Assembly (NCBI GenBank): GCA_903898675.1
Contig: CAIUGM010000036.1
Coordinates: 62,001-126,000, forward strand
Source of the DNA: an uncultured Verrucomicrobiota bacterium
Lineage (GTDB): Bacteria; Verrucomicrobiota; Verrucomicrobiia; Opitutales; Opitutaceae
DNA: 64,000 nucleotides
Direction of reading: 5' to 3'
Under the pieces are notes generated by a model. It was not told where the DNA came from. It saw only the letters and a list, made by a program, of their open reading frames with translations, and made no database searches. Both the position numbers and the translations under genes were made by a program. Shown piece after piece: positions 1-64,000 of the stretch; the stretch's first letter is position 1; every line of letters starts with the position of its first letter.

Positions 1-983
1 CTGACCCGCAGCAATTCCTTTCGGGTCCGACGGTCCAGCAAGACAACCGAACCGTCCATGGTGCCAAACATCAGGGTATCCTTGTCCCGCAGGCTGACGC
101 CGGAAAAAATCGGTGCACCGGCGTCATAGCGCCAGAGTTTGGCGCCACTCGCGGCCGCGATGGCATAGAGCCCGCCATCACTGGAGCCCGCGTAGACCAC
201 GCCATCCTGGACGAGGGGAATCGCCGTGCGGTGGTTGAAGGTCGGGTTATCCGGCACGGGCTTGCCCGCCAGTTGCTCGTCATGCAGGGCAACGGTCCAG
301 CGCGGGAAACCATCGGCGCGATTGAGGGCCACCAAATTCACTTTGCCGTCGATGAAGAAAATCGTGTCGTCCGTGACCACGGCCGCACCATCGATCCGGC
401 TGGCGCCGGTCCATGTCCATGCCTCGGCGCCATCGGCGACGCGCAACGCGTGAAATTTGCCGTCGGCTGTCCCAAGATAGACGAAGCCTCCCGCAACCAC
501 AGGCGGAGCCCAGGTGGGCGAGCCCAGGAAACGGGTCCACACCGCCGCAGGCGGCAACGGATCAGGCGAGTCGGAAGGGGGCGCGGAAAACACCCCGCCC
601 CGGTGCAGCCTCATCGGCAGCCGGCCAAGGGTGAAGGTGCCGGTCAGTTCATCTCCTTCCAGGTGGAGCCTGGTGTTGAACGCCGGGGTAATGGCGTAGC
701 TGCCGCCACCGCCGACCTCCACCGGGATGCCGAAAGTGACGGCATAGGTGAACATCGCGGGGAAGTTGAGCTTGAAGATCATCGCGCCGTCCTGGGCGCG
801 GAAAAATTCGAACCCGATCTCAGCCGCGGTGCCTTGCGGTGCGGTCACTGTCCCGGTCCAAATCCCCTCAATCGGGTCAGGTTTGGATGGCAGCGAAGCC
901 GGGTCTGACGGGACCGCGGACAGCGGCCGGACGGCGACGAAGCCGGCGAGCACCACGGCGGCAATGAAGAACCAGGTTTTCAA
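1..983 (-). CDS. PQQ-like beta-propeller repeat protein, 3' end outside window
   Basis: Not in the ORF track because it is open at the window edge. Reverse-strand reading gives ...WTRFLGSPTWAPPVVAGGFVYLGTADGKFHALRVADGAEAWTWTGASRIDGAAVVTDDTIFFIDGKVNLVALNRADGFPRW...VVYAGSSDGGLYAIAAASGAKLWRYDAGAPIFSG..., typical PQQ/BamB-like blades. N-terminal hydrophobic segment from a probable TTG start at 983. Confidence 0.8.
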   Translation of the reverse strand, partial: MKTWFFIAAVVLAGFVAVRPLSAVPSDPASLPSKPDPIEGIWTGTVTAPQGTAAEIGFEFFRAQDGAMIFKLNFPAMFTYAVTFGIPVEVGGGGSYAITPAFNTRLHLEGDELTGTFTLGRLPMRLHRGGVFSAPPSDSPDPLPPAAVWTRFLGSPTWAPPVVAGGFVYLGTADGKFHALRVADGAEAWTWTGASRIDGAAVVTDDTIFFIDGKVNLVALNRADGFPRWTVALHDEQLAGKPVPDNPTFNHRTAIPLVQDGVVYAGSSDGGLYAIAAASGAKLWRYDAGAPIFSGVSLRDKDTLMFGTMDGSVVLLDRRTRKELLRV

Positions 984-1103
984 AATAATGCAGGGGGCGG
1001 TCCGACCGCAGACAACGGGCAGCGCAAGGCGGGCCGGGGCACGGCTCAAGCCCAGAACGACGAAGCGCAGAATTTCCGGGCCCGGCGGGCAATCCGACCG
1101 GCC

Positions 1104-1135
1104 AAACAAAGGGGCCTTCGAGAGTCGAAGGCCCC
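1104..1135 (-). terminator. Rho-independent terminator downstream of TonB receptor gene
   Basis: Perfect 11-bp stem GGGGCCTTCGA-gag-TCGAAGGCCCC followed on the minus strand by TTTGTTT. Confidence 0.85.
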
Positions 1136-1159
1136 GGGAGAAAGGGAACGGCGGACCGC

Positions 1160-4129
1160 TTAGAATTTCTTGCTCAGCTGAACATACACGAACCGGTTGG
1201 TCGAATCGAACATGAAGCCCGGATAGCCTGAGGCGTTGCTGCCGCCGCCGGAGGAACTGGGCGGGTTCTGGTCGAGGATATTGAAGGCCCCGACGGTCAG
1301 GGTGGTGCCATCCAGATACCGGCCGAGCTGCTGGTGCAGCTTGAAAGTCGCCTGCACGTCAAACGTGACAAAGGGTTTCACTTGGAACGGATTCCCGTTC
1401 GCGTCGAGGTCCTCAAAGCCGCTGGTGTAATTGCAAACCACCCGCGCACTCCAATCGTTTCTCGCCCAGTCGACGCTGCCCTTGCTCTTCCAACGGACGT
1501 AACCATCCAGGCCCTGTCCCGAACTGGCGTCGGTGTTGACGAGCTCGACGAGCGGAACCCCGGCCACGACCGACTGCTTGAAGGACCAGAGGTAGGTCCC
1601 GCCGATCGCAAAGTCAAAGCGACCCAGCGTGCCGGTCTGCAGCAGATAGCTCGCGCCGGCGTCGATGCCCCTGGCGATCGTCTTGCCCAGGTTGTGATAC
1701 GGCGCTGTCACGGAGAGGATGTTGCCCGAGCCGTCCAACAGGACACTTTCGCCGCGCAGCAGGCCGCCCGGCGCCGGGGTCCCGTCCGGGTGATTGCCGA
1801 AGTAACGGTCCAACACATCCTGCGCGGCAGCGAAGACGGTGCCCACGCGCTCCACGTGCCAATAGTCGGCGTTGATGGTGAAGCCCTTCAACGCGGCGGT
1901 TTTGGGCGACCAGACGACGCCCGCCGTGTAGGTGGTGCTGGTCTCGGGCGCCAGTTGGGAGTTCGAGCCCGACTGGATCGGATTTTCCGGCAGGATGTTC
2001 GTCTTGTCGCGGGGATCTATCAGGGTCAGCAGGCTGTTGACCGTGCCGCCATAGAGCTCGAACAACGAGGGCTGGCGGATGCCGCGGCCGTAACTGGCGC
2101 GCAGGGTCAGCGTGTTGTCGAACGGCTGGTAGCGGAGGGCGACCGACGGCAGCAGCTTGGTCGTGTTGGCCGAGAGGAAGTTCTCTTCGCGCAAAGCCAC
2201 GTCGGCGCCGAGGCTGTAGAGGCCGGCGATGTTCTGCTTCGGACTGAACACCGGCACATTGATCTCGCCGAAGAAGGCGATCACCTTGCGCGCCTTGTCG
2301 ACATAGGATTCCTGGCCGGTGCCATCGTCGCCCAGCAGGCTGATCGCATCAGGGTTCACGTTCAGCGATTCGACGCGGTAATCCACGCCGAGGGCGGCCC
2401 CGACGTCACCAGCGGGCAAGGCGAACAGCTCACCATTGCTGGCCGTAAAAAACGGATTGCGCATCGCGCTGCTGTCCTGGTCCTTCACCCGGACCGACGC
2501 ATAGGCGACCGTGAGCGCGTTGCTCGCGATGGGATTGTCCGGGGCATAGCCGAACGGATTATACGCGTGAGTGGTGCCGATGTACGAGGAACTGGCCGGA
2601 TCAAAGATCGGGTCATTCTGGTTCAGGATCTGGTTGAAGCGGGAGGTCGAAACCAGCTTGAAGTCCTGGTGAACACCGATGGTGCTGTAACGCATGCCGG
2701 AATCGAAATTCCAAGTCCCCAGCACATTGTCCACCCGGACGCCCGCCGTGGCCATGAAGGCGTCGCTGTCCGTCCGCAGGACCCGGTTGCCAAATTCAAA
2801 CAGGCGGAATTTCGTGCCGCCCGTGATATCGATGTTGAACGGGTTGTACGGATTGTAGGCCCCGGCCGCGGCCGCCCGGGCGCGACCGTCAGGCAGCGGC
2901 AGCGGATTGGGCGTGTTGGCGGGAATCACATATTCCACTGACCCGGGAGTTGTGAACGTGCCAGAGGCGAGCGGCGCCAGCTGCGACTCCGAGAAGTTGT
3001 GGTTATAGGACGCGTCCCAATAGAACTTGATGTTTTTAGTCCCGAAAAGGTTGCGCTCGCCGTTCACGAAGGCGCCGTAGTGGGAAAAGGCGGGATAGGC
3101 CCCGGAGGTCTGGTTGTAGTTCCAAACCGATTGGCGCCCGTTGCTGTAGATGTACTGGTTTGCCGGGGTATTGCCGGTGTTGGTGCTGCCGGGCACGATA
3201 TTGCCGTCCGCCGGGACCGAGTTGCCGCCCGCGGCACCGGGGAAAACGCCGGGATCCGCAAAGAAGACATCCTTTGTCACACCCCGAGGCCGGGTGCCGG
3301 CCGGGAGACCAAGGGCCTGGTCGTAGGCGGCCGTCGTGATCTGCGCGTTGATGGGAATCGCGTTCGTGCTGACATAGGGGGGAATGACCGAGTACGAGCG
3401 GTCGCGATTATAGATCGCCGCACGGGAGTAGTAGCTCAGACCGGCGGTGAAGCTGCCGTGCTCATTGCTGGTGCCCTCGACGTAGTTCGCCACGACCTCG
3501 TGGGAATCCTTGCTCGTCGTGTTGCCGAAACGGACCGTGGCCTCGGAGCCTTCATAATTCTTGCGCATGATGATGTTCACGACGCCGGCGACGGCATCGG
3601 CGCCATAAATCGCCGAGGCGCCGCTGGTCAGGACCTCGATGCGTTCCACGGCGGCGAGCGGGATGCTGTTGAGATCGACGAAGGCGGACTGCCCGCCGGA
3701 GCCGATGGGATAGTTGGCGACGCGATGGCCGTTAATGAGCACCAGCGTGGCCTCGGGCCCAAGGCCGTGAATCGACGTGGAGGAAGCCGCCGGCGTGAAG
3801 CCCGTCGCGTTGTTGGAAATCGGGACAGCGCCACCGTTGGACGCCGTTATTTTTTGCAACAGGTCGGCCGCCGTGGTGTAACCGGTCTTGTCGATTTCCT
3901 TCCGGTCGAGGGTGATGACCGGCAGCGCCGTCGCCTCGCCCGCGGTCAGTGTGGAGGGAATATTGGATCCGGTGACCACATATTTGTCCAGGGACACGGA
4001 CGTTTCAGGGGCGGCGGATGAGTCCGCCGACTGGGCAAGAGCGGCCGAGGCCGCGAACAAAGGCAGGGCTGCCAGCGCCAGAAGGCGCGAATAGCCCGAC
4101 CGCCTGTCGATTAGGTGTGTCGAGTTCAT
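1160..4129 (-). CDS. TonB-dependent receptor
   Basis: Signal peptide, plug motif VVTGSNIP...GLGPEATLVLINGHRVANYP...VERIEVLTSGASAIYGADAVAGVVNIIMRKNYEG, C-terminal FVYVQLSKKF. Start placed at MNSTHL. Confidence 0.93.
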   Translation of the reverse strand: MNSTHLIDRRSGYSRLLALAALPLFAASAALAQSADSSAAPETSVSLDKYVVTGSNIPSTLTAGEATALPVITLDRKEIDKTGYTTAADLLQKITASNGGAVPISNNATGFTPAASSTSIHGLGPEATLVLINGHRVANYPIGSGGQSAFVDLNSIPLAAVERIEVLTSGASAIYGADAVAGVVNIIMRKNYEGSEATVRFGNTTSKDSHEVVANYVEGTSNEHGSFTAGLSYYSRAAIYNRDRSYSVIPPYVSTNAIPINAQITTAAYDQALGLPAGTRPRGVTKDVFFADPGVFPGAAGGNSVPADGNIVPGSTNTGNTPANQYIYSNGRQSVWNYNQTSGAYPAFSHYGAFVNGERNLFGTKNIKFYWDASYNHNFSESQLAPLASGTFTTPGSVEYVIPANTPNPLPLPDGRARAAAAGAYNPYNPFNIDITGGTKFRLFEFGNRVLRTDSDAFMATAGVRVDNVLGTWNFDSGMRYSTIGVHQDFKLVSTSRFNQILNQNDPIFDPASSSYIGTTHAYNPFGYAPDNPIASNALTVAYASVRVKDQDSSAMRNPFFTASNGELFALPAGDVGAALGVDYRVESLNVNPDAISLLGDDGTGQESYVDKARKVIAFFGEINVPVFSPKQNIAGLYSLGADVALREENFLSANTTKLLPSVALRYQPFDNTLTLRASYGRGIRQPSLFELYGGTVNSLLTLIDPRDKTNILPENPIQSGSNSQLAPETSTTYTAGVVWSPKTAALKGFTINADYWHVERVGTVFAAAQDVLDRYFGNHPDGTPAPGGLLRGESVLLDGSGNILSVTAPYHNLGKTIARGIDAGASYLLQTGTLGRFDFAIGGTYLWSFKQSVVAGVPLVELVNTDASSGQGLDGYVRWKSKGSVDWARNDWSARVVCNYTSGFEDLDANGNPFQVKPFVTFDVQATFKLHQQLGRYLDGTTLTVGAFNILDQNPPSSSGGGSNASGYPGFMFDSTNRFVYVQLSKKF

Positions 4130-4313
4130 GCGTTTGCTAACTTGTGTGTTGGTCACGAGGGGTGGCTCCGCCTCGTCTGACACAAGTAGGCAGGCGATCC
4201 GGTCTGCGGCACAATTGCCGTGCGATCAACCTACAGGAATGCGATGCCAGCCGCGCGTCCCGGCCCTTGAAAAACCAACGGGGCGCGATCAAGCGTCCGC
4301 CCGGCGCTGCCGG

Positions 4314-5117
4314 CTAAAGGTGCGCCTTGAGGTCGTGCACAAAGGTGCGGCTGACCTTCAGCTTCGTGCCGTTGGTCAGCTCGACGTTATATTCGCCGTA
4401 AAGCGCCGTGCTCGCCTTCCGCATGTGCCGCAGATTCACGATCGTCGAGCGGTGAATGCGCACAAACTGGCCGGGGGTGAGTTTCTCCATGATTTTCAGC
4501 AAGGACATCCGCACGAAGCGTGACTTGTCCGCCGTGTGCAGGCGCACATAGTCGCCATCCGACTCGATCCAGAAGATTTCCTCCGGCGACATCACATGGA
4601 TTTCCCCGTCGCAGCGGATGAACAGCCGCCCATCACCCTCGGGCCGCGCCGCCGGCGCACCGTCCGGCCCGGCCTGGAGCCGTTGTAGCGCAGCCATGAC
4701 CTCGTCCAGCCGGTGGGCGAAATGATGGCGGTCCTTGAGCCGGACCGCCGCCTTGGCCCTCGCCAGCGCGGCGGCAAAGCGATCCCGGTTAAAGGGTTTC
4801 AGGAGATAATCCACCGCCTGCACCTCGAAGGCCTGTAGCGCGAAATGATCGTAGGCGGTCACAAACACCACCTGGGGCAGTCGCTCCGCCGGCAGTTTAG
4901 TGAGCACCTCAAAACCCGTCATGCCCGGCATCTGCACGTCGAGGAAAAGCAGCTCGGGCTGGTGCTGCCGGATGGCTGCGATGGCCTGCGGGCCGTTGCT
5001 GCACTGGGCCACGAGCTCGATCTCGGCATCGTCGTGGAGCAGGGCGGTGACATTTTCGCGGGCCAGCACCTCGTCGTCGACGATCATGGTCCGGATGGGG
5101 GTAGGCGGTGGATTCAT
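4314..5117 (-). CDS. LytTR-family response regulator
   Basis: N-terminal receiver (MIVDDEVLARENV...LLFLDVQMPGMTGFEVL...VFVTAYDHFALQAFEVQAVDYLLKPF) and C-terminal LytTR domain (IFWIESDGDYVRLHT...FVRIHRSTIVNLRHM). Confidence 0.93.
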   Translation of the reverse strand: MNPPPTPIRTMIVDDEVLARENVTALLHDDAEIELVAQCSNGPQAIAAIRQHQPELLFLDVQMPGMTGFEVLTKLPAERLPQVVFVTAYDHFALQAFEVQAVDYLLKPFNRDRFAAALARAKAAVRLKDRHHFAHRLDEVMAALQRLQAGPDGAPAARPEGDGRLFIRCDGEIHVMSPEEIFWIESDGDYVRLHTADKSRFVRMSLLKIMEKLTPGQFVRIHRSTIVNLRHMRKASTALYGEYNVELTNGTKLKVSRTFVHDLKAHL

Positions 5118-6256
5118 GGGGCTTGGGTTTTGAATGGCAGGATGATCTCGGCGCGCACGCCGCGCGGCGGCTGGTCGCGCAGCCGCAGGCGGGCCTCGTC
5201 ACCGTAGAGCATGTGCAGGCGCGTGATCGTATTCTGCACGCCGATGCCATGGTACAGCGCGGCCTCGTCCCGGGGCAGGGCCGGGCCCTCGTTATAGACC
5301 GTAAGGATCAGCCGGGTGCCGTCGCGCTCCGCGCCGATGCGCAAGAGACGGGCCTCCGCATCCTGGGAGATGCCGTGCTTCATGGCGTTCTCCGCCAGCG
5401 GCTGCAGGATCAGGCTCGGGATGAGCGCCCCCTGGCACCGGGGCGCAATGTCGAACTCGACCCTCAGGCGGTCCTGGAAGCGGATGCGCTCGATCTCGAA
5501 ATAGCGCCGCAGGAAATCGATCTCGTGCTCCAGAGTTTCCATGGCCTCCTGGCGGTGGGCGAGCGAGCGGCGCAGCAGCTCGCCGAGACCGGCCACCACA
5601 TCCTCCGCCTCCCTCGTGCGCTGGTTGCGGATCAGGCTCGTGATGGAATTAAGGGTGTTGAACAGAAAATGCGGATGCAGCTGCATCTTCAATGCATCCA
5701 GGCTGGCCCGCACCAGGCGGGTCTCCAGCCGCGCGTTGGCGATCCGCAACTCGCCCGTCAATTGCTGGCCCGAGCGCCATTCGCGGTAGTAGCTCACGGC
5801 GTAGAGGGCGAAGGTGAGCAGCAGGTAGACCAGGGCAGGCGTGACACTCCATCCCCCCGACCAGCGAAGGTCCCGAATCACCACGGGCAGAAACGAAAGC
5901 GGCAGGTGGTTGGCCACGGCGACCCGCGCCGCCTCCACGACAATAAATGTCCCCGCCACCACCACCGCGGCGAGGGCGTGCAGGGCGAGCGTCCAGGGCC
6001 ACCGCCGGTCGATCAGGATCAGGTTTTTTTGCAGCCACAGGATACCCGGGACCAACAACCACCACAGCGATTCGATGGGCCACTGGTTGAGCCTGGTGTA
6101 GCGGAAGGCGGCCTGCGGTCCACCGCCGAGCCACTGCGCCGCATCCCAGAGCAAAAACAGCGTCAAGACCACCGTGCCCGCCAGCCAAAGCTGGAACCAG
6201 AAGCGACCGCGGCGCCACAGGGGAGCAAGGGAGGGCAAGGGGTCGGCGATCATCAT
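5114..6256 (-). CDS. LytS/YehU-type sensor histidine kinase (His_kinase + HATPase)
   Basis: Several TM segments, then LKMQLHPHFLFNTLNSITSLIR...LILQPLAENAMKHGI...GIGVQNTITRLHMLYG. Start MMIADP overlaps the upstream gene stop (ATGATGA); end overlaps the regulator start (ATGA). Confidence 0.92.
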   Translation of the reverse strand: MMIADPLPSLAPLWRRGRFWFQLWLAGTVVLTLFLLWDAAQWLGGGPQAAFRYTRLNQWPIESLWWLLVPGILWLQKNLILIDRRWPWTLALHALAAVVVAGTFIVVEAARVAVANHLPLSFLPVVIRDLRWSGGWSVTPALVYLLLTFALYAVSYYREWRSGQQLTGELRIANARLETRLVRASLDALKMQLHPHFLFNTLNSITSLIRNQRTREAEDVVAGLGELLRRSLAHRQEAMETLEHEIDFLRRYFEIERIRFQDRLRVEFDIAPRCQGALIPSLILQPLAENAMKHGISQDAEARLLRIGAERDGTRLILTVYNEGPALPRDEAALYHGIGVQNTITRLHMLYGDEARLRLRDQPPRGVRAEIILPFKTQAP

Positions 6257-7911
6257 AGGTCCGGGGCTGGGCGGCGGTTTCCCGTCGCGGCCAGATCGAG
6301 CCAGATTCTTTTTAGCGACTGGCGGGCCAGGGGATCGGCGTACCAACCCTGCACCTCATTCGCGGTCATGGCCAGCCGACGCTCGAACATCATGGGCACC
6401 GTGGGCACGGCGGTCAGGGCCAGCCGTTCCGCCGCCGCGAGCCGTTCCAGCCGCTCGGGCCCGGTCTGCGTGTTGGCTTCCTTCAGAAGTGCAACCACCG
6501 CCGGATCCATCCACTTCATGTTGCTGGCTTCGGCCGGCATCAGGAATGCACTCAGCAGATCGCCGGCATCCGGCACCGTGGCCAGCAACTGCCCGTACAA
6601 CACGTCGTAGTCCCCCGCCCCGATCCGTTTCTGGTACAGGGTCATCGGCTCGTAGGTGAGATGAATGCGAATGCCGAGTTCCTGGAACCAGCGTTCGCTC
6701 CACGCGGCGGGGTACGGATCCGCTTTAACCCAAAGCGGGAGCGCCATGGTCAGGACGGGAAACCCCGCCCCGCCGGGATAGCCTGCGGCCGCCAGCAGGC
6801 GCCGGGCCTCCCGGGCGTCTTCCCGCATCATGACCAGGCCCTCCCGCCCCGGCATCGTGGGCACCCAGGACCAGGCTGGCACCATTCTTCCACCCGTATC
6901 AAATTTTGCGATCGGACCGGCCCGGTCCTGGGCCAGCGCCAGCGCCTGGCGCACCCGGATATCGCGCAAGGGACCACGCGTGACATTGAAGTCCAGCGAA
7001 CTCACCGCCAGGGCCAGTTCGCTCTCCAGTTTGAGGCCGCGATTGGAGAGCCTCCCCTCCTTTAACCCAAACGGGGTCGGCGACAGCAGATCAACGACGC
7101 CGGCCTCCACCAGCAGCGGGGCCATCGACAAACTGTCGGTCCGGACAAACTGGATACCGGTCAGGCGCACCCCGGCCCGGTCATGAAAATAGTCGCAGGC
7201 TTCCAGCCTGAGCCCGTCGGCGTTCGCCCGGACCAGATGAAAGGGACCGTTGGTCACCAGCGTCGCCGGCTGTGCAACGTAGGCCCGGCTCGCAAGGATT
7301 GCCTCACTGGTCCGGTGCCAGGGCGAGAGCAGCGGGTCCGCCAGTTCAGCCACCAAGGTCGACCGCGGACCATCGAGGTCGATCCGCAGGGTCAGGTCGT
7401 CCAAGGCATGCACCCCCACGGCCGAAGGATCCTTGATCCGGCCCTGTTGAAAGGCCGCCGCATTTTTCAGCGGGTAAAGCGCCTCGGCCGTTTCCTCGCC
7501 CGGTTGCAGCAGACGGATCCAGCTGCGCACAAAATCCTGGGCCGTCACGGGGTCGCCGTTGCTCCACCTTGCCCCCGGGACCAGCTTGAGCGTCAGGCTT
7601 ACTTTATCCTCGGACCACGCCCAGCTTTGGGCGGCAGCCGGCCGCGGCACACCGGTCGCAGGATCACATTCCACCAGCGGCTCCCAAAGACTCAGCAGCA
7701 GCTGGTTGTCCTGCGCGAGCGGGAAAACCCGCTGGTGCGGATTCGGCACCATTTCCTGGGCGGAAGCGACCCGCAGCACATTGCGATCCTCGGGCCGGCG
7801 CGGGATCACCGGCAGCGCTTCCCGCGGCTCGAGAAATACCATGGCTCCCAGTCCCACGAGCACCAGCAAAGCCAGGCTGGTCCACCCATGGAAGCGGAGG
7901 TTCGTCGTCAT
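6253..7911 (-). CDS. ABC-type peptide-binding protein (SBP_bac_5/OppA-like), N-terminally anchored
   Basis: MTTNLRFHGWTSLALLVLVGLGAMVFLEP then NVLRVASAQEMVPNPHQRVFPLAQDNQLLLSLWEPLVECDPATGVPRPAAAQSWAWSEDKVSLTLKLVPGARWSNGDPVTAQDFVRSW, characteristic of solute-binding protein family 5. Confidence 0.88.
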   Translation of the reverse strand: MTTNLRFHGWTSLALLVLVGLGAMVFLEPREALPVIPRRPEDRNVLRVASAQEMVPNPHQRVFPLAQDNQLLLSLWEPLVECDPATGVPRPAAAQSWAWSEDKVSLTLKLVPGARWSNGDPVTAQDFVRSWIRLLQPGEETAEALYPLKNAAAFQQGRIKDPSAVGVHALDDLTLRIDLDGPRSTLVAELADPLLSPWHRTSEAILASRAYVAQPATLVTNGPFHLVRANADGLRLEACDYFHDRAGVRLTGIQFVRTDSLSMAPLLVEAGVVDLLSPTPFGLKEGRLSNRGLKLESELALAVSSLDFNVTRGPLRDIRVRQALALAQDRAGPIAKFDTGGRMVPAWSWVPTMPGREGLVMMREDAREARRLLAAAGYPGGAGFPVLTMALPLWVKADPYPAAWSERWFQELGIRIHLTYEPMTLYQKRIGAGDYDVLYGQLLATVPDAGDLLSAFLMPAEASNMKWMDPAVVALLKEANTQTGPERLERLAAAERLALTAVPTVPMMFERRLAMTANEVQGWYADPLARQSLKRIWLDLAATGNRRPAPDL

Positions 7912-8051
7912 TGTGTTCGGGCCTAGGCTATAGTCCGGCCCTACCAACGCAACGCGCGGCTGGCGGCTCAATCCACGTGCGGCCGGCCGGCCGGCCGGCG
8001 CGACGAAGCACCAAATTTACCGGCCGAGTCTCACGCCTCCCGCCCCTCCGG

Positions 8052-9278
<1,227 letters not shown>

Positions 9279-9370
9279 AGTAAAATCGGATTGTTGGTCA
9301 TCGCCCCAGTCGCGCAAAGGAAAAATCGCGGGATTTACGGCATATCCAACCCGGCACCGACCGGACCGAC

Positions 9371-10306
9371 TCAGGCCCGGTTGCGCGCGAGCATGGCCAG
9401 GATCGCCTTCTGGACGTGCAGGCGGTTCTCGGCCTCGTCGAATATCACGCAACGGGGATCATCGAGCACTTCCTGCGTCACTTCCTCGCCCGCGTGCGCC
9501 GGCAGGCAATGCATGAACAGGGCATCGAGCTTTGCGGCGGCAAACAGCTGCTTGGTGACCTGGAACGGCATCATGCGGCGCTGCCGCTCGGCGGCCTCGC
9601 CTTCCTGGCCCATGCTGGCCCAGACGTCCGTGTACACAATGTCGGCCCCCGCCACCGCCTCGTAGGGATCCGCCGTGTAGTGGAAGGTGCCGCCGGTCTT
9701 CGCCGCCAGCTCGCGAATCTCCTTGGTCGGTTCGTACCCCGCCGGGCCGCCAAGCGAGACGTTCATCCCGAACAGGTTGGCGCCGAGGATCCAGGAGTTG
9801 GCCATGTTGAAGCAGGTGTCGCCGAGGAAGGCCACCTTGCGTCCCTTGAGTGACGCCAAGAGGTCACCCTGCGGACCCGCCCAGCGCTCGGCGGCCGTGA
9901 ACGCGTCCGTGTAGATCTGGCAGGGGTGCAGAAAGTCGGTCAGGGCATTGACCACCGGCAGGCCGCCGTGGGCGGCCAGCTCCTCGATGTCGGTCTGCGC
10001 AAAGGTTCGCACGATCAGGCCGTGCACAAACCGCGACAGCACCTTGGCGGTATCGGAAATGGTTTCGCCCCGGCCGATCTGGATGTCGTTGGTGTTAAGA
10101 AAGAGCGGATTGCCGCCGAGCTCATGGATGCCCACCTCGAAGGACACGCGGGTGCGGGTGCTCGACTTGGCGAAGATCATCGCCCACGTCTGCCCGGCCA
10201 GCGGCTTCTCGTGCTGGCCGCGCTCGCGCTTGTACCGCCGCGCCAGCGCAAAGACCTGGGCCACTTCATCGCGGTTGAAATCGGTTTCCTTCAGGAAGTG
10301 TTTCAT
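9371..10306 (-). CDS. argF: ornithine carbamoyltransferase
   Basis: [21 protein letters not shown]...HPCQIYTD...[14 protein letters not shown] motifs. Confidence 0.96.
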
Positions 10307-11538
10307 GGCTTTGCGGATGGGGAGGCCTTCTGGGCGAGGACGGTGCGGATAATGGCGGTGGCGCGGTCGAGTTGCTCCGGGGTGGCGATCAGGGGCGGCA
10401 GCAGGCGGATGCTGTTGCCGCCGGCCGCGACCACCAGCAGGCCTTCCTCCCGGAGGGCCGCGACCAAGGGTGGCGGTTCACCGTGCAGCCTCAGGCCGAT
10501 CATATAGCCGCGACCGGTCACGGCCTTCACCTGTCCGGGGAAATCCGTGACCAGCTTTTCCAGCTGAATCCGCCAGGCCGCGCCGTTGGCCTGCACCTTC
10601 TGGAGCAGCTGGTCCCGCTCCATGACATCGAGCACGGCCAGCGCGGCGGCACAGGCCAGGGGCGTGCCGCCAAAGGTCGAGCCATGCGAGCCGGGCTGGA
10701 AGAGCTCCGCGTGCTTCTCGGCCGCCCAGATCGCACCCATCGGATAGCCACCGCCCAGCCCCTTGGCCATGCCGATGGCGTCGGCCCGCACCCCGGAGTG
10801 CTGGAAAGCGTAGAACGTGCCGGTGCGGCCCAGGCCGCATTGCACCTCGTCGAGCATGAGCAGCAGGTTGTGCTGGTCGCACAACTTGCGCAGGCCCCAC
10901 AGAAATTCATCCGTGCAGGCCACGACACCCCCCTCGCCCTGGATGGTCTCAAGGAAAATGGCGGCGGTCTGGTCGTCGACCAGGTCGGCGAAACTCTGGA
11001 GGTTGTTGAGTTCGCCAAAAACAAACCCCGGCACCAGCGGCCGGAAGCCCTTCTGGATTTTTTCCTGCGGGGTGGCGCTCATGCCGCCGAACGTTCGGCC
11101 ATGAAAGGCGTTCTTCGCGCAGATGATCCTGATGCATTTCCCCTCCTCGCCGGACTTCCGGATGCCGTGCAACCGGGCCAGCTTGATCAGGCCCTCGTTG
11201 GCCTCGGCGCCGCTGTTGCAGAAAAAGACGCGGCCGGGACCGGCCTGCTGGACCAGCCGCCGGGCCAGTTCGCCCTGATTCGGGTGACGGAAAAGATTGC
11301 TGACATGGATCAGCTCGCCCGCCTGCCGGCGAATGGCCTCGACCCAGGCGGGATGACAATGGCCCAGCGCGGCCACGGCCACGCCCGAGGTGAAATCGAG
11401 ATACTCGCGGCCGGTGTCGTCCCACACCGACACACCCAGCCCGCGCACCAGCGTCAGCGGCGGGCGCCCGTAGTTCTTCATGACGTAGGCGTCATAAAGC
11501 TCGGCGGTGTTGGTGCGGACGATGGCGGGTTGGGACAT
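10303..11538 (-). CDS. argD: acetylornithine aminotransferase (class III PLP transaminase)
   Basis: YLDFTSGVAVAALGHCHP...FFCNSGAEANEGLIKLAR...NAFHGRTFGGMSAT...LLMLDEVQCGLGRTGTFYAFQ; in arg cluster. Confidence 0.95.
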   Translation of the reverse strand: MSQPAIVRTNTAELYDAYVMKNYGRPPLTLVRGLGVSVWDDTGREYLDFTSGVAVAALGHCHPAWVEAIRRQAGELIHVSNLFRHPNQGELARRLVQQAGPGRVFFCNSGAEANEGLIKLARLHGIRKSGEEGKCIRIICAKNAFHGRTFGGMSATPQEKIQKGFRPLVPGFVFGELNNLQSFADLVDDQTAAIFLETIQGEGGVVACTDEFLWGLRKLCDQHNLLLMLDEVQCGLGRTGTFYAFQHSGVRADAIGMAKGLGGGYPMGAIWAAEKHAELFQPGSHGSTFGGTPLACAAALAVLDVMERDQLLQKVQANGAAWRIQLEKLVTDFPGQVKAVTGRGYMIGLRLHGEPPPLVAALREEGLLVVAAGGNSIRLLPPLIATPEQLDRATAIIRTVLAQKASPSAKP

Positions 11539-11633
11539 GATTTACGATTTTGGATTTACGATTTACGATTGTCGGGGCGATTCAAACTAATCCGCCCGAC
11601 TCTGGTTAGGCGCTGAATCGTAATTCGTAAATC
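11539..11633. repeat. intergenic dyad of degenerate ~7-nt (ATTTACG) repeats
   Basis: Left arm GATTTACGATTTACGATT (11553-11570) is complementary to AATCGTAATTCGTAAATC (11616-11633) with one mismatch; a nested GTCGGGGCG/CGCCCGAC dyad lies inside; an additional GATTTACGATTTT copy lies at 11539. Confidence 0.85.
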
Positions 11634-11653
11634 AAACTTCGCGATTCAATCAA

Positions 11654-12535
11654 TCAGCCGTGCACGATTTCTGTCCCTACACCTTGATCGGTGAAAATCT
11701 CGAGCAGCAGGCTGTGCGGCATGCGCCCGTCCACGAAATGGACGCGCTGCACGCCTTCCTGCAGCGCGCGCACGGCGCTCTGCACCTTGGGCCGCATGCC
11801 CTTGTCGATGATGCCCTTCTTCTTCAAGCCCTCCACCTCGCCGACCTTGACGGTGGAAATGAGGGTCGTGGGATTCTTCGGATCCGCGAGCAGTCCCGGG
11901 ACGTCGCTCATGTACACAAGCCGGCGGGCGCGCAGGGCGCTGGCCACGCGGCCGGCCACGGTGTCGGCATTCACGTTGTACGGTTTGCCATCGTAGCCCT
12001 CGGCCACGGGGGAGATCACCGGCATGAAACCGTCCGCGATCTCCTTCTTGATGAGCTTCACCTTCACCTCGGTCACATCGCCGACGTAGCCGAGATCACA
12101 GGGATTGCCGTCGTCGTCCACGCTGAGCTTGTTGCAGACGATCACGCTGTCGCCGGGCAGGCCCTTCGGCCGGGCTTTGACCGCGGCGAGCGTATCGCAG
12201 ACGTTCTTGTTCACGACCTCGTCCAGGGTTTTTTTCACGATGGCGATCGTCGCCTCGTCGGTCACGCGCAGGCCGTTGACGAAATTCGGTTTCAAGCCGG
12301 CCCCGTCCATGGCGCGGGAGATCGCCTTGCCGCCGCCATGCACCACGACGACGTTGATCCCGACCGCGGCAAGGAAGGCGATGTCGGTGGCGACACTGGT
12401 GCGGACCGTCGGGTCCGGGTCGTCCATGAAACTCCCGCCGTATTTGACCACGAAGGTGGAGCCGTGGAAGTCCTGGATGTAAGGCAGGGCCTCAAGAAGC
12501 ACGCGCGCTTTGGCAATGACCTCGGTAACGTCCAT
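11654..12535 (-). CDS. argB: acetylglutamate kinase
   Basis: [13 protein letters not shown]...[20 protein letters not shown]...[31 protein letters not shown]. Confidence 0.96.
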
Positions 12536-12641
12536 CAGTCGTTCAGCAGCGGAGGAAATTGGATTGCCCGGCGTTCATCAGTTTTTCGCGTGGAAGAATC
12601 TGTTAAGGCAATGCGCGCAGATTTCACTAACAAAATGCGGC

Positions 12642-13874
12642 TCACTCGCTCTTGTTGTAATTAACATAGCCCTCGGTCAGGTCGGTCGCCAGCAACCGGA
12701 AGGCCGCCTTGCCGAGGTGCAGGTTGAGGGTGATCGTGAACCGCCGCGCCTTGACGATCTCCTTCCACTTCGGCTTCAGCTCGGCGTGCGGCCGGCCGGC
12801 GGTCATCGCGGGCGTGTCGTTGTAGAGAATATCCAGCTTGGCCTCGACCAGCTTGGCCCCGGCATAGCCGGCCGCGTCGGCCAGGCGGCCCCAGTTCGGG
12901 TCCTCGCCGTACCAGGAGGATTTAACCAGCAGGGAGTTCCCGATCGCGCGCGCCACCTTCTCGGCATCCTCCGCGGACGCGGCCCCGGCCACCTTCACCT
13001 CGACCACCTTGGTGATTTTTTCGCCGTCGGACACGATCTTGTCCGCCAGGGCGTCGCAGACCTTCCACACCGCCTCGGCAAACAGGACCCGCAGCTCGCG
13101 CGGGCTCTTGTCGCCCACGCTCACGCCGGAGTGGCCGTTGGCCAGCATCAGCACGGTGTCGTTGGTGCTCATGTCGCCGTCCACCGTGATGCAGTTAAAA
13201 GTCCCGGTGACCGCCTCGGAGAGGGTTTTCTGCAGGAAGCTGCGGGGAACGGAGAAATCCGTCGCGAGAAACGCCAGCATCGTGGCCATGTTGGGCTGGA
13301 TCATGCCGGCGCCCTTGGCGACGCCCGCGACGACATGTTTCTTGCCGTCGTAGGTGAAGCTCACGGTCACGGTCTTGGCGCGGGTGTCCGAGGTCAGGAT
13401 CGCATCCGCAGCCTTCTTGCCGTGGACCGGCGTGCGGCCCTTTTCCGAAACCGCCCGTTCCAGGCCCTTCAGCAGGCGGTCCATCGGCATCGGCTGGCCG
13501 ATGCGACCCGTGGAGCAGATGAAAAACGACGCGGGCTTGAGATTGAGCGAGGCGGAGGCGCGCTGGGCGGTCGCCTGGGCATCGCGCAGGCCGTCGGCGC
13601 CGGTACACGCGTTGGCGTTGCCCGAGTTGGCGATGATGCCATGGAACGGCCCGCCCTCGGCGAGGTGTTTCTGGCAGAGCAGCACCGGGGCGGCCTTCAC
13701 GGCGTTCTTGGTGAACGTGCCGGCCGCGGTGCAGGGCCGGAGGGAAAAAAACAGCGACAGGTCGAGGCGCTTCAAATCGTTCTTTTCACGAATGTCGCAG
13801 GCCACGCCCGCCGCCTCAAAGCCCGGCACATCGGTGAGGCCGGCCGTATCAGGGGTAACAATCAATTGGGTCAT
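12642..13874 (-). CDS. argJ: bifunctional glutamate N-acetyltransferase/ornithine acetyltransferase
   Basis: KGAGMIQPNMATMLAFLATD (ArgJ cleavage-site region), GIIANSGNANACTG, VDGDMSTNDTVLMLANG; start at MTQLIVTP. Confidence 0.96.
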   Translation of the reverse strand: MTQLIVTPDTAGLTDVPGFEAAGVACDIREKNDLKRLDLSLFFSLRPCTAAGTFTKNAVKAAPVLLCQKHLAEGGPFHGIIANSGNANACTGADGLRDAQATAQRASASLNLKPASFFICSTGRIGQPMPMDRLLKGLERAVSEKGRTPVHGKKAADAILTSDTRAKTVTVSFTYDGKKHVVAGVAKGAGMIQPNMATMLAFLATDFSVPRSFLQKTLSEAVTGTFNCITVDGDMSTNDTVLMLANGHSGVSVGDKSPRELRVLFAEAVWKVCDALADKIVSDGEKITKVVEVKVAGAASAEDAEKVARAIGNSLLVKSSWYGEDPNWGRLADAAGYAGAKLVEAKLDILYNDTPAMTAGRPHAELKPKWKEIVKARRFTITLNLHLGKAAFRLLATDLTEGYVNYNKSE

Positions 13875-13913
13875 GGGAGGGGAGCGGGGTTCGACACCGG
13901 GCGCGGCCGGCAA

Positions 13914-14945
13914 TCAGGCGAGGCCGGCGGTTTCGGCGAAGCCGCACCAAAGGTTCATGATCTGCACCGCCTGGCCGCTCGCGCCCTTGACCAGGTTGTC
14001 GAGCGCCGAGGTCAGGACGAAATTTCCTGTCCGGGCGTCGTGCACGGCCGACAGATCGACGCGGTTGGTGCCGGTGACGTAGGCCGTGTCGGGCGTTTCC
14101 CCGCTGGGCAGAATCGCCACGAACGGCCGGCCGGCATAGGCGGCATGCCAGGCGGCGTACAGCGACTCGATCGTGGCGCCCCTCGCGGCCGGGACCGTGA
14201 TGGTGGTCGCGATGCCGCGCCGCATCGGCGCGAGGTGGGGATTGAACTGCACGACGACGGCCGAACCCGCGGCCGCGGAAAGCTGCTCCTCGATCTCGGC
14301 CAGGTGGCGGTGCTTGGTGAGACCGTAGGCCTTGGCGCTCTCGGCCCGCTCGACGTAGAGGTACTGCTCATCGAGCTTCTTGCCCGCGCCGCTGACGCCG
14401 CTGAAGGAATTGACCACGATATGCTCGCGCGTGACGAGCCCGGCCTGAAGCAGGGGCACGAGCGGCACGAGCGTGCTGGTCGGGTAGCAGCCCGGCGCGG
14501 CGGCGAGCTTGATCTCGGTCAGCCATTTCGGGTCGGTCAGCTCGGGCAGGACGAAGCGCGCCTGCGGCAGCAGGGCCGGGGCGTGGTGGTGGCCGTAGTA
14601 TTTCTCGTAGGTCGCGAGATCGGCGACGCGGAAATCCGCGCTAAGATCGATGACCTTGCGCCCGGTGGGCACGAGGGCCTGGGCGAAATCCGCCGCGGCG
14701 CCATGCGGCAACGCGAGAAACCACACGTCGATATCGGAGCGCGCGGCGAGGGCCGCGGGGTCGGACTCGCTGAACTTGAGCTGCGCGGCCGCCGGGCCGC
14801 GCAGGGACGGGATGATCGCGGCCAGCGGCTTGCCCGCGTGCTGCCGCGAGGTGACCACAGTCAGCTTGGCCTGCGGATGACCGAGGAGGAGCCTGACCAG
14901 AACTTCGCCGGAGTAACCCGACGCGCCGACTACACCGACATTCAT
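13914..14945 (-). CDS. argC: N-acetyl-gamma-glutamyl-phosphate reductase
   Basis: MNVGVVGASGYSGEVLVRLLLGHPQ...AAPGCYPTSTLVPLVPLL...FSGVSGAGKK. Confidence 0.96.
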   Translation of the reverse strand: MNVGVVGASGYSGEVLVRLLLGHPQAKLTVVTSRQHAGKPLAAIIPSLRGPAAAQLKFSESDPAALAARSDIDVWFLALPHGAAADFAQALVPTGRKVIDLSADFRVADLATYEKYYGHHHAPALLPQARFVLPELTDPKWLTEIKLAAAPGCYPTSTLVPLVPLLQAGLVTREHIVVNSFSGVSGAGKKLDEQYLYVERAESAKAYGLTKHRHLAEIEEQLSAAAGSAVVVQFNPHLAPMRRGIATTITVPAARGATIESLYAAWHAAYAGRPFVAILPSGETPDTAYVTGTNRVDLSAVHDARTGNFVLTSALDNLVKGASGQAVQIMNLWCGFAETAGLA

Positions 14946-15003
14946 TTAAGGAGGCTGCAGAGTTAATAATTCCCGCGGGGGAATCGAGAAGTTTCGTATC
15001 CCA

Positions 15004-15041
15004 CAAAAACAGAAGCGGAGGCCGTGGGGCGCTCCGCTTCT
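15004..15041 (-). terminator. Rho-independent terminator downstream of rpsI
   Basis: Stem AGAAGCGGA...TCCGCTTCT followed on minus strand by GTTTTTGT. Confidence 0.8.
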
Positions 15042-15063
15042 TTGAAACTGACTCCGGTTCCGG

Positions 15064-15466
<403 letters not shown>

Positions 15467-15469
15467 GGA

Positions 15470-15898
15470 TTACTTTAAGGTAACGGGGTTCTGGGCCGCG
15501 TGATCGTGGGTCGCGCCCGGGAAAACCCGGAGCTTGGTCAGCATCGTGCGGGCCAGGCGGTTCTTCGGCAGCATGCCCTTGACGGCCTGCATGACGATAA
15601 ATTCGGGCTTCTTCTGGCGGACCTCGGTCAGCTTGCGGTACTTCTCGCCGCCGACGTAGCCGGAGAACGACATGTATTCGGTGGCCTCTTCCTTCTTACC
15701 AGTGAGGACGACCTTGCTCGCGTTGATGACGACGACAAAGTCACCGGTGTCGACGTGGGGCGTGTAAGTGGGCTTGTGACGGCCGCGCAGGATATTGGCG
15801 GCTTTAACGGCGAGACGGCCCAGCACTTTGCCTTCGGCATCGATCAGATACCACTTGGCTGGTTGCTTCGTCTCATTCTTGGCCAGATAGGTTTTCAT
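15470..15898 (-). CDS. rplM: 50S ribosomal protein L13
   Basis: WYLIDAEGKVLGRLAVKAANILRGRHKPTYTPHVDTGDFVVVINASKVVLTGKK...MLPKNRLARTMLTKLRVF; start at MKTYLAKN. Confidence 0.97.
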   Translation of the reverse strand: MKTYLAKNETKQPAKWYLIDAEGKVLGRLAVKAANILRGRHKPTYTPHVDTGDFVVVINASKVVLTGKKEEATEYMSFSGYVGGEKYRKLTEVRQKKPEFIVMQAVKGMLPKNRLARTMLTKLRVFPGATHDHAAQNPVTLK

Positions 15899-15993
15899 TT
15901 GCGGAAAGGGGCCAAAGGGAAGGATTTCACCACCCCCTGTCAACCCCGAACCTTTCACATTCTTGAAAAGCGTCCCCGGAGTGGCTTAACGCC

Positions 15994-16752
15994 TCAAAAA
16001 TCGAGGTTTACGCCGAGAGTCAGCCAGAAATTTTGCCCGCCGGACAGGCCAAACGGCCCATTGGTCGCCGAGCGACCCTTGGTATTGGTGTAGTGGAGAC
16101 CAGTCACAAGGGTGGCATGCGGCACAAGGTAGCCAAGACTGTACGGCAGATTGGCCTCCGCACCCCAGTAACCATAGCCATCCCGGCGGGGCCGGCCCGT
16201 CGAGTCCGGCCGCCAGTTTTCACCCGCGGTACAACCCGCGAAAAAGTTCAGGTCCAGAAATGTACCGAGACCGGTGAGCGGAACGCTGTAAGCGAGCCCG
16301 CCCAGGGTCGTGTCCGCACGCAAACGGAAGTCATGAAAATAGGCCAGGCTCGGCGTGAAGCCCTTGATCGGGACCAGCGACACCGTGAGGCCACTGTCGA
16401 ACGAATGCCGCGTCTCGCCGGCCGGCCCGCCGTTGGTCCAGTACTGCGTGGCCTTGACCTCGATCACCAGACACTCGGCCACCGGCGAGGAATACGCCGC
16501 GCCCAGATTCAGGTCCCTCCCCCCACCGGGCTTGAACGGCTGGTTGGCCCACAAACTCCCGCGAAAACCGTCCCGGGCAAGCGCCAGTTCCGCCTGGGTT
16601 GAGGCCGCCGCCTTTTCCACTCCACGAAAGACATATTTCGAGGCCAGGCCAAGGCCAGCCTGCACGGTTGTCTCCTCCCCGGCTTTCAGTCCCGGGGCCA
16701 CTGCCAGCAAGATCGCGAGAAAAAGGCCGGAGAATGTTTGAGTGGAACGCAT
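15994..16752 (-). CDS. outer-membrane beta-barrel protein (TIGR02001-like)
   Basis: Signal peptide, VQAGLGLASKYVFRGVEKAAASTQAELALARDGFRGSLWANQPF..., alternating beta strands, terminal LGVNLDF ending in F. Confidence 0.6.
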   Translation of the reverse strand: MRSTQTFSGLFLAILLAVAPGLKAGEETTVQAGLGLASKYVFRGVEKAAASTQAELALARDGFRGSLWANQPFKPGGGRDLNLGAAYSSPVAECLVIEVKATQYWTNGGPAGETRHSFDSGLTVSLVPIKGFTPSLAYFHDFRLRADTTLGGLAYSVPLTGLGTFLDLNFFAGCTAGENWRPDSTGRPRRDGYGYWGAEANLPYSLGYLVPHATLVTGLHYTNTKGRSATNGPFGLSGGQNFWLTLGVNLDF

Positions 16753-16814
16753 TGAAACCGCTGGCCATGGATGTGTTTGTTTTCGACCCGGTTGTCCACA
16801 CACTCATTCCAGCC

Positions 16815-17198
16815 ATGAACACTGCTCCCCGCTGGATTGCACTCACCGCCGGCCTCCTGGGCTTCGCCGGGGTGGTACTGGGGGCGTTCGGGGCCCACCT
16901 CCTGAAGGAAACCCTGACCGCCAGTGGCAGTCTGGCGATCTGGCAGACCGCGGTGCTTTACCACCTCGTCCACTCCGTGGCCCTGCTGGCCGTGGCCGGT
17001 TGGTCCGGGGCTGGGCCCAAACTGGCCTGGATCGCCCGCTGCTGGACTGCCGGCATCGTCCTTTTCTCGGGATCACTTTACTGGCTGGCCCTGGGCGGGC
17101 CGAAGATCCTCGGTCCGGTCACGCCGCTCGGCGGTCTGGCTCTCCTGCTCGGCTGGATGTTCGTCGCCCTCGGCGCATTTGCCGCCCCCAAGGCATGA
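16815..17198 (+). CDS. DUF423 small membrane protein
   Basis: LTAGLLGFAGVVLGAFGAHLLKETL...WQTAVLYHLVHSVALL...FSGSLYWLAL...TPLGGLALLLGWMFVALGAF. Confidence 0.88.
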   Translation: MNTAPRWIALTAGLLGFAGVVLGAFGAHLLKETLTASGSLAIWQTAVLYHLVHSVALLAVAGWSGAGPKLAWIARCWTAGIVLFSGSLYWLALGGPKILGPVTPLGGLALLLGWMFVALGAFAAPKA

Positions 17199-18622
17199 AG
17201 CTCCCGCCGCCCTTGCTCGCCGCCTTGTCCGCCCTCCGGTCCGCCGGGGGCCGGCCGCGCCTGGTGGGCGGATGCGTGCGGGACTGGCTGCTTGGCTTGG
17301 AACCCAAGGATTTCGATGTCGAGGTTTTCGGCCTTGATTATGAAGCGATGGGCCGGGCGCTTGCACCCTTTGGCCCGACCGACCTGGTTGGTCGCAGCTT
17401 CGGCGTCCTGAAGGTCCGCCTCGACGGATTCGAATATGATTTCAGCCTGCCGCGGCGTGAATCCAAGACGGGCGCAGGGCACCGCGGCTTCGCCGTCGCG
17501 CCGGATCCCGAGCTGACGGAGGCCGAGGCCGCCGCGCGGCGGGATTTCACGATCAACGCCATCGCCTACGATCCGCTGGAAAACCGCCTCATTGACCTGC
17601 ATGGCGGCACAGAGGACCTGAAGCGGCGGATCCTGCGTCACACCGGCCCGGCCTTTGTGGAGGATCCGCTTCGCGTCCTGCGCGGTTTTCAACTCGCGGC
17701 CCGGTTCGAACTGACCCTGGCCCCGGAAACCGCCGCCTTGGGGCGATCTATTTCCGAAAGCTATCGTGAACTGGCCGTCGAACGGGTGTGGGGTGAATGG
17801 GACAAATGGGCGACCAAGGCGACCAAGCCCTCGTGTGGCATCGCCGTGCTCAAGCAGACGGGATGGCTGCGGCATTTTCCGGAGATCGCGGCCCTCGACG
17901 GTGTCCCGCAGGAACCCGAGTGGCACCCCGAGGGCGACGTGCTCGTCCACACGAATCATTGTCTCGACGCCCTTGTGGAGCTGGCTTCCTGGCGCGACGG
18001 CTCCCCGGACAGCCGGCGGCGGCTCTCCTTCAGCGTGCTGGCGCATGATTTCGGCAAGGCGGTCACCACCAAGCAGGCGGAGCGACGCGGCCGGGTCCGC
18101 TGGGTCAGCCCGGAACACGAGGCGGCCGGCGGACCGCTGGCGGAAACTTTTCTCCTGCGGATCGGCGCGCCGCTCGACCTGATCAATTATGTCCGCCCGC
18201 TCGTGATGAACCACCTGCTGCATCACGACCAGCAACCGGCATTTCGCGACACGACGGTCCGGCGGCTGGCGCGCAAGATTTCCCCCGCCACGCTCGATGA
18301 ATTGCTGGCCGTGATGCAGGCGGACCACCTGGGCCGCCCGCCGTTGATCCCGGCGGAAACCGTCCGGCGCCTCGACCAGCTGCGTACCGCCGCCCAGCGG
18401 CTGGCGCTGGAGCATGCGGCGCCCAAGCCCGTCGTCCTCGGCCGGCACATCATTGCGCTCGGGTACCAGCCCGGCCCGCAATTCAAGCGGGTGCTCGATG
18501 CCGCCTTCGAGTCCCAGCTCGACGGCGCCTTCGCCGATGAAGCGGGCGGCATCGAATGGATGAGAAACTATTTGCGGGCCCATCCGCCTCTTTTATCCTC
18601 CCAGCAGGTCTATAAATCATGA
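17195..18622 (+). CDS. cca: CCA-adding / poly(A) polymerase-type nucleotidyltransferase with HD domain
   Basis: [31 protein letters not shown]...[57 protein letters not shown]...[12 protein letters not shown]. Starts in an ATGA overlap with DUF423. Confidence 0.9.
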
Positions 18623-19569
18623 GCACTTCCACGCAACTCGACCAACTCAAGCAATTCACCAAAGTCGTGGCCGACACGGGCGACTTCGCGAGCATGAAGG
18701 AATATGCTCCCCAGGACGCCACGACCAACCCGAGCCTGATCCTCAAGGCGGCCGGGCTACCCGCCTACGCCTACCTGATCGACAAGGCGATCAAGGACGC
18801 CGGCACCGGCGCGAGCACCGAGAAGGTCATCGACCAGCTGCTCGTGCTCTTCGGCCTGGAAATCCTGAAGATCGTCCCCGGCCGCGTGTCGACCGAGGTG
18901 GACGCCCGCCTGTCCTTTGATCGCGACGGCTCGATCGCGAAGGCGCACGAGATCATCGCCCTTTACGAGAAGGCCGGCATCCCGCGCACGCGCATCCTGA
19001 TCAAGCTCGCCTCCACGTGGGAAGGCATCAAGGCCGCCGAACTGCTGCAGAAGGAAGGGATCAACTGCAACCTGACGCTGCTCTTCTCCTTCGCGCAGGC
19101 CGTGGCCTGCGCCGAGGCCAAGGTCCAGCTGATCTCGCCGTTTGTCGGTCGCATTCTCGACTGGTACAAGAAGAGCACGGGCAGGGATTACGCCCCGGCC
19201 GAGGATCCGGGCGTCGTCTCCGTCACCCAGATCTACACTTACTACAAGAAATTCGGCCACGCTACCGAGGTCATGGGCGCCTCCTTCCGCAACAAGGGGG
19301 AAATCACCGAGCTCGCGGGCTGCGACCTGCTCACCATCAGCCCGTCACTGCTCGCCGAGCTCAAGGCCAGCACGGAGCCGCTCGCCCGAAAACTCGATCC
19401 GGCGAAGGCCGCGGCGGCCGACCTGAAGAAGGTGTCGTTCGATGAGAAAGGCTTCCGGTTCGCCTTGAACGAGGACCCGATGGCCACGGAAAAAACCGCC
19501 GAGGGCATCCGGGTATTCTCCGCCGACATCGTCAAGCTTGAGCAGCTGATCAAGCAGAAGCGCGGCTGA
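18619..19569 (+). CDS. tal: transaldolase
   Basis: [13 protein letters not shown]...[12 protein letters not shown]...[42 protein letters not shown]...[17 protein letters not shown] overlap with cca. Confidence 0.96.
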
Positions 19570-19593
19570 GGCCCGGGGCGCGCGGCACCGAAG

Positions 19594-21591
19594 ATGATTC
19601 GCGCCTTTCAGTGGGATCTGGCCCGGCAGGTCGAGCGCCTGGATTTTCTCAAGAAACTCCTCCCGCGTTACGCCCGGTGGGGCTACCAGGAACTCTACCT
19701 GCATCTCGAGGATGCCGTGCACTACCCCAGCCTGCCCGGGATCGGCCGCGATGACGCCTACAGCTACGAGGAGCTGGGCGAACTGGTCCTGGCCGCGGCC
19801 CAAAACGGCATCCGGGTCGTGCCGATCGTCAATCTCCTCGGTCACACGCAATACCTGATCAAGCATCCGGACTGGCGGGACCTGAACGAGCTGCGGGACG
19901 AGGAGGGCCGCGCCCGGGAACGCGGCCAGGTTTGCCCGTTGCATCCGCGCCTGGGGGAAGTGGCGGAAAAATTGCTGCGCGACATGGCCCCCTTTTGCAC
20001 CGCGGGGAAAGTGCACGTCGGCCTGGACGAATCCTTCCATCTCGGCCAATGCCCCCGCTGTCGCGAGGAAGTGGCCCGGATCGGACTGGCCGGTCATTTC
20101 GCCGGTCATGCCAGCCGCCTCTCGGCCCTTTGTGGCCGGGTCAATCTCCAGCTGGGGCTTTGGGCGGACATGCTGTATTTCATTCCCGAGGCCATCCCGC
20201 TCCTGCCGCGGGGCATCACGGCCTACGACTGGTATTACTACCCGTTCGCGGAAAAGCCCCGGGTGGAGTTCTTCAACTTCGCCGAACGGGATCTCCAGCC
20301 GGCGCTGAAGAAACAAGGGATCGCCTACTACGGCTGTCCGATGAACGGGGCGTTCCGCTACGAGCCGCTGCCCGTGTTTGGCGACCGTCTCGCGAACATC
20401 CGGTCGTGGTGGCGGCGCTGCGCCGCGGTTAACGCCGAGGGATTTCTGGTGACCTCATGGGAAGCGAACCGCCTCGCGCTTGAAACCACGACCATCGTTG
20501 ACGCCGCCGCCGCCGGTTTCTGGCTCGCACCCGGGCCCGACGATGCGACCACCCTGCTCGCGCAGGGCTTGAAACGTTTTTACGGATCCCAGATCCCGCG
20601 CTCTCTGGCCCGCGGGTTGCTCGCGGCCGATGAGCATGCCTTTGCCGGCTACGCCCGCTGGGAGATCAACGATCGCTGGGACACTTTTGCCGGCAACGAA
20701 AGCCTCAAGCCGTACGAAGCCGACGAACGGTTCTTCGCCCGGCTTCTGCTCCCGCCGCCGGCCTGGCCCAAGGCCCTGGCCGCCAGCCTCAACTTTCGTC
20801 TCTACCTGGCCCGCCGGGATGTCTTCGTCCGCGAGACGGCGCGCGCAGTCTTCAGGCTCCGGCGGCTGTATGCCGCCGGAAAACCAGCCGAACTTTTCAA
20901 GCTGCTCGCCCAACTGGACGCGCAGCGCACCCGCTTCGCCCACTCCATGCGTTCCGGCCGGCAAGCCGCGCAAGGCATGTGGCGCCGGACCAGAGACTCC
21001 CGCGGGGCCAACCCAAACCGCCTGATGCTGGAAGGCGACGCGACGCGCCTGGCCGGATGGCGGCAATGGCTCAAGCGGGTGCGCAAGGATCCCGTGCTGA
21101 TCTGGCAGGCGTCACCCTTCTGCGGCGCCTGGCAGTTGCAGTTCATGGTGCATAATTTCGCCCCGGCGGTCCAGCGGGTGGCGGTCGAACAGCAACAGAC
21201 CGACGGCACCTGGCGCGAACTGGCCGGCCGGTACACGATCGAGTTTCGCGCGAAGGCCGCGCGCAGCAGTACCAAGATCAAGCGCGAGTTCACGGTGCCC
21301 TTGACGCCGGCCTCCGGTAGCGCCCGCCTGCCCGATCCGTCACCGGTGTTTGCGGCCCTGCGCCTTGCCTTGCGGGGCGTCGGCCAGGTGGCCATCAGCC
21401 AGGTGGCCCTGACCAATGGCGCCGAGGTCAGCCTGCTTCAGCGCCCCCGCCAGAGAAAGATCCTGGGCACCCCGGCGCCCCGGCGGGGATTGCCCAGGCC
21501 GGATTCCGCTGGCGCACCCATGCTGCTGAAAAATCCCAAGCTCCTTCCTGCGGTTAAAAGCATCGACAGCCGCGGCGGCCCGGACGCATAA
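19594..21591 (+). CDS. glycoside hydrolase family 20-like protein without signal peptide
   Basis: N-terminal TIM-barrel-like segment, GIRVVPIVNLLGHTQYLIKHP, catalytic-type motif HVGLDES (GH20 HxGxDE). Confidence 0.7.
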   Translation: MIRAFQWDLARQVERLDFLKKLLPRYARWGYQELYLHLEDAVHYPSLPGIGRDDAYSYEELGELVLAAAQNGIRVVPIVNLLGHTQYLIKHPDWRDLNELRDEEGRARERGQVCPLHPRLGEVAEKLLRDMAPFCTAGKVHVGLDESFHLGQCPRCREEVARIGLAGHFAGHASRLSALCGRVNLQLGLWADMLYFIPEAIPLLPRGITAYDWYYYPFAEKPRVEFFNFAERDLQPALKKQGIAYYGCPMNGAFRYEPLPVFGDRLANIRSWWRRCAAVNAEGFLVTSWEANRLALETTTIVDAAAAGFWLAPGPDDATTLLAQGLKRFYGSQIPRSLARGLLAADEHAFAGYARWEINDRWDTFAGNESLKPYEADERFFARLLLPPPAWPKALAASLNFRLYLARRDVFVRETARAVFRLRRLYAAGKPAELFKLLAQLDAQRTRFAHSMRSGRQAAQGMWRRTRDSRGANPNRLMLEGDATRLAGWRQWLKRVRKDPVLIWQASPFCGAWQLQFMVHNFAPAVQRVAVEQQQTDGTWRELAGRYTIEFRAKAARSSTKIKREFTVPLTPASGSARLPDPSPVFAALRLALRGVGQVAISQVALTNGAEVSLLQRPRQRKILGTPAPRRGLPRPDSAGAPMLLKNPKLLPAVKSIDSRGGPDA

Positions 21592-21608
21592 ATAGCGGCG
21601 AAATATTT

Positions 21609-22199
21609 ATGGAAACGTACAAATTTCGTCGGCCGCGGATTCAACGATCGGGAGCCGGCCGGAAAGCGCTTTGGATCCTGGCTCTGGGACTGGGCTGCAC
21701 CGCCCTCGTCCAAGCCGATGACTCCCTGAAGAATATCTTCAGCCCCGAGGAATATCAGGCCGCGGGATTGGAAAAGCTCAGCCCGGAAGAACAAGCCGTG
21801 CTGCTCCGCGCCCTGCATCAGCGTGGGCTGGGTGCTCCGGGCAGCGCGCACAAGATCACCGCCGTCAAAGCCGAAACCCCGCCCCCGGAGAAAAAGGGAA
21901 TCTGGGCGCGCGTCATGGATTTCGGGGCTGAGCAACTTCCGTTGAAGAGCGAAAAAGATCCCGGCGAGGTAACCGAAGTGGATGCCCAGATGACCGAGCC
22001 CTTCGACGGCTTGACGGGCAAGACGCTGTTCCGCCTGGACAATGGCCAGGTCTGGCAACAGCGGGCCGGCGAGGAATATTTCCTGGGCAAGGCGATTCCC
22101 AACCCCAAGGTCGTGATCATGCGAACCCGTCTCGGCTACCGCATCAAGATCCCCGAAGTCGGCGCAGGCTTCGATGTCGCGGTGAAGCGCATCAAGTAA
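21609..22199 (+). CDS. hypothetical secreted protein
   Basis: Signal-like RKALWILALGLGCTALVQADD, no recognised domain; 17 nt after the GH20-like gene. Confidence 0.65.
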   Translation: METYKFRRPRIQRSGAGRKALWILALGLGCTALVQADDSLKNIFSPEEYQAAGLEKLSPEEQAVLLRALHQRGLGAPGSAHKITAVKAETPPPEKKGIWARVMDFGAEQLPLKSEKDPGEVTEVDAQMTEPFDGLTGKTLFRLDNGQVWQQRAGEEYFLGKAIPNPKVVIMRTRLGYRIKIPEVGAGFDVAVKRIK

Positions 22200-22288
22200 A
22201 GTCCGGACGCGCTTGGATTACCCGCGACTGATCCGGCGCCGCTCGTGAGTGGCTCGGCCCCCCAAGGCTTAAGCCATTCCGCGCAGCC

Positions 22289-22319
22289 AAAAAAAGGCGC
22301 CCCCTTGCGGGAGCGCCTT
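22289..22319 (-). terminator. Rho-independent terminator downstream of second TonB receptor
   Basis: AAGGCGC-ccccttgcggga-GCGCCTT stem, with TTTTTTT on the minus-strand 3' side. Confidence 0.85.
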
Positions 22320-22344
22320 GGTAAGTCAGGAGATCAGGCTCGGC

Positions 22345-25300
22345 TTAGAACTTCTTGCTGAGCGAGACGTAGATGTAGCGACCGACTGAGTCGTACAGGA
22401 AGCTCGGATAGCCCGTGGAGTTGTTACCCGAACCGTAGGCGACCGGCGGCGCCTTGTTGAAGGCGTTCTGCACCCCGAGCGTCAGCTTGGTGTCGCGCAG
22501 GTAGGAACCGAGCTCGCCGTGGATCGTGTAGATGAACTGGGCATCCCAGGTGACCGTCGAGGCGACCTTGAAGAGGTCACCATTCAGATCGTAGTCTTGG
22601 AAGCCATCGGTGAAGATGGCCGAGACACTGGCACCGAAGCTCTTGTAAGCCCAGTCCACCGTGCCACGACCCTTCCAGCGGAGGTAGCCGTCCTCGGCGT
22701 TGCCACCGGAGGCGTCCTGATTGACGAATTCAAACAGGGGCGTGCCCGGGAGGGAGGCCGACTTGAAGGACTGCAGGTAGCTGGCCGCGACCGCGTAGTT
22801 GAAGCGACCGAAGCTGTCCGTCTTCTGCAGGTAGGAGGTCGAGATATCGACACCCTTCGCGATCGTCTTACCCGCATTCAAGTAGGGCGAGATGATCTGC
22901 TCAACGTTGCCGCCGGCATCGAAGAGGATTTGCTCACCCGTGGCCAAGCCACCCGGCTTCGCAACGCCCTGGGCGTCGTGGCCGAAGTAGCGATCAAGGG
23001 TGTTCTGGAGGTCAACGGAGACCGTGCCGTCACGCTCCACCTTCCACCAGTCGACCGCGATCGTGAAGCCTTCCAAGTGGAAGATCTTCGGGGTCCAGAC
23101 GACACCGAAGGTCATCGAGTTTGTGGACTCCGACTTCAGGAGCCGGTTGCCCTTCACGATCGTGGGGGTCTCCTGCAGCGTCGCACCCGTGCGCGGGTCC
23201 GTCACGCCAAGGAGGCTGGCGATGTTGCCGCCGTAGAGCTGATAGAGCGACGGCTGGCGGATGCCCTTGCCGTAAGAACCACGCACCACAAGGGTGTCGT
23301 CGAACGGCTTCCAGAGGATGCCGAATTTCGGCACCACATGGGTCTCGCTGTTGGTGAGGAAGTCCTCGTAGCGGGCCGCGGCATTGAAGCTCAGGTCATG
23401 CACACCGACGACGTTCATCTTGGTGCTGACAAGCGGCACCTGGACTTCGGCGTAAACGGCGCCGACCTTGCGGCGGGCGGTGGTGGTGGCGGCAGCCGAG
23501 CTGCCGATCGTGTCACCCAGCTGGTTGAGCGAGTCGGGCGACTGCGTAAGCTGCTCATCGCGGTAATCAACACCGGCGGCGAAGCCCGCGTCACCGGCCG
23601 GAACCGTGAAGAGCGTCGGATTACTGATACCGAAGTAGAGATTGCCGAGGGATGAAACATCGAAGTCCTTCACCCGTGAGGTTGCATAAGCAACCACGGC
23701 CTGGTTGGACGCGATCGGGTTGCCATAGTAGCCGAACGGATTGTAGGCCGTGGTCGTGCCGATGTAGCTGGCGCTCGTCGGATTGAAGATCGGGTCGGCC
23801 GAGTTCAGCACCTTGTTGAAGCGCGAGGTCGAGACCAGGGTGTCATCCGTGTGGAGGGCCACCTGGCTGTAGCGGAAGCCCATGTCGGCGCTCCAGTTCT
23901 CGAGGAAGTTATCGGCGCGGATACCGGTCGTCACCATGAAGGCGTCGTTGGTGTCGCGGAAGATACGGTCACCGAAGTCAGCCAGACGGAAGCGCGTGCC
24001 GTCCGTGATGTCCTGATTGAACGGATTATTTGAGTTGTAGGCACCGTTGGGAGCCGCGCGCTGCACATTGCCATTGGCATCCACCGTCGTGCCGACGCTG
24101 GCAGACCAACCGGCGGGCAACGGCGTACCAGCAGCGACCTGCTGAACGGCCGTACCCCTGACGATCGAGAGGATCGGGTTCGCCGTACGGGCGGGAATGA
24201 TCAATGACGTCTGGCCGGGGGTGATGAAGCTGCCGGTGGCGGAAGGCGCCAGGCGGTTCTCCGTGTAGTTCCGCTGGAACGAACCATCATAGTAGAACTT
24301 GATGTTGTCCGTGCCGAAGATCTTGCGGTCACCATTGATGATCATGCCATAGCGGAGCGACTCCGGATACGAGCTCGACCACTGGTTGTAGTTGGTCACA
24401 GAGCTACGACCGTTGCTATAGATGTACTGGTTCGCCGGGGTCGTACCGTTGTTGGTGCTGCCCGTCACACGATTGCCGTTCGGGTCGGTGTGGTTGCCGC
24501 CAGCCGCGCTCGGGAAGGCACCGGGGGTACCGAAGAACACAAGCTTGGTGGCGCCCACGCCGGCGGGACGCGTGCCAGGCGCGAGGCCCAGGGCATCATC
24601 AACGGCGAGGAGCCCGATCTGTGCGTTGATCGGGGAGGAGTTCGAGCTCAGGAACGGAGGAACCGCCGAGTAGCTGCGGTCGCGGTTGGCGATGCCACCG
24701 CGGCTGTAGAAGTTGAACCCGACGAGGATGCTGCCCTTGTCGTTCGCCACGCCCGTCGTGATGCTGCCGGTGAAGCCGGAAGAGTCCTTCTGGGTCGTAT
24801 TGCCGTAGTTCAGGTTGACCTCGGTCCCCTCGTAATTCTTGCGGAGGATGATGTTGATGACACCGGCGACGGCGTCAGCACCGTAGACGGCGGAGGCGCC
24901 GTCCTTCAGGACTTCGATGCGCTCCACGGCCTGCAGCGGGATCGTGTTCAGGTCGACGAAGGCGGTCGTGCCGCCCGAGCCCTGCGGATAAGTTGCCACG
25001 CGGTGGCCGTTGATCAGCACCAGGGTCGCTTCCGGCCCGAGGCCGTGCAGCGAGGTCGAGGAGGCCGACGGCGTGAAGCCCGTCGCGTTGTTCGACAGCG
25101 GCACCGAGCCACCGTTCGACACCGTGATCTTCTGCAGCAGGTCGGCCGCCGTCTGGTAGCCGGTCTGGTCGATCGCCTTGCGATCGAGGATCACGACCGG
25201 GAAGGTACCGGCCTCAACGGCCGTCTCGGTCGTCGGGATGTTGGATCCGGTGACCACAAACTTGTCCAGTTTCACGGACTGGTCGGTGGTGGAGGCATCT

Positions 25301-25401
25301 GCTGCCTGAGCAAAAGCGGCCTGGGCCGCGAACATCGAAAGCCCTGCGCCAATAATCAGCGCCAAAGGCTTCCGTAGGTTTCTTACGGAGCTATTGTTCA
25401 T
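22345..25401 (-). CDS. TonB-dependent receptor (paralogue of 1160..4129)
   Basis: VKLDKFVVTGSNIPTTETA...GLGPEATLVLINGHRVATYPQGSGGTTAFVDLNTIPLQAVERIEVLKDGASAVYGADAVAGVINIILRKNYEG...YIYVSLSKKF. Confidence 0.94.
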   Translation of the reverse strand: MNNSSVRNLRKPLALIIGAGLSMFAAQAAFAQAADASTTDQSVKLDKFVVTGSNIPTTETAVEAGTFPVVILDRKAIDQTGYQTAADLLQKITVSNGGSVPLSNNATGFTPSASSTSLHGLGPEATLVLINGHRVATYPQGSGGTTAFVDLNTIPLQAVERIEVLKDGASAVYGADAVAGVINIILRKNYEGTEVNLNYGNTTQKDSSGFTGSITTGVANDKGSILVGFNFYSRGGIANRDRSYSAVPPFLSSNSSPINAQIGLLAVDDALGLAPGTRPAGVGATKLVFFGTPGAFPSAAGGNHTDPNGNRVTGSTNNGTTPANQYIYSNGRSSVTNYNQWSSSYPESLRYGMIINGDRKIFGTDNIKFYYDGSFQRNYTENRLAPSATGSFITPGQTSLIIPARTANPILSIVRGTAVQQVAAGTPLPAGWSASVGTTVDANGNVQRAAPNGAYNSNNPFNQDITDGTRFRLADFGDRIFRDTNDAFMVTTGIRADNFLENWSADMGFRYSQVALHTDDTLVSTSRFNKVLNSADPIFNPTSASYIGTTTAYNPFGYYGNPIASNQAVVAYATSRVKDFDVSSLGNLYFGISNPTLFTVPAGDAGFAAGVDYRDEQLTQSPDSLNQLGDTIGSSAAATTTARRKVGAVYAEVQVPLVSTKMNVVGVHDLSFNAAARYEDFLTNSETHVVPKFGILWKPFDDTLVVRGSYGKGIRQPSLYQLYGGNIASLLGVTDPRTGATLQETPTIVKGNRLLKSESTNSMTFGVVWTPKIFHLEGFTIAVDWWKVERDGTVSVDLQNTLDRYFGHDAQGVAKPGGLATGEQILFDAGGNVEQIISPYLNAGKTIAKGVDISTSYLQKTDSFGRFNYAVAASYLQSFKSASLPGTPLFEFVNQDASGGNAEDGYLRWKGRGTVDWAYKSFGASVSAIFTDGFQDYDLNGDLFKVASTVTWDAQFIYTIHGELGSYLRDTKLTLGVQNAFNKAPPVAYGSGNNSTGYPSFLYDSVGRYIYVSLSKKF

Positions 25402-25722
25402 AGTTCTGGTGTGTTGTGTTGGTAGGAAACTACCCGTAACCGGCTAATTTCTTGCGGCGAATGGAGCATTTTCAACGCCGAGATTCAATAAATATTTGCG
25501 CAACAATTTTACATCCATTGGCATGATATATCGTAAGTCGATGGAGTGTAATATTATATGAGCTTTGTCCTGTAATGTCCCTGTAAAATAGCCCATTTGG
25601 GCTAAGCCGTAACCCGCCGAACGAGCCTCAAAATCACCCGCAATTTGCGTTCTCAAATTGATGAACTGGGCTAAACGTAAATGCAGGCGGTGCTGCTCTA
25701 CCGCCTCATAACAGCGAGGGAT

Positions 25723-27048
25723 ATGACACTTTATATGACACTTAACCGAACCCATGACCCTGCCAAATGCAGTTGGGTTGAGTCAGCCAACGGGACGGCA
25801 AGTGACTTTCCCCTGCAAAACCTGCCCTATGGGATTTTTAGCACCCGCCAAAATTCTGCCCCTCGGGTTGGGGTCGCCATCGGTGATCAAATCCTTGATC
25901 TGGCCGCCATAGCGGCGACTGACCTGCTGCCGATCTCGACAAGATCCACCCTGCTGCAGCCAAACCTCAATGGCCTGATGGCAAATGGCCCTGCAGCATT
26001 AAGTGAACTACGCGGACGGTTGAGCGACCTGCTGGGAGCCGACTCCTGCCCAGCCTTGGTTCGAGCCCGACTGCAGCCCTGCCTGATGCCGATGGCTGAA
26101 GCCACGATGCTGCTTCCTGCCAATATCCGCGGATACACCGACTTCTATGCGTCGATCAGCCACGCCAAGAACGTCGGTTCAATGTTCCGCCCCGACCAAC
26201 CACTGCTGCCGAACTATGAGTGGGTACCGGTCGGTTACCATGGCCGCAGCTCGTCAATTCAAGCCAACGGCAGCCCGATCCGACGACCCAAGGGCCAGTG
26301 CAAACCTCTGGGCGCCACGGCACCCGAGTTCGGTCCGTCCCGGGAACTCGACTATGAACTCGAGCTTGGAGCCTTCGTTAGCCTCGGTAACGCCCTCGGC
26401 GAGCCCATCCCCCTGGCCCAGGCGTCCGATCATCTTTTCGGCGTGATCCTGCTGAACGACTGGTCGGCCCGCGATATCCAGCAGTGGGAGTATCAGCCAC
26501 TGGGACCGTTTCTCGCCAAAAACTTTGCCACCACGATTTCGCCATGGGTCGTTACCATGGAAGCACTGGCGCCGTTCCGGGGACCAGCGTTAGCCCGCCC
26601 TCCGGGCGCGCCCGCGCCCCTGCCCTACCTTGCCGATCCAAGTGACCAGGCAAGCGGAGGCCTGGATATCACGGTGGAAGCATGGCTTCAGACCGGAAAA
26701 ATGCGCGAACGCGGGCAACTGCCCTGTCCCCTCTCCTCCGGCAGCTTCCAGACGATGTATTGGACACTGGCCCAATTGCTGACCCACCACGCCAGCAACG
26801 GCTGCAATCTGCAACCGGGCGACCTGCTGGGCAGCGGCACCATCTCGGGAGAAACGAAGGCTTCGCGCGGCTGCCTGCTGGAACTCACTTCGCGCGGCAC
26901 CGCTCCGCTCATCCTGCCCGACGGCGAACAGCGCAGGTTCCTGGAGGACGGCGATGAGGTCATCCTCCGCGGTTATTGTGAGCGCCCTGGTGCCCGGCGG
27001 ATTGGCCTGGGGGAATGTCGCGGACTCGTGATTCCGGCCCGGCCTTGA
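25723..27048 (+). CDS. fahA: fumarylacetoacetase
   Basis: LPYGIFSTRQNSAPRVGVAIGDQILDLA...DFYASISHAKNVGSMFRPDQPLLPNYEWVPVGYHGRSSSI...DYELELGAFVSLGNALGEPIPLAQASDHLFGVILLNDWSARDIQQWEYQPLGPFLAKNFATTISPWVV. Start ambiguous (25681, 25723 or 25735). Confidence 0.92.
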   Translation: MTLYMTLNRTHDPAKCSWVESANGTASDFPLQNLPYGIFSTRQNSAPRVGVAIGDQILDLAAIAATDLLPISTRSTLLQPNLNGLMANGPAALSELRGRLSDLLGADSCPALVRARLQPCLMPMAEATMLLPANIRGYTDFYASISHAKNVGSMFRPDQPLLPNYEWVPVGYHGRSSSIQANGSPIRRPKGQCKPLGATAPEFGPSRELDYELELGAFVSLGNALGEPIPLAQASDHLFGVILLNDWSARDIQQWEYQPLGPFLAKNFATTISPWVVTMEALAPFRGPALARPPGAPAPLPYLADPSDQASGGLDITVEAWLQTGKMRERGQLPCPLSSGSFQTMYWTLAQLLTHHASNGCNLQPGDLLGSGTISGETKASRGCLLELTSRGTAPLILPDGEQRRFLEDGDEVILRGYCERPGARRIGLGECRGLVIPARP

Positions 27049-27146
27049 TTCCGGACGGCTCAGCCCGCGGAGTGGGTACTTGATCGCTGGAGTCTCGCCT
27101 TGGAATGAATTCACCTCCAAATTCCGCCTACCCTCCTCTGACCCTT

Positions 27147-27626
27147 ATGCTCAATCGCATCACGACCACCCTTGCCCTCTGCCTCGCCTTGGCCGCTTCC
27201 GTGCACGCGGCCCCCGATCGGGAAAAGCTGAAAGGCGAGGTCGCCGCCATGGAGGATGCCTTTTGCTCCATGGCGAAGGAGAAAGGCCTGCTCGCCGCAT
27301 TTTCCCATTTTGCCGCGCCTGACGTCGCGTTCATCGACACCGATCCCCGCAAATACCGCGGGGCCGAGGCGGTGCTCAAGCGCATCGGTCCCGACACCCC
27401 GGGCGTGTCACTCACCTGGTCCGCCCTCTTCACCGACGTGTCTGACGACGGCACGCTGGGCTACAACTACGGCCGCTACGAATTCCGCGGTCCCGGCCCG
27501 GACGGCAAGGAGCACGTCGGCTCCGGATTCTTCCTGACCATCTGGAAACGCCAACCCGACGGCTCCTGGAAGTATGTCATGGATACGGGCGCTCCGGACC
27601 GGCCGCCGGCCAAGCCCGCCAACTGA
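27147..27626 (+). CDS. secreted SnoaL/DUF4440-like protein
   Basis: Signal peptide MLNRITTTLALCLALAASVHA; NTF2-like pattern AMEDAFCSMAKEKGLLAAFSHFAAPDVAFID...GFFLTIWKRQPDGSWKYVMDTG. Confidence 0.75.
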   Translation: MLNRITTTLALCLALAASVHAAPDREKLKGEVAAMEDAFCSMAKEKGLLAAFSHFAAPDVAFIDTDPRKYRGAEAVLKRIGPDTPGVSLTWSALFTDVSDDGTLGYNYGRYEFRGPGPDGKEHVGSGFFLTIWKRQPDGSWKYVMDTGAPDRPPAKPAN

Positions 27627-27641
27627 ACTCGCCGGCCGGGA

Positions 27642-28779
27642 TCAGAGCCTCGCCTTGATTTTCTGCGCGAAGCCGAGCGCCATGTCGGCATCGCGGGCTG
27701 TGACCGTGAAGTGCCCCATCTTGCGGCCCGGCCTCGGTTCCGACTTGCCGTAAAGATGCAACCGCACGGCGGGCTCCGCCAGCAACCCATCCCACCTGGG
27801 CTCGCCGCTGGCCCACGCGTCCCCGAGGAGGTTGACCATCACCACCGGCGAAAGCAGCCGCGGATCGCCGAGGGGCAGTCCGCAGATGGCCCGCACCTGC
27901 TGCTCAAACTGCGAGGTCGCGCACGCATCGATGGTGTAGTGCCCGCTGTTGTGCGTCCGCGGGGCGAGTTCATTGACCAGCACCGCGCCTTCGCGGGTCA
28001 CGAACATCTCGACCCCCATCACGCCGACGAGGCCGATCTTCTCGGCGATAAGCCGCGCCATTTTCTCCGCAGCCGTCGCGGTTTCGGGCGCCACGCGCGC
28101 CGGCGCGATCGAAAAATCCAGGATGTGGTTGGTGTGGATGTTCTCCACGAGCGGGAAAACCCGGATGGCCGCCTTCGCCGAACGCGCCATCACCACGGAG
28201 ACCTCGCAGGCAAAATCGATCCATTGTTCGATCACGCACGCCTGGCCGGCAAAGGCCTTTTGCGCGACCGCGATATCCACCTCCTCGCGCACCTTGACCT
28301 GTCCCTTTCCGTCGTAGCCGAAATCCGCGGTTTTCACCACGCAGGGCAGGCCGACTTCGCGGATCCCGGCGGCCACGTCGCCCCCGGCCGCCACCTCGGC
28401 AAAACGGGCGTGCGGAAATCCATTTTGCTTCAGCCAGTTTTTTTCCCGCGAGCGGTTCTGACAGGTCTCGAGCACCTGCCAGGACGGGTGCAGCTGGGTC
28501 AGGCCCTCGATCGCGCGCAGCGGGGCGGCCGGCACGTTTTCAAATTCATACGTCACCACGTCGCACCCGCGGGCAAAGGCGCTCAGCGCCACCAGATCCT
28601 CGTAGGCCGCGTTGACCTCCAGGTGCGCCACGGCGCCCGCCGGGGAGTTGGCCTGCGGTTCAAAGATATGTACGCGGTACCCGAGTCGGGTCGCCGCCTG
28701 CGCCAGCATACGGCCGAGCTGGCCGCCGCCGAGAACGCCGATGGTTCCGCCCGGCAGGACTGTCTTGGCCGGCACGCTC
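27642..28779 (-). CDS. purK: 5-(carboxyamino)imidazole ribonucleotide synthase
   Basis: TIGVLGGGQLGRMLAQAATRLGYRVHIFEP...ENVPAAPLRAIEG...FGYDGKGQVKV...NELAPRTHNSGHYTIDACATSQFEQQVRAICGLPLG. GTG start overlaps the purE stop. Confidence 0.95.
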
Positions 28780-29266
28780 ACGGCAGCTTGGCTTTCAACA
28801 CCTTCGCCGTCTGCGCCACCCGGAATTTCTTCCAAGCCTGGCGTGTTTTCCCGTCACCCTGCGCCAGCAGCGAGGCGGCAAAGAGCGCGGCGTTGATCGC
28901 CCCGGGTTTGCCGATCGCGAACGTCGCCACCGGCACACCGCCCGGCATCTGCGCGATGGAGAGAAGCGAATCAAGCCCGTGCAGTGCCTTGGACTCCACC
29001 GGCACGCCGAGCACCGGCAGCATGGTGAGCGAGGCGACCATGCCCGGGAGATGCGCGGCCCCACCCGCCCCGGCAATGACCAGCCGGAGCCCGCGGCGTT
29101 CGGCCGATTCCGCGTAGCTGACCATGAGCTTCGGGGTGCGGTGCGCACTGATGACGCGTTTTTCGAAGGGCACCTTGAGGGCGGTGAGCGTCGCGGCCGT
29201 GTGCTGCATCGTCTCCCAGTCAGAGGAGCTGCCCATGATGATCCCGACGAGTGGTGAAGAAGCCAT
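28778..29266 (-). CDS. purE: 5-(carboxyamino)imidazole ribonucleotide mutase
   Basis: [21 protein letters not shown]...[10 protein letters not shown]...[57 protein letters not shown]. Confidence 0.96.
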
Positions 29267-29312
29267 AAGCGGTAAGCTTAAGGCTGTAAGGTTAAGGCGC
29301 GGTGTCCAGCAA

Positions 29313-29342
29313 ACGAAAAGGCCGGGCCTGTTGCCCGGCCTT
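29313..29342 (-). terminator. terminator hairpin between purE and RDD gene
   Basis: AAGGCCGGGC-ctgtt-GCCCGGCCTT; minus-strand 3' side TTTTCGTTT. Confidence 0.75.
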
Positions 29343-29361
29343 CGCTTACCGCTGGAAGCTT

Positions 29362-31095
29362 TTAAAGCAGGGACGTGCCCTTCGGCACCTTGACGATCGT
29401 GGTGCCGGCAATCTTGTCGTGCCACGATTGCCGCTGGTCATCGAAGGCCACCCAGATGAAGCCGAGCCCGGCCACCGCGAGGGAGAGAAACGCGCCCAGG
29501 GCGCGCACCAAGGCGACACTCCAGTCCATGGGACGGTCGTCGACCCGCACCACCTTCAGGCCGCAGATGATCCCGCCAATGGTCGTGCCCTTGGTGGCCC
29601 ACATGATAACGCAATAGACAGAATACCAAAAGGGGAAGACCCCGCCAAAATGAGACCAAACACTGTGCAATGCGCCGAACATCATGCCGACAAGCACCAT
29701 GTCCAGCAGACCGGCCAGAAGCCTGATCCAGAAACCGGCACGCGGCAGGGTAACCGCGGAAATAATCGGCGGCAGTGAGGGTATCACTGGCGTAACCGGA
29801 CCATCGGCCACCACCGGCGGCGGCACGGAAGATCCAAGCGCAACGGAAGCCGCAGCTGCCGCCGCCCGGTTGCTCTTGGAGGTAAGGATGAGGGTGTAGA
29901 GGACGACCCCAAGACCCAGCACGCCGAGCAGCTTGTACACCACAAAACCCAGGACCGGCACGGTATAGAGCAGGAGCACAATCGCTCCGCCTAACAGCAC
30001 CCCAAGCACCGGCTGGGTGGGCGAACTGTTGCGGAAAGGCCGGATGATGCAACGGCCGAGCCAGGCCAGCATCACTGCTTTGCCAAATAATCCAGCCAGG
30101 AACAAACCGAGGGTGAAAGCCGGGATCAGCACAAACCCGATGCCGATAAACAGCGTAAAGATGAGCAGCAGGTAAGCCACCGGCGTGAGCAGCAGGGCCA
30201 GCAGGGCCGATAAGATGGATTTGCCGGGCCGCTCCTCGAGCGTCTCCACACATTTCGTCACGGTGCCGGGCGCGATCAGGGCCAGCAGGACGTAAAGGCC
30301 AAGGTAGGCCAGGGCGATACACCAAGCCCAGGTCAGGTGCGGCCCGAAGGCCAGCGGGCGTCCATACAAGAGGCACTGTTCAAACCAGGCATGCAGTCCG
30401 TCGAAGTTGAGGTAATGGCCGCCGATTGCGACATTCTGCACATCGCCGTTCAAGACGGACTTGGGGTCGCGTTTCACTTCCCCACCCACACAGACGATCT
30501 GTCCATCGACCACGGCGTCGGGCCCGAGCTCGATATTGCCCATGACTGCAACCACCTCGCCCTGAACGTGGCCATTGATATAGACGTTCCCCAAGACGGC
30601 GACGGCGGCATCACCCACGCTGCCGCCGGTCACCCGGGTGCTGCCGAGCACCGAAACGACCGCACCGGTCACGTCACCCGCCGAGGTCGAGGAACCAAGG
30701 ACGGAAACCACCGCGTCCGCCTTTTCACCGGCGGCCAGCGTGCTGTCCTGACCAAAACCCACCCGCTGATTGTCGCTGCCACCGTGGCGGTGCTGATGGT
30801 GATGGCTCGTTTTTTCGGGCTGCACGGCCGGAGCCGGCTCGTCCTGACCGGCTGGTTCGTCTTTTTCCTCGTCCTTTGCCTCGATCGCCGGCTGGTCCGC
30901 CGCGGGCTTGATTGCAGCCGGGTTCGCTTCAGGTGGCACGGCTTTCGCCGGTTCGGCCTCGGCCGCCGGGGTCGCTGCGACGGGGGTTTTATTTTCTGCC
31001 GGGGGAGCAGCGTCCTCAGCGCGCAGCGCCGGCTGGACAGCCAGGGTCAGGGTCAGCCAGAGGGAGCAGAGGATCGCGGTCGGTTTAAATTTCAT
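29362..31095 (-). CDS. chimeric envelope protein: signal peptide + A/P/E-rich linker + bactofilin-like beta-helix + TM + RDD domain
   Basis: [87 protein letters not shown] repeats; C-terminal [21 protein letters not shown]...[38 protein letters not shown] (RDD). Confidence 0.85.
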
Positions 31096-31107
31096 GTCGG
31101 GAAAGGG

Positions 31108-31704
31108 TCAGTTATTGCGGTACAGCGTCCGATAAGCGGCGGCGCCGAGACCAAAGAAGGTGGCGTAGAGTGCAGCCATGAGCGCCAGGCCGCCGTAGAG
31201 CCAGAGCGACGGGATGCCGCTGATGACCTGGCTGCCGAACTCGGCAATCCAGGCCACCGTGTGATAGAGCTTGGTGAACAAACTGAATCGCTCGCCAGCC
31301 TGCGCCACTACTGCGCTCTTATCCAGGCCGTTGAAACCCAGATAAAATCCGGCGATGAGCGTTCCGGAGACGCCGGTGGCCACCGCGAGAAAGACCGCCC
31401 GGATGGCGGCGGGCCAGTAGCTCCACGACTTGTGGTACCACGGAATCATCGCCCGCTGTTCCAGGGCGGCCAAAACGCGCGACTCCAGCGTGCGGGGGGC
31501 GCGACGCAGGGGCAGCGCGCGCAGTTCGCGGCCGACGAGTTGCTCCAGGTGCTCGGGCGCCATCGCCGGCCGGGCCGGGCGCGCTTCCAAGGCCGCCTGC
31601 AGGCGGGCCTCGAACCCCGGCGGGGCCTTGCGCGGCGGCAGCGCGCGCAGCTCGCGGTGGATGAATTGCTCGAGTTCCTCTGGCGTCATTTTTTTCATGG
31701 CCAT
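31108..31704 (-). CDS. membrane protein with duplicated N-terminal motif; candidate anti-sigma factor
   Basis: Two tandem LEQ(F/L)(I/V)xRELRALPxRxAPxxxExRxxAALExR units then 2 TM helices; directly downstream of ECF sigma gene. Confidence 0.65.
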   Translation of the reverse strand: MAMKKMTPEELEQFIHRELRALPPRKAPPGFEARLQAALEARPARPAMAPEHLEQLVGRELRALPLRRAPRTLESRVLAALEQRAMIPWYHKSWSYWPAAIRAVFLAVATGVSGTLIAGFYLGFNGLDKSAVVAQAGERFSLFTKLYHTVAWIAEFGSQVISGIPSLWLYGGLALMAALYATFFGLGAAAYRTLYRNN

Positions 31705-31707
31705 GGC

Positions 31708-32262
31708 TCAGCTTTCAAATTGTTCATGGGCGCTGCCGCTGCGCACCAGGATCTTGGCCAGCGCTTCGCGGCCACGGAGGATGTCGGTCTTGACCTTGCT
31801 GAGTGAAACGCCGGTCTTCCGGGCGATATCCTCATAAGGCAGTTCTTCGAAATGGTAGAGGACCAGCGGGACGCGCTGGTGGTCGGGCAGTTTCTCCAAG
31901 GCTCGCTCCACCCACTCGCGGCGCTCGGCCGAGTCGACGCCGGAAAAAAAGGTGTCGGGGGCGGCAAACTCGACTTCCTTCTCCACGCCCTCGTCGTTCT
32001 TGTGCACGATATCCGAAAAGAACGTCCAGCGCTTCTTGTACCGCTGGATGTGGTTGATCGAAAGATTCGTGGCGACAGTCTTGAGCCAGCCACCGGCGGT
32101 GGGACTGGTCCGCAGGTTGTCGAAGTGCTCATGGGCCTTGAGGAAGACGTCCTGGGCAATGTCCTCCGCCTGCGTCTCGTTGCCGATTAGTCGCACCGCG
32201 GTGGAATAGACCATGTCTTGGTAGTTGCGCATGAACGTGGTGAAGTCAGTCGGGGACGTCAT
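31708..32262 (-). CDS. ECF-type RNA polymerase sigma factor
   Basis: DMVYSTAVRLIGNETQAEDIAQDVFLKAHEHFDNLR...GGWLKTVATNLSINHIQRYKKRW...LEKLPDHQRVPLVLYHFEELPYEDIARKTGVSLSKVKTDILRGREALAKIL. Confidence 0.93.
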   Translation of the reverse strand: MTSPTDFTTFMRNYQDMVYSTAVRLIGNETQAEDIAQDVFLKAHEHFDNLRTSPTAGGWLKTVATNLSINHIQRYKKRWTFFSDIVHKNDEGVEKEVEFAAPDTFFSGVDSAERREWVERALEKLPDHQRVPLVLYHFEELPYEDIARKTGVSLSKVKTDILRGREALAKILVRSGSAHEQFES

Positions 32263-32433
32263 CCCCTGGGGTGGAGCTTGCACTGGATGATCTTCATTCA
32301 CGCTAATAACACGGCGCGGGCGGCCAAGTTGCAGAATCTTCCTGCCACGCAAACCACGAGCCGCCAAGTCCATAAGCCGGCCGCCCCGGCCCCGACCGGG
32401 AAACTTTCGCCGGTCGCGGCGCGCCCGGGTCGC

Positions 32434-33768
32434 CTAGAGGAAAATCCAGCCGCTCAGGATCAGGATCGGGAGCAGAATGGGCAGGCTGTACCGGACGATA
32501 TAACCGACAAAGGTCGGGCAATGCACCCCCGCATCGTGGGCGATCGACTTGACCATGAAATTCGGGCCATTGCCGATGTAGGTCATCGCCCCGAAAAACA
32601 CCGCACCCAGGCTTACCCCGATGACGAAGAATGGCTGCTGCACCAGCAGCAGGCGCACCGTGGCGAGCGCGTCGCCATGCACCGCGGCAAAGGCCGCCGG
32701 GTTTTGGGCCTCGGCGGTGGCCTGTGCCAGCTGGAGGAAGTTCACGTAGGTCGGGGCGTTATCGAGCACTGAGGAGAGCGCCCCACTCGCAAAATAGTAA
32801 TGCAGCGGACGGGTGAAACCAAACTCCGGGCCATGCTGCTCCAGGTAGCCCAGCGCCGGCAGCATGGTCATGAAGATCCCGACGAACAGCCACGCCACCT
32901 CCTTGATCGGGCCGAAGCTGAAGGCGTTTTCCTCGTGGGCCACCTTGGGCGTCAGGAACCAGCTGGCGACGGCCGCGGCGACCATCACCGACTCCCGCAG
33001 GAAAAGCCGGTCCGGCAGGAACACCGCGCCAATGATGGCGAGGAGGAAAAGCACGTTGACCATGCCGTCGAAACGCCAGGTCTCCGCATGGCTGGCGATA
33101 TCGGCCTGCAGGCGGCGCGGCATGTGTTTGAAGCTCCGCACATCGAAGGCATAGAAAACCGCGAGAATGGCGGCGACCGTCACGAGCCACTGCACGATGA
33201 CATGCTCGATGAGCCAGAAAAACGGCACGCCCCGCAGGTAACCCAGGAACAGCGGCGGATCACCGATCGGCGTCAGGGCCCCGCCGACATTGGAAACGAG
33301 AAAGATGAAGAAAACCACGTGATAGGGGCTGATCCGGATCTTGTTCATGCGGATGAACGGCCGGATGAAGACCATCGAGGCACCGGTCGTGCCGATCACA
33401 TTCGCGGCCACGGCCCCGATGAGCAGGAAGACCACGTTGGCCCCCGGGGTCGCCTCACCCTTCACCTTGATATGGATGCCACCCGCCACCACATAGAGTG
33501 AGCCGATGAGGCAGATGAAGGAAACATACTCGCCCAGCGTATGCAGGAGCAGGACACCGCCGTCCGGGATGGCCGCGAGGTAGTAGGCCGCCACCACCAG
33601 CGCCAGACCGACCGCCACGATCGGGTAGGACTTCTCCCACCAATGCTTCACGGCCGGGGCGGCCAGGGGCATGGTCGCGATCAGCAGCAGCAGCAGCCCA
33701 AAGGGCCCGAGCAGCCAGGGTGGAATGCCGGCCGCCGGGAGAACCGCCAGCCAAAGTGAAGATATCAT
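32434..33768 (-). CDS. sodium:proton antiporter / ion transporter superfamily (NhaD-like)
   Basis: Polytopic; GGIHIKVKGEATPGANVVFLLIGAVAANVIGTTGASMVFIRPFIRMNKIR...FLVSNVGGALTPIGDPPLFLGYLRGVPFFW...SSVLDNAPTYVNFLQLA. Confidence 0.85.
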   Translation of the reverse strand: MISSLWLAVLPAAGIPPWLLGPFGLLLLLIATMPLAAPAVKHWWEKSYPIVAVGLALVVAAYYLAAIPDGGVLLLHTLGEYVSFICLIGSLYVVAGGIHIKVKGEATPGANVVFLLIGAVAANVIGTTGASMVFIRPFIRMNKIRISPYHVVFFIFLVSNVGGALTPIGDPPLFLGYLRGVPFFWLIEHVIVQWLVTVAAILAVFYAFDVRSFKHMPRRLQADIASHAETWRFDGMVNVLFLLAIIGAVFLPDRLFLRESVMVAAAVASWFLTPKVAHEENAFSFGPIKEVAWLFVGIFMTMLPALGYLEQHGPEFGFTRPLHYYFASGALSSVLDNAPTYVNFLQLAQATAEAQNPAAFAAVHGDALATVRLLLVQQPFFVIGVSLGAVFFGAMTYIGNGPNFMVKSIAHDAGVHCPTFVGYIVRYSLPILLPILILSGWIFL

Positions 33769-33898
33769 GGACGGGTCAGTTGACCCGCCCCTGACCAGAG
33801 GGAGTAATCAATGTGTGCACAGTAGAAATGGACCTGAAGAGTAAGCCCCACCAATCAGCAAGATGCATGCCGGCAGGCCCGGTCCCGGTCTTAGGACA

Positions 33899-33938
33899 CA
33901 AAAAGCCCCTGGGGGGCCGGAAGGCCGCCCCAGGGGCT
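33899..33938 (-). terminator. Rho-independent terminator downstream of amt
   Basis: AGCCCCTGGGG...CCCCAGGGGCT stem followed by TTTTTGTG on minus strand. Confidence 0.85.
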
Positions 33939-33960
33939 GCGAGAATAAGCCGGAAAGACT

Positions 33961-35442
33961 TCAGGAGATGTAGCCTTCTTCCCCGTGCTCGTTGATGTCC
34001 AGGCCCTGCGACTCGACCTCGGCGGTCGGGCGCAGACCGATGACCGCCTTCACCAAGTAGGCGATCACCACGGTGCCCACCACCGACATCACGATGGTGA
34101 TGCCCATGGCCTTGAGCTGCTCGACCCAGAGGCCGTGGTTCGCGACCAGCTTGTCGAGGCCGTTGGCCTTGGCGTAGCTGTTGGCATCGGTCAGGTTGGC
34201 GTTAACCGCGCCGGTCGCCAGAATGCCGGTCAGCAGGGCGCCGATCGTGCCACCGACGGCGTGCACGCCGAAGGTGTCAAGCGCGTCATCGTAGCCGAAG
34301 AACGACTTGAGCTTGGTGCAGGCGAGGAACGGGACCACCCCGGCGATCAAGCCGATGATGACGGCCCCCGTGGCGTCGACAAAGCCGGTGGCCGGGGTGA
34401 TCACCACCAGGCCGGCGACCGCACCCGAGCAGAAGCCGAGGACCGAGGCGTGTTTCTTGGTGAAATACTCCAGCGCGCCCCAGGTGAACGATGCGACCGC
34501 CGTGGCCAGCGTGGTCGTCATGAAGGCGTTGGCGGCAATACCGTCGGCCGCGACCGCCGAACCGGCGTTGAAGCCGTACCAGCCGACCCAGAGCATGCCG
34601 GTGCCGACCATGCAAAGCACCATGCTGTGCGGCGGCATGGGCTCCTTGCCGAACCCCACGCGCTTGCCCAGGATGATGCAGAGGATGAGCGCGGACCAGC
34701 CGGAGCTCATGTGAACCACCGTGCCGCCGGCGAAGTCGATCGCCTTGATCTTGGCGTCACCGTTCCAGACGCCGTTCATGAAGCCGTCCACGCCCCAGAT
34801 CATGTGGGCCAGTGGGAAATAGATCACAAACATCCAGATCGTGACGAAGGCCAGGATCGCCGTGAACTTCATGCGTTCCGCAATCGCGCCGACAATCAGC
34901 GCCGGGGTGATGATCGCGAACATCATCTGGTACATCGCGAAGACGTTCTGCGAGACCCAGGCGGCGTAGTCGGTGTTGGGGGCCGAATCAACGCCCTTGA
35001 GGAAGGCGAACTTCAGTCCGCCCAGGAACGGCGAGCCGCTCGAGAAAACGAGACTGTAGCCCACCGCCCACCACAGGATCGTGACCAGTCCGGCAATGCC
35101 CAGACACTGGGCCAGGACGGAAAGCACGTTCTTTTTCCGGACCAGGCCGCCGTAGAACAGCGCGAGACCGGGCAGGGTCATGAACAGCACCAAGGCGGCG
35201 CTGGTCATCATCCAGGCGTTGTGGCCGGGACCGGGACCGGCAACCTTGGAGGCGACGTCCGCCGTGCGGGCGCCGTTGTTTACATAGGCCTCAAGATCAG
35301 CGAGCCGCTGATCGACGGTGGGTTCTTTGGGTGCGGTGGCGGCCGGAGCCGGGGCTGGATCCTCGGCGCGAAGCAGGGGACCGAGGGCAAAAACCGCGAA
35401 CAAACTGGCAAACAGGAATAGAGGGCGAAATCGAAGGAACAT
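33961..35442 (-). CDS. amt: ammonium transporter
   Basis: GHNAWMMTSAALVLFMTLPGLALFYGGLVRKKN...AGGTVVHMSSGWSALIL...GWYGFNAGSAVAADG...DDALDTFGVHAVGGTIGALLTGI. Confidence 0.95.
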   Translation of the reverse strand: MFLRFRPLFLFASLFAVFALGPLLRAEDPAPAPAATAPKEPTVDQRLADLEAYVNNGARTADVASKVAGPGPGHNAWMMTSAALVLFMTLPGLALFYGGLVRKKNVLSVLAQCLGIAGLVTILWWAVGYSLVFSSGSPFLGGLKFAFLKGVDSAPNTDYAAWVSQNVFAMYQMMFAIITPALIVGAIAERMKFTAILAFVTIWMFVIYFPLAHMIWGVDGFMNGVWNGDAKIKAIDFAGGTVVHMSSGWSALILCIILGKRVGFGKEPMPPHSMVLCMVGTGMLWVGWYGFNAGSAVAADGIAANAFMTTTLATAVASFTWGALEYFTKKHASVLGFCSGAVAGLVVITPATGFVDATGAVIIGLIAGVVPFLACTKLKSFFGYDDALDTFGVHAVGGTIGALLTGILATGAVNANLTDANSYAKANGLDKLVANHGLWVEQLKAMGITIVMSVVGTVVIAYLVKAVIGLRPTAEVESQGLDINEHGEEGYIS

Positions 35443-35639
35443 AGTGTGTGTGAGTTGACTGCACTGGGGGTGGCCTGTCCGAGAACAGGCGCTATGACTT
35501 GCACTGAAAAAAGGCGCCGAAGTAGACGAAGTTTCGAGCCTTGCAGCTGACGTTTGGATTCAGGTCACGGGGGACCGCGGATCAAAAATGCCACGGCCAG
35601 ACAAAGAAGATCGCTGCCGGGCTCCAACCCGGCGGTGAA

Positions 35640-35809
35640 AAACCCCGCGGGCAGGACCGAAAGGTCTCCTGACTCAGGAAAATGCAATGGCATCAGCTGC
35701 GGTTAAGCACGTCTGATGCCATTTGACTAAACGCAAAAGCACTCTTCCGGCACACTGAAGTGCTGGAAGAGGCTTGTCGCTGAATTTGTATCCAACTCCT
35801 AGGAGTTGG
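35640..35809 (-). promoter_or_regulatory. structured 5' region upstream of amt (candidate riboregulatory leader/operator)
   Basis: Perfect 18-bp palindrome CCAACTCCTAGGAGTTGG (35792-35809); competing helices AGCACT/AGTGCT and CTCTTCC/GGAAGAG (35738-35771); 10-bp stem ATGGCATCAG/CTGATGCCAT (35687-35722); minus-strand GAGTCAGGAGACC (35663-35675). Confidence 0.5.
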
Positions 35810-35952
35810 TAAGGTTCTTATCTTTCGTGTGTTGTATTTTTTCTTTCCGTAAATCTGTGCATAGGGCCTAAAGCACCTGCATTGTTTCCGGGACCTCCTT
35901 ATGACCCGAAAGGATCACAAGGATGATCGGCAGAAGGATGCAGGCGCCCGTT

Positions 35953-36285
35953 TTATGCCCGGTTCTCGGCCATACGGAGGCGAAGTTGTTGGTAGAGGAT
36001 GACGCCATAGCCGATGACAACCCCGCTGGAGACCCACCACTGGGTTCCATCGACAAACAGCAACGGGCAGACGAACTGCACCAAGGCGAGCGCAACCAGG
36101 AGATAGGCGACCCGCGCACCCGAGCCAGGCATGAGCGACCAACCATTTTTCAGTTTGCCGGTCTGCTGAAGCCGTTGGTGGCGGCGAAGCGCTGCGCGTT
36201 GCAACGTACCAAAAGCCAGCCCAATGGCCCCGCCGGCCGAGAGGCCGACGAGGTCGCGGACGAGATCAAGGAAGTGTGTTTGCAT
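35953..36285 (-). CDS. small membrane protein, 110 aa, in ammonium transporter locus
   Basis: MQTHFLDLVRDLVGLSAGGAIGLAFGTLQRAALRRHQRLQQTGKLKNGWSLMPGSGARVAYLLVALALVQFVCPLLFVDGTQWWVSSGVVIGYGVILYQQLRLRMAENRA; TM pattern; 32 nt downstream of amt-2. Confidence 0.7.
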   Translation of the reverse strand: MQTHFLDLVRDLVGLSAGGAIGLAFGTLQRAALRRHQRLQQTGKLKNGWSLMPGSGARVAYLLVALALVQFVCPLLFVDGTQWWVSSGVVIGYGVILYQQLRLRMAENRA

Positions 36286-36317
36286 GTCGATGGAGTATTT
36301 GGATTGGTGAGAGCGGC

Positions 36318-38000
36318 TTAGTGGGCGACCGGGGTTTCGGACTGCTTGTCCAACATCATGCCGTTATAGCCGGCGATGCCCATTTCGGGAATGTCCAAGC
36401 CTTCGATTTCGACCTCGAGCGAAACACGATTACCGACGAGTTTCTCGGCGACGAAGTAGAAGAGAATGGAAAGCAGGGAAACGGTGACGAAGCAGGTCGT
36501 GACGCCGATCAGCTCGGCCCAGAATTGGCCCATGCCACCGCCGTAGAACAATCCGGTGACCGTGCCGGCAACACCGTTCCAACCATCGCCATAAGTGCCG
36601 TCAGCGAACAGGCCGATCGAAAGACAGCCCCAGGCGCCATTGACGCCATGGACGGAGATAGCGCCGACCGCATCGTCAATCCGGATTCGATCGAAGAAGA
36701 AGACCGCCTCAACCACCAGGAGTCCCGCGACGATCCCGATGATGGCCGCACCGCCGGCGCTGACAAACGCGCAGGGCGCCGTGATGGCAACCAAGCCGGC
36801 CAGCATGCCATTGCACATCATGGACGGGTCGGGCTTCTTGGTCTTGAACCACCACATGTAAAGCGTGGTGGCAAGGGCCGCCGTGGACCCGGCGATCATG
36901 GTGTTGACCGCCACCGTGGCGATGCGCAGATCGGTACCGGCCAGCGTGGAGCCCGGGTTGAAACCGAACCAGCCGAACGCCAGGATGAAAGTGCCCAACA
37001 TGACCATCGGGATGTTGTGCGGCAGAATCGGGTTAACGAGCTTGCCTTCCTTGTTGTACTTCCCGTGACGCGGCCCGATGAGCCAGCAGAAGATCAGCGC
37101 GATGACGCCGCCCTGCATATGCACAACCGAGGAACCGGCGAAATCAACGTGGCCATGGCCGAGGCCGGGGAAGTTGGCCCCGAGCTGGGAGAGCCAGCCG
37201 CCGCCCCACACCCAATTGCCAAAAAGCGGGTAGATCAGCGTGCCGATGAAGCAGCCATAGATCATGAAAGCCGAGAACTTCCAACGCTCGGCGGCACCGC
37301 CAGTCGGAATCGTCGCAGTCGTGTCCATGAACACCATCTGGAACAAGAAGAGGGCGAAGGCGGCGGTATCGTAACCGGCACCCTGCAGCAGGAAGCCCTT
37401 CCAGCCAATGATACCGAAAGGTTTCCCGAAAATGGTCCAGGTGATCTCGTGGTTCAGGCCGGCGTAGCCACCCATCGTGCCGATGGCACCAAGGCCGCCG
37501 AACATGAACGCAAACCCGCAAAGATAAAAGCCGAGCATGCCCATCGGGTAGATCATGAAGTTCATCGCCATGGTATGGCTCGCGTTCTTCGCGCGGCAGA
37601 GACCGGTCTCAACCAACGCGAAGCCGGCCTGCATGAACATCACGAGGAACCCGGTGACGAGCGTCCACATGAAGTTGATCGAAACGCGATTGTGGCCGAC
37701 GTTGTCGGCCAGCTTCACCGCGAGCGGTTCCACCTTGGCCGCCGCTGCATAGTCATCCGCCGCCTTCTTGGCGTCGTCGAATGCCTTCATCTTGTCCTTG
37801 TCTTTCTTGTCCTCGTCACTGAGGTCAGCCGGGGCGCTGACCACAAAGCCGGGGACGTCCGCGATGGTACCGGTGGACAATCCGGCAGGATCTGGTTTGG
37901 GATCATCCGCCATCATCCGTGGCAGCCCGAGGCTGCACAAAAGCGCAAACCCGACCAGGGCTGCGCGTGACCATTTTAATCCTGTAGACCGGTTTCTCAT
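36318..38000 (-). CDS. amt: ammonium transporter (second copy)
   Basis: FMWTLVTGFLVMFMQAGFALVETGLCRAKN...HVDFAGSSVVHMQGGVIALIF...FGWFGFNPGSTLAGTD...ISVHGVNGAWGCLSIGLF. Confidence 0.94.
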   Translation of the reverse strand: MRNRSTGLKWSRAALVGFALLCSLGLPRMMADDPKPDPAGLSTGTIADVPGFVVSAPADLSDEDKKDKDKMKAFDDAKKAADDYAAAAKVEPLAVKLADNVGHNRVSINFMWTLVTGFLVMFMQAGFALVETGLCRAKNASHTMAMNFMIYPMGMLGFYLCGFAFMFGGLGAIGTMGGYAGLNHEITWTIFGKPFGIIGWKGFLLQGAGYDTAAFALFLFQMVFMDTTATIPTGGAAERWKFSAFMIYGCFIGTLIYPLFGNWVWGGGWLSQLGANFPGLGHGHVDFAGSSVVHMQGGVIALIFCWLIGPRHGKYNKEGKLVNPILPHNIPMVMLGTFILAFGWFGFNPGSTLAGTDLRIATVAVNTMIAGSTAALATTLYMWWFKTKKPDPSMMCNGMLAGLVAITAPCAFVSAGGAAIIGIVAGLLVVEAVFFFDRIRIDDAVGAISVHGVNGAWGCLSIGLFADGTYGDGWNGVAGTVTGLFYGGGMGQFWAELIGVTTCFVTVSLLSILFYFVAEKLVGNRVSLEVEIEGLDIPEMGIAGYNGMMLDKQSETPVAH

Positions 38001-38234
38001 ATTCGTGGTGTTCTTTTTGGAGTTAAGCCCTGTCGTTTTGTGTGTGGGTGGAACCGTCACCCAGTGTCGCACCCCGCATACCAAGCAAAATAGACAGAAA
38101 GTAGATTAACCGATTTGGAATATAGATATTTTATATATTCTCCCTCTCAGCGGCGCGGTTCGCACCGGCCTTTCCGCGTCCTCGGACGCGGTCTTATGAC
38201 AGTCTAACCGACCGGCCATCGCGGGCCGCCAAAC

Positions 38235-38939
38235 CTAGTTGCCCGGCTCGCTGACGAAACGGTAGCCGATGCCGGACTCGGTCTGGAAATACTGCGGGTC
38301 ATCCACCTCATCCTCCAGTTTCCGCCGCAGGCGCATCATGTAGGTCCGGAGATAATGCGTCTGCGCCTCGGCCTTCGGTCCCCAGAGTTCGCGCAACACC
38401 TGCCGGTGGGTCAGCGCCTTGTCGCGGTGCATGATGAACAGCTGGAGCAAGGCATATTCCATCGAGGTCAGCTTCACCGCCTGGCCCTGCTTCATGACCC
38501 GGCGCCGCTCCAGGTCGACCACGACGGTGCCAAAGCGGAAGGTGTTCGAGGCCACCGCCGGCTTGATGCGACGAAGCAAGGCGCGCAGCCGCGCAAGCAG
38601 TTCACCGTCCCCAAACGGCTTGGTCAGATAGTCGTCGGCCCCGGCATCCAGTGCGGCGATCTTGCTGCCTTCCTGGCCAAAGACGGACAGGATGAGCACC
38701 GGCACCGGGCTTTTCTCGCGCAGGCGGGCAAGCACCTTGACCCCCGGCAGGTCCGGCAGGCCCAGATCCAGAATGACCGCGTCGGGTGCGGCCCTTTCAA
38801 ATTCGCTGAGCCCCGCGAGTCCCGTCTCGGCCTCGCGGACCACGTAGCCGGCATCTTCCAGGGTCAGCCGCAGCAGCCGGCGGATCTGGACTTCGTCGTC
38901 GATCACCAGGATTTCGATTCTGAGCGGATCAGCGGTCAT
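38235..38939 (-). CDS. OmpR/KdpE-family response regulator
   Basis: ILVIDDEVQIRRLLRLTLEDAGYVVREAETGLAGL...DLGLPDLPGVKVL...ALDAGADDYLTKPFGDGELLARLRALLRR...LRTYMMRLRRKLEDEVDDPQYFQTESGIGYRF. Confidence 0.93.
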   Translation of the reverse strand: MTADPLRIEILVIDDEVQIRRLLRLTLEDAGYVVREAETGLAGLSEFERAAPDAVILDLGLPDLPGVKVLARLREKSPVPVLILSVFGQEGSKIAALDAGADDYLTKPFGDGELLARLRALLRRIKPAVASNTFRFGTVVVDLERRRVMKQGQAVKLTSMEYALLQLFIMHRDKALTHRQVLRELWGPKAEAQTHYLRTYMMRLRRKLEDEVDDPQYFQTESGIGYRFVSEPGN

Positions 38940-40551
38940 CGTTGGGTACGTTGCCGTGCGCCAGATGGCGCAGGTAAACGGTGAAACTTGCGCCGCCCCC
39001 CGGGTTGTCCCCGGCCGTGACCTCGCCGCCCTGCGCCAGCATGAACCCGCGCACGATGGACAGCCCGAGCCCGAGCCCGCCCGCCCGCGCAGTCCGGCCG
39101 CGGTTGAACTTCTGGAAAAGATTCTCGCGCAGCTCCGCCGGGATTCCAGCTCCGCGATCACTGATCCGGATGAAGATCCGCCCCGCCCCGGCGGCATGGT
39201 CCACGCCCGCCGACACCTGGATCGGGCTGCCGGCCGGGGTGTGGAGCACGGCGTTGAGCAGCAGGTTGGCGATGACCTGCTCCATGAGCGGGGCATCCGC
39301 CATGCACAGCGGCAGGTCGTCCGGGATTTCGGTCTTCAGCACCCGGCCGGTCATCGCGTCGCCCACCGCCCGGCGCGCAGCGTTGATGAAATCCCGCACA
39401 TCGCACCAATCGAGCTGGGGCCGGACGCCGCCGGACTCCAGGCGGGTTTGATTCAGGAGATTGGCCACAAGGTGATCGAGCCGGTTGGTCGCCGTCCGGA
39501 TCTCGCCGGTCAGCGCGGTCCGCTTCCTCGCATCCTCCGTGTCGAGTTTGTCGCCCGCCGAACGCAGGACCGCGAGCGGGGTTTTCAGCTCATGCGAAAC
39601 GCTGTCCAGCAGGGTGCGGTGCAGCCGGTCCGATTCGGCAAAGAATTTCTCGCGCTCGCCCGCCGCGCGCAGCTGTTCGCGCTCCAGCAGCAGCGCAAGC
39701 TGCACCGCGAAACCCTCCATCAGGTCGCGCTGCACCGGCGACAGGGCGGCGACCTCCGCCGGCAGGCGCAGGGCGAAGACCCCGAGCATCTGGCCGGCGC
39801 GCAGCATCGGGAGATGCAGGCCTTCGGCCGAGGCCAGCACGCCGGTGAAGCGGCCGGCTTCCCGGTGGTTGTGGGCCACCCATTCGGCCACGGCCCGCTC
39901 CTGTTCGCCGGGACGGAAAGATCCGGCGGCATGCAGGGTCAATCCGCCCTTCTCCCGGGCCAGGAGCACCGCCGACTGCGCGCCAAAGAGTTCGTCCGCC
40001 TGCCGCAGCGCCGCCTCGACCGCCTCATCCAGGGTGCGCGCACCGGCCAGGGCCATCGTCAGGTGAAACAGCGCCGTGGCCCGGCGCTCCCTCAGCCGCT
40101 CGTAACGCTCCTGCGCCCGGATGCGGGCGGTGAGCTGCCCCGCAATGATCGCCACGATAAAGTAGATGCCGAGCAGCATGCCGTCGTCGAAATGAAGCAC
40201 GGAAAACGACATCCGGGGGGGCATGAATACATAGTTCCACACCAGGGCGCTGACGATCGCGGCAAACAGCACCGGCCAGCGGCCGACCCGCAGGCAGAGC
40301 AAAATCACGACCAGAAGGTAGACATGCCCCATCGCATGATAGCTGACCGGCAGGAACCAGCTCACCACGGTCACGGCCGCGATCACCCCGAGAACCTCGA
40401 GATACTCGCCGAATGAAGAAACGCTCTCCGACTTCCAATCGCTGAGGCGGCCGCGTTTGAAGATTGTCGCCACATCCCAGCGAAACGCAGATCCCCTGCT
40501 TACGGCAAGCAAGGGGCCGGCCAAACTGGAGGATGGGGCGGGGTCAGACAT
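38929..40551 (-). CDS. KdpD-like sensor histidine kinase lacking the N-terminal KdpD/Usp domains (DUF4118 + GAF + HisKA/HATPase)
   Basis: TM block with FAAIVSALVWNYVFMPPRMSFSVLHFDDGMLLGIYFIVAIIAGQLTARIRAQE (DUF4118), LLDSVSHELKTPLAVLRSAGDKL, VIANLLLNAVLHTP, ISDRGAGIPAELRENLFQKFNRG, GLGLGLSIVRGF. Starts directly with the TM region. Confidence 0.9.
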   Translation of the reverse strand: MSDPAPSSSLAGPLLAVSRGSAFRWDVATIFKRGRLSDWKSESVSSFGEYLEVLGVIAAVTVVSWFLPVSYHAMGHVYLLVVILLCLRVGRWPVLFAAIVSALVWNYVFMPPRMSFSVLHFDDGMLLGIYFIVAIIAGQLTARIRAQERYERLRERRATALFHLTMALAGARTLDEAVEAALRQADELFGAQSAVLLAREKGGLTLHAAGSFRPGEQERAVAEWVAHNHREAGRFTGVLASAEGLHLPMLRAGQMLGVFALRLPAEVAALSPVQRDLMEGFAVQLALLLEREQLRAAGEREKFFAESDRLHRTLLDSVSHELKTPLAVLRSAGDKLDTEDARKRTALTGEIRTATNRLDHLVANLLNQTRLESGGVRPQLDWCDVRDFINAARRAVGDAMTGRVLKTEIPDDLPLCMADAPLMEQVIANLLLNAVLHTPAGSPIQVSAGVDHAAGAGRIFIRISDRGAGIPAELRENLFQKFNRGRTARAGGLGLGLSIVRGFMLAQGGEVTAGDNPGGGASFTVYLRHLAHGNVPNDDR

Positions 40552-40857
40552 CGGGACTGACGGCTTATGTCGCAGTAATCATACCACCCTCGTCGTTTCA
40601 TGCAGGTCTGGCCCGCAGTCAAACTGGGCCGCGGAAACCGATAGACTTGAATCGGTTGCACTGGCTGCCCGGCATGTCGGCCTTCCACGTCGACAAGGAT
40701 CCGCACCAATGCCGCCGGCGATCATTCACTAACCCCCCGGATAAGCCGCGGTTTATTCCATCCCCGGGGATTCGGGAGCCGCTTGCCATGTTGTGTCATA
40801 AGATAAAACTCCGCGCAAAAAAACGGGCGCTCCAAACCATCCGGCGCCCTTCTTCCC

Positions 40858-43839
40858 ATGCCCTCCTTCCTGATCCCCGACCCCAAAATTGAATCCGCCG
40901 TCCGCGCCAAGGGCGAAAAGCTCTTTGCGCTGATGGACCAGCAGCCCCCGCCTGCCCTCTTTTCCAAGAAGGGGGCGTATGCCCGCCTGATGGAGTGGTC
41001 GATGAAGGATCCGGTCTTCAAGACCCAGCTTTTCCGCTTCGTCGATGTCCTGCCCTCGCTAAACAGTTCGGGCGAGATTGTCCGCCACCTGCAGGAGTAC
41101 CTCGGCGACAAGGCCGTGGAACTCAATCCCGCCCTCAAGGCGGGCCTCGCCGCATCCTCCTTCGCCCCCGGCCTGGTCGCCGCCCCGGTGAAAGCCCAGA
41201 TCGTCGACATGGCCGGCCAGTTCGTTGCCGGCGAAAGCGGCGAGGACCTGATCAAGCAAATCCGGAAAAACACGAAACTGGGTCTCGCGACCACCATCGA
41301 CCTGCTCGGTGAAACGGTGGTGAACGACGCCGAGGCCGATGTCTTTCTGCGGCGCAACCTCGAGATCCTCGACTCGGTCTCGAAGTTCTACGCCAGGGAG
41401 CCGGCGCCCGCCTTCAGCGATCTCGGGGCGCACGGCCCCCTGCCCCGGCTCAACCTTTCCGTCAAGATCTCCGCCCTCACGCCCGACGTCCATCCGGCCG
41501 ATCCGGAGAATTCCATCGCCGCGCTCAAGGAACGCTTCCGGCCCATCCTGCGCCGCGCCGCCGCGGTGGGCGCCCTGATCAACTTCGACATGGAAAGCTA
41601 CAAGCTGAAGGACCTGACGCTGCAGCTGTTCAAATCCATCTTTGAGGAGCCCGAGTTCGCCCAACAACCCGCCATCGGGATCGCGCTCCAGGCCTACCTG
41701 CGCGATTGCGAGGCCGACCTCCGCGACCTCGTCGCCTGGGCGCGGAAAAACCACCGCCCGCTCAGCGTCCGCCTCGTCAAGGGCGCCTACTGGGATTACG
41801 AGACGATCACCGCCCAGCAGCGCGACTGGCCCGTCCCGGTCTGGCAGAAAAAGCCCGAGTCCGACGCCAACTATGAGAAGCTCACCGTTTTCCTCCTCGA
41901 GAACATCGACATCGTCACGCCGAACTTCGCCTCGCACAATGTCCGCTCGGTCGCCCACGCCATCGCGCAGGCCGAGCGCCTTGGGATCGACCCGAAGGCC
42001 TACGAATTCCAGGCGCTCTACGGCATGGCGGACGAGCTGAAGCTTTCGCTCCTGCAAATGGGCCACCGCGTCCGCGAATACTGCGCCATCGGCGAACTCC
42101 TGCCCGGCATGGCCTACCTCGTCCGCCGCCTGCTGGAGAACACCTCGAACGAGGGCTTTCTCCGCATCAAGAACATGGGCGAGGCGACCAAGGACCAGCT
42201 CCTCGGCAATCCGGTCGACTCCATCGCGGCGGCACCCGAACCGCTCGCGCGCAAACCGCTCGCGCCCGCCGCGTTTGTCAACGCCCCCAACACCGACTTC
42301 ACCCTCGCCGCCAACCGCCAGAAGCAGCGCGACGCCCTCAAGGCCGGCACGGCCCAGCTCGGCCGGAAATGGCCGCTCATCATCGGCGGGAAAAAGATTT
42401 CCGACCGTGAATACATTCCTTCGGTCAATCCGGCCAACCCGGCGCAGATCATCGGCTCGTGGGCGCGGGCCACGCTCCCGGACGCCGAGGCCGCGGTCGC
42501 CGCCGCCGCCGCCGCCTTCCCGGCGTGGCGGGCGAGGCCCGTCGAGGAGCGCGCGAAGATTCTCGAACGCGCCGCCGACCTCATGGAGGCGCGGCGCTTT
42601 GAATTGAACGCCCTCGAGGTCCTTGAGGCCGGCAAACCCTGGGTCGAGGCGGACGGTGATGTTTCCGAGGCCATCGACTTTTGCCGCTACTACGCCGTCG
42701 AGATGCGCCAGCTGGCCCGGCCGCGCGTCACGCAGGCCGTGCCCGGCGAACGCTGTGTGCAGACCTGGACGCCGCGCGGCGTCGGCGTCGTCATTGCGCC
42801 GTGGAATTTCCCGCTCGCCATCCTCGCCGGCCTGACGGTTGGCCCGCTGGTGGCCGGCAACACCGTCATCATGAAGCCCGCCGAGCAGACCTCGATCATC
42901 GGGGCGGTGCTGATGGAAATCCTGACGGAGGCCGGCGTGCCGGCGGGCGTGCTCAACTTCCTGCCGGGCTACGGCGAGGACGTCGGCGCGCACCTCGTCG
43001 GCCACCCGCAGGTCGACATCATCGCCTTCACCGGCTCGCGCGCCGTGGGCTGCAAAATCTGGGAGACCGCCGGCCGCACCCAGCCGGGTCAGCCGAACCT
43101 CAAGAAGGTCGTCTGCGAGATGGGCGGGAAGAATGCGCTCATCATCGACAACGACGCCGACCTCGATGAGGCGATTCCCGCCGCGCTCTACAGTGCATTC
43201 GGCTTCAGCGGCCAGAAATGCTCGGCGCTTTCCCGCCTGATCGTGCTCGACGACGTCTATGATCATTTTGTCGAGCGCTTCGTCGCCGCCTGCGGCGCCA
43301 TTCCCGTCGGGGATCCCGCGCGGCCCGGCACGGTGGTCGGTCCCGTGATCGACGCCGATGCGCAGCAAAAGATCCTCGGCCTGATCGCGCAGGGGAAAAA
43401 GGAGGCGAAGCTGGCCTTCCAGGGCACCGCGCCCGCCGTTGGCTACTTCGTCCCGCCCACCGTGTTCGTGAACGTGAAGGCGGCCCACGCCATCGCCCGC
43501 GAGGAAATCTTCGGGCCGGTTCTCGCCATCCTGCGCGCGAAGGACCTCGACGAGGCCTTCGCGCTCGTGAACGGCACCGCGTACGCGCTGACCGGCGGAC
43601 TTTTTTCCCGCAGCCCGAAGGCCCTCGAGCGCGCCCAGCAGGAACTGATGGTCGGCAACCTCTACCTCAACCGCGGCGTCACGGGCGCCATCGTGGAACG
43701 CCATCCGTTCGGCGGCTTCAAGATGTCCGGCGGCGGCACGAAGGCCGGCGGCAAGGGTTACCTGGAGAATTTTTTGTTTCCACGTTCCGTGGCGGAAAAC
43801 GTCATGCGCCGCGGCTTCACGCCGCCGGAGGAAAGCTGA
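40858..43839 (+). CDS. putA: bifunctional proline dehydrogenase / L-glutamate gamma-semialdehyde dehydrogenase
   Basis: PRODH part LSVKISALTPDVHPADPENSIAALKERF...VRLVKGAYWDYETI...; ALDH part VIAPWNFPLAILAGLTVGPLVAGNTVIMKPAEQTSIIGA...FSGQKCSALSRLIV...EEIFGPVLAILRAKDLDEA. Confidence 0.96.
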   Translation: MPSFLIPDPKIESAVRAKGEKLFALMDQQPPPALFSKKGAYARLMEWSMKDPVFKTQLFRFVDVLPSLNSSGEIVRHLQEYLGDKAVELNPALKAGLAASSFAPGLVAAPVKAQIVDMAGQFVAGESGEDLIKQIRKNTKLGLATTIDLLGETVVNDAEADVFLRRNLEILDSVSKFYAREPAPAFSDLGAHGPLPRLNLSVKISALTPDVHPADPENSIAALKERFRPILRRAAAVGALINFDMESYKLKDLTLQLFKSIFEEPEFAQQPAIGIALQAYLRDCEADLRDLVAWARKNHRPLSVRLVKGAYWDYETITAQQRDWPVPVWQKKPESDANYEKLTVFLLENIDIVTPNFASHNVRSVAHAIAQAERLGIDPKAYEFQALYGMADELKLSLLQMGHRVREYCAIGELLPGMAYLVRRLLENTSNEGFLRIKNMGEATKDQLLGNPVDSIAAAPEPLARKPLAPAAFVNAPNTDFTLAANRQKQRDALKAGTAQLGRKWPLIIGGKKISDREYIPSVNPANPAQIIGSWARATLPDAEAAVAAAAAAFPAWRARPVEERAKILERAADLMEARRFELNALEVLEAGKPWVEADGDVSEAIDFCRYYAVEMRQLARPRVTQAVPGERCVQTWTPRGVGVVIAPWNFPLAILAGLTVGPLVAGNTVIMKPAEQTSIIGAVLMEILTEAGVPAGVLNFLPGYGEDVGAHLVGHPQVDIIAFTGSRAVGCKIWETAGRTQPGQPNLKKVVCEMGGKNALIIDNDADLDEAIPAALYSAFGFSGQKCSALSRLIVLDDVYDHFVERFVAACGAIPVGDPARPGTVVGPVIDADAQQKILGLIAQGKKEAKLAFQGTAPAVGYFVPPTVFVNVKAAHAIAREEIFGPVLAILRAKDLDEAFALVNGTAYALTGGLFSRSPKALERAQQELMVGNLYLNRGVTGAIVERHPFGGFKMSGGGTKAGGKGYLENFLFPRSVAENVMRRGFTPPEES

Positions 43840-46089
43840 TCAGTTCAAGACCGGATCCGCCACGCAGGTCACGGCCTTCCGGCTCTGGCGCCAGCGGCGC
43901 AGCCCGAAAAACAGCAACCCTCCACCCAGCAGCCAGGCGCCATAGGTCGCCGGTTCCGGGACCGGGCTGGCCGGGGTGATGCTGCCGCCGGAACCCGGAT
44001 TCCACGTCGCGCCGGGCGTGCCGTTGATGACGATGTTGCCCAGCACCGGGGAACCGGGATCCACGTTGGCCGAGAAATAATCGGCCGCGTTGGACCAGTT
44101 GATGATGGAGAGCGTGGCGTTGTTCGCGAGCGTGAGGTTGCCGACGGTCAGGCTCGAGCCGCCGCCGGCAAAGTCGATGATCGTGTTACCCGTGATCGTG
44201 AGGTTCGACAGGGTCTGCGTGGTGTTGCCCAGCAGCAGGGTGGAGCCGGCGCCGAGCGTGAGGTTGGTCCACGCCGTGGTCTGGTTGTTCGCGCCGAAAT
44301 CCAGCGTGCCACCCGCGACCGACACGTTGCCGGTCAGGGCGGTGCCCGAAGTCTTGTTGAGCAAAAGGGTGCCGCCCGTGATGCTGGTCGTGCTGATGTT
44401 GTTGTCGCCAGTGCCGGCGAGGGTCGTCGTCCCGCTGCCCGACAGCGTCAGGCTGTTCGCATTGATCTGCGTGTTGAACGCCTGCGTGCCCGCGCCGGTG
44501 ACGGCGATGCCGCCCACGTTGATCTGGGCACCGCTGAAGGTGGACGTACCCGAACCGCTGACCGTGAGATTGCCACCGCCGAGGTTCAGCGTGCTCGCCG
44601 CATTGACGGTGCCCGAGCCCGCCACGGTCAGGCCGGAGGAATTGATCTGGCCGCCGTTGAAATTGACGTTGCCGGCCCCGCCCACCGCCACGAGTCCGGT
44701 GCCGGCGTTGACGTTGCCGCTGAAGGTCGTCGGCTGGCTGTTGCTGACGTTGACCGCGTGATTGTTCGTGTTCAGGTCACCGCCGAAGCTGACGGCGCCG
44801 GACCCGCCCACGGTCACGTTGTTGTTGACCGAAACGGCAGCGGCGAAACTCGTGCTGCCGCTGCTGAGGATATTCAGCCCGCCGCCGCTGCCGGCCCCGA
44901 CGGCCTGGGCGAAAACGACGTTGCCGGGTCCGTTGAGGTTGATGTCGCCGTTGGTGTTGACCGTGCCGTTGAACGTGGTGGTTGCCGAATTACTGACGGT
45001 CAGCGAGGAGGCACCGCCGAGGGCCTGCTGCAAGGTCACGGCCCCGGACCCGCCCAGGTTGACGGCGCCGGTGTTGTTGATGGTTTGCTGAAACACGGCG
45101 GTGCCCGCCCCGGCCTTGATCAGGTCACCGGACCCCGTCACCTGGCTGTTGATCGTGGCTGCGCCGGCGCCGGTCAGGGTGAGCGCATTGCTCCCGAGGG
45201 AAATCTGGCCGCTCTGCGTCAAGGAACCGGCGGCGGTGTTGATGGTCGTGCTGCCGGTCAGGTTCAGCTGCGCGTTGAGAGTGTTGGCCCCGGAATCATT
45301 CACGATCGCGCCGGCCCCGCCCGGGCCCGTGCCCGCCACCGAGAAGCTGCCCTCGCTCACCGTGATATTATTCTGGAGATGCAACGCGGCCCCGGCCGCG
45401 ATGGTGTTGCCATACGTGGAGGCGCCCAGCGCGTTGCTGTTGGTCAGGACCACGTCGCCGGCGTTCAACGCCAGAACCTGGCCGAAGGAATTATTGCCGG
45501 AGATCGTCAGCGTCCCGGTGCCATTCTTGGTCAGGGTGTTGCTGGAGGAACCGCCGCTGAGCGTGCCGGACAGTGCCGTATCCTTGCTGCCGGCGATCGT
45601 CAGGTTGTTGAACCCCAGATTGACCGCACCGGAAATCGCCACCGACCCGCTGGCGGCGGTCCACGTCTGGCTCGTGTTCAGCGCAATCGCCTCACTGATC
45701 GTCTCCAGGCTGGTGCTGTTGTTTGTCACTCCACCGGCATCAAGGGTGAGGGTAAAACCACCGGAGCTGCCGAGCGTGAAGGCCCCGGCGCCCGACGCGA
45801 AGGTCACGGACTTCGCCGTCCAATTCGCATTCATGTTCGGCGTGAGCCGGTTGCTGCCGTTAAAAATCAAATCGGTGGTGGTTGCGCTCGCCGGCACCCC
45901 GGCGCTCCAGATCGCGGCAGTCGTCCAGTTGCTGTTGCCACCCGATCCACCGGTCCAGGTGAAAGTCGTTTGCGCCCAAGCAACGGCCGCCCATCCGAAA
46001 AGGAGGAGCAGGCTGACCGCCAACCGGCGGCCGACACGGGCAAGGTGATTCAAGTGGTTCAATGGATCGAAATTCGACTCCCTATACAC
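43840..46089 (-). CDS. PEP-CTERM protein with autotransporter-associated beta-strand repeats
   Basis: Signal peptide, TFTWTGGSGGNSNWTTAAIWSAGVPAS, many GxGTxxxxGxxN beta repeats, C-terminal VPEPATYGAWLLGGGLLFFGLRRWRQSRKAVTCVADPVLN. Confidence 0.88.
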   Translation of the reverse strand: MYRESNFDPLNHLNHLARVGRRLAVSLLLLFGWAAVAWAQTTFTWTGGSGGNSNWTTAAIWSAGVPASATTTDLIFNGSNRLTPNMNANWTAKSVTFASGAGAFTLGSSGGFTLTLDAGGVTNNSTSLETISEAIALNTSQTWTAASGSVAISGAVNLGFNNLTIAGSKDTALSGTLSGGSSSNTLTKNGTGTLTISGNNSFGQVLALNAGDVVLTNSNALGASTYGNTIAAGAALHLQNNITVSEGSFSVAGTGPGGAGAIVNDSGANTLNAQLNLTGSTTINTAAGSLTQSGQISLGSNALTLTGAGAATINSQVTGSGDLIKAGAGTAVFQQTINNTGAVNLGGSGAVTLQQALGGASSLTVSNSATTTFNGTVNTNGDINLNGPGNVVFAQAVGAGSGGGLNILSSGSTSFAAAVSVNNNVTVGGSGAVSFGGDLNTNNHAVNVSNSQPTTFSGNVNAGTGLVAVGGAGNVNFNGGQINSSGLTVAGSGTVNAASTLNLGGGNLTVSGSGTSTFSGAQINVGGIAVTGAGTQAFNTQINANSLTLSGSGTTTLAGTGDNNISTTSITGGTLLLNKTSGTALTGNVSVAGGTLDFGANNQTTAWTNLTLGAGSTLLLGNTTQTLSNLTITGNTIIDFAGGGSSLTVGNLTLANNATLSIINWSNAADYFSANVDPGSPVLGNIVINGTPGATWNPGSGGSITPASPVPEPATYGAWLLGGGLLFFGLRRWRQSRKAVTCVADPVLN

Positions 46090-46138
46090 TATAGGTATTT
46101 ACACCTACGTCAATTGAACCCGTCCAGCGGGACCCTTT

Positions 46139-47620
46139 TTACTCCCTGAGATAGCGGTCCAAAACTGCGTAAGTGCATTCCAATGAAAAAGGATTCAACG
46201 CCGGCAGCGTTGAGTTGAATTTTCCATCGGCCGCACTGCTCGGGAAGAATATCTCGTACTGGTTGAAAGCCGTGGCGCTGACTGAGGCGGTCGCGGCCAG
46301 GTGTTTTTCCGCCAGCCGCATGGCCGCCTGGTTGCCCTGAACGCCGGCCGCGCAAAATACCGTGAGATAGGTTTCGATGCGCAAGGCGTTTGGTTCTCCC
46401 GCCAAGCGGTCCATGGCGGCGACCACTTTGGCGAGCAGCCCGGCATCCGGATAGCGCACGAGGTGGAGGGCGAGCAGACTCAATTCCGCGGCGTGCAACG
46501 GCCGGTCAGGCGCCAGCATGGCGTCGAACTCACGGTTCAAACGGGTCGTGTCACCCAGGGTGGCGTACGCCGCGAGGCTGAATTGCGCGATGTCACGTCC
46601 GCCCAGTTGATCGGTCGACACCGCCAGCAGGCTGAGCGCGTCGCGGGGGAAACCATCCTTGAGCAACTGGGTGATCCGGTAAACGCGATCGTACGGGAAG
46701 TCGGCGATCAAGGGCGTCTGCACCAGCAGCGTTCGCCGCGCGTCCGCGGCCGGGGCCCGCGCCACGCGCCCGGCCAGCGCGAGGACCTCGCGCGTCGCCG
46801 GCGACACGGCCTCATCCACCGCCGTGTCGAGCAGGCCCGGTTGCCGCAGGTGTTGCGCCGAGAAGATCAGGGCGTTGGTCCAGGCCGCCGCCTGCGCCGG
46901 CTCGGCCGCCAGTTGCCGGCGCGCCAGCGCCGCCACGCCCGTCAGCCGCCCGCGGCCCAGCAGGCTGCGAAACCAAGCCCGGCTGATTTCCGACCGGTCT
47001 TCCGGATGCCGTAACAGCAATCTCGCGTAGATATCATCCGCCACCGTGGCGTTGCCCGCTTGGTAAAGTTCGGCCAGCCGCATGCCGGCCTGGTAGTTGC
47101 CGGGATCCAGCTGCATGGCTGTTTCCAGGGCCGCCAGCGACTCGCGCGTCCGCCCGGCGGCATAGTGCGTCTCCGCCTGCCCGATGAACAGCCTCGCCCG
47201 CACCCCGTCCAGCTCGGACCAGGCCCGGGGCCAGAATACCTGCCGGAGCGTCACATCGTAACCCACGCCGCGCAAAAATCCGAAGGCGCCGAATCCGACC
47301 ACGAGCGCGAGGACCACGACCGTGCCGCCGAGGTAGCCCGCCGCCCGGCCCCAGAAGGGCCGCACCTCGCTGGCGCGCACGCGGCAAACCCACCGCCCCG
47401 CGTCGTTGCGGGCCAGCAGCGGACAGACGCGCCGGAAACGCGCCGGCCGGTTCCAAGGCAGCACCGCCTCGCAGTCTGTCGCCATCGCCGCGCCGGAATC
47501 GCTGGGGTTGTGGCAGGGACAGGGTCCGCTCCGGCCGCGGAGCACATAGGCGGTCTTGCGCGTGTTCCAGTAGAACAACGCCCAAGCCATCCGGGCGAGA
47601 TCGCTCAACCATTCCTTCAC
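46139..47620 (-). CDS. TPR membrane protein with Cys-motif N-terminus
   Basis: GPCPCHNPSDSGAAMATDCEAVLPWNRPARFRRVCPLL...WVCRV, a TM helix, then ALETAMQLDPGNYQAGMRLAELYQAGNATVADDIYARLL TPR-like helices. GTG start at 47620 tentative. Confidence 0.65.
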   Translation of the reverse strand: MKEWLSDLARMAWALFYWNTRKTAYVLRGRSGPCPCHNPSDSGAAMATDCEAVLPWNRPARFRRVCPLLARNDAGRWVCRVRASEVRPFWGRAAGYLGGTVVVLALVVGFGAFGFLRGVGYDVTLRQVFWPRAWSELDGVRARLFIGQAETHYAAGRTRESLAALETAMQLDPGNYQAGMRLAELYQAGNATVADDIYARLLLRHPEDRSEISRAWFRSLLGRGRLTGVAALARRQLAAEPAQAAAWTNALIFSAQHLRQPGLLDTAVDEAVSPATREVLALAGRVARAPAADARRTLLVQTPLIADFPYDRVYRITQLLKDGFPRDALSLLAVSTDQLGGRDIAQFSLAAYATLGDTTRLNREFDAMLAPDRPLHAAELSLLALHLVRYPDAGLLAKVVAAMDRLAGEPNALRIETYLTVFCAAGVQGNQAAMRLAEKHLAATASVSATAFNQYEIFFPSSAADGKFNSTLPALNPFSLECTYAVLDRYLRE

Positions 47621-47687
47621 CGGCTCAGTCAGCGGATCCGCCGGTGCGGCGCAAGTCGCAAGCAGTCCGCCCGGCCGGCGGCCCGCG

Positions 47688-48941
47688 TCAGGGCCCGGCC
47701 CGCCGCAGGATGGCCGCCGCCTTGGTGCGGTCGAAGGCCCCCTCCCACATCGCGACCACCACCATGGCCACGGCATTCCCGCAAAGGTTCGTCAGCGCGC
47801 GGGCCTCGGACATGAACCGGTCCACGCCGATCAGCAGCGCCAGCCCCGCGATCGGCACGTGGCTGACCGAACCGAGCGTGGCGGCCAGCGTGATGAACCC
47901 GCTGCCGGTGACCCCCGCGGCCCCCTTCGACGTCAGCAGCAGCACCCCGAGGATGGTCAGCTGCTGGGTCAGGGAGAGCGGCGTGTTGGTCGCCTGCGCC
48001 ACAAAAATCGCCGCCATCGTCAGGTAGATGGACGTCCCGTCGAGGTTGAAGGAGTAGCCGGCCGGCAGGACGATGCCGACCACCGGCCGGGCGCAGCCCA
48101 CCTCCTCCATCCGCTGCATCAGGCGCGGCAGCACGCTCTCGGAGGACGACGTCCCCAGCACGATCAGGAGTTCCTCGCGGATGTAGGCCAGCAGCCGGAA
48201 TACGCTGAACCCGTGCAGCCGCGCGATCAGCCCGAGCACCACAAAGACAAACAGCGCGCACGTGAGGTAGACGCACAGCATCAATTTCCCGAGCGAGAGC
48301 AGCGAACCCAGGCCATACTTGCCGATCGTGAACGCCATCGCGCCAAAGGCCGCGACGGGCGCGAACCTGGTCACCAGGCTGACCATGCCAAAGAACGCCC
48401 GGGCGATCTCGTGCAGCAGGTTGACCACCGGCCGCGCCTGTTCACCCAACCGGGCCAGGGCGAAGCCGAAGAGCAGGGCGACCAGCAGCACCTGCAGGAT
48501 TTCCCCCTGGGCAAACGCCCCGACGAAGGTGTCCGGAATCAAATGCAGCAGGAATTCAACGAACGAGCCGTGCTGCGCCGCCGCCGTGTAGGGCGCGACG
48601 GCTGCGGCATCGAGACTCGAGGCGACCGCATTGAGGCCGGCCCCGGGCTGGATCCAGTTGACGACGAGCAGGCCGATGATGAGCGCGAGCGTCGAGACCA
48701 CCTCGAAGTAAACCAGGGCCTTCAGGCCGACGCGGCCGACCTTCTTCAGGTCGCCCATGCCCGCGATCCCCGTGACCACCGTGGTGAAGATGATCGGGGC
48801 GATGAGCAGCTTGATCAGCTTGATGAACGCATCGCCCAGCGGCTTCATCGCCGCCCCCCACTCCGGCTCGGTGCAGCCGAGCCACACCCCGAGCACAATC
48901 GCCACCAGCACCTGCCCGTAGAGGTGGCGGAAGAATCTCAT
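47688..48941 (-). CDS. dicarboxylate/amino acid:cation symporter (DAACS)
   Basis: [35 protein letters not shown]...[61 protein letters not shown]. Confidence 0.94.
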
Positions 48942-48959
48942 GCGCGCGGCCCCGAACGC

Positions 48960-50813
48960 CTAGTGGCCCGCGCCGGCGGAGTGCTCCTGGATGTATTCCT
49001 GTTTCAGCCCGAGTTGCTCGGGCGCATGCAGGACGAGCATCTTCAGGCGGATGTCCCGGGGCACCTGGGCCGCGGTCAGTTTCGAGACCAGCACCATGAG
49101 ACCGATCGCCACCGGCACGGCCCAGATCGCCGGCTGCTCGCAGAGGATGCGCAACAGCGGGTGCTGCGCCCAGAAAGCGTTGAGTGGCGCGAAGCCGGCA
49201 AAGACCTTGCCCATCGGTCCCTTGTCGAGCGCGAGGGTGCTGAAGTTGGTCAGCGCGGCCGCCGCCAGCGCACACAGGCCGCCGGTCAGCATGCCCGTGG
49301 CGGCACCCTTCATCGTCATGCCCCGCCACCACACGCTCATGAACAGCAGCGGGAAATAACTCGCGGCGGCGATGGCAAACGCCTGGCCGACCATGAAGTT
49401 GATCTCGAGCGGCTCGACAAAGCACCCGAGTCCGATCGCCACGCCGCCGATCAGCACCGCGGCAAACTTGAACGCGCGCATCCGCTCCGCCGCGGTGGAC
49501 TGCGGCCGGAGCATCCGGCCGTAGACATCGTGCGCCAGCGCCCCGGTCATGGAGACCAGCAGGCCGCTGAACGTGCTCATGAAGGCCGCGAACGCGCCGG
49601 CGCAGGTGATGCCGCTGAGGATGGAACCGAGCACGCCGAACCGCTGGCCGAGCAACGTCGGCAATTTCAGGACGACGGCATCCGTGCCCTTGATCCCGGC
49701 CAGGCCGGTGTAGAGTTCGGGCATCAGGTTGCGGCCGATCACGCCGAAGACCGGCGGGAAAATATAGAAGATGCCGATCAGGATCATCACCCACATGGTC
49801 GTGCGCTTCGCCGCCACGCCGTCGGGGTTCGTGTAGAACCGCACCAGGATGTGCGGCAGGCCCGCGGTGCCGCAAACCAGCGCGATGATCAGCGAGTAGG
49901 TGTAAAGCAGCGAGTACGGCCGCTGGTATTCCGCGAGCAAGGCGGGCCGCTTGTCGGCCGGCAGGGCGGCGGCGGCGGCGTTGACCGCCTTGGTCGTGAG
50001 CGGGCCGAAGGGGGCGATCCACTTGTCGTCCTTCGGGGCTTTTTCCACGAGCGGCTTGCGGCCGATCTCGCCGGCGGTCTCGAGGGTGCGGGCGGCATCC
50101 CCGGTCGCGACGGCCCCGGCGACGGCGGGCTGGACCGAGTTGGCCTGAAGATGACTGCCGTAGAAGCCGTAGACCGAGACCAGCACGAAGATCGGGACGG
50201 TGATCGCGAAGAGCTTGATCCAATACTGGAAGGCCTGGACGAGCGTGATGCCCTTCATGCCGCCGAGCGCGACATTGAGGGTGATGACGGCGCCGACCAG
50301 CACAACGCCGACCCAGTATGGCAGGCCGGGGAAAATATACGCGAGCGTCACGCCGGCGCCTTTCATCTGCGGCATGGTGTAGAAAAACCCGATGAACAGC
50401 ACGAAGCACACGGCGATCTTCCGGAACACCGGCGAGTCGAAGCGGCCCTCGGCAAAATCAGGAATCGTGTAGGCCCCGAACCGGCGCAGCGGCCCGGCGA
50501 TGAACAGCAGCAGGAAGAGGTACCCGCACGCGTAGCAGACCGGGTACCACAGCGCGTCATAGCCCGAGGACATCACCATGCCCGCCACCCCCATGAAGGA
50601 CGCGGCGGAAAGGTATTCGCCGGAGATCGCGGACGCGTTCCAGCCGACGGAAACCGAGCGGCCGGCGACATAGAAGTCGCTGGCGGTCTTCGACTGGCGC
50701 GCCGACCAGAAGCCCATGCCAATGGTCACGCCCACCGTGACGAGGGAAAAAACCAAAATCCAGGGATCGACGCCTTCAAGGAAGGCCAGCGGGAGCAGCG
50801 GGGTCAGGGTCAT
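48960..50813 (-). CDS. sodium:solute symporter (cation/acetate symporter-like)
   Basis: ASDFYVAGRSVSVGWNASAISGEYLSAASFMGVAGMVMSSGYDALWYPVCYACGYLFLLLFIAGPLRRFGAYTIPDFAEGRF...GGMKGITLVQAFQYWIKLFAI. Confidence 0.92.
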   Translation of the reverse strand: MTLTPLLPLAFLEGVDPWILVFSLVTVGVTIGMGFWSARQSKTASDFYVAGRSVSVGWNASAISGEYLSAASFMGVAGMVMSSGYDALWYPVCYACGYLFLLLFIAGPLRRFGAYTIPDFAEGRFDSPVFRKIAVCFVLFIGFFYTMPQMKGAGVTLAYIFPGLPYWVGVVLVGAVITLNVALGGMKGITLVQAFQYWIKLFAITVPIFVLVSVYGFYGSHLQANSVQPAVAGAVATGDAARTLETAGEIGRKPLVEKAPKDDKWIAPFGPLTTKAVNAAAAALPADKRPALLAEYQRPYSLLYTYSLIIALVCGTAGLPHILVRFYTNPDGVAAKRTTMWVMILIGIFYIFPPVFGVIGRNLMPELYTGLAGIKGTDAVVLKLPTLLGQRFGVLGSILSGITCAGAFAAFMSTFSGLLVSMTGALAHDVYGRMLRPQSTAAERMRAFKFAAVLIGGVAIGLGCFVEPLEINFMVGQAFAIAAASYFPLLFMSVWWRGMTMKGAATGMLTGGLCALAAAALTNFSTLALDKGPMGKVFAGFAPLNAFWAQHPLLRILCEQPAIWAVPVAIGLMVLVSKLTAAQVPRDIRLKMLVLHAPEQLGLKQEYIQEHSAGAGH

Positions 50814-50821
50814 GGTGGGCG

Positions 50822-51121
50822 TCAGCGTTTGACCGAGTTGACCTCGTCCTGCTCCAGCGCGATGGAGCGCCGGATGAAGAGCCAGGAGATGATCCAGACA
50901 AAGGGGAAGAACAGCACGCCCACGATCAGCCACGTCAGCGTGAAGCCGGCGACCCGCGTCGCCATGAATTGCGGGGCCAGGTAGTTGGCCAGGGGCATGC
51001 CGAGGAGCACGAGCAGAAACGCGGCCGCACAGGCCGCGGACAATTTCAACTGGCGGCGCATCAGCGTGTGCAGAAACTTCTCGCTGTGCACCTCATCCGG
51101 GGGCGTGGAAGACGGGGGCAT
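50822..51121 (-). CDS. DUF485 membrane protein (symporter partner)
   Basis: LMRRQLKLSAACAAAFLLVLLGMPLANYLAPQFMATRVAGFTLTWLIVGVLFFPFVWIISWLFIRR; directly upstream of SSS symporter. Confidence 0.85.
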   Translation of the reverse strand: MPPSSTPPDEVHSEKFLHTLMRRQLKLSAACAAAFLLVLLGMPLANYLAPQFMATRVAGFTLTWLIVGVLFFPFVWIISWLFIRRSIALEQDEVNSVKR

Positions 51122-51192
51122 TGCGCTGCAAGATGGCGACACCGGTGCGGCAGGCAACATGGTTTTTGATCCGCCTGCCAGGCTGGCAATTC

Positions 51193-51221
51193 GTAGAGGC
51201 GCAGCAACACTGCGCCCCTAC
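51193..51221. repeat. REP-like intergenic hairpin
   Basis: GTAGAGGCGCA-gcaacac-TGCGCCCCTAC inverted repeat with one mismatch. Confidence 0.7.
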
Positions 51222-51242
51222 CAACAGACTGGCCCGATTGCC

Positions 51243-51977
51243 TCAATAATCCAGGAACTGCATCGGCGGCAGCTTCACCGAGAAGCGCTCGCTGTAGGGC
51301 TTCACGCGCTTGAAATCCGTCCGGGTCGACGTGTAGTTGCCGCCGACCCGGACAAACAGGATCGAGCCCTCGCCGTCCGCGTGCAGCCCGGTGATCTGCG
51401 GGGCATACTTGGGGTCAATGGTCGTGAAATCCAAGTCGGCCTCCCCGGATTTCAGTTTCACGATCAGCGCCATGCGCATGGCCTCGCGCAGCCGGACCGC
51501 GACGTTCTCGAAGGCCTGCTGCTCCTTGCCGACCCGCGCGGTCACGCGGAATTTGTCCGGGGGCAGCCGCTGGTTGTCGTTCTTTTGGAGCGGCACCTCG
51601 TAGGTGATCGTCGTGGCGGTTTCCTCGATGACGACGGCCTTCTCCAGGTCGAGCAGCTCGCCCAGCGCCCGGCGCTCCTTCAGCCGCTTGGCGTGTTCCT
51701 TGCGCTTTTTCTCGATCTGCCGGTCGGTGGGATCCTTGCCGTCGATCTTGATCGGCGTCCATTGGACGTCGTAGGGCTGCGACGGATCATAGCGCACCAC
51801 AATCTCCTCCTCCACCCGGCCCTGCCGGTCGCGGCTGACGACCGTCTGGGTGTAGGCCCAGCGCTCGGCGTCGACCGATGATTTGCGAACCGCCTCGGCG
51901 AGAAGGGCCGGCGGCTCCCCGCGGGCCGCCGCGGCCGCGAATAGCGAACAAATGAGGACGAGATGAAAAAGGCGCAT
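51243..51977 (-). CDS. hypothetical secreted protein
   Basis: Signal peptide MRLFHLVLICSLFAAAAARG; mixed alpha/beta; no recognised domain. Confidence 0.7.
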   Translation of the reverse strand: MRLFHLVLICSLFAAAAARGEPPALLAEAVRKSSVDAERWAYTQTVVSRDRQGRVEEEIVVRYDPSQPYDVQWTPIKIDGKDPTDRQIEKKRKEHAKRLKERRALGELLDLEKAVVIEETATTITYEVPLQKNDNQRLPPDKFRVTARVGKEQQAFENVAVRLREAMRMALIVKLKSGEADLDFTTIDPKYAPQITGLHADGEGSILFVRVGGNYTSTRTDFKRVKPYSERFSVKLPPMQFLDY

Positions 51978-52114
51978 GGCTGTAGGAACCATGCGTCAGG
52001 CCTTTGTTTCAGCAAAAATAATCATTCTCCGGCGGCCGGTCTCCCCCGGCCCTAAACCTGAAAAATATGCGCCGCGGATTTGACGTCCCTGGTTTGTCGG
52101 GTTCGTTGCGCCGC

Positions 52115-52591
52115 ATGATCACCCCCGGCAAAAAACTTAAGATCAGTTTCAAACTCCAGGTTGTCAGCGACGGCGCCCAAAAGGAAATGGCGTTCAAGGA
52201 CCTGCTCACGCGCCGCACGGTGGTGTCGGTGTACATGAAGAACAACACCGGCTCCTGCGATAAGCAGAACGCCTCGCTCGCCGCCCATGCCGCCGAGTTC
52301 GCGCAGGCCGGCTACAATCTGGTCGGGCTCAGCCGCGACACCCCCGGCTCGCACCTGAAATACGCCGCCAAAAAGAAGCTCCCCTACCCGCTGGCGAGCG
52401 ATCCCGGGGATCTCTTTGCCCGGGCCGCCGATTCCGTGGTGGAGAAATCGATGTATGGAAAAACCTACCTCGCTCCCGCCCGGGCCGCCTTCGTGCTCGA
52501 TCCCGACGGCACGGTACTGGCCGTGGCCGAGAAGGTGGACACCGCCGACCACGCGGCCCAGCTCAAGGCGTTGATCGCCGGTCTAAAGTAA
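52115..52591 (+). CDS. peroxiredoxin / AhpC-TSA family (Bcp-like, divergent active site)
   Basis: KEMAFKDLLTRRTVVSVYMKNNTGSCDKQNASLAAHAAEFAQAGYNLVGLSRDTPGSHLKYAAKKKLPYPLASDPGDLFARAAD...ARAAFVLDPDGTVLAVAEKV. Confidence 0.88.
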   Translation: MITPGKKLKISFKLQVVSDGAQKEMAFKDLLTRRTVVSVYMKNNTGSCDKQNASLAAHAAEFAQAGYNLVGLSRDTPGSHLKYAAKKKLPYPLASDPGDLFARAADSVVEKSMYGKTYLAPARAAFVLDPDGTVLAVAEKVDTADHAAQLKALIAGLK

Positions 52592-52658
52592 GGCGAAAAC
52601 ATGCGCCCGACGCCCGGTTGCGCCCCGAAAGACGCAACCAGGCAACCCGGCTTAAAGC

Positions 52659-52724
52659 GCGTCCTGCCCGGTCAATCCGGTTTGTAACGTATTCCGTTAC
52701 AAACGGGCGGCGATGACAGGACGC
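52659..52724. other. nested inverted-repeat element between convergent genes
   Basis: Outer GCGTCCTG/CAGGACGC, inner perfect 10-bp GTTTGTAACG-tattc-CGTTACAAAC. Confidence 0.8.
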
Positions 52725-52734
52725 AAGGGCCGGC

Positions 52735-54555
52735 CTACATCCGGCAGATCAGGAGTTCCCGCTCGAAGAGCATCTCCTTGGGCAGGTGCGAGTGCAGGTC
52801 GATGAAGAGCTCCTCGTGGCCGAGCACCTCCGCGCGCCAGGCGGCGCGGTCAAAGGCCTGCAGCTCCTCGAACTTCTCGCGCGGGAAATCCAGGCCCTCC
52901 CACTCGATGTCGTGGTAGCGCGGCATCCAGCCGATGGGCGTCTCCTTGGCCCGGCCGCCGGCGCGGACACGGTCGACGATCCACTTGAGGACGCGCATGT
53001 TCTCGGAAAAGCCCGGCCACATGAACTTCCCGTCCTTGTCCTTGCGAAACCAGTTCACGTGAAAGATGCGCGGCGTCTCGGACAGCGTGCGCTGCATGCT
53101 GATCCAGTGCCGGAAGTAGTCGCCCATGTTGTAGCCGCAGAACGGCAGCATGGCCATCGGGTCGCGGCGCACCTTGCCGATCGTGCCCGCGGCCGCGGCG
53201 GTCATCTCCGAGCCCATCGTCGCGCCCGTGTAGACGCCACTCGACCAGTTGAAGGCCTGGTAAACCAGCGGCATGGTGGTCGCGCGCCGGCCGCCGAACA
53301 CGAACCCGCTGATCGGCACGCCCGCGGGATTCTCCCAGTCGGCGTCGATCGTCGGGCATTGCGCGGCGGGCGCGGTGAAGCGGGAGTTGGCGTGCGCCGC
53401 CTTCACGCCCTTCTCCTTCGCCAGCGCGGGCGTCCAGTCCTGGCCCTGCCAGTCGATCGCATGGGCCGGCGGCTCGTCGGTCATGCCCTCCCACCAGACG
53501 CCGCCGTCATCCGTGAGCGCGACGTTGGTGAAAATCGTGTTCCGCGCCAGCGCCGCCATGGCGTTCGGGTTGGTCTTGGTGCTGGTGCCGGGCGCGACGC
53601 CGAAGAACCCGGCCTCGGGATTGATCGCGCGCAGGCGGCCGTTGGCGTCGGGCTTGATCCACGCGATGTCGTCGCCGACCGTGGACACCTTCCAGCCCTT
53701 CTTGAGGAAGGCGGGCGGCGGGATCATCATGGCGAAATTCGTCTTGCCGCACGCGCTCGGGAACGCGGCCGCAACGTAGGTCTTCTTGCCCTGCGGGTTC
53801 TCCACCCCGAGGATCAGCATGTGCTCGGCCATCCAGCCCTCGTCGCGCGCCATCGCCGAGGCGATGCGGAGCGCGAAGCACTTCTTCCCCAGCAGCGCGT
53901 TGCCGCCGTAGCCGGAACCGTAGCTCCAGATCTCGCGGGTCTCCGGGAAATGGACGATGTACTTCTCCTTGTTGCACGGCCACGCGACATCCGCCTGGCC
54001 CTTCTTCAGCGGGGCGCCGACGGAGTGCATGCAGGGCACGACGCGCTTGTTGTTCTGGTCGATCAGCGCGAAGACCTTTTTGCCGATGCGCGCCATGATG
54101 CGCATGTTGGTGACCACATAGGGCGAGTCGGTCAGCTGCACGCCGATCTGCGCCATGGGCGAGTCGAGCGGGCCCATGCTGAAGGCGAGCACGTACATGG
54201 TGCGGCCCTTCATGCACCCGGCGAACAGCCCGCGCAGGGTCTTTTTCATCTCGTAGGGATTGACCCAGTTGTTGGTCGGGCCGGCGGCCGCCTTGGACTG
54301 GCTGCAGATGTAGGTGCGGTCCTCGACGCGCGCCACGTCGCTGGCGTCCGAGCGGGCCAGGTAGCAGTTCGGCCATTTCTTCTGGTTCAACTTGATGTAG
54401 GTGCCGCTGCGCACCATCTGTGCGCACAGGGCGTCGTATTCCGCCTTCGAGCCGTCGACCCAATGAATACTGTCCGGCTGGCAGAGCGCCGCCATCTTCT
54501 TTACCCAATGGATCAAATGCTGGTTCTTACTCAGGGGCTTTGAGGAAGCTTTCAT
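52735..54555 (-). CDS. pckG: phosphoenolpyruvate carboxykinase (GTP)
   Basis: [68 protein letters not shown]...[33 protein letters not shown]. Confidence 0.96.
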
Positions 54556-54701
54556 GCTTCGATACTAGCGGTGGGACCGGCCGAGTAAACGGGGAAAGGC
54601 CGGGCGCCGCGGGGAATGAGTTAATTTCCATTCAGCATTAGTCGGAGCCTCTGACACAATCGTGATCGCACTGGCGGGCCCGCCGTCTACCATCCGCCCG
54701 A

Positions 54702-54866
54702 ATGGTCAAGCTGTGCATCTTCGTCGGCACCACCCTCGGCGGCTTCGCGTTCGGGTACCTCGGCGATGCCGCCGGCCTCAGCTTCTTCTGGTCGTTCGTG
54801 CTGAGCGGGGTGGGCAGCGTCATCGGCGTCTACGCCGGCTGGAAGATCGGCCACCGCTTCAAATAA
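54702..54866 (+). CDS. 54-aa membrane protein
   Basis: Below ORF-track cutoff. MVKLCIFVGTTLGGFAFGYLGDAAGLSFFWSFVLSGVGSVIGVYAGWKIGHRFK*: two glycine-zipper TM helices. Confidence 0.65.
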   Translation: MVKLCIFVGTTLGGFAFGYLGDAAGLSFFWSFVLSGVGSVIGVYAGWKIGHRFK

Positions 54867-54869
54867 GGC

Positions 54870-55775
54870 CTACCCCTGCGTCGGCTCGATGTGCACGGTG
54901 ACATCACTGATGCCGTGGGCGCCCGAAGCGATCAGGGCGTCCTTCACCGCGTGCGCGATGTCGTGGCCCTCGCGCACCGTCAGGTTGCCGTCCACGCGCA
55001 CCTGGATGTCGACGAGATGGCTCAGCCCGCTCTTGCGCATGCGCACCTTGTCGAGCGCACACACGCCGGGCACGGCCAGCGCGAGCGCGCGCACCTCGTT
55101 CTCAAAGTTTTTCGGCGCGGCCGCGTCCATCACGTCGCCCAGCGCCTTGGTGAACATCCCAAAGCCGTTGAACCCGATGATGACGCAGGCGAACAACGCC
55201 GCCCAGTCGTCGGCGGTCTCCCAGCCCTTGCCGCCCCACAGCGCGATGCTGATGCCGACGAACGCCGCCGCCGAGGTCAGCGCATCGGACCAGTGGTGCA
55301 TCGCCTCGATGCCGAGCGCCGTGCTGCCCACCTCCTCGCCCGCCATGCCCATGCGGCGCGAGAACCAGGTCTTCGCCACGATCACGCCGGCGAGCACGAG
55401 CAGCGTCCACCACGCCGGGCCCTGGTGCGGGGTGACAATCTCATGCACGGCGTGCGACGCGACCCAGCCGGCCATCGCGAAAACAAAGAGCGCGACCGTC
55501 AGCCCGGCGAGCGGCTCGGCCTTGCCGTGACCATAGGGGTGGTTGTCATCCGGCGGCCGCGCCGCCACGCGAAACCCCGCCCACACCAGCGTCGACGAGA
55601 GGATGTCGAGCATCGACTCCGCCGCGTCGGCGATCAGCGCATAGGTGTGCCCGAAAATCCCGCCGGCGAGCTTCACGACCGCCATCAGGGCGTTCAGGGC
55701 GATGCCGCGCAGCACCAGCCGCGCGCTGTCGTTGGCGCGCCGGGTGACGGCGGCCTGGGCGTCGCGCGGGTTCAT
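54870..55775 (-). CDS. cation diffusion facilitator (CDF) transporter
   Basis: VVKLAGGIFGHTYALIADAAESMLDILSSTLVWAGFRVAARPPDDNHPYGHGKAEPLAGL...ALGIEAMHHWSDALTSAAAFVGI...VDIQVRVDGNLTVREGHDIAHAVKDALI. Confidence 0.94.
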   Translation of the reverse strand: MNPRDAQAAVTRRANDSARLVLRGIALNALMAVVKLAGGIFGHTYALIADAAESMLDILSSTLVWAGFRVAARPPDDNHPYGHGKAEPLAGLTVALFVFAMAGWVASHAVHEIVTPHQGPAWWTLLVLAGVIVAKTWFSRRMGMAGEEVGSTALGIEAMHHWSDALTSAAAFVGISIALWGGKGWETADDWAALFACVIIGFNGFGMFTKALGDVMDAAAPKNFENEVRALALAVPGVCALDKVRMRKSGLSHLVDIQVRVDGNLTVREGHDIAHAVKDALIASGAHGISDVTVHIEPTQG

Positions 55776-55891
55776 CGCGGGACAGTGGCCGGCCCGGCGG
55801 CCACACTCAAGCTCCGCTTGGGCGCGAACCGGACGCCCCCAAGCCGGCATTGACCGCCGCGCCCGGCGGGACTAGTCTGCCTTTCTCAAGT

Positions 55892-56347
55892 ATGTCCGAC
55901 ACCGCCGCACCGGTCGCCGCCGATCCCGTCAAACAGTTCTCGGTTTTCATCCCGAACCGCGTCGGCCAGCTCTATGACCTCACTGCGCTGCTCGCGAAGC
56001 ACAACGTGCACGTGATGGCCATGACGACGCTCGACACGACGGACTGTGCGATCGACCGGCTGGTGGTGGACGATCCCGATCGCGCGCGCGAGCTGATGGC
56101 CGCGAACAATTTCTCCTTCACGGAATGCGACGTCCTGGTCGTGGAGATCGCCGAGGAGCCCCAGCTCAAGAAAATCCTGGGGGCCCTGCTCACGGTGGAG
56201 ATCAACATCCATTACCTGTACGCCTTTCTCCTGCGGCCGGAGGGCAAGTCAGCCCTGGTGATGAGCGTCGAGGACAACGACCTCGCCGCGAGCGCGCTGA
56301 ACACCCGCGGATTCCGCGTGCTCAACCAGCGCGACATCGCACGGTGA
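55892..56347 (+). CDS. ACT-domain protein (tandem ACT)
   Basis: VKQFSVFIPNRVGQLYDLTALLAKHNVHVMAMTTLDTTDCAIDRLVVDDPDRARELM... Confidence 0.85.
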   Translation: MSDTAAPVAADPVKQFSVFIPNRVGQLYDLTALLAKHNVHVMAMTTLDTTDCAIDRLVVDDPDRARELMAANNFSFTECDVLVVEIAEEPQLKKILGALLTVEINIHYLYAFLLRPEGKSALVMSVEDNDLAASALNTRGFRVLNQRDIAR

Positions 56348-56475
56348 GGCGGTAGACGGTAAAGAACGGTGGACGGCCGGTAAACGGCTGGTCCTCTTTA
56401 CTCACCGCTTACGTTACCGTGGCAGTTACAAGACGACAGTTCTGACCCTAGTTCACCGTCTACTGTCTACCGTTC
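56347..56475. repeat. intergenic dyad of degenerate ~7-nt (GGTAGAC/GGTAAAC-like) repeats
   Basis: GGCGGTAGACGGTAAAGAACGGTGGACGGCCGGTAAACGG on the left; GTTCACCGTCTACTGTCTACCGTTC (reverse complement GAACGGTAGACAGTAGACGGTGAAC) on the right. Confidence 0.8.
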
Positions 56476-56482
56476 TCCGGAA

Positions 56483-56989
56483 TCACCCCTTCACTTCGGC
56501 CATCTTGTCGCCTTCGAGGAGATAGACGCCGGTGAGGTAGCCGTTCTCGTACATTTCGCCGACCTTCAGCTTGCCCTCGAAGGTGATCGGGATGTCCATC
56601 AGCGGCTTCACACCCTTGCCGAGCATCTTGACGACCACCCACTCGTTGAGCTTCGGCATCACGCCGTAGCAGCACATCATCGGGTCCTTCACCAAGAGAA
56701 ATTCCTTCACGAGGCCACCGTCCATTTTCACCGGGAGCATGAAGCCCGTCACCGCCACCTTCTGCGCGTCGAGCGCCTTGATGCGGTCGGGAATCTGGTT
56801 CGCGCCGGACGGCGGGGTGGCCGTGGGGGCCGCCGCGGGATCGGCCTCCGGTGGCGTGAAGGTATAGGAGGCCAGCCGGTCAAAGCCCACGATCTCGTAG
56901 CCGTCCAGGCTCGGCTTCTCCGCCGCGCTGCACAGCACGCACGCCGCACCACCAAGGAAGAGGAAGGGAAGCCGGAACGAGATCTTCAT
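56483..56989 (-). CDS. DUF3299 domain protein, secreted
   Basis: Signal peptide; IKALDAQKVAVTGFMLPVKMDGGLVKEFLLVKDPMMCCYGVMPKLNEWVVVKM...GKLKVGEMYENGYLTGVYLLEGD. Confidence 0.85.
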   Translation of the reverse strand: MKISFRLPFLFLGGAACVLCSAAEKPSLDGYEIVGFDRLASYTFTPPEADPAAAPTATPPSGANQIPDRIKALDAQKVAVTGFMLPVKMDGGLVKEFLLVKDPMMCCYGVMPKLNEWVVVKMLGKGVKPLMDIPITFEGKLKVGEMYENGYLTGVYLLEGDKMAEVKG

Positions 56990-57143
56990 GGCCGGAAGCT
57001 AGCCATGATGGCCGAACCGTCAAAGATTTATCCGGCTCCATCGCGCCCGGTCCCGGAGCGCCTTGGCCTCCCACGGCTTGCGCCGACGGGCGAGGAGCCG
57101 GCGCCGCTTGACTCCCGCGGACTCCTGGCCAGTTTCCCGCCTC

Positions 57144-57485
57144 GTGTCCCGCCTGCTTGATCAAGCCTGTCAGTGCCTGCGTCCCTCCCGGTCTGTCCGG
57201 GGATTGAGTGTGCTGGCCACCCTGCTGGTGCTGCTGCTCGGCGTGTTGAGCGTGAGCCCGATCCTGCATGAGTGCTGTCATGATCGCGTCGCCAACCATG
57301 ACACGGACTGCGACCACCACTGCGTGGTCACTGATTTTGCCACGGGTGAAGCTTGGTTTACACCGCCGGTCCTGCTGAACGTCCCATCGCAGGTCGTGGT
57401 CGGGATCGAGCGGTCTGCGCCCGCCTGGCCGGCGTTGGGGCAGGATGGTTACCGGCTGCAACCGGCCTGCGGACCGCCGGTCTGA
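57144..57485 (+). CDS. small His/Cys-rich membrane protein, C-terminal PACGPP
   Basis: TM helix LSVLATLLVLLLGVLSVSPI then LHECCHDRVANHDTDCDHHCVVTDFATGEAW...RLQPACGPPV*. Start uncertain (GTG 57144 or TTG 57063). Confidence 0.65.
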   Translation: MSRLLDQACQCLRPSRSVRGLSVLATLLVLLLGVLSVSPILHECCHDRVANHDTDCDHHCVVTDFATGEAWFTPPVLLNVPSQVVVGIERSAPAWPALGQDGYRLQPACGPPV

Positions 57486-57609
57486 CCAGAACTCACTTCC
57501 GGGCCGCCCGTGCGGCCCGCCCGGCCGGTGCTTCGGTTTTTCCGGATGCCCTGCGCCCTTCCGAGCTCCAGTGTCGCCATCGCGCCCATGCGCGCCCAGC
57601 CTGCCCGCC

Positions 57610-58290
57610 ATGCCACTCCTTGCCATTGCCAATCTCCACAAGTCCTTCGTGACGCCCGACGGCGAGCGAAAGACCATTGTGCACGTGCCGGAATTCTCCC
57701 TCGCCGCCGGCCAGCAGCTGGCCCTGCGCGGCGAAAGCGGATCCGGCAAGACCACCTTCCTGCACCTGATCGCGGGCATCCTGACCGCCGACTCCGGCTC
57801 GATCCTGGTAGGCGGAAGCGACATGAACGCCCTGGCCGAATCGAAGCGGGACCGGCTGCGGGCGGAGAACATCGGCTACATCTTTCAGACCTTCAACCTG
57901 CTCCAGGGTTATTCCTGCCTGGAAAACGTGCTTCTCGGCATGGCCTTCGGGCCGGGCGCCGACCGGGCGCGAGCCCAGGCAATGCTGGAGCGCGTCGGCC
58001 TCGGCCACCGGCTGCACCACCGGCCGCGCCAGCTTTCCACCGGTCAGCAGCAGCGCGTGGCCGTGGCCCGCGCACTGGCGGCCCGGCCCAAGCTGGTCCT
58101 CGCCGACGAGCCCACCGGCAACCTCGACCACCGCAACGCCCGCGAGGCCCTCACGCTCATCCGCGAAACCTGCCGCGAGAACGGCGCGGCGCTGCTGCTC
58201 GTCAGCCATGACCCCGAGGTGCTGGGCGCCTTCGAGGAGGTGCGGGACTTCGCCGAGCTCAATCAGGCGCTGAAGGAGACCGTCGCATGA
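57610..58290 (+). CDS. ABC transporter ATP-binding protein (LolD/MacB-like)
   Basis: [20 protein letters not shown] (Walker A), [32 protein letters not shown] (signature/Walker B). Confidence 0.94.
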
Positions 58291-59489
58291 CCCTCCTGCT
58301 CCTCGTTTCCCGCAGCCTGCGGCAGCACGCGCTGTCCACGCTGATCACCGCCCTCTCGATCGCCCTCGCCGGCGGCCTGCTCATGTCCGTCTGGGTCGTC
58401 AAGGAGCAGTCGCAAAGCACCTTCACCCAGGTCAACACGGGCTTCGACGCCGTGCTGGGCGCGCGCGGCTCCAAGCTCCAGCTCGTGCTCAACGCCATCT
58501 TCCACCTCGAGGCGTCGCCGGGCAACGTGGCCGCGGCCGACTACGAGTTCATTAAGCACCACCCGGCCGTGAAACTCGCGATCCCGATCGCCGTCGGGGA
58601 CAACCTGCGCGGCTTCCGGATCGTCGGCACGGTGCCGGAGTTCTTCACCGCGGTGGAATACAAGACCGGGACAAAATTCTCGCTCAGCGCCGGCGCGCCC
58701 TTCGATCCCGCGGTGAAGGAAGCCGTGCTCGGCAGCTTCGCCGCGCAAAAACTCGGCCTCCACGTCGGCGATACGTTCCACCCGTTCCACGGCCTGGTCT
58801 ACGATGAGAAGAACCAGCATGCGGAGTCGTACCAGGTCAGCGGGATCCTCGCGCCGTCGAACACGCCCGCCGACAAGGTCATCTGGATCCCCCTGCACGG
58901 CCTGCAGACGATGAGCGGCCACGACCCGCGCGTCGCCACGGACGTCAGCGCCGTCCTGATCCAGCTTCGTTCGCCCGCCGCCGGGTTCATGCTCGACCTG
59001 ATGTACAACCGGCAGGGCAACCGGCTGACCTTCGCCTATCCGATCGGCGCCATCATGGCCGAATTGTTCAGCAAGATCGGCTGGTTTGACCAGGTGCTCA
59101 CGTTGATCGCCTACCTCGTCGCGCTGGTCTCGGCCGCGGGCGTGCTGGTCGCCATCTACAATTCCATGGCGGCGCGCCGCCGCGACATCGCCATCCTGCG
59201 CGCGCTCGGCGCCGGCCGGTTCACGCTCTTCAGCGCGATCGTGCTGGAGGCGACCGTCATCGGGGCTCTCGGCATGGTGGCGGCCTTCGCCGTGTACGCG
59301 GCCATCGTCACCGGCGTCGCGGCGGTCATCCGCGCCCAGACCGGCGTGCTCCTCGAAACCTTCGCCTACAATCACATCATGCTCTGGGCGCCGCTCGGCA
59401 TGATCGGGCTCTGCGCCCTCAGCGGCCTCCTGCCCGCCTGGAAGGCCTACCGTACGGACGTGGCCGACAACCTCGCCCCCGTTTCATGA
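58287..59489 (+). CDS. ABC transporter permease (FtsX/MacB-type)
   Basis: N-terminal TM, periplasmic MacB_PCD-like region, C-terminal LVALVSAAGVLVAIYNSMAARRRDIAILRALGAGRFTLFSAIVLEATVIGALG; ATGA overlap with ATPase. Confidence 0.92.
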   Translation: MTLLLLVSRSLRQHALSTLITALSIALAGGLLMSVWVVKEQSQSTFTQVNTGFDAVLGARGSKLQLVLNAIFHLEASPGNVAAADYEFIKHHPAVKLAIPIAVGDNLRGFRIVGTVPEFFTAVEYKTGTKFSLSAGAPFDPAVKEAVLGSFAAQKLGLHVGDTFHPFHGLVYDEKNQHAESYQVSGILAPSNTPADKVIWIPLHGLQTMSGHDPRVATDVSAVLIQLRSPAAGFMLDLMYNRQGNRLTFAYPIGAIMAELFSKIGWFDQVLTLIAYLVALVSAAGVLVAIYNSMAARRRDIAILRALGAGRFTLFSAIVLEATVIGALGMVAAFAVYAAIVTGVAAVIRAQTGVLLETFAYNHIMLWAPLGMIGLCALSGLLPAWKAYRTDVADNLAPVS

Positions 59490-59974
59490 GGTCGCGCGCC
59501 GCCACCTGCCTCGTGCTGGCACTCTGCGTCCCGCTGGCGCTGGTCCCGGGTTGCGCGAAGCCGCCGGAGCCGGCCGGCGCGGCGCCGATCAAGCACGAGC
59601 ACAAGCCGCCGCACGGCGGCACCCCGGTCGTGCTCGGCGCCGAGATTTATCATGTCGAACTCGTGCTGGATCCCGCGACCGGCCGGCTGCAGGCGTATGT
59701 ATTCGACGGCGAGTTGGAGAACTTCATCCGCTCCCCGCTGCCGGCCTTGCAGATCGATGCGACGGTCCGGGGCGCGACCCGGACCCTGCGGCTGGCGGCC
59801 GTGGCGAATCCCGCTACAGGCGAGACGGTGGGCGACACCGCCCTCTTTGAAACCCAGGCCGACTGGCTGAAGTCCACCCCGAGTTTCGATGGCATGCTGA
59901 AAAGCATCGTAATCCGCGGCACGACCTTTACGGACGTGAAATTCAATTTCCCGAAAGGGAACGACCGGGACTGA
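59486..59974 (+). CDS. lipoprotein with HEHKPPHGG motif
   Basis: Lipobox LVPGC; AAPIKHEHKPPHGGTPVVLGAEIYHVELVLDPATGRLQAYVFDGELENFIR; ATGA overlap with permease. Confidence 0.8.
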   Translation: MRSRAATCLVLALCVPLALVPGCAKPPEPAGAAPIKHEHKPPHGGTPVVLGAEIYHVELVLDPATGRLQAYVFDGELENFIRSPLPALQIDATVRGATRTLRLAAVANPATGETVGDTALFETQADWLKSTPSFDGMLKSIVIRGTTFTDVKFNFPKGNDRD

Positions 59975-59980
59975 TCCAGG

Positions 59981-60301
59981 ATGAACCGTCAGTCGCTCCT
60001 CTTTTTTAGAAACCGCTGGACGGCCCTGATCGGCGCCGGGTGCGCGGCGCTTGTACTCGTGCTGGCAATTCTCGCCGCCGATCCCGAGGCCCATCGCTGG
60101 CTGCATGCCGACTCCGACCACGAGGATCACTCCTGTGCGGTTGTCCTGTTTGTGCACGGCCTCACCTCCGCCTTGGCGGAAGTGGCGCTGGCCCTGGTCG
60201 CGTGGCGCCTGATTTCAGTGCTGGGGCGGGCCGGTCAGGTGCTTTGGCTCGCCGCCCCGTCCCATTCCCTGCCGCCGGCGTGCGGCCCGCCGGCAGCCTG
60301 A
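59981..60301 (+). CDS. small His/Cys-rich membrane protein, C-terminal PACGPP (paralogue of 57144..57485)
   Basis: TM helix; ADPEAHRWLHADSDHEDHSCAVVLFVHGL; second TM; SLPPACGPPAA*. Confidence 0.8.
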   Translation: MNRQSLLFFRNRWTALIGAGCAALVLVLAILAADPEAHRWLHADSDHEDHSCAVVLFVHGLTSALAEVALALVAWRLISVLGRAGQVLWLAAPSHSLPPACGPPAA

Positions 60302-60413
60302 GGCGGTTTTCCCCTGGGTCGTTTGACGACCAGCAACCGTGCCCGGTGATGCGCTCCCCGGGCCGCGGCGTCCAACCTGATGGCGCATTCACTGAACCCT
60401 TCCCGCAGTCTCC

Positions 60414-62591
60414 ATGAATTTCCGTCTTTCCTCCCTCCTCCTGCTCCTGCTCGGCCTGGGCACCGCCCACGCCGACCCCGCTCCAGCGGACACCCCCGCG
60501 GATGCCGTCCCCAAATCCTCCGCCGCGCTCACGCTCGATGCCTTTGTCGTGAACGGCAAACTCGACGAGGCGCGCGAGCAGATCGTGCCCAGCCTCGGCG
60601 CCACCTCGTTCCTCATGACCGCGCAGCAGATCGACAACCTGCCGCAGGGGGCGGATGCGCCCTTCAACCAACTGCTCCTGCGCGCCCCGGGCGTGGCCGC
60701 CGATTCGGCGGCGAACGGCGACCTCCATGTCCGTGGCGAGCACGCCAACCTGCAATACCGGATTAACGATGTGCTCCTGCCCGAGGGCATCTCCGGGTTC
60801 GGCCTTGAGCTGGACCCGCGTTTTGTCGACACCCTGCAGTTCGTCACTGGCTCGCTGCCGGCGCAGTATGGCTTCCGCACCGCCGGCGTGGTGGACATCC
60901 ACACCAACAGCGGCGCGGCCGGTCAGGGCAGCAGCGTCTCCCTCTACGGCGGCAGCTTCGGCACGCTCCGGCCGAGCTTCGCCTCCAGCGGTTCCGCCGG
61001 CCAGCTGAGCTATTTCATCAACGGCAGCTACGACCACAACGACCTCGGCATCGAGAACCCGACCGCCGGCGCCAGGGCGATCCATGACACCACCGACCAG
61101 GCGAAGGTGTTTTCCTATTTCTCCTACCTGCTCGACGACCAGAGCCGCATCACGGTCATGCTGAGCGCGTCCGACAGCAAATTCCAGGTGCCCAATACGC
61201 CGGGCGTGGCCGCGGGCACCTCGCCCGACGGCACGCCCTGGGTGCCGGGTTTCTTCGACTCGGTGCGCCTGGACGAGAACCAGCACGAGCAAAATTATTA
61301 CGGCGTCATCAGCCTCCAGAAATCGCTCGGCGACCTGAACTACCAGGTGTCCGTGCTCGGCCGCGACAGCCGGGTGCACTTCACGCCCGACCCGTTCGGC
61401 GACCTGTACTTCAACGGCGTCGCGAGCGACGTGGCGCGCCGGCTGCAGTCGGCCGGCCTGCAGCTGGACGGCAGCGACGCGGTGAACGACCGGCACACGC
61501 TGCGCGCCGGGACGATGCTGCTGCGCGAGTCCGTCACCGCCAACGCCACCACCACGGTTTTCCCGGTGGACGCCAACGGTGACCCCACCGGGCCGGCCTT
61601 CCCCATCGCCGACCGCCAGAAGCTCCACGGCACCTTCGCCGGAATATACGTTCAGGACGAGTGGACGCTCACCCCGAAGCTCACGCTCAACTACGGGGCG
61701 CGCTTCGACGTCTTCAATTCCTCCTTCGACGACGAAAACCAGCTCAGCCCGCGCCTGAACCTGATCTACAAGGCCTCGGACTCCACGACGCTGCACGCCG
61801 GTTATGCGCGCTACTTCACCCCGCCGCCGGTGGAAAATGTTCCCGGCAGCACCGTGGCCAGCTTTGACGGCACCTCGAACGCCTCGGCGCTGGACCGGGA
61901 TGATCCGGTCAAGGCGGAGCGCGCGGATTATTTCGACGCCGGCCTCAGCCGGAAACTTTCTCCCGGATTCCAGGTGGGCGTCGACGCCTACTACAAGCGC
62001 GCGAAGAACCAGCTCGACGACGGCTTGTTCGGCCAGACCCTGATCCTTTCCGCGTTCAACTACGCGAAGGGCGAGATCTACGGCGTGGAGCTCACCGCCT
62101 CGTACACGCGCGGTGGTTTCTCGACGTACCTCAACCTGGCCCGCGCCAAGGCGCAGGGCCGGGATTGGATTTCGTCGCAGTTCCTGTTCGATCCGGCCGA
62201 CCTGGCCTACGTGCACACGCACGCGATCGCCCTTGATCATGACCAGGCGCTGACCGGCTCGTTCGGCGCCGCGTATCGCTGGAAGCGGAGCCGCGGCGAC
62301 ACCCAGGTTTTCATCGACACGCTTTACGGCAGCGGCCTCCGCACCGATGCGACCGCCCCCGATGGCTCCACCATTCCCAACGGCGGCACCGTGCCCTCGT
62401 CCTACACCGTGGGCGTGGGCGCGGAGCGAACCTTCAAGGTGGGCGCAAACCGCTACTGGAAAATCCGCGGCGACATCGTGAACCTCACCGACAACCCCTA
62501 CGCGTTGCGCGACGGCACCGGCGTCGGCGTCAACGCCGCGCAGTACGGCATGCGGCGCGGATTCTTCGGCTCGGTGGGCTACAACTTCTAG
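60414..62591 (+). CDS. TonB-dependent receptor
   Basis: Signal peptide; plug FNQLLLRAPGVAADSAANGDLHVRGEHANLQYRINDVLLPEGISGFGLELDPRFVDTLQFVTGSLPAQYGFRTAGVVDIHTNSG; barrel ending GFFGSVGYNF. Confidence 0.92.
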   Translation: MNFRLSSLLLLLLGLGTAHADPAPADTPADAVPKSSAALTLDAFVVNGKLDEAREQIVPSLGATSFLMTAQQIDNLPQGADAPFNQLLLRAPGVAADSAANGDLHVRGEHANLQYRINDVLLPEGISGFGLELDPRFVDTLQFVTGSLPAQYGFRTAGVVDIHTNSGAAGQGSSVSLYGGSFGTLRPSFASSGSAGQLSYFINGSYDHNDLGIENPTAGARAIHDTTDQAKVFSYFSYLLDDQSRITVMLSASDSKFQVPNTPGVAAGTSPDGTPWVPGFFDSVRLDENQHEQNYYGVISLQKSLGDLNYQVSVLGRDSRVHFTPDPFGDLYFNGVASDVARRLQSAGLQLDGSDAVNDRHTLRAGTMLLRESVTANATTTVFPVDANGDPTGPAFPIADRQKLHGTFAGIYVQDEWTLTPKLTLNYGARFDVFNSSFDDENQLSPRLNLIYKASDSTTLHAGYARYFTPPPVENVPGSTVASFDGTSNASALDRDDPVKAERADYFDAGLSRKLSPGFQVGVDAYYKRAKNQLDDGLFGQTLILSAFNYAKGEIYGVELTASYTRGGFSTYLNLARAKAQGRDWISSQFLFDPADLAYVHTHAIALDHDQALTGSFGAAYRWKRSRGDTQVFIDTLYGSGLRTDATAPDGSTIPNGGTVPSSYTVGVGAERTFKVGANRYWKIRGDIVNLTDNPYALRDGTGVGVNAAQYGMRRGFFGSVGYNF

Positions 62592-62612
62592 GCTCTGTCC
62601 GCGGAATCGCGG

Positions 62613-62660
62613 CTGCGCACCAACGGATGCGCCAAGGCCTCCGCATCCGTTGGTGCGCAG
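62613..62660. repeat. perfect 19-bp inverted repeat (10-nt loop)
   Basis: CTGCGCACCAACGGATGCG-ccaaggcctc-CGCATCCGTTGGTGCGCAG; no T-tract follows. Confidence 0.9.
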
Positions 62661-62736
62661 TCCTTGGCGGGCGGATTTAACTGGCCTCACCTTTCGGCGT
62701 TTGACAGTTTTGGGGAAACACTACCCCCTACCCGCT

Positions 62737-64000
<1,264 letters not shown>

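Follow-up and report, generated by a model that had tools for sequence, protein, structure and literature searches.

The window (the whole 64,000-nucleotide stretch of DNA that was analysed, at positions 62001-126000 of contig C36 in the 3.5 Mb genome G000) carries a set of four genes on its minus strand. The first, at 7911-6253 (-), runs from ATG at 7911 to TGA at 6253 and encodes an orphan OppA-like solute-binding protein (SBP) of family 5 with 552 aa (PF00496). It is followed by the genes for a LytS-type histidine kinase of 380 aa (6256-5114 (-); PF06580, E=2.9e-25) and for a response regulator of 267 aa with receiver and LytTR domains (5117-4314 (-); PF00072, PF04397). After a gap of 184 nt comes the gene for a TonB-dependent receptor of 989 aa (4129-1160 (-)), with PF07715 (Plug) and PF00593 (barrel). 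As judged by Pfam, a PF06580 kinase is paired here with a receiver-LytTR regulator. All four genes, their coordinates and their shared strand were as the initial annotation had given them.

The initial annotation had also described overlapping stop and start codons, and these were present. The SBP stop and the kinase start share ATGA at 6253-6256 (-) (in full ATGATGA, 6256-6250), and the kinase stop and the regulator start share ATGA at 5114-5117 (-). The SBP and kinase genes meet at RTGA in 12 of the 13 loci read, including the window, the exception being G207. The kinase and regulator genes do so in 12/12 loci read, again including the window. Since the junctions are kept across other loci, the overlaps are not due to chance. 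In G207 (L162 10139-11968), the SBP frame lacks the usual stop and extends about 50 residues into the kinase gene region.

An arginine cluster lies upstream on the same strand (8052-14945 (-)). It begins with argG (8052-9287, identified by Pfam), followed by argF, argD and argB (named from sequence). Of 10 same-genus loci, 9 have argG next to the SBP gene, and G205 is the exception. Between the two genes, at 7985-8000, there is a short GGCCGGCC repeat with no T run after it. Downstream of the receptor, a PQQ/BamB-like gene (3-1109 (-)) leaves the window; G113 and G207 also have related genes close to the locus. A scan of the region for sigma-70 promoters and terminators gave nothing informative.

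The solute-binding protein

The SBP matched PF00496 (SBP_bac_5) with 166 bits against a cut-off of 32.4 (E=1.3e-48). Its AlphaFold2 model had a mean pLDDT of 88.1, with the first 27 residues unreliable, and the best Foldseek matches were MppA, OppA and DppE (E 3e-42 for MppA). Judged by the model, the OppA fold is retained. Hydropathy predicts an N-terminal membrane anchor at approximately residues 8-27 (7831-7890 (-)), with a maximum of 2.11 at residue 18. None of the 14 SBPs linked to a two-component system has a lipobox at the end of this hydrophobic segment. The N-terminal segment without a lipobox was thus correctly recognised at the outset. A lipobox is present in 4/4 other SBP_bac_5 proteins of the host genome, and the strict lipobox pattern is matched by 82/105 related SBPs; in the SBP of the window the lipoprotein anchor has been lost.

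We also found no ABC permease on the contig, in line with the earlier remark that no permease or ATPase genes accompany the SBP. All 13 PF00528 matches in the genome sit on other contigs. With a transmembrane anchor, no lipobox and no permease on its contig, the SBP does not resemble a lipoprotein or soluble Opp/Dpp subunit.

Asp419 of OppA is the ligand of the peptide amino terminus. The corresponding column holds Asp in 47/52 aligned SBPs, and the SBP of the window has Thr445 (codon at 6577-6579 (-)). The nine other same-genus loci likewise have Thr; Ser is found in G157, and the SBPs of G074 and G040 differ around this position. The ligand of the SBP is probably other than a standard oligopeptide.

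Co-occurrence of the SBP and the kinase

We searched 252 genomes of the same family with one profile for the SBP clade and one for the kinase clade. The SBP profile separated 13 members scoring 664-895 bits from all other proteins, which scored at most 367 bits; a 14th member, in G047, is truncated where its contig ends. The kinase profile gave 14 members at 363-760 bits, and the remainder scored at most 233 bits. The genomes with the SBP clade and those with the kinase clade are the same set (14 vs 14). Across these 252 genomes the kinase was never retained without the SBP within the kinase clade. The synteny that the initial annotation had proposed to check held, and the order SBP-kinase-regulator was seen in 13/13 whole loci. 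In a maximum-likelihood tree the 14 SBPs form one branch (support 100/99), separate from the ABC-type SBPs of the same family and of other phyla, which indicates that the clade is of single origin.

An SBP of this kind within a transporter operon of a relative, with no two-component system, had been named in advance as evidence against a sensory role. No such case was found among the 252 family genomes, where the two clades coincide 14/14. A scan of genome contigs for SBP orthologues returned just ABC-type SBPs with at most 35% identity, none of them with the kinase close by. Several of the nearest named relatives in that scan belong to Opitutales or Opitutaceae, so the window is probably from Opitutaceae.

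These results bear on another reading, in which the SBP sits next to the kinase by accident and serves an ABC importer whose other genes lie elsewhere, such as the Opp permeases of the genome. The full OppA fold would suit such a role, and the genome does have a pair of Opp-type permease genes on contig C5. However, that pair is already flanked by three lipoprotein SBPs of its own, whereas the SBP studied here is anchored by a transmembrane segment, has no lipobox, belongs to a separate clade and occurs with the kinase in 14/14 cases. On the grounds of clade, anchor and co-occurrence with the kinase we rejected this role, which we regard as highly improbable.

The kinase and its outer loops

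Hydropathy of the kinase fits four transmembrane segments joined by two short outer loops, so the earlier description of a kinase with transmembrane helices and no periplasmic domain was accurate. Neither hydropathy nor alignment revealed an extracytoplasmic domain that could receive the SBP. The 5TMR_LYT input domain is also absent, and Pfam detects PF06580 alone. The alignment shows the motifs PHFLFN, ENAMKHG and GIG.

The two predicted periplasmic loops carry conserved residues. In loop 1 (residues ~41-61, 6074-6136 (-)), the FR pair F51-R52 is invariant in 12 SBP-linked kinases. In loop 2 (residues ~111-138, 5843-5926 (-)), which has an N-x-L-P motif, N116, L118, P119 and D129 are invariant in the same 12 SBP-linked kinases. 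Both loop motifs are missing from 13 SBP-less homologues, including the second kinase of G074 and of G040. The outer loops are the natural candidate site for contact with the SBP.

In G074 and G040 the gene order is argG, kinase 2, regulator 2, receptor, SBP, kinase, regulator, receptor. In two genomes of other genera, a second unit of kinase, regulator and receptor, lacking an SBP, separates argG from the SBP system (L166 12132-17259, L167 12031-17099). G020, G064, G023 and G071 likewise have kinase-regulator pairs with receptors close by and no SBP. Because such pairs exist, the placement of LytS/LytTR next to a TonB receptor is recurrent, and the SBP resembles a sensor added to a LytS/LytTR pair. 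A kinase family whose members occur with and without an SBP offers a natural comparison of how an SBP becomes a sensor.

The same homologues can be read in another way. The kinase might sense alone through its transmembrane helices, as BtsS does, with an SBP that merely modulates or represses it or that has lost ligand binding. Close kinase homologues do stand beside TonB receptors with no SBP (the second unit of G074 and G040, and the four genomes just named), the canonical Asp is lost from the SBP, and BtsS is a precedent, with pyruvate bound in its membrane domain (PMC10653868). However, the outer loops differ between SBP-linked and SBP-less kinases, and no case was seen in which the SBP was lost and the kinase kept. 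We consider sensing by the kinase alone unlikely.

The promoter element between regulator and receptor

The regulator-receptor gap contains the element GTAGN5TCGCACN4ATTG at 4212-4234 (-), which we propose as the regulator site. An exact match occurs once per genome in 7/21 same-genus genomes (G000, G037, G147, G203, G204, G207 and G208), always in this gap, and no exact copy was found elsewhere in the 21 genomes, including those without the system. Since the element was derived from these very sequences, its discovery carries no independent weight; its uniqueness in each genome and a second copy in G147 do. That second copy, the sole further credible near-match, lies ahead of a second tandem receptor. 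The distance from the end of the element to the receptor ATG is 82 nt in the window and 81-88 nt across loci, and identity is 0.71 within the element vs 0.36 just downstream. A degenerate copy is carried by G113. The regulator's likely single target would be this switch ahead of the receptor gene.

The element was not seen in the other-genus loci. G197 and G205 keep SBP, kinase and regulator with no adjacent receptor and no element nearby, both of which were either lost or never present (L160, L163); elsewhere in these two genomes there were only matches with 2 mismatches, at the frequency of a reversed control. Control of a receptor is therefore not universal, since 2/14 loci have neither receptor nor element.

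LytTR sites usually consist of two 9-11-nt repeats with a spacing of 11-13 nt (PMC4847170). Within the element, a TCGC repeat with a 19-nt period was the best of the 21 periods tried and statistically weak (3/300 shuffles), and we rejected it as a clean LytTR direct repeat. Autoregulation through a copy of the element upstream of the SBP gene was also rejected, as the genome has no second match.

The element might instead serve another regulator or basal transcription, in which case the two-component system would control something else. The two loci that keep the system without receptor or element fit this alternative, as does the weak result of the direct-repeat test. Against it, the exact element is confined to genomes with the system, once in each, beside the regulator gene. 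We judge this alternative quite unlikely and keep the LytTR regulator as the proposed partner of the element.

Divergent receptors with a conserved promoter element and signal peptide

Median identities over eight same-genus loci are 89% (ArgG), 77% (regulator), 68% (kinase) and 55% (SBP). The receptors at this locus are of at least four types, and the mature receptors of same-genus loci are mostly ~28-30% identical. Cross-species comparison showed a conserved receptor signal peptide of 33 residues (4031-4129 (-)). When the receptor of the window was compared with the unrelated receptors that sister species have at the same locus, the signal peptides were 45-61% and the mature proteins 28-33% identical. 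Between G203 and G207, identity is 65% for the SBP, 92% for the regulator and 62% for the signal peptide, and 29% for the mature receptor. Between G147 and G208 it is 69% for the SBP, 77% for the signal peptide and 28% for the mature receptor. A conserved element and signal peptide with divergent mature receptors are seen in the window (4031-4234) and in L039, L040, L041, L158, L159, L161 and L162.

The signal peptide is normally the fastest-diverging part of a receptor. An example is the receptor paralogue at 22345-25401 (-), the nearest relative seen, which is 56% identical to the receptor of the window in the mature part and 30% in the signal peptide. This paralogue has a different signal peptide and lacks the promoter element. 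A DNA pattern of the signal peptide common to four species matched this locus alone in 21 genomes.

The simplest reading of these sequences is that the mature receptor has been replaced while the promoter and signal peptide stayed in place. Alternatively, the 5' coding RNA may be under constraint. Combining replacement with the sensory system, the locus may be a regulated receptor socket: an SBP-gated LytS/LytTR pair, its OppA-fold sensor docked on a short-loop kinase, would keep the promoter and signal peptide, and the mature receptor would repeatedly be replaced by recombination. We give this proposal an even chance. If it is true, unrelated receptors in sister species fall under one sensory system. 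With a conserved promoter and signal peptide and divergent receptors, it becomes possible to test directly, within one genus, how outer-membrane specificity evolves under a fixed regulatory circuit.

SBP identity in pairs with the same receptor type is 51% (G147-G037) and 61% (G204-G208), vs the median of 55%. In these two pairs only, SBP divergence does not track receptor type. What the SBP senses may therefore be a general cue and not the cargo of the receptor itself. Comparison of the receptor with solved structures gave only weak matches of the plug, to the BtuB, colicin I and enterobactin receptors, as a guide to cargo.

Discussion

We propose that the SBP gates a three-component system that controls the TonB receptor through the element, and we consider this probable. 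The uncleaved N-terminal helix would tether the OppA-fold SBP to the inner membrane, with the binding domain in the periplasm. There the SBP could contact both short outer loops of the kinase and so serve as its missing sensor. When a periplasmic ligand binds or leaves, kinase activity would change and with it the phosphorylation of the LytTR regulator, which may then bind the element and set transcription of the receptor. The SBP-kinase contact, the ligand, the direction of control and the binding of the regulator to DNA are what we infer.

The three-component interpretation appears well supported by comparative sequence data, because of the 14/14 co-occurrence, the kept gene order and overlaps, the single origin of the SBP, its anchor, the loop motifs, the unique element and the lack of a permease on the contig. 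It is weakened by G197 and G205, by the element being unseen in other genera, by the mismatch between SBP and receptor type, by the weak direct repeat and by the precedent of AgtS and AruS. For the SBPs adjoining those two kinases there is no evidence of kinase activation (PMC11113362), so adjacency is not proof of a functional link between SBP and kinase.

SBP-gated two-component systems are already known, namely XylFII-LytS, CuaDSR and CBP-ChiS. SBP-dependent three-component systems are recognised by an SBP that is co-encoded with a kinase and a regulator and has no permease of its own, which is the arrangement found here. To our knowledge, ChiS does not form a LytS/LytTR pair. In XylFII-LytS of Clostridium beijerinckii, as Li et al. 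2017 is summarised in PMC11113362 and PMC10384115, an extra SBP beside a LytS-named kinase is its sensor; by the same accounts xylose is the ligand of XylFII, which docks onto an extracellular domain of the kinase, and the structure of the complex has been solved. The locus of the window is alike in having an SBP next to a LytS-named kinase, with a proposed sensor role. Unlike XylFII-LytS, it has a family 5 SBP, a short-loop kinase, a LytTR regulator and an adjacent TonB receptor.

CuaDSR of Ruminiclostridium cellulolyticum is similar in being an operon of orphan SBP, kinase and regulator upstream of an uptake system. It differs in that CuaD is a family 1-like lipoprotein, CuaS has a large extracytosolic section, CuaR is of the AraC type and the target is an ABC importer (PMC10384115). 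In CBP-ChiS of Vibrio, a kinase whose targets include an outer-membrane porin is governed by a periplasmic protein that binds oligosaccharides (PMC7564644), but CBP also has a role in transport (PMC10384115). BtsS/BtsR and YpdA/YpdB of E. coli are LytS/LytTR pairs that each target a transporter gene; however, their kinases have the 5TMR_LYT domain and work without an SBP (PMC10653868, PMC5552118).

We found no description in the open-access literature of a family 5 SBP combined with LytS/LytTR and a TonB receptor, nor of Opitutaceae TonB receptors with two-component systems. The known SBP-gated kinases have a sizeable outer docking domain, and the cases compared act on ABC importers or on porin and catabolic genes. 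What is novel here is a kinase with apparently almost no outer part, a membrane-tethered family 5 SBP that lacks the canonical peptide-binding residue, and a likely TonB receptor target. The most unexpected part of the locus is the receptor-socket pattern.
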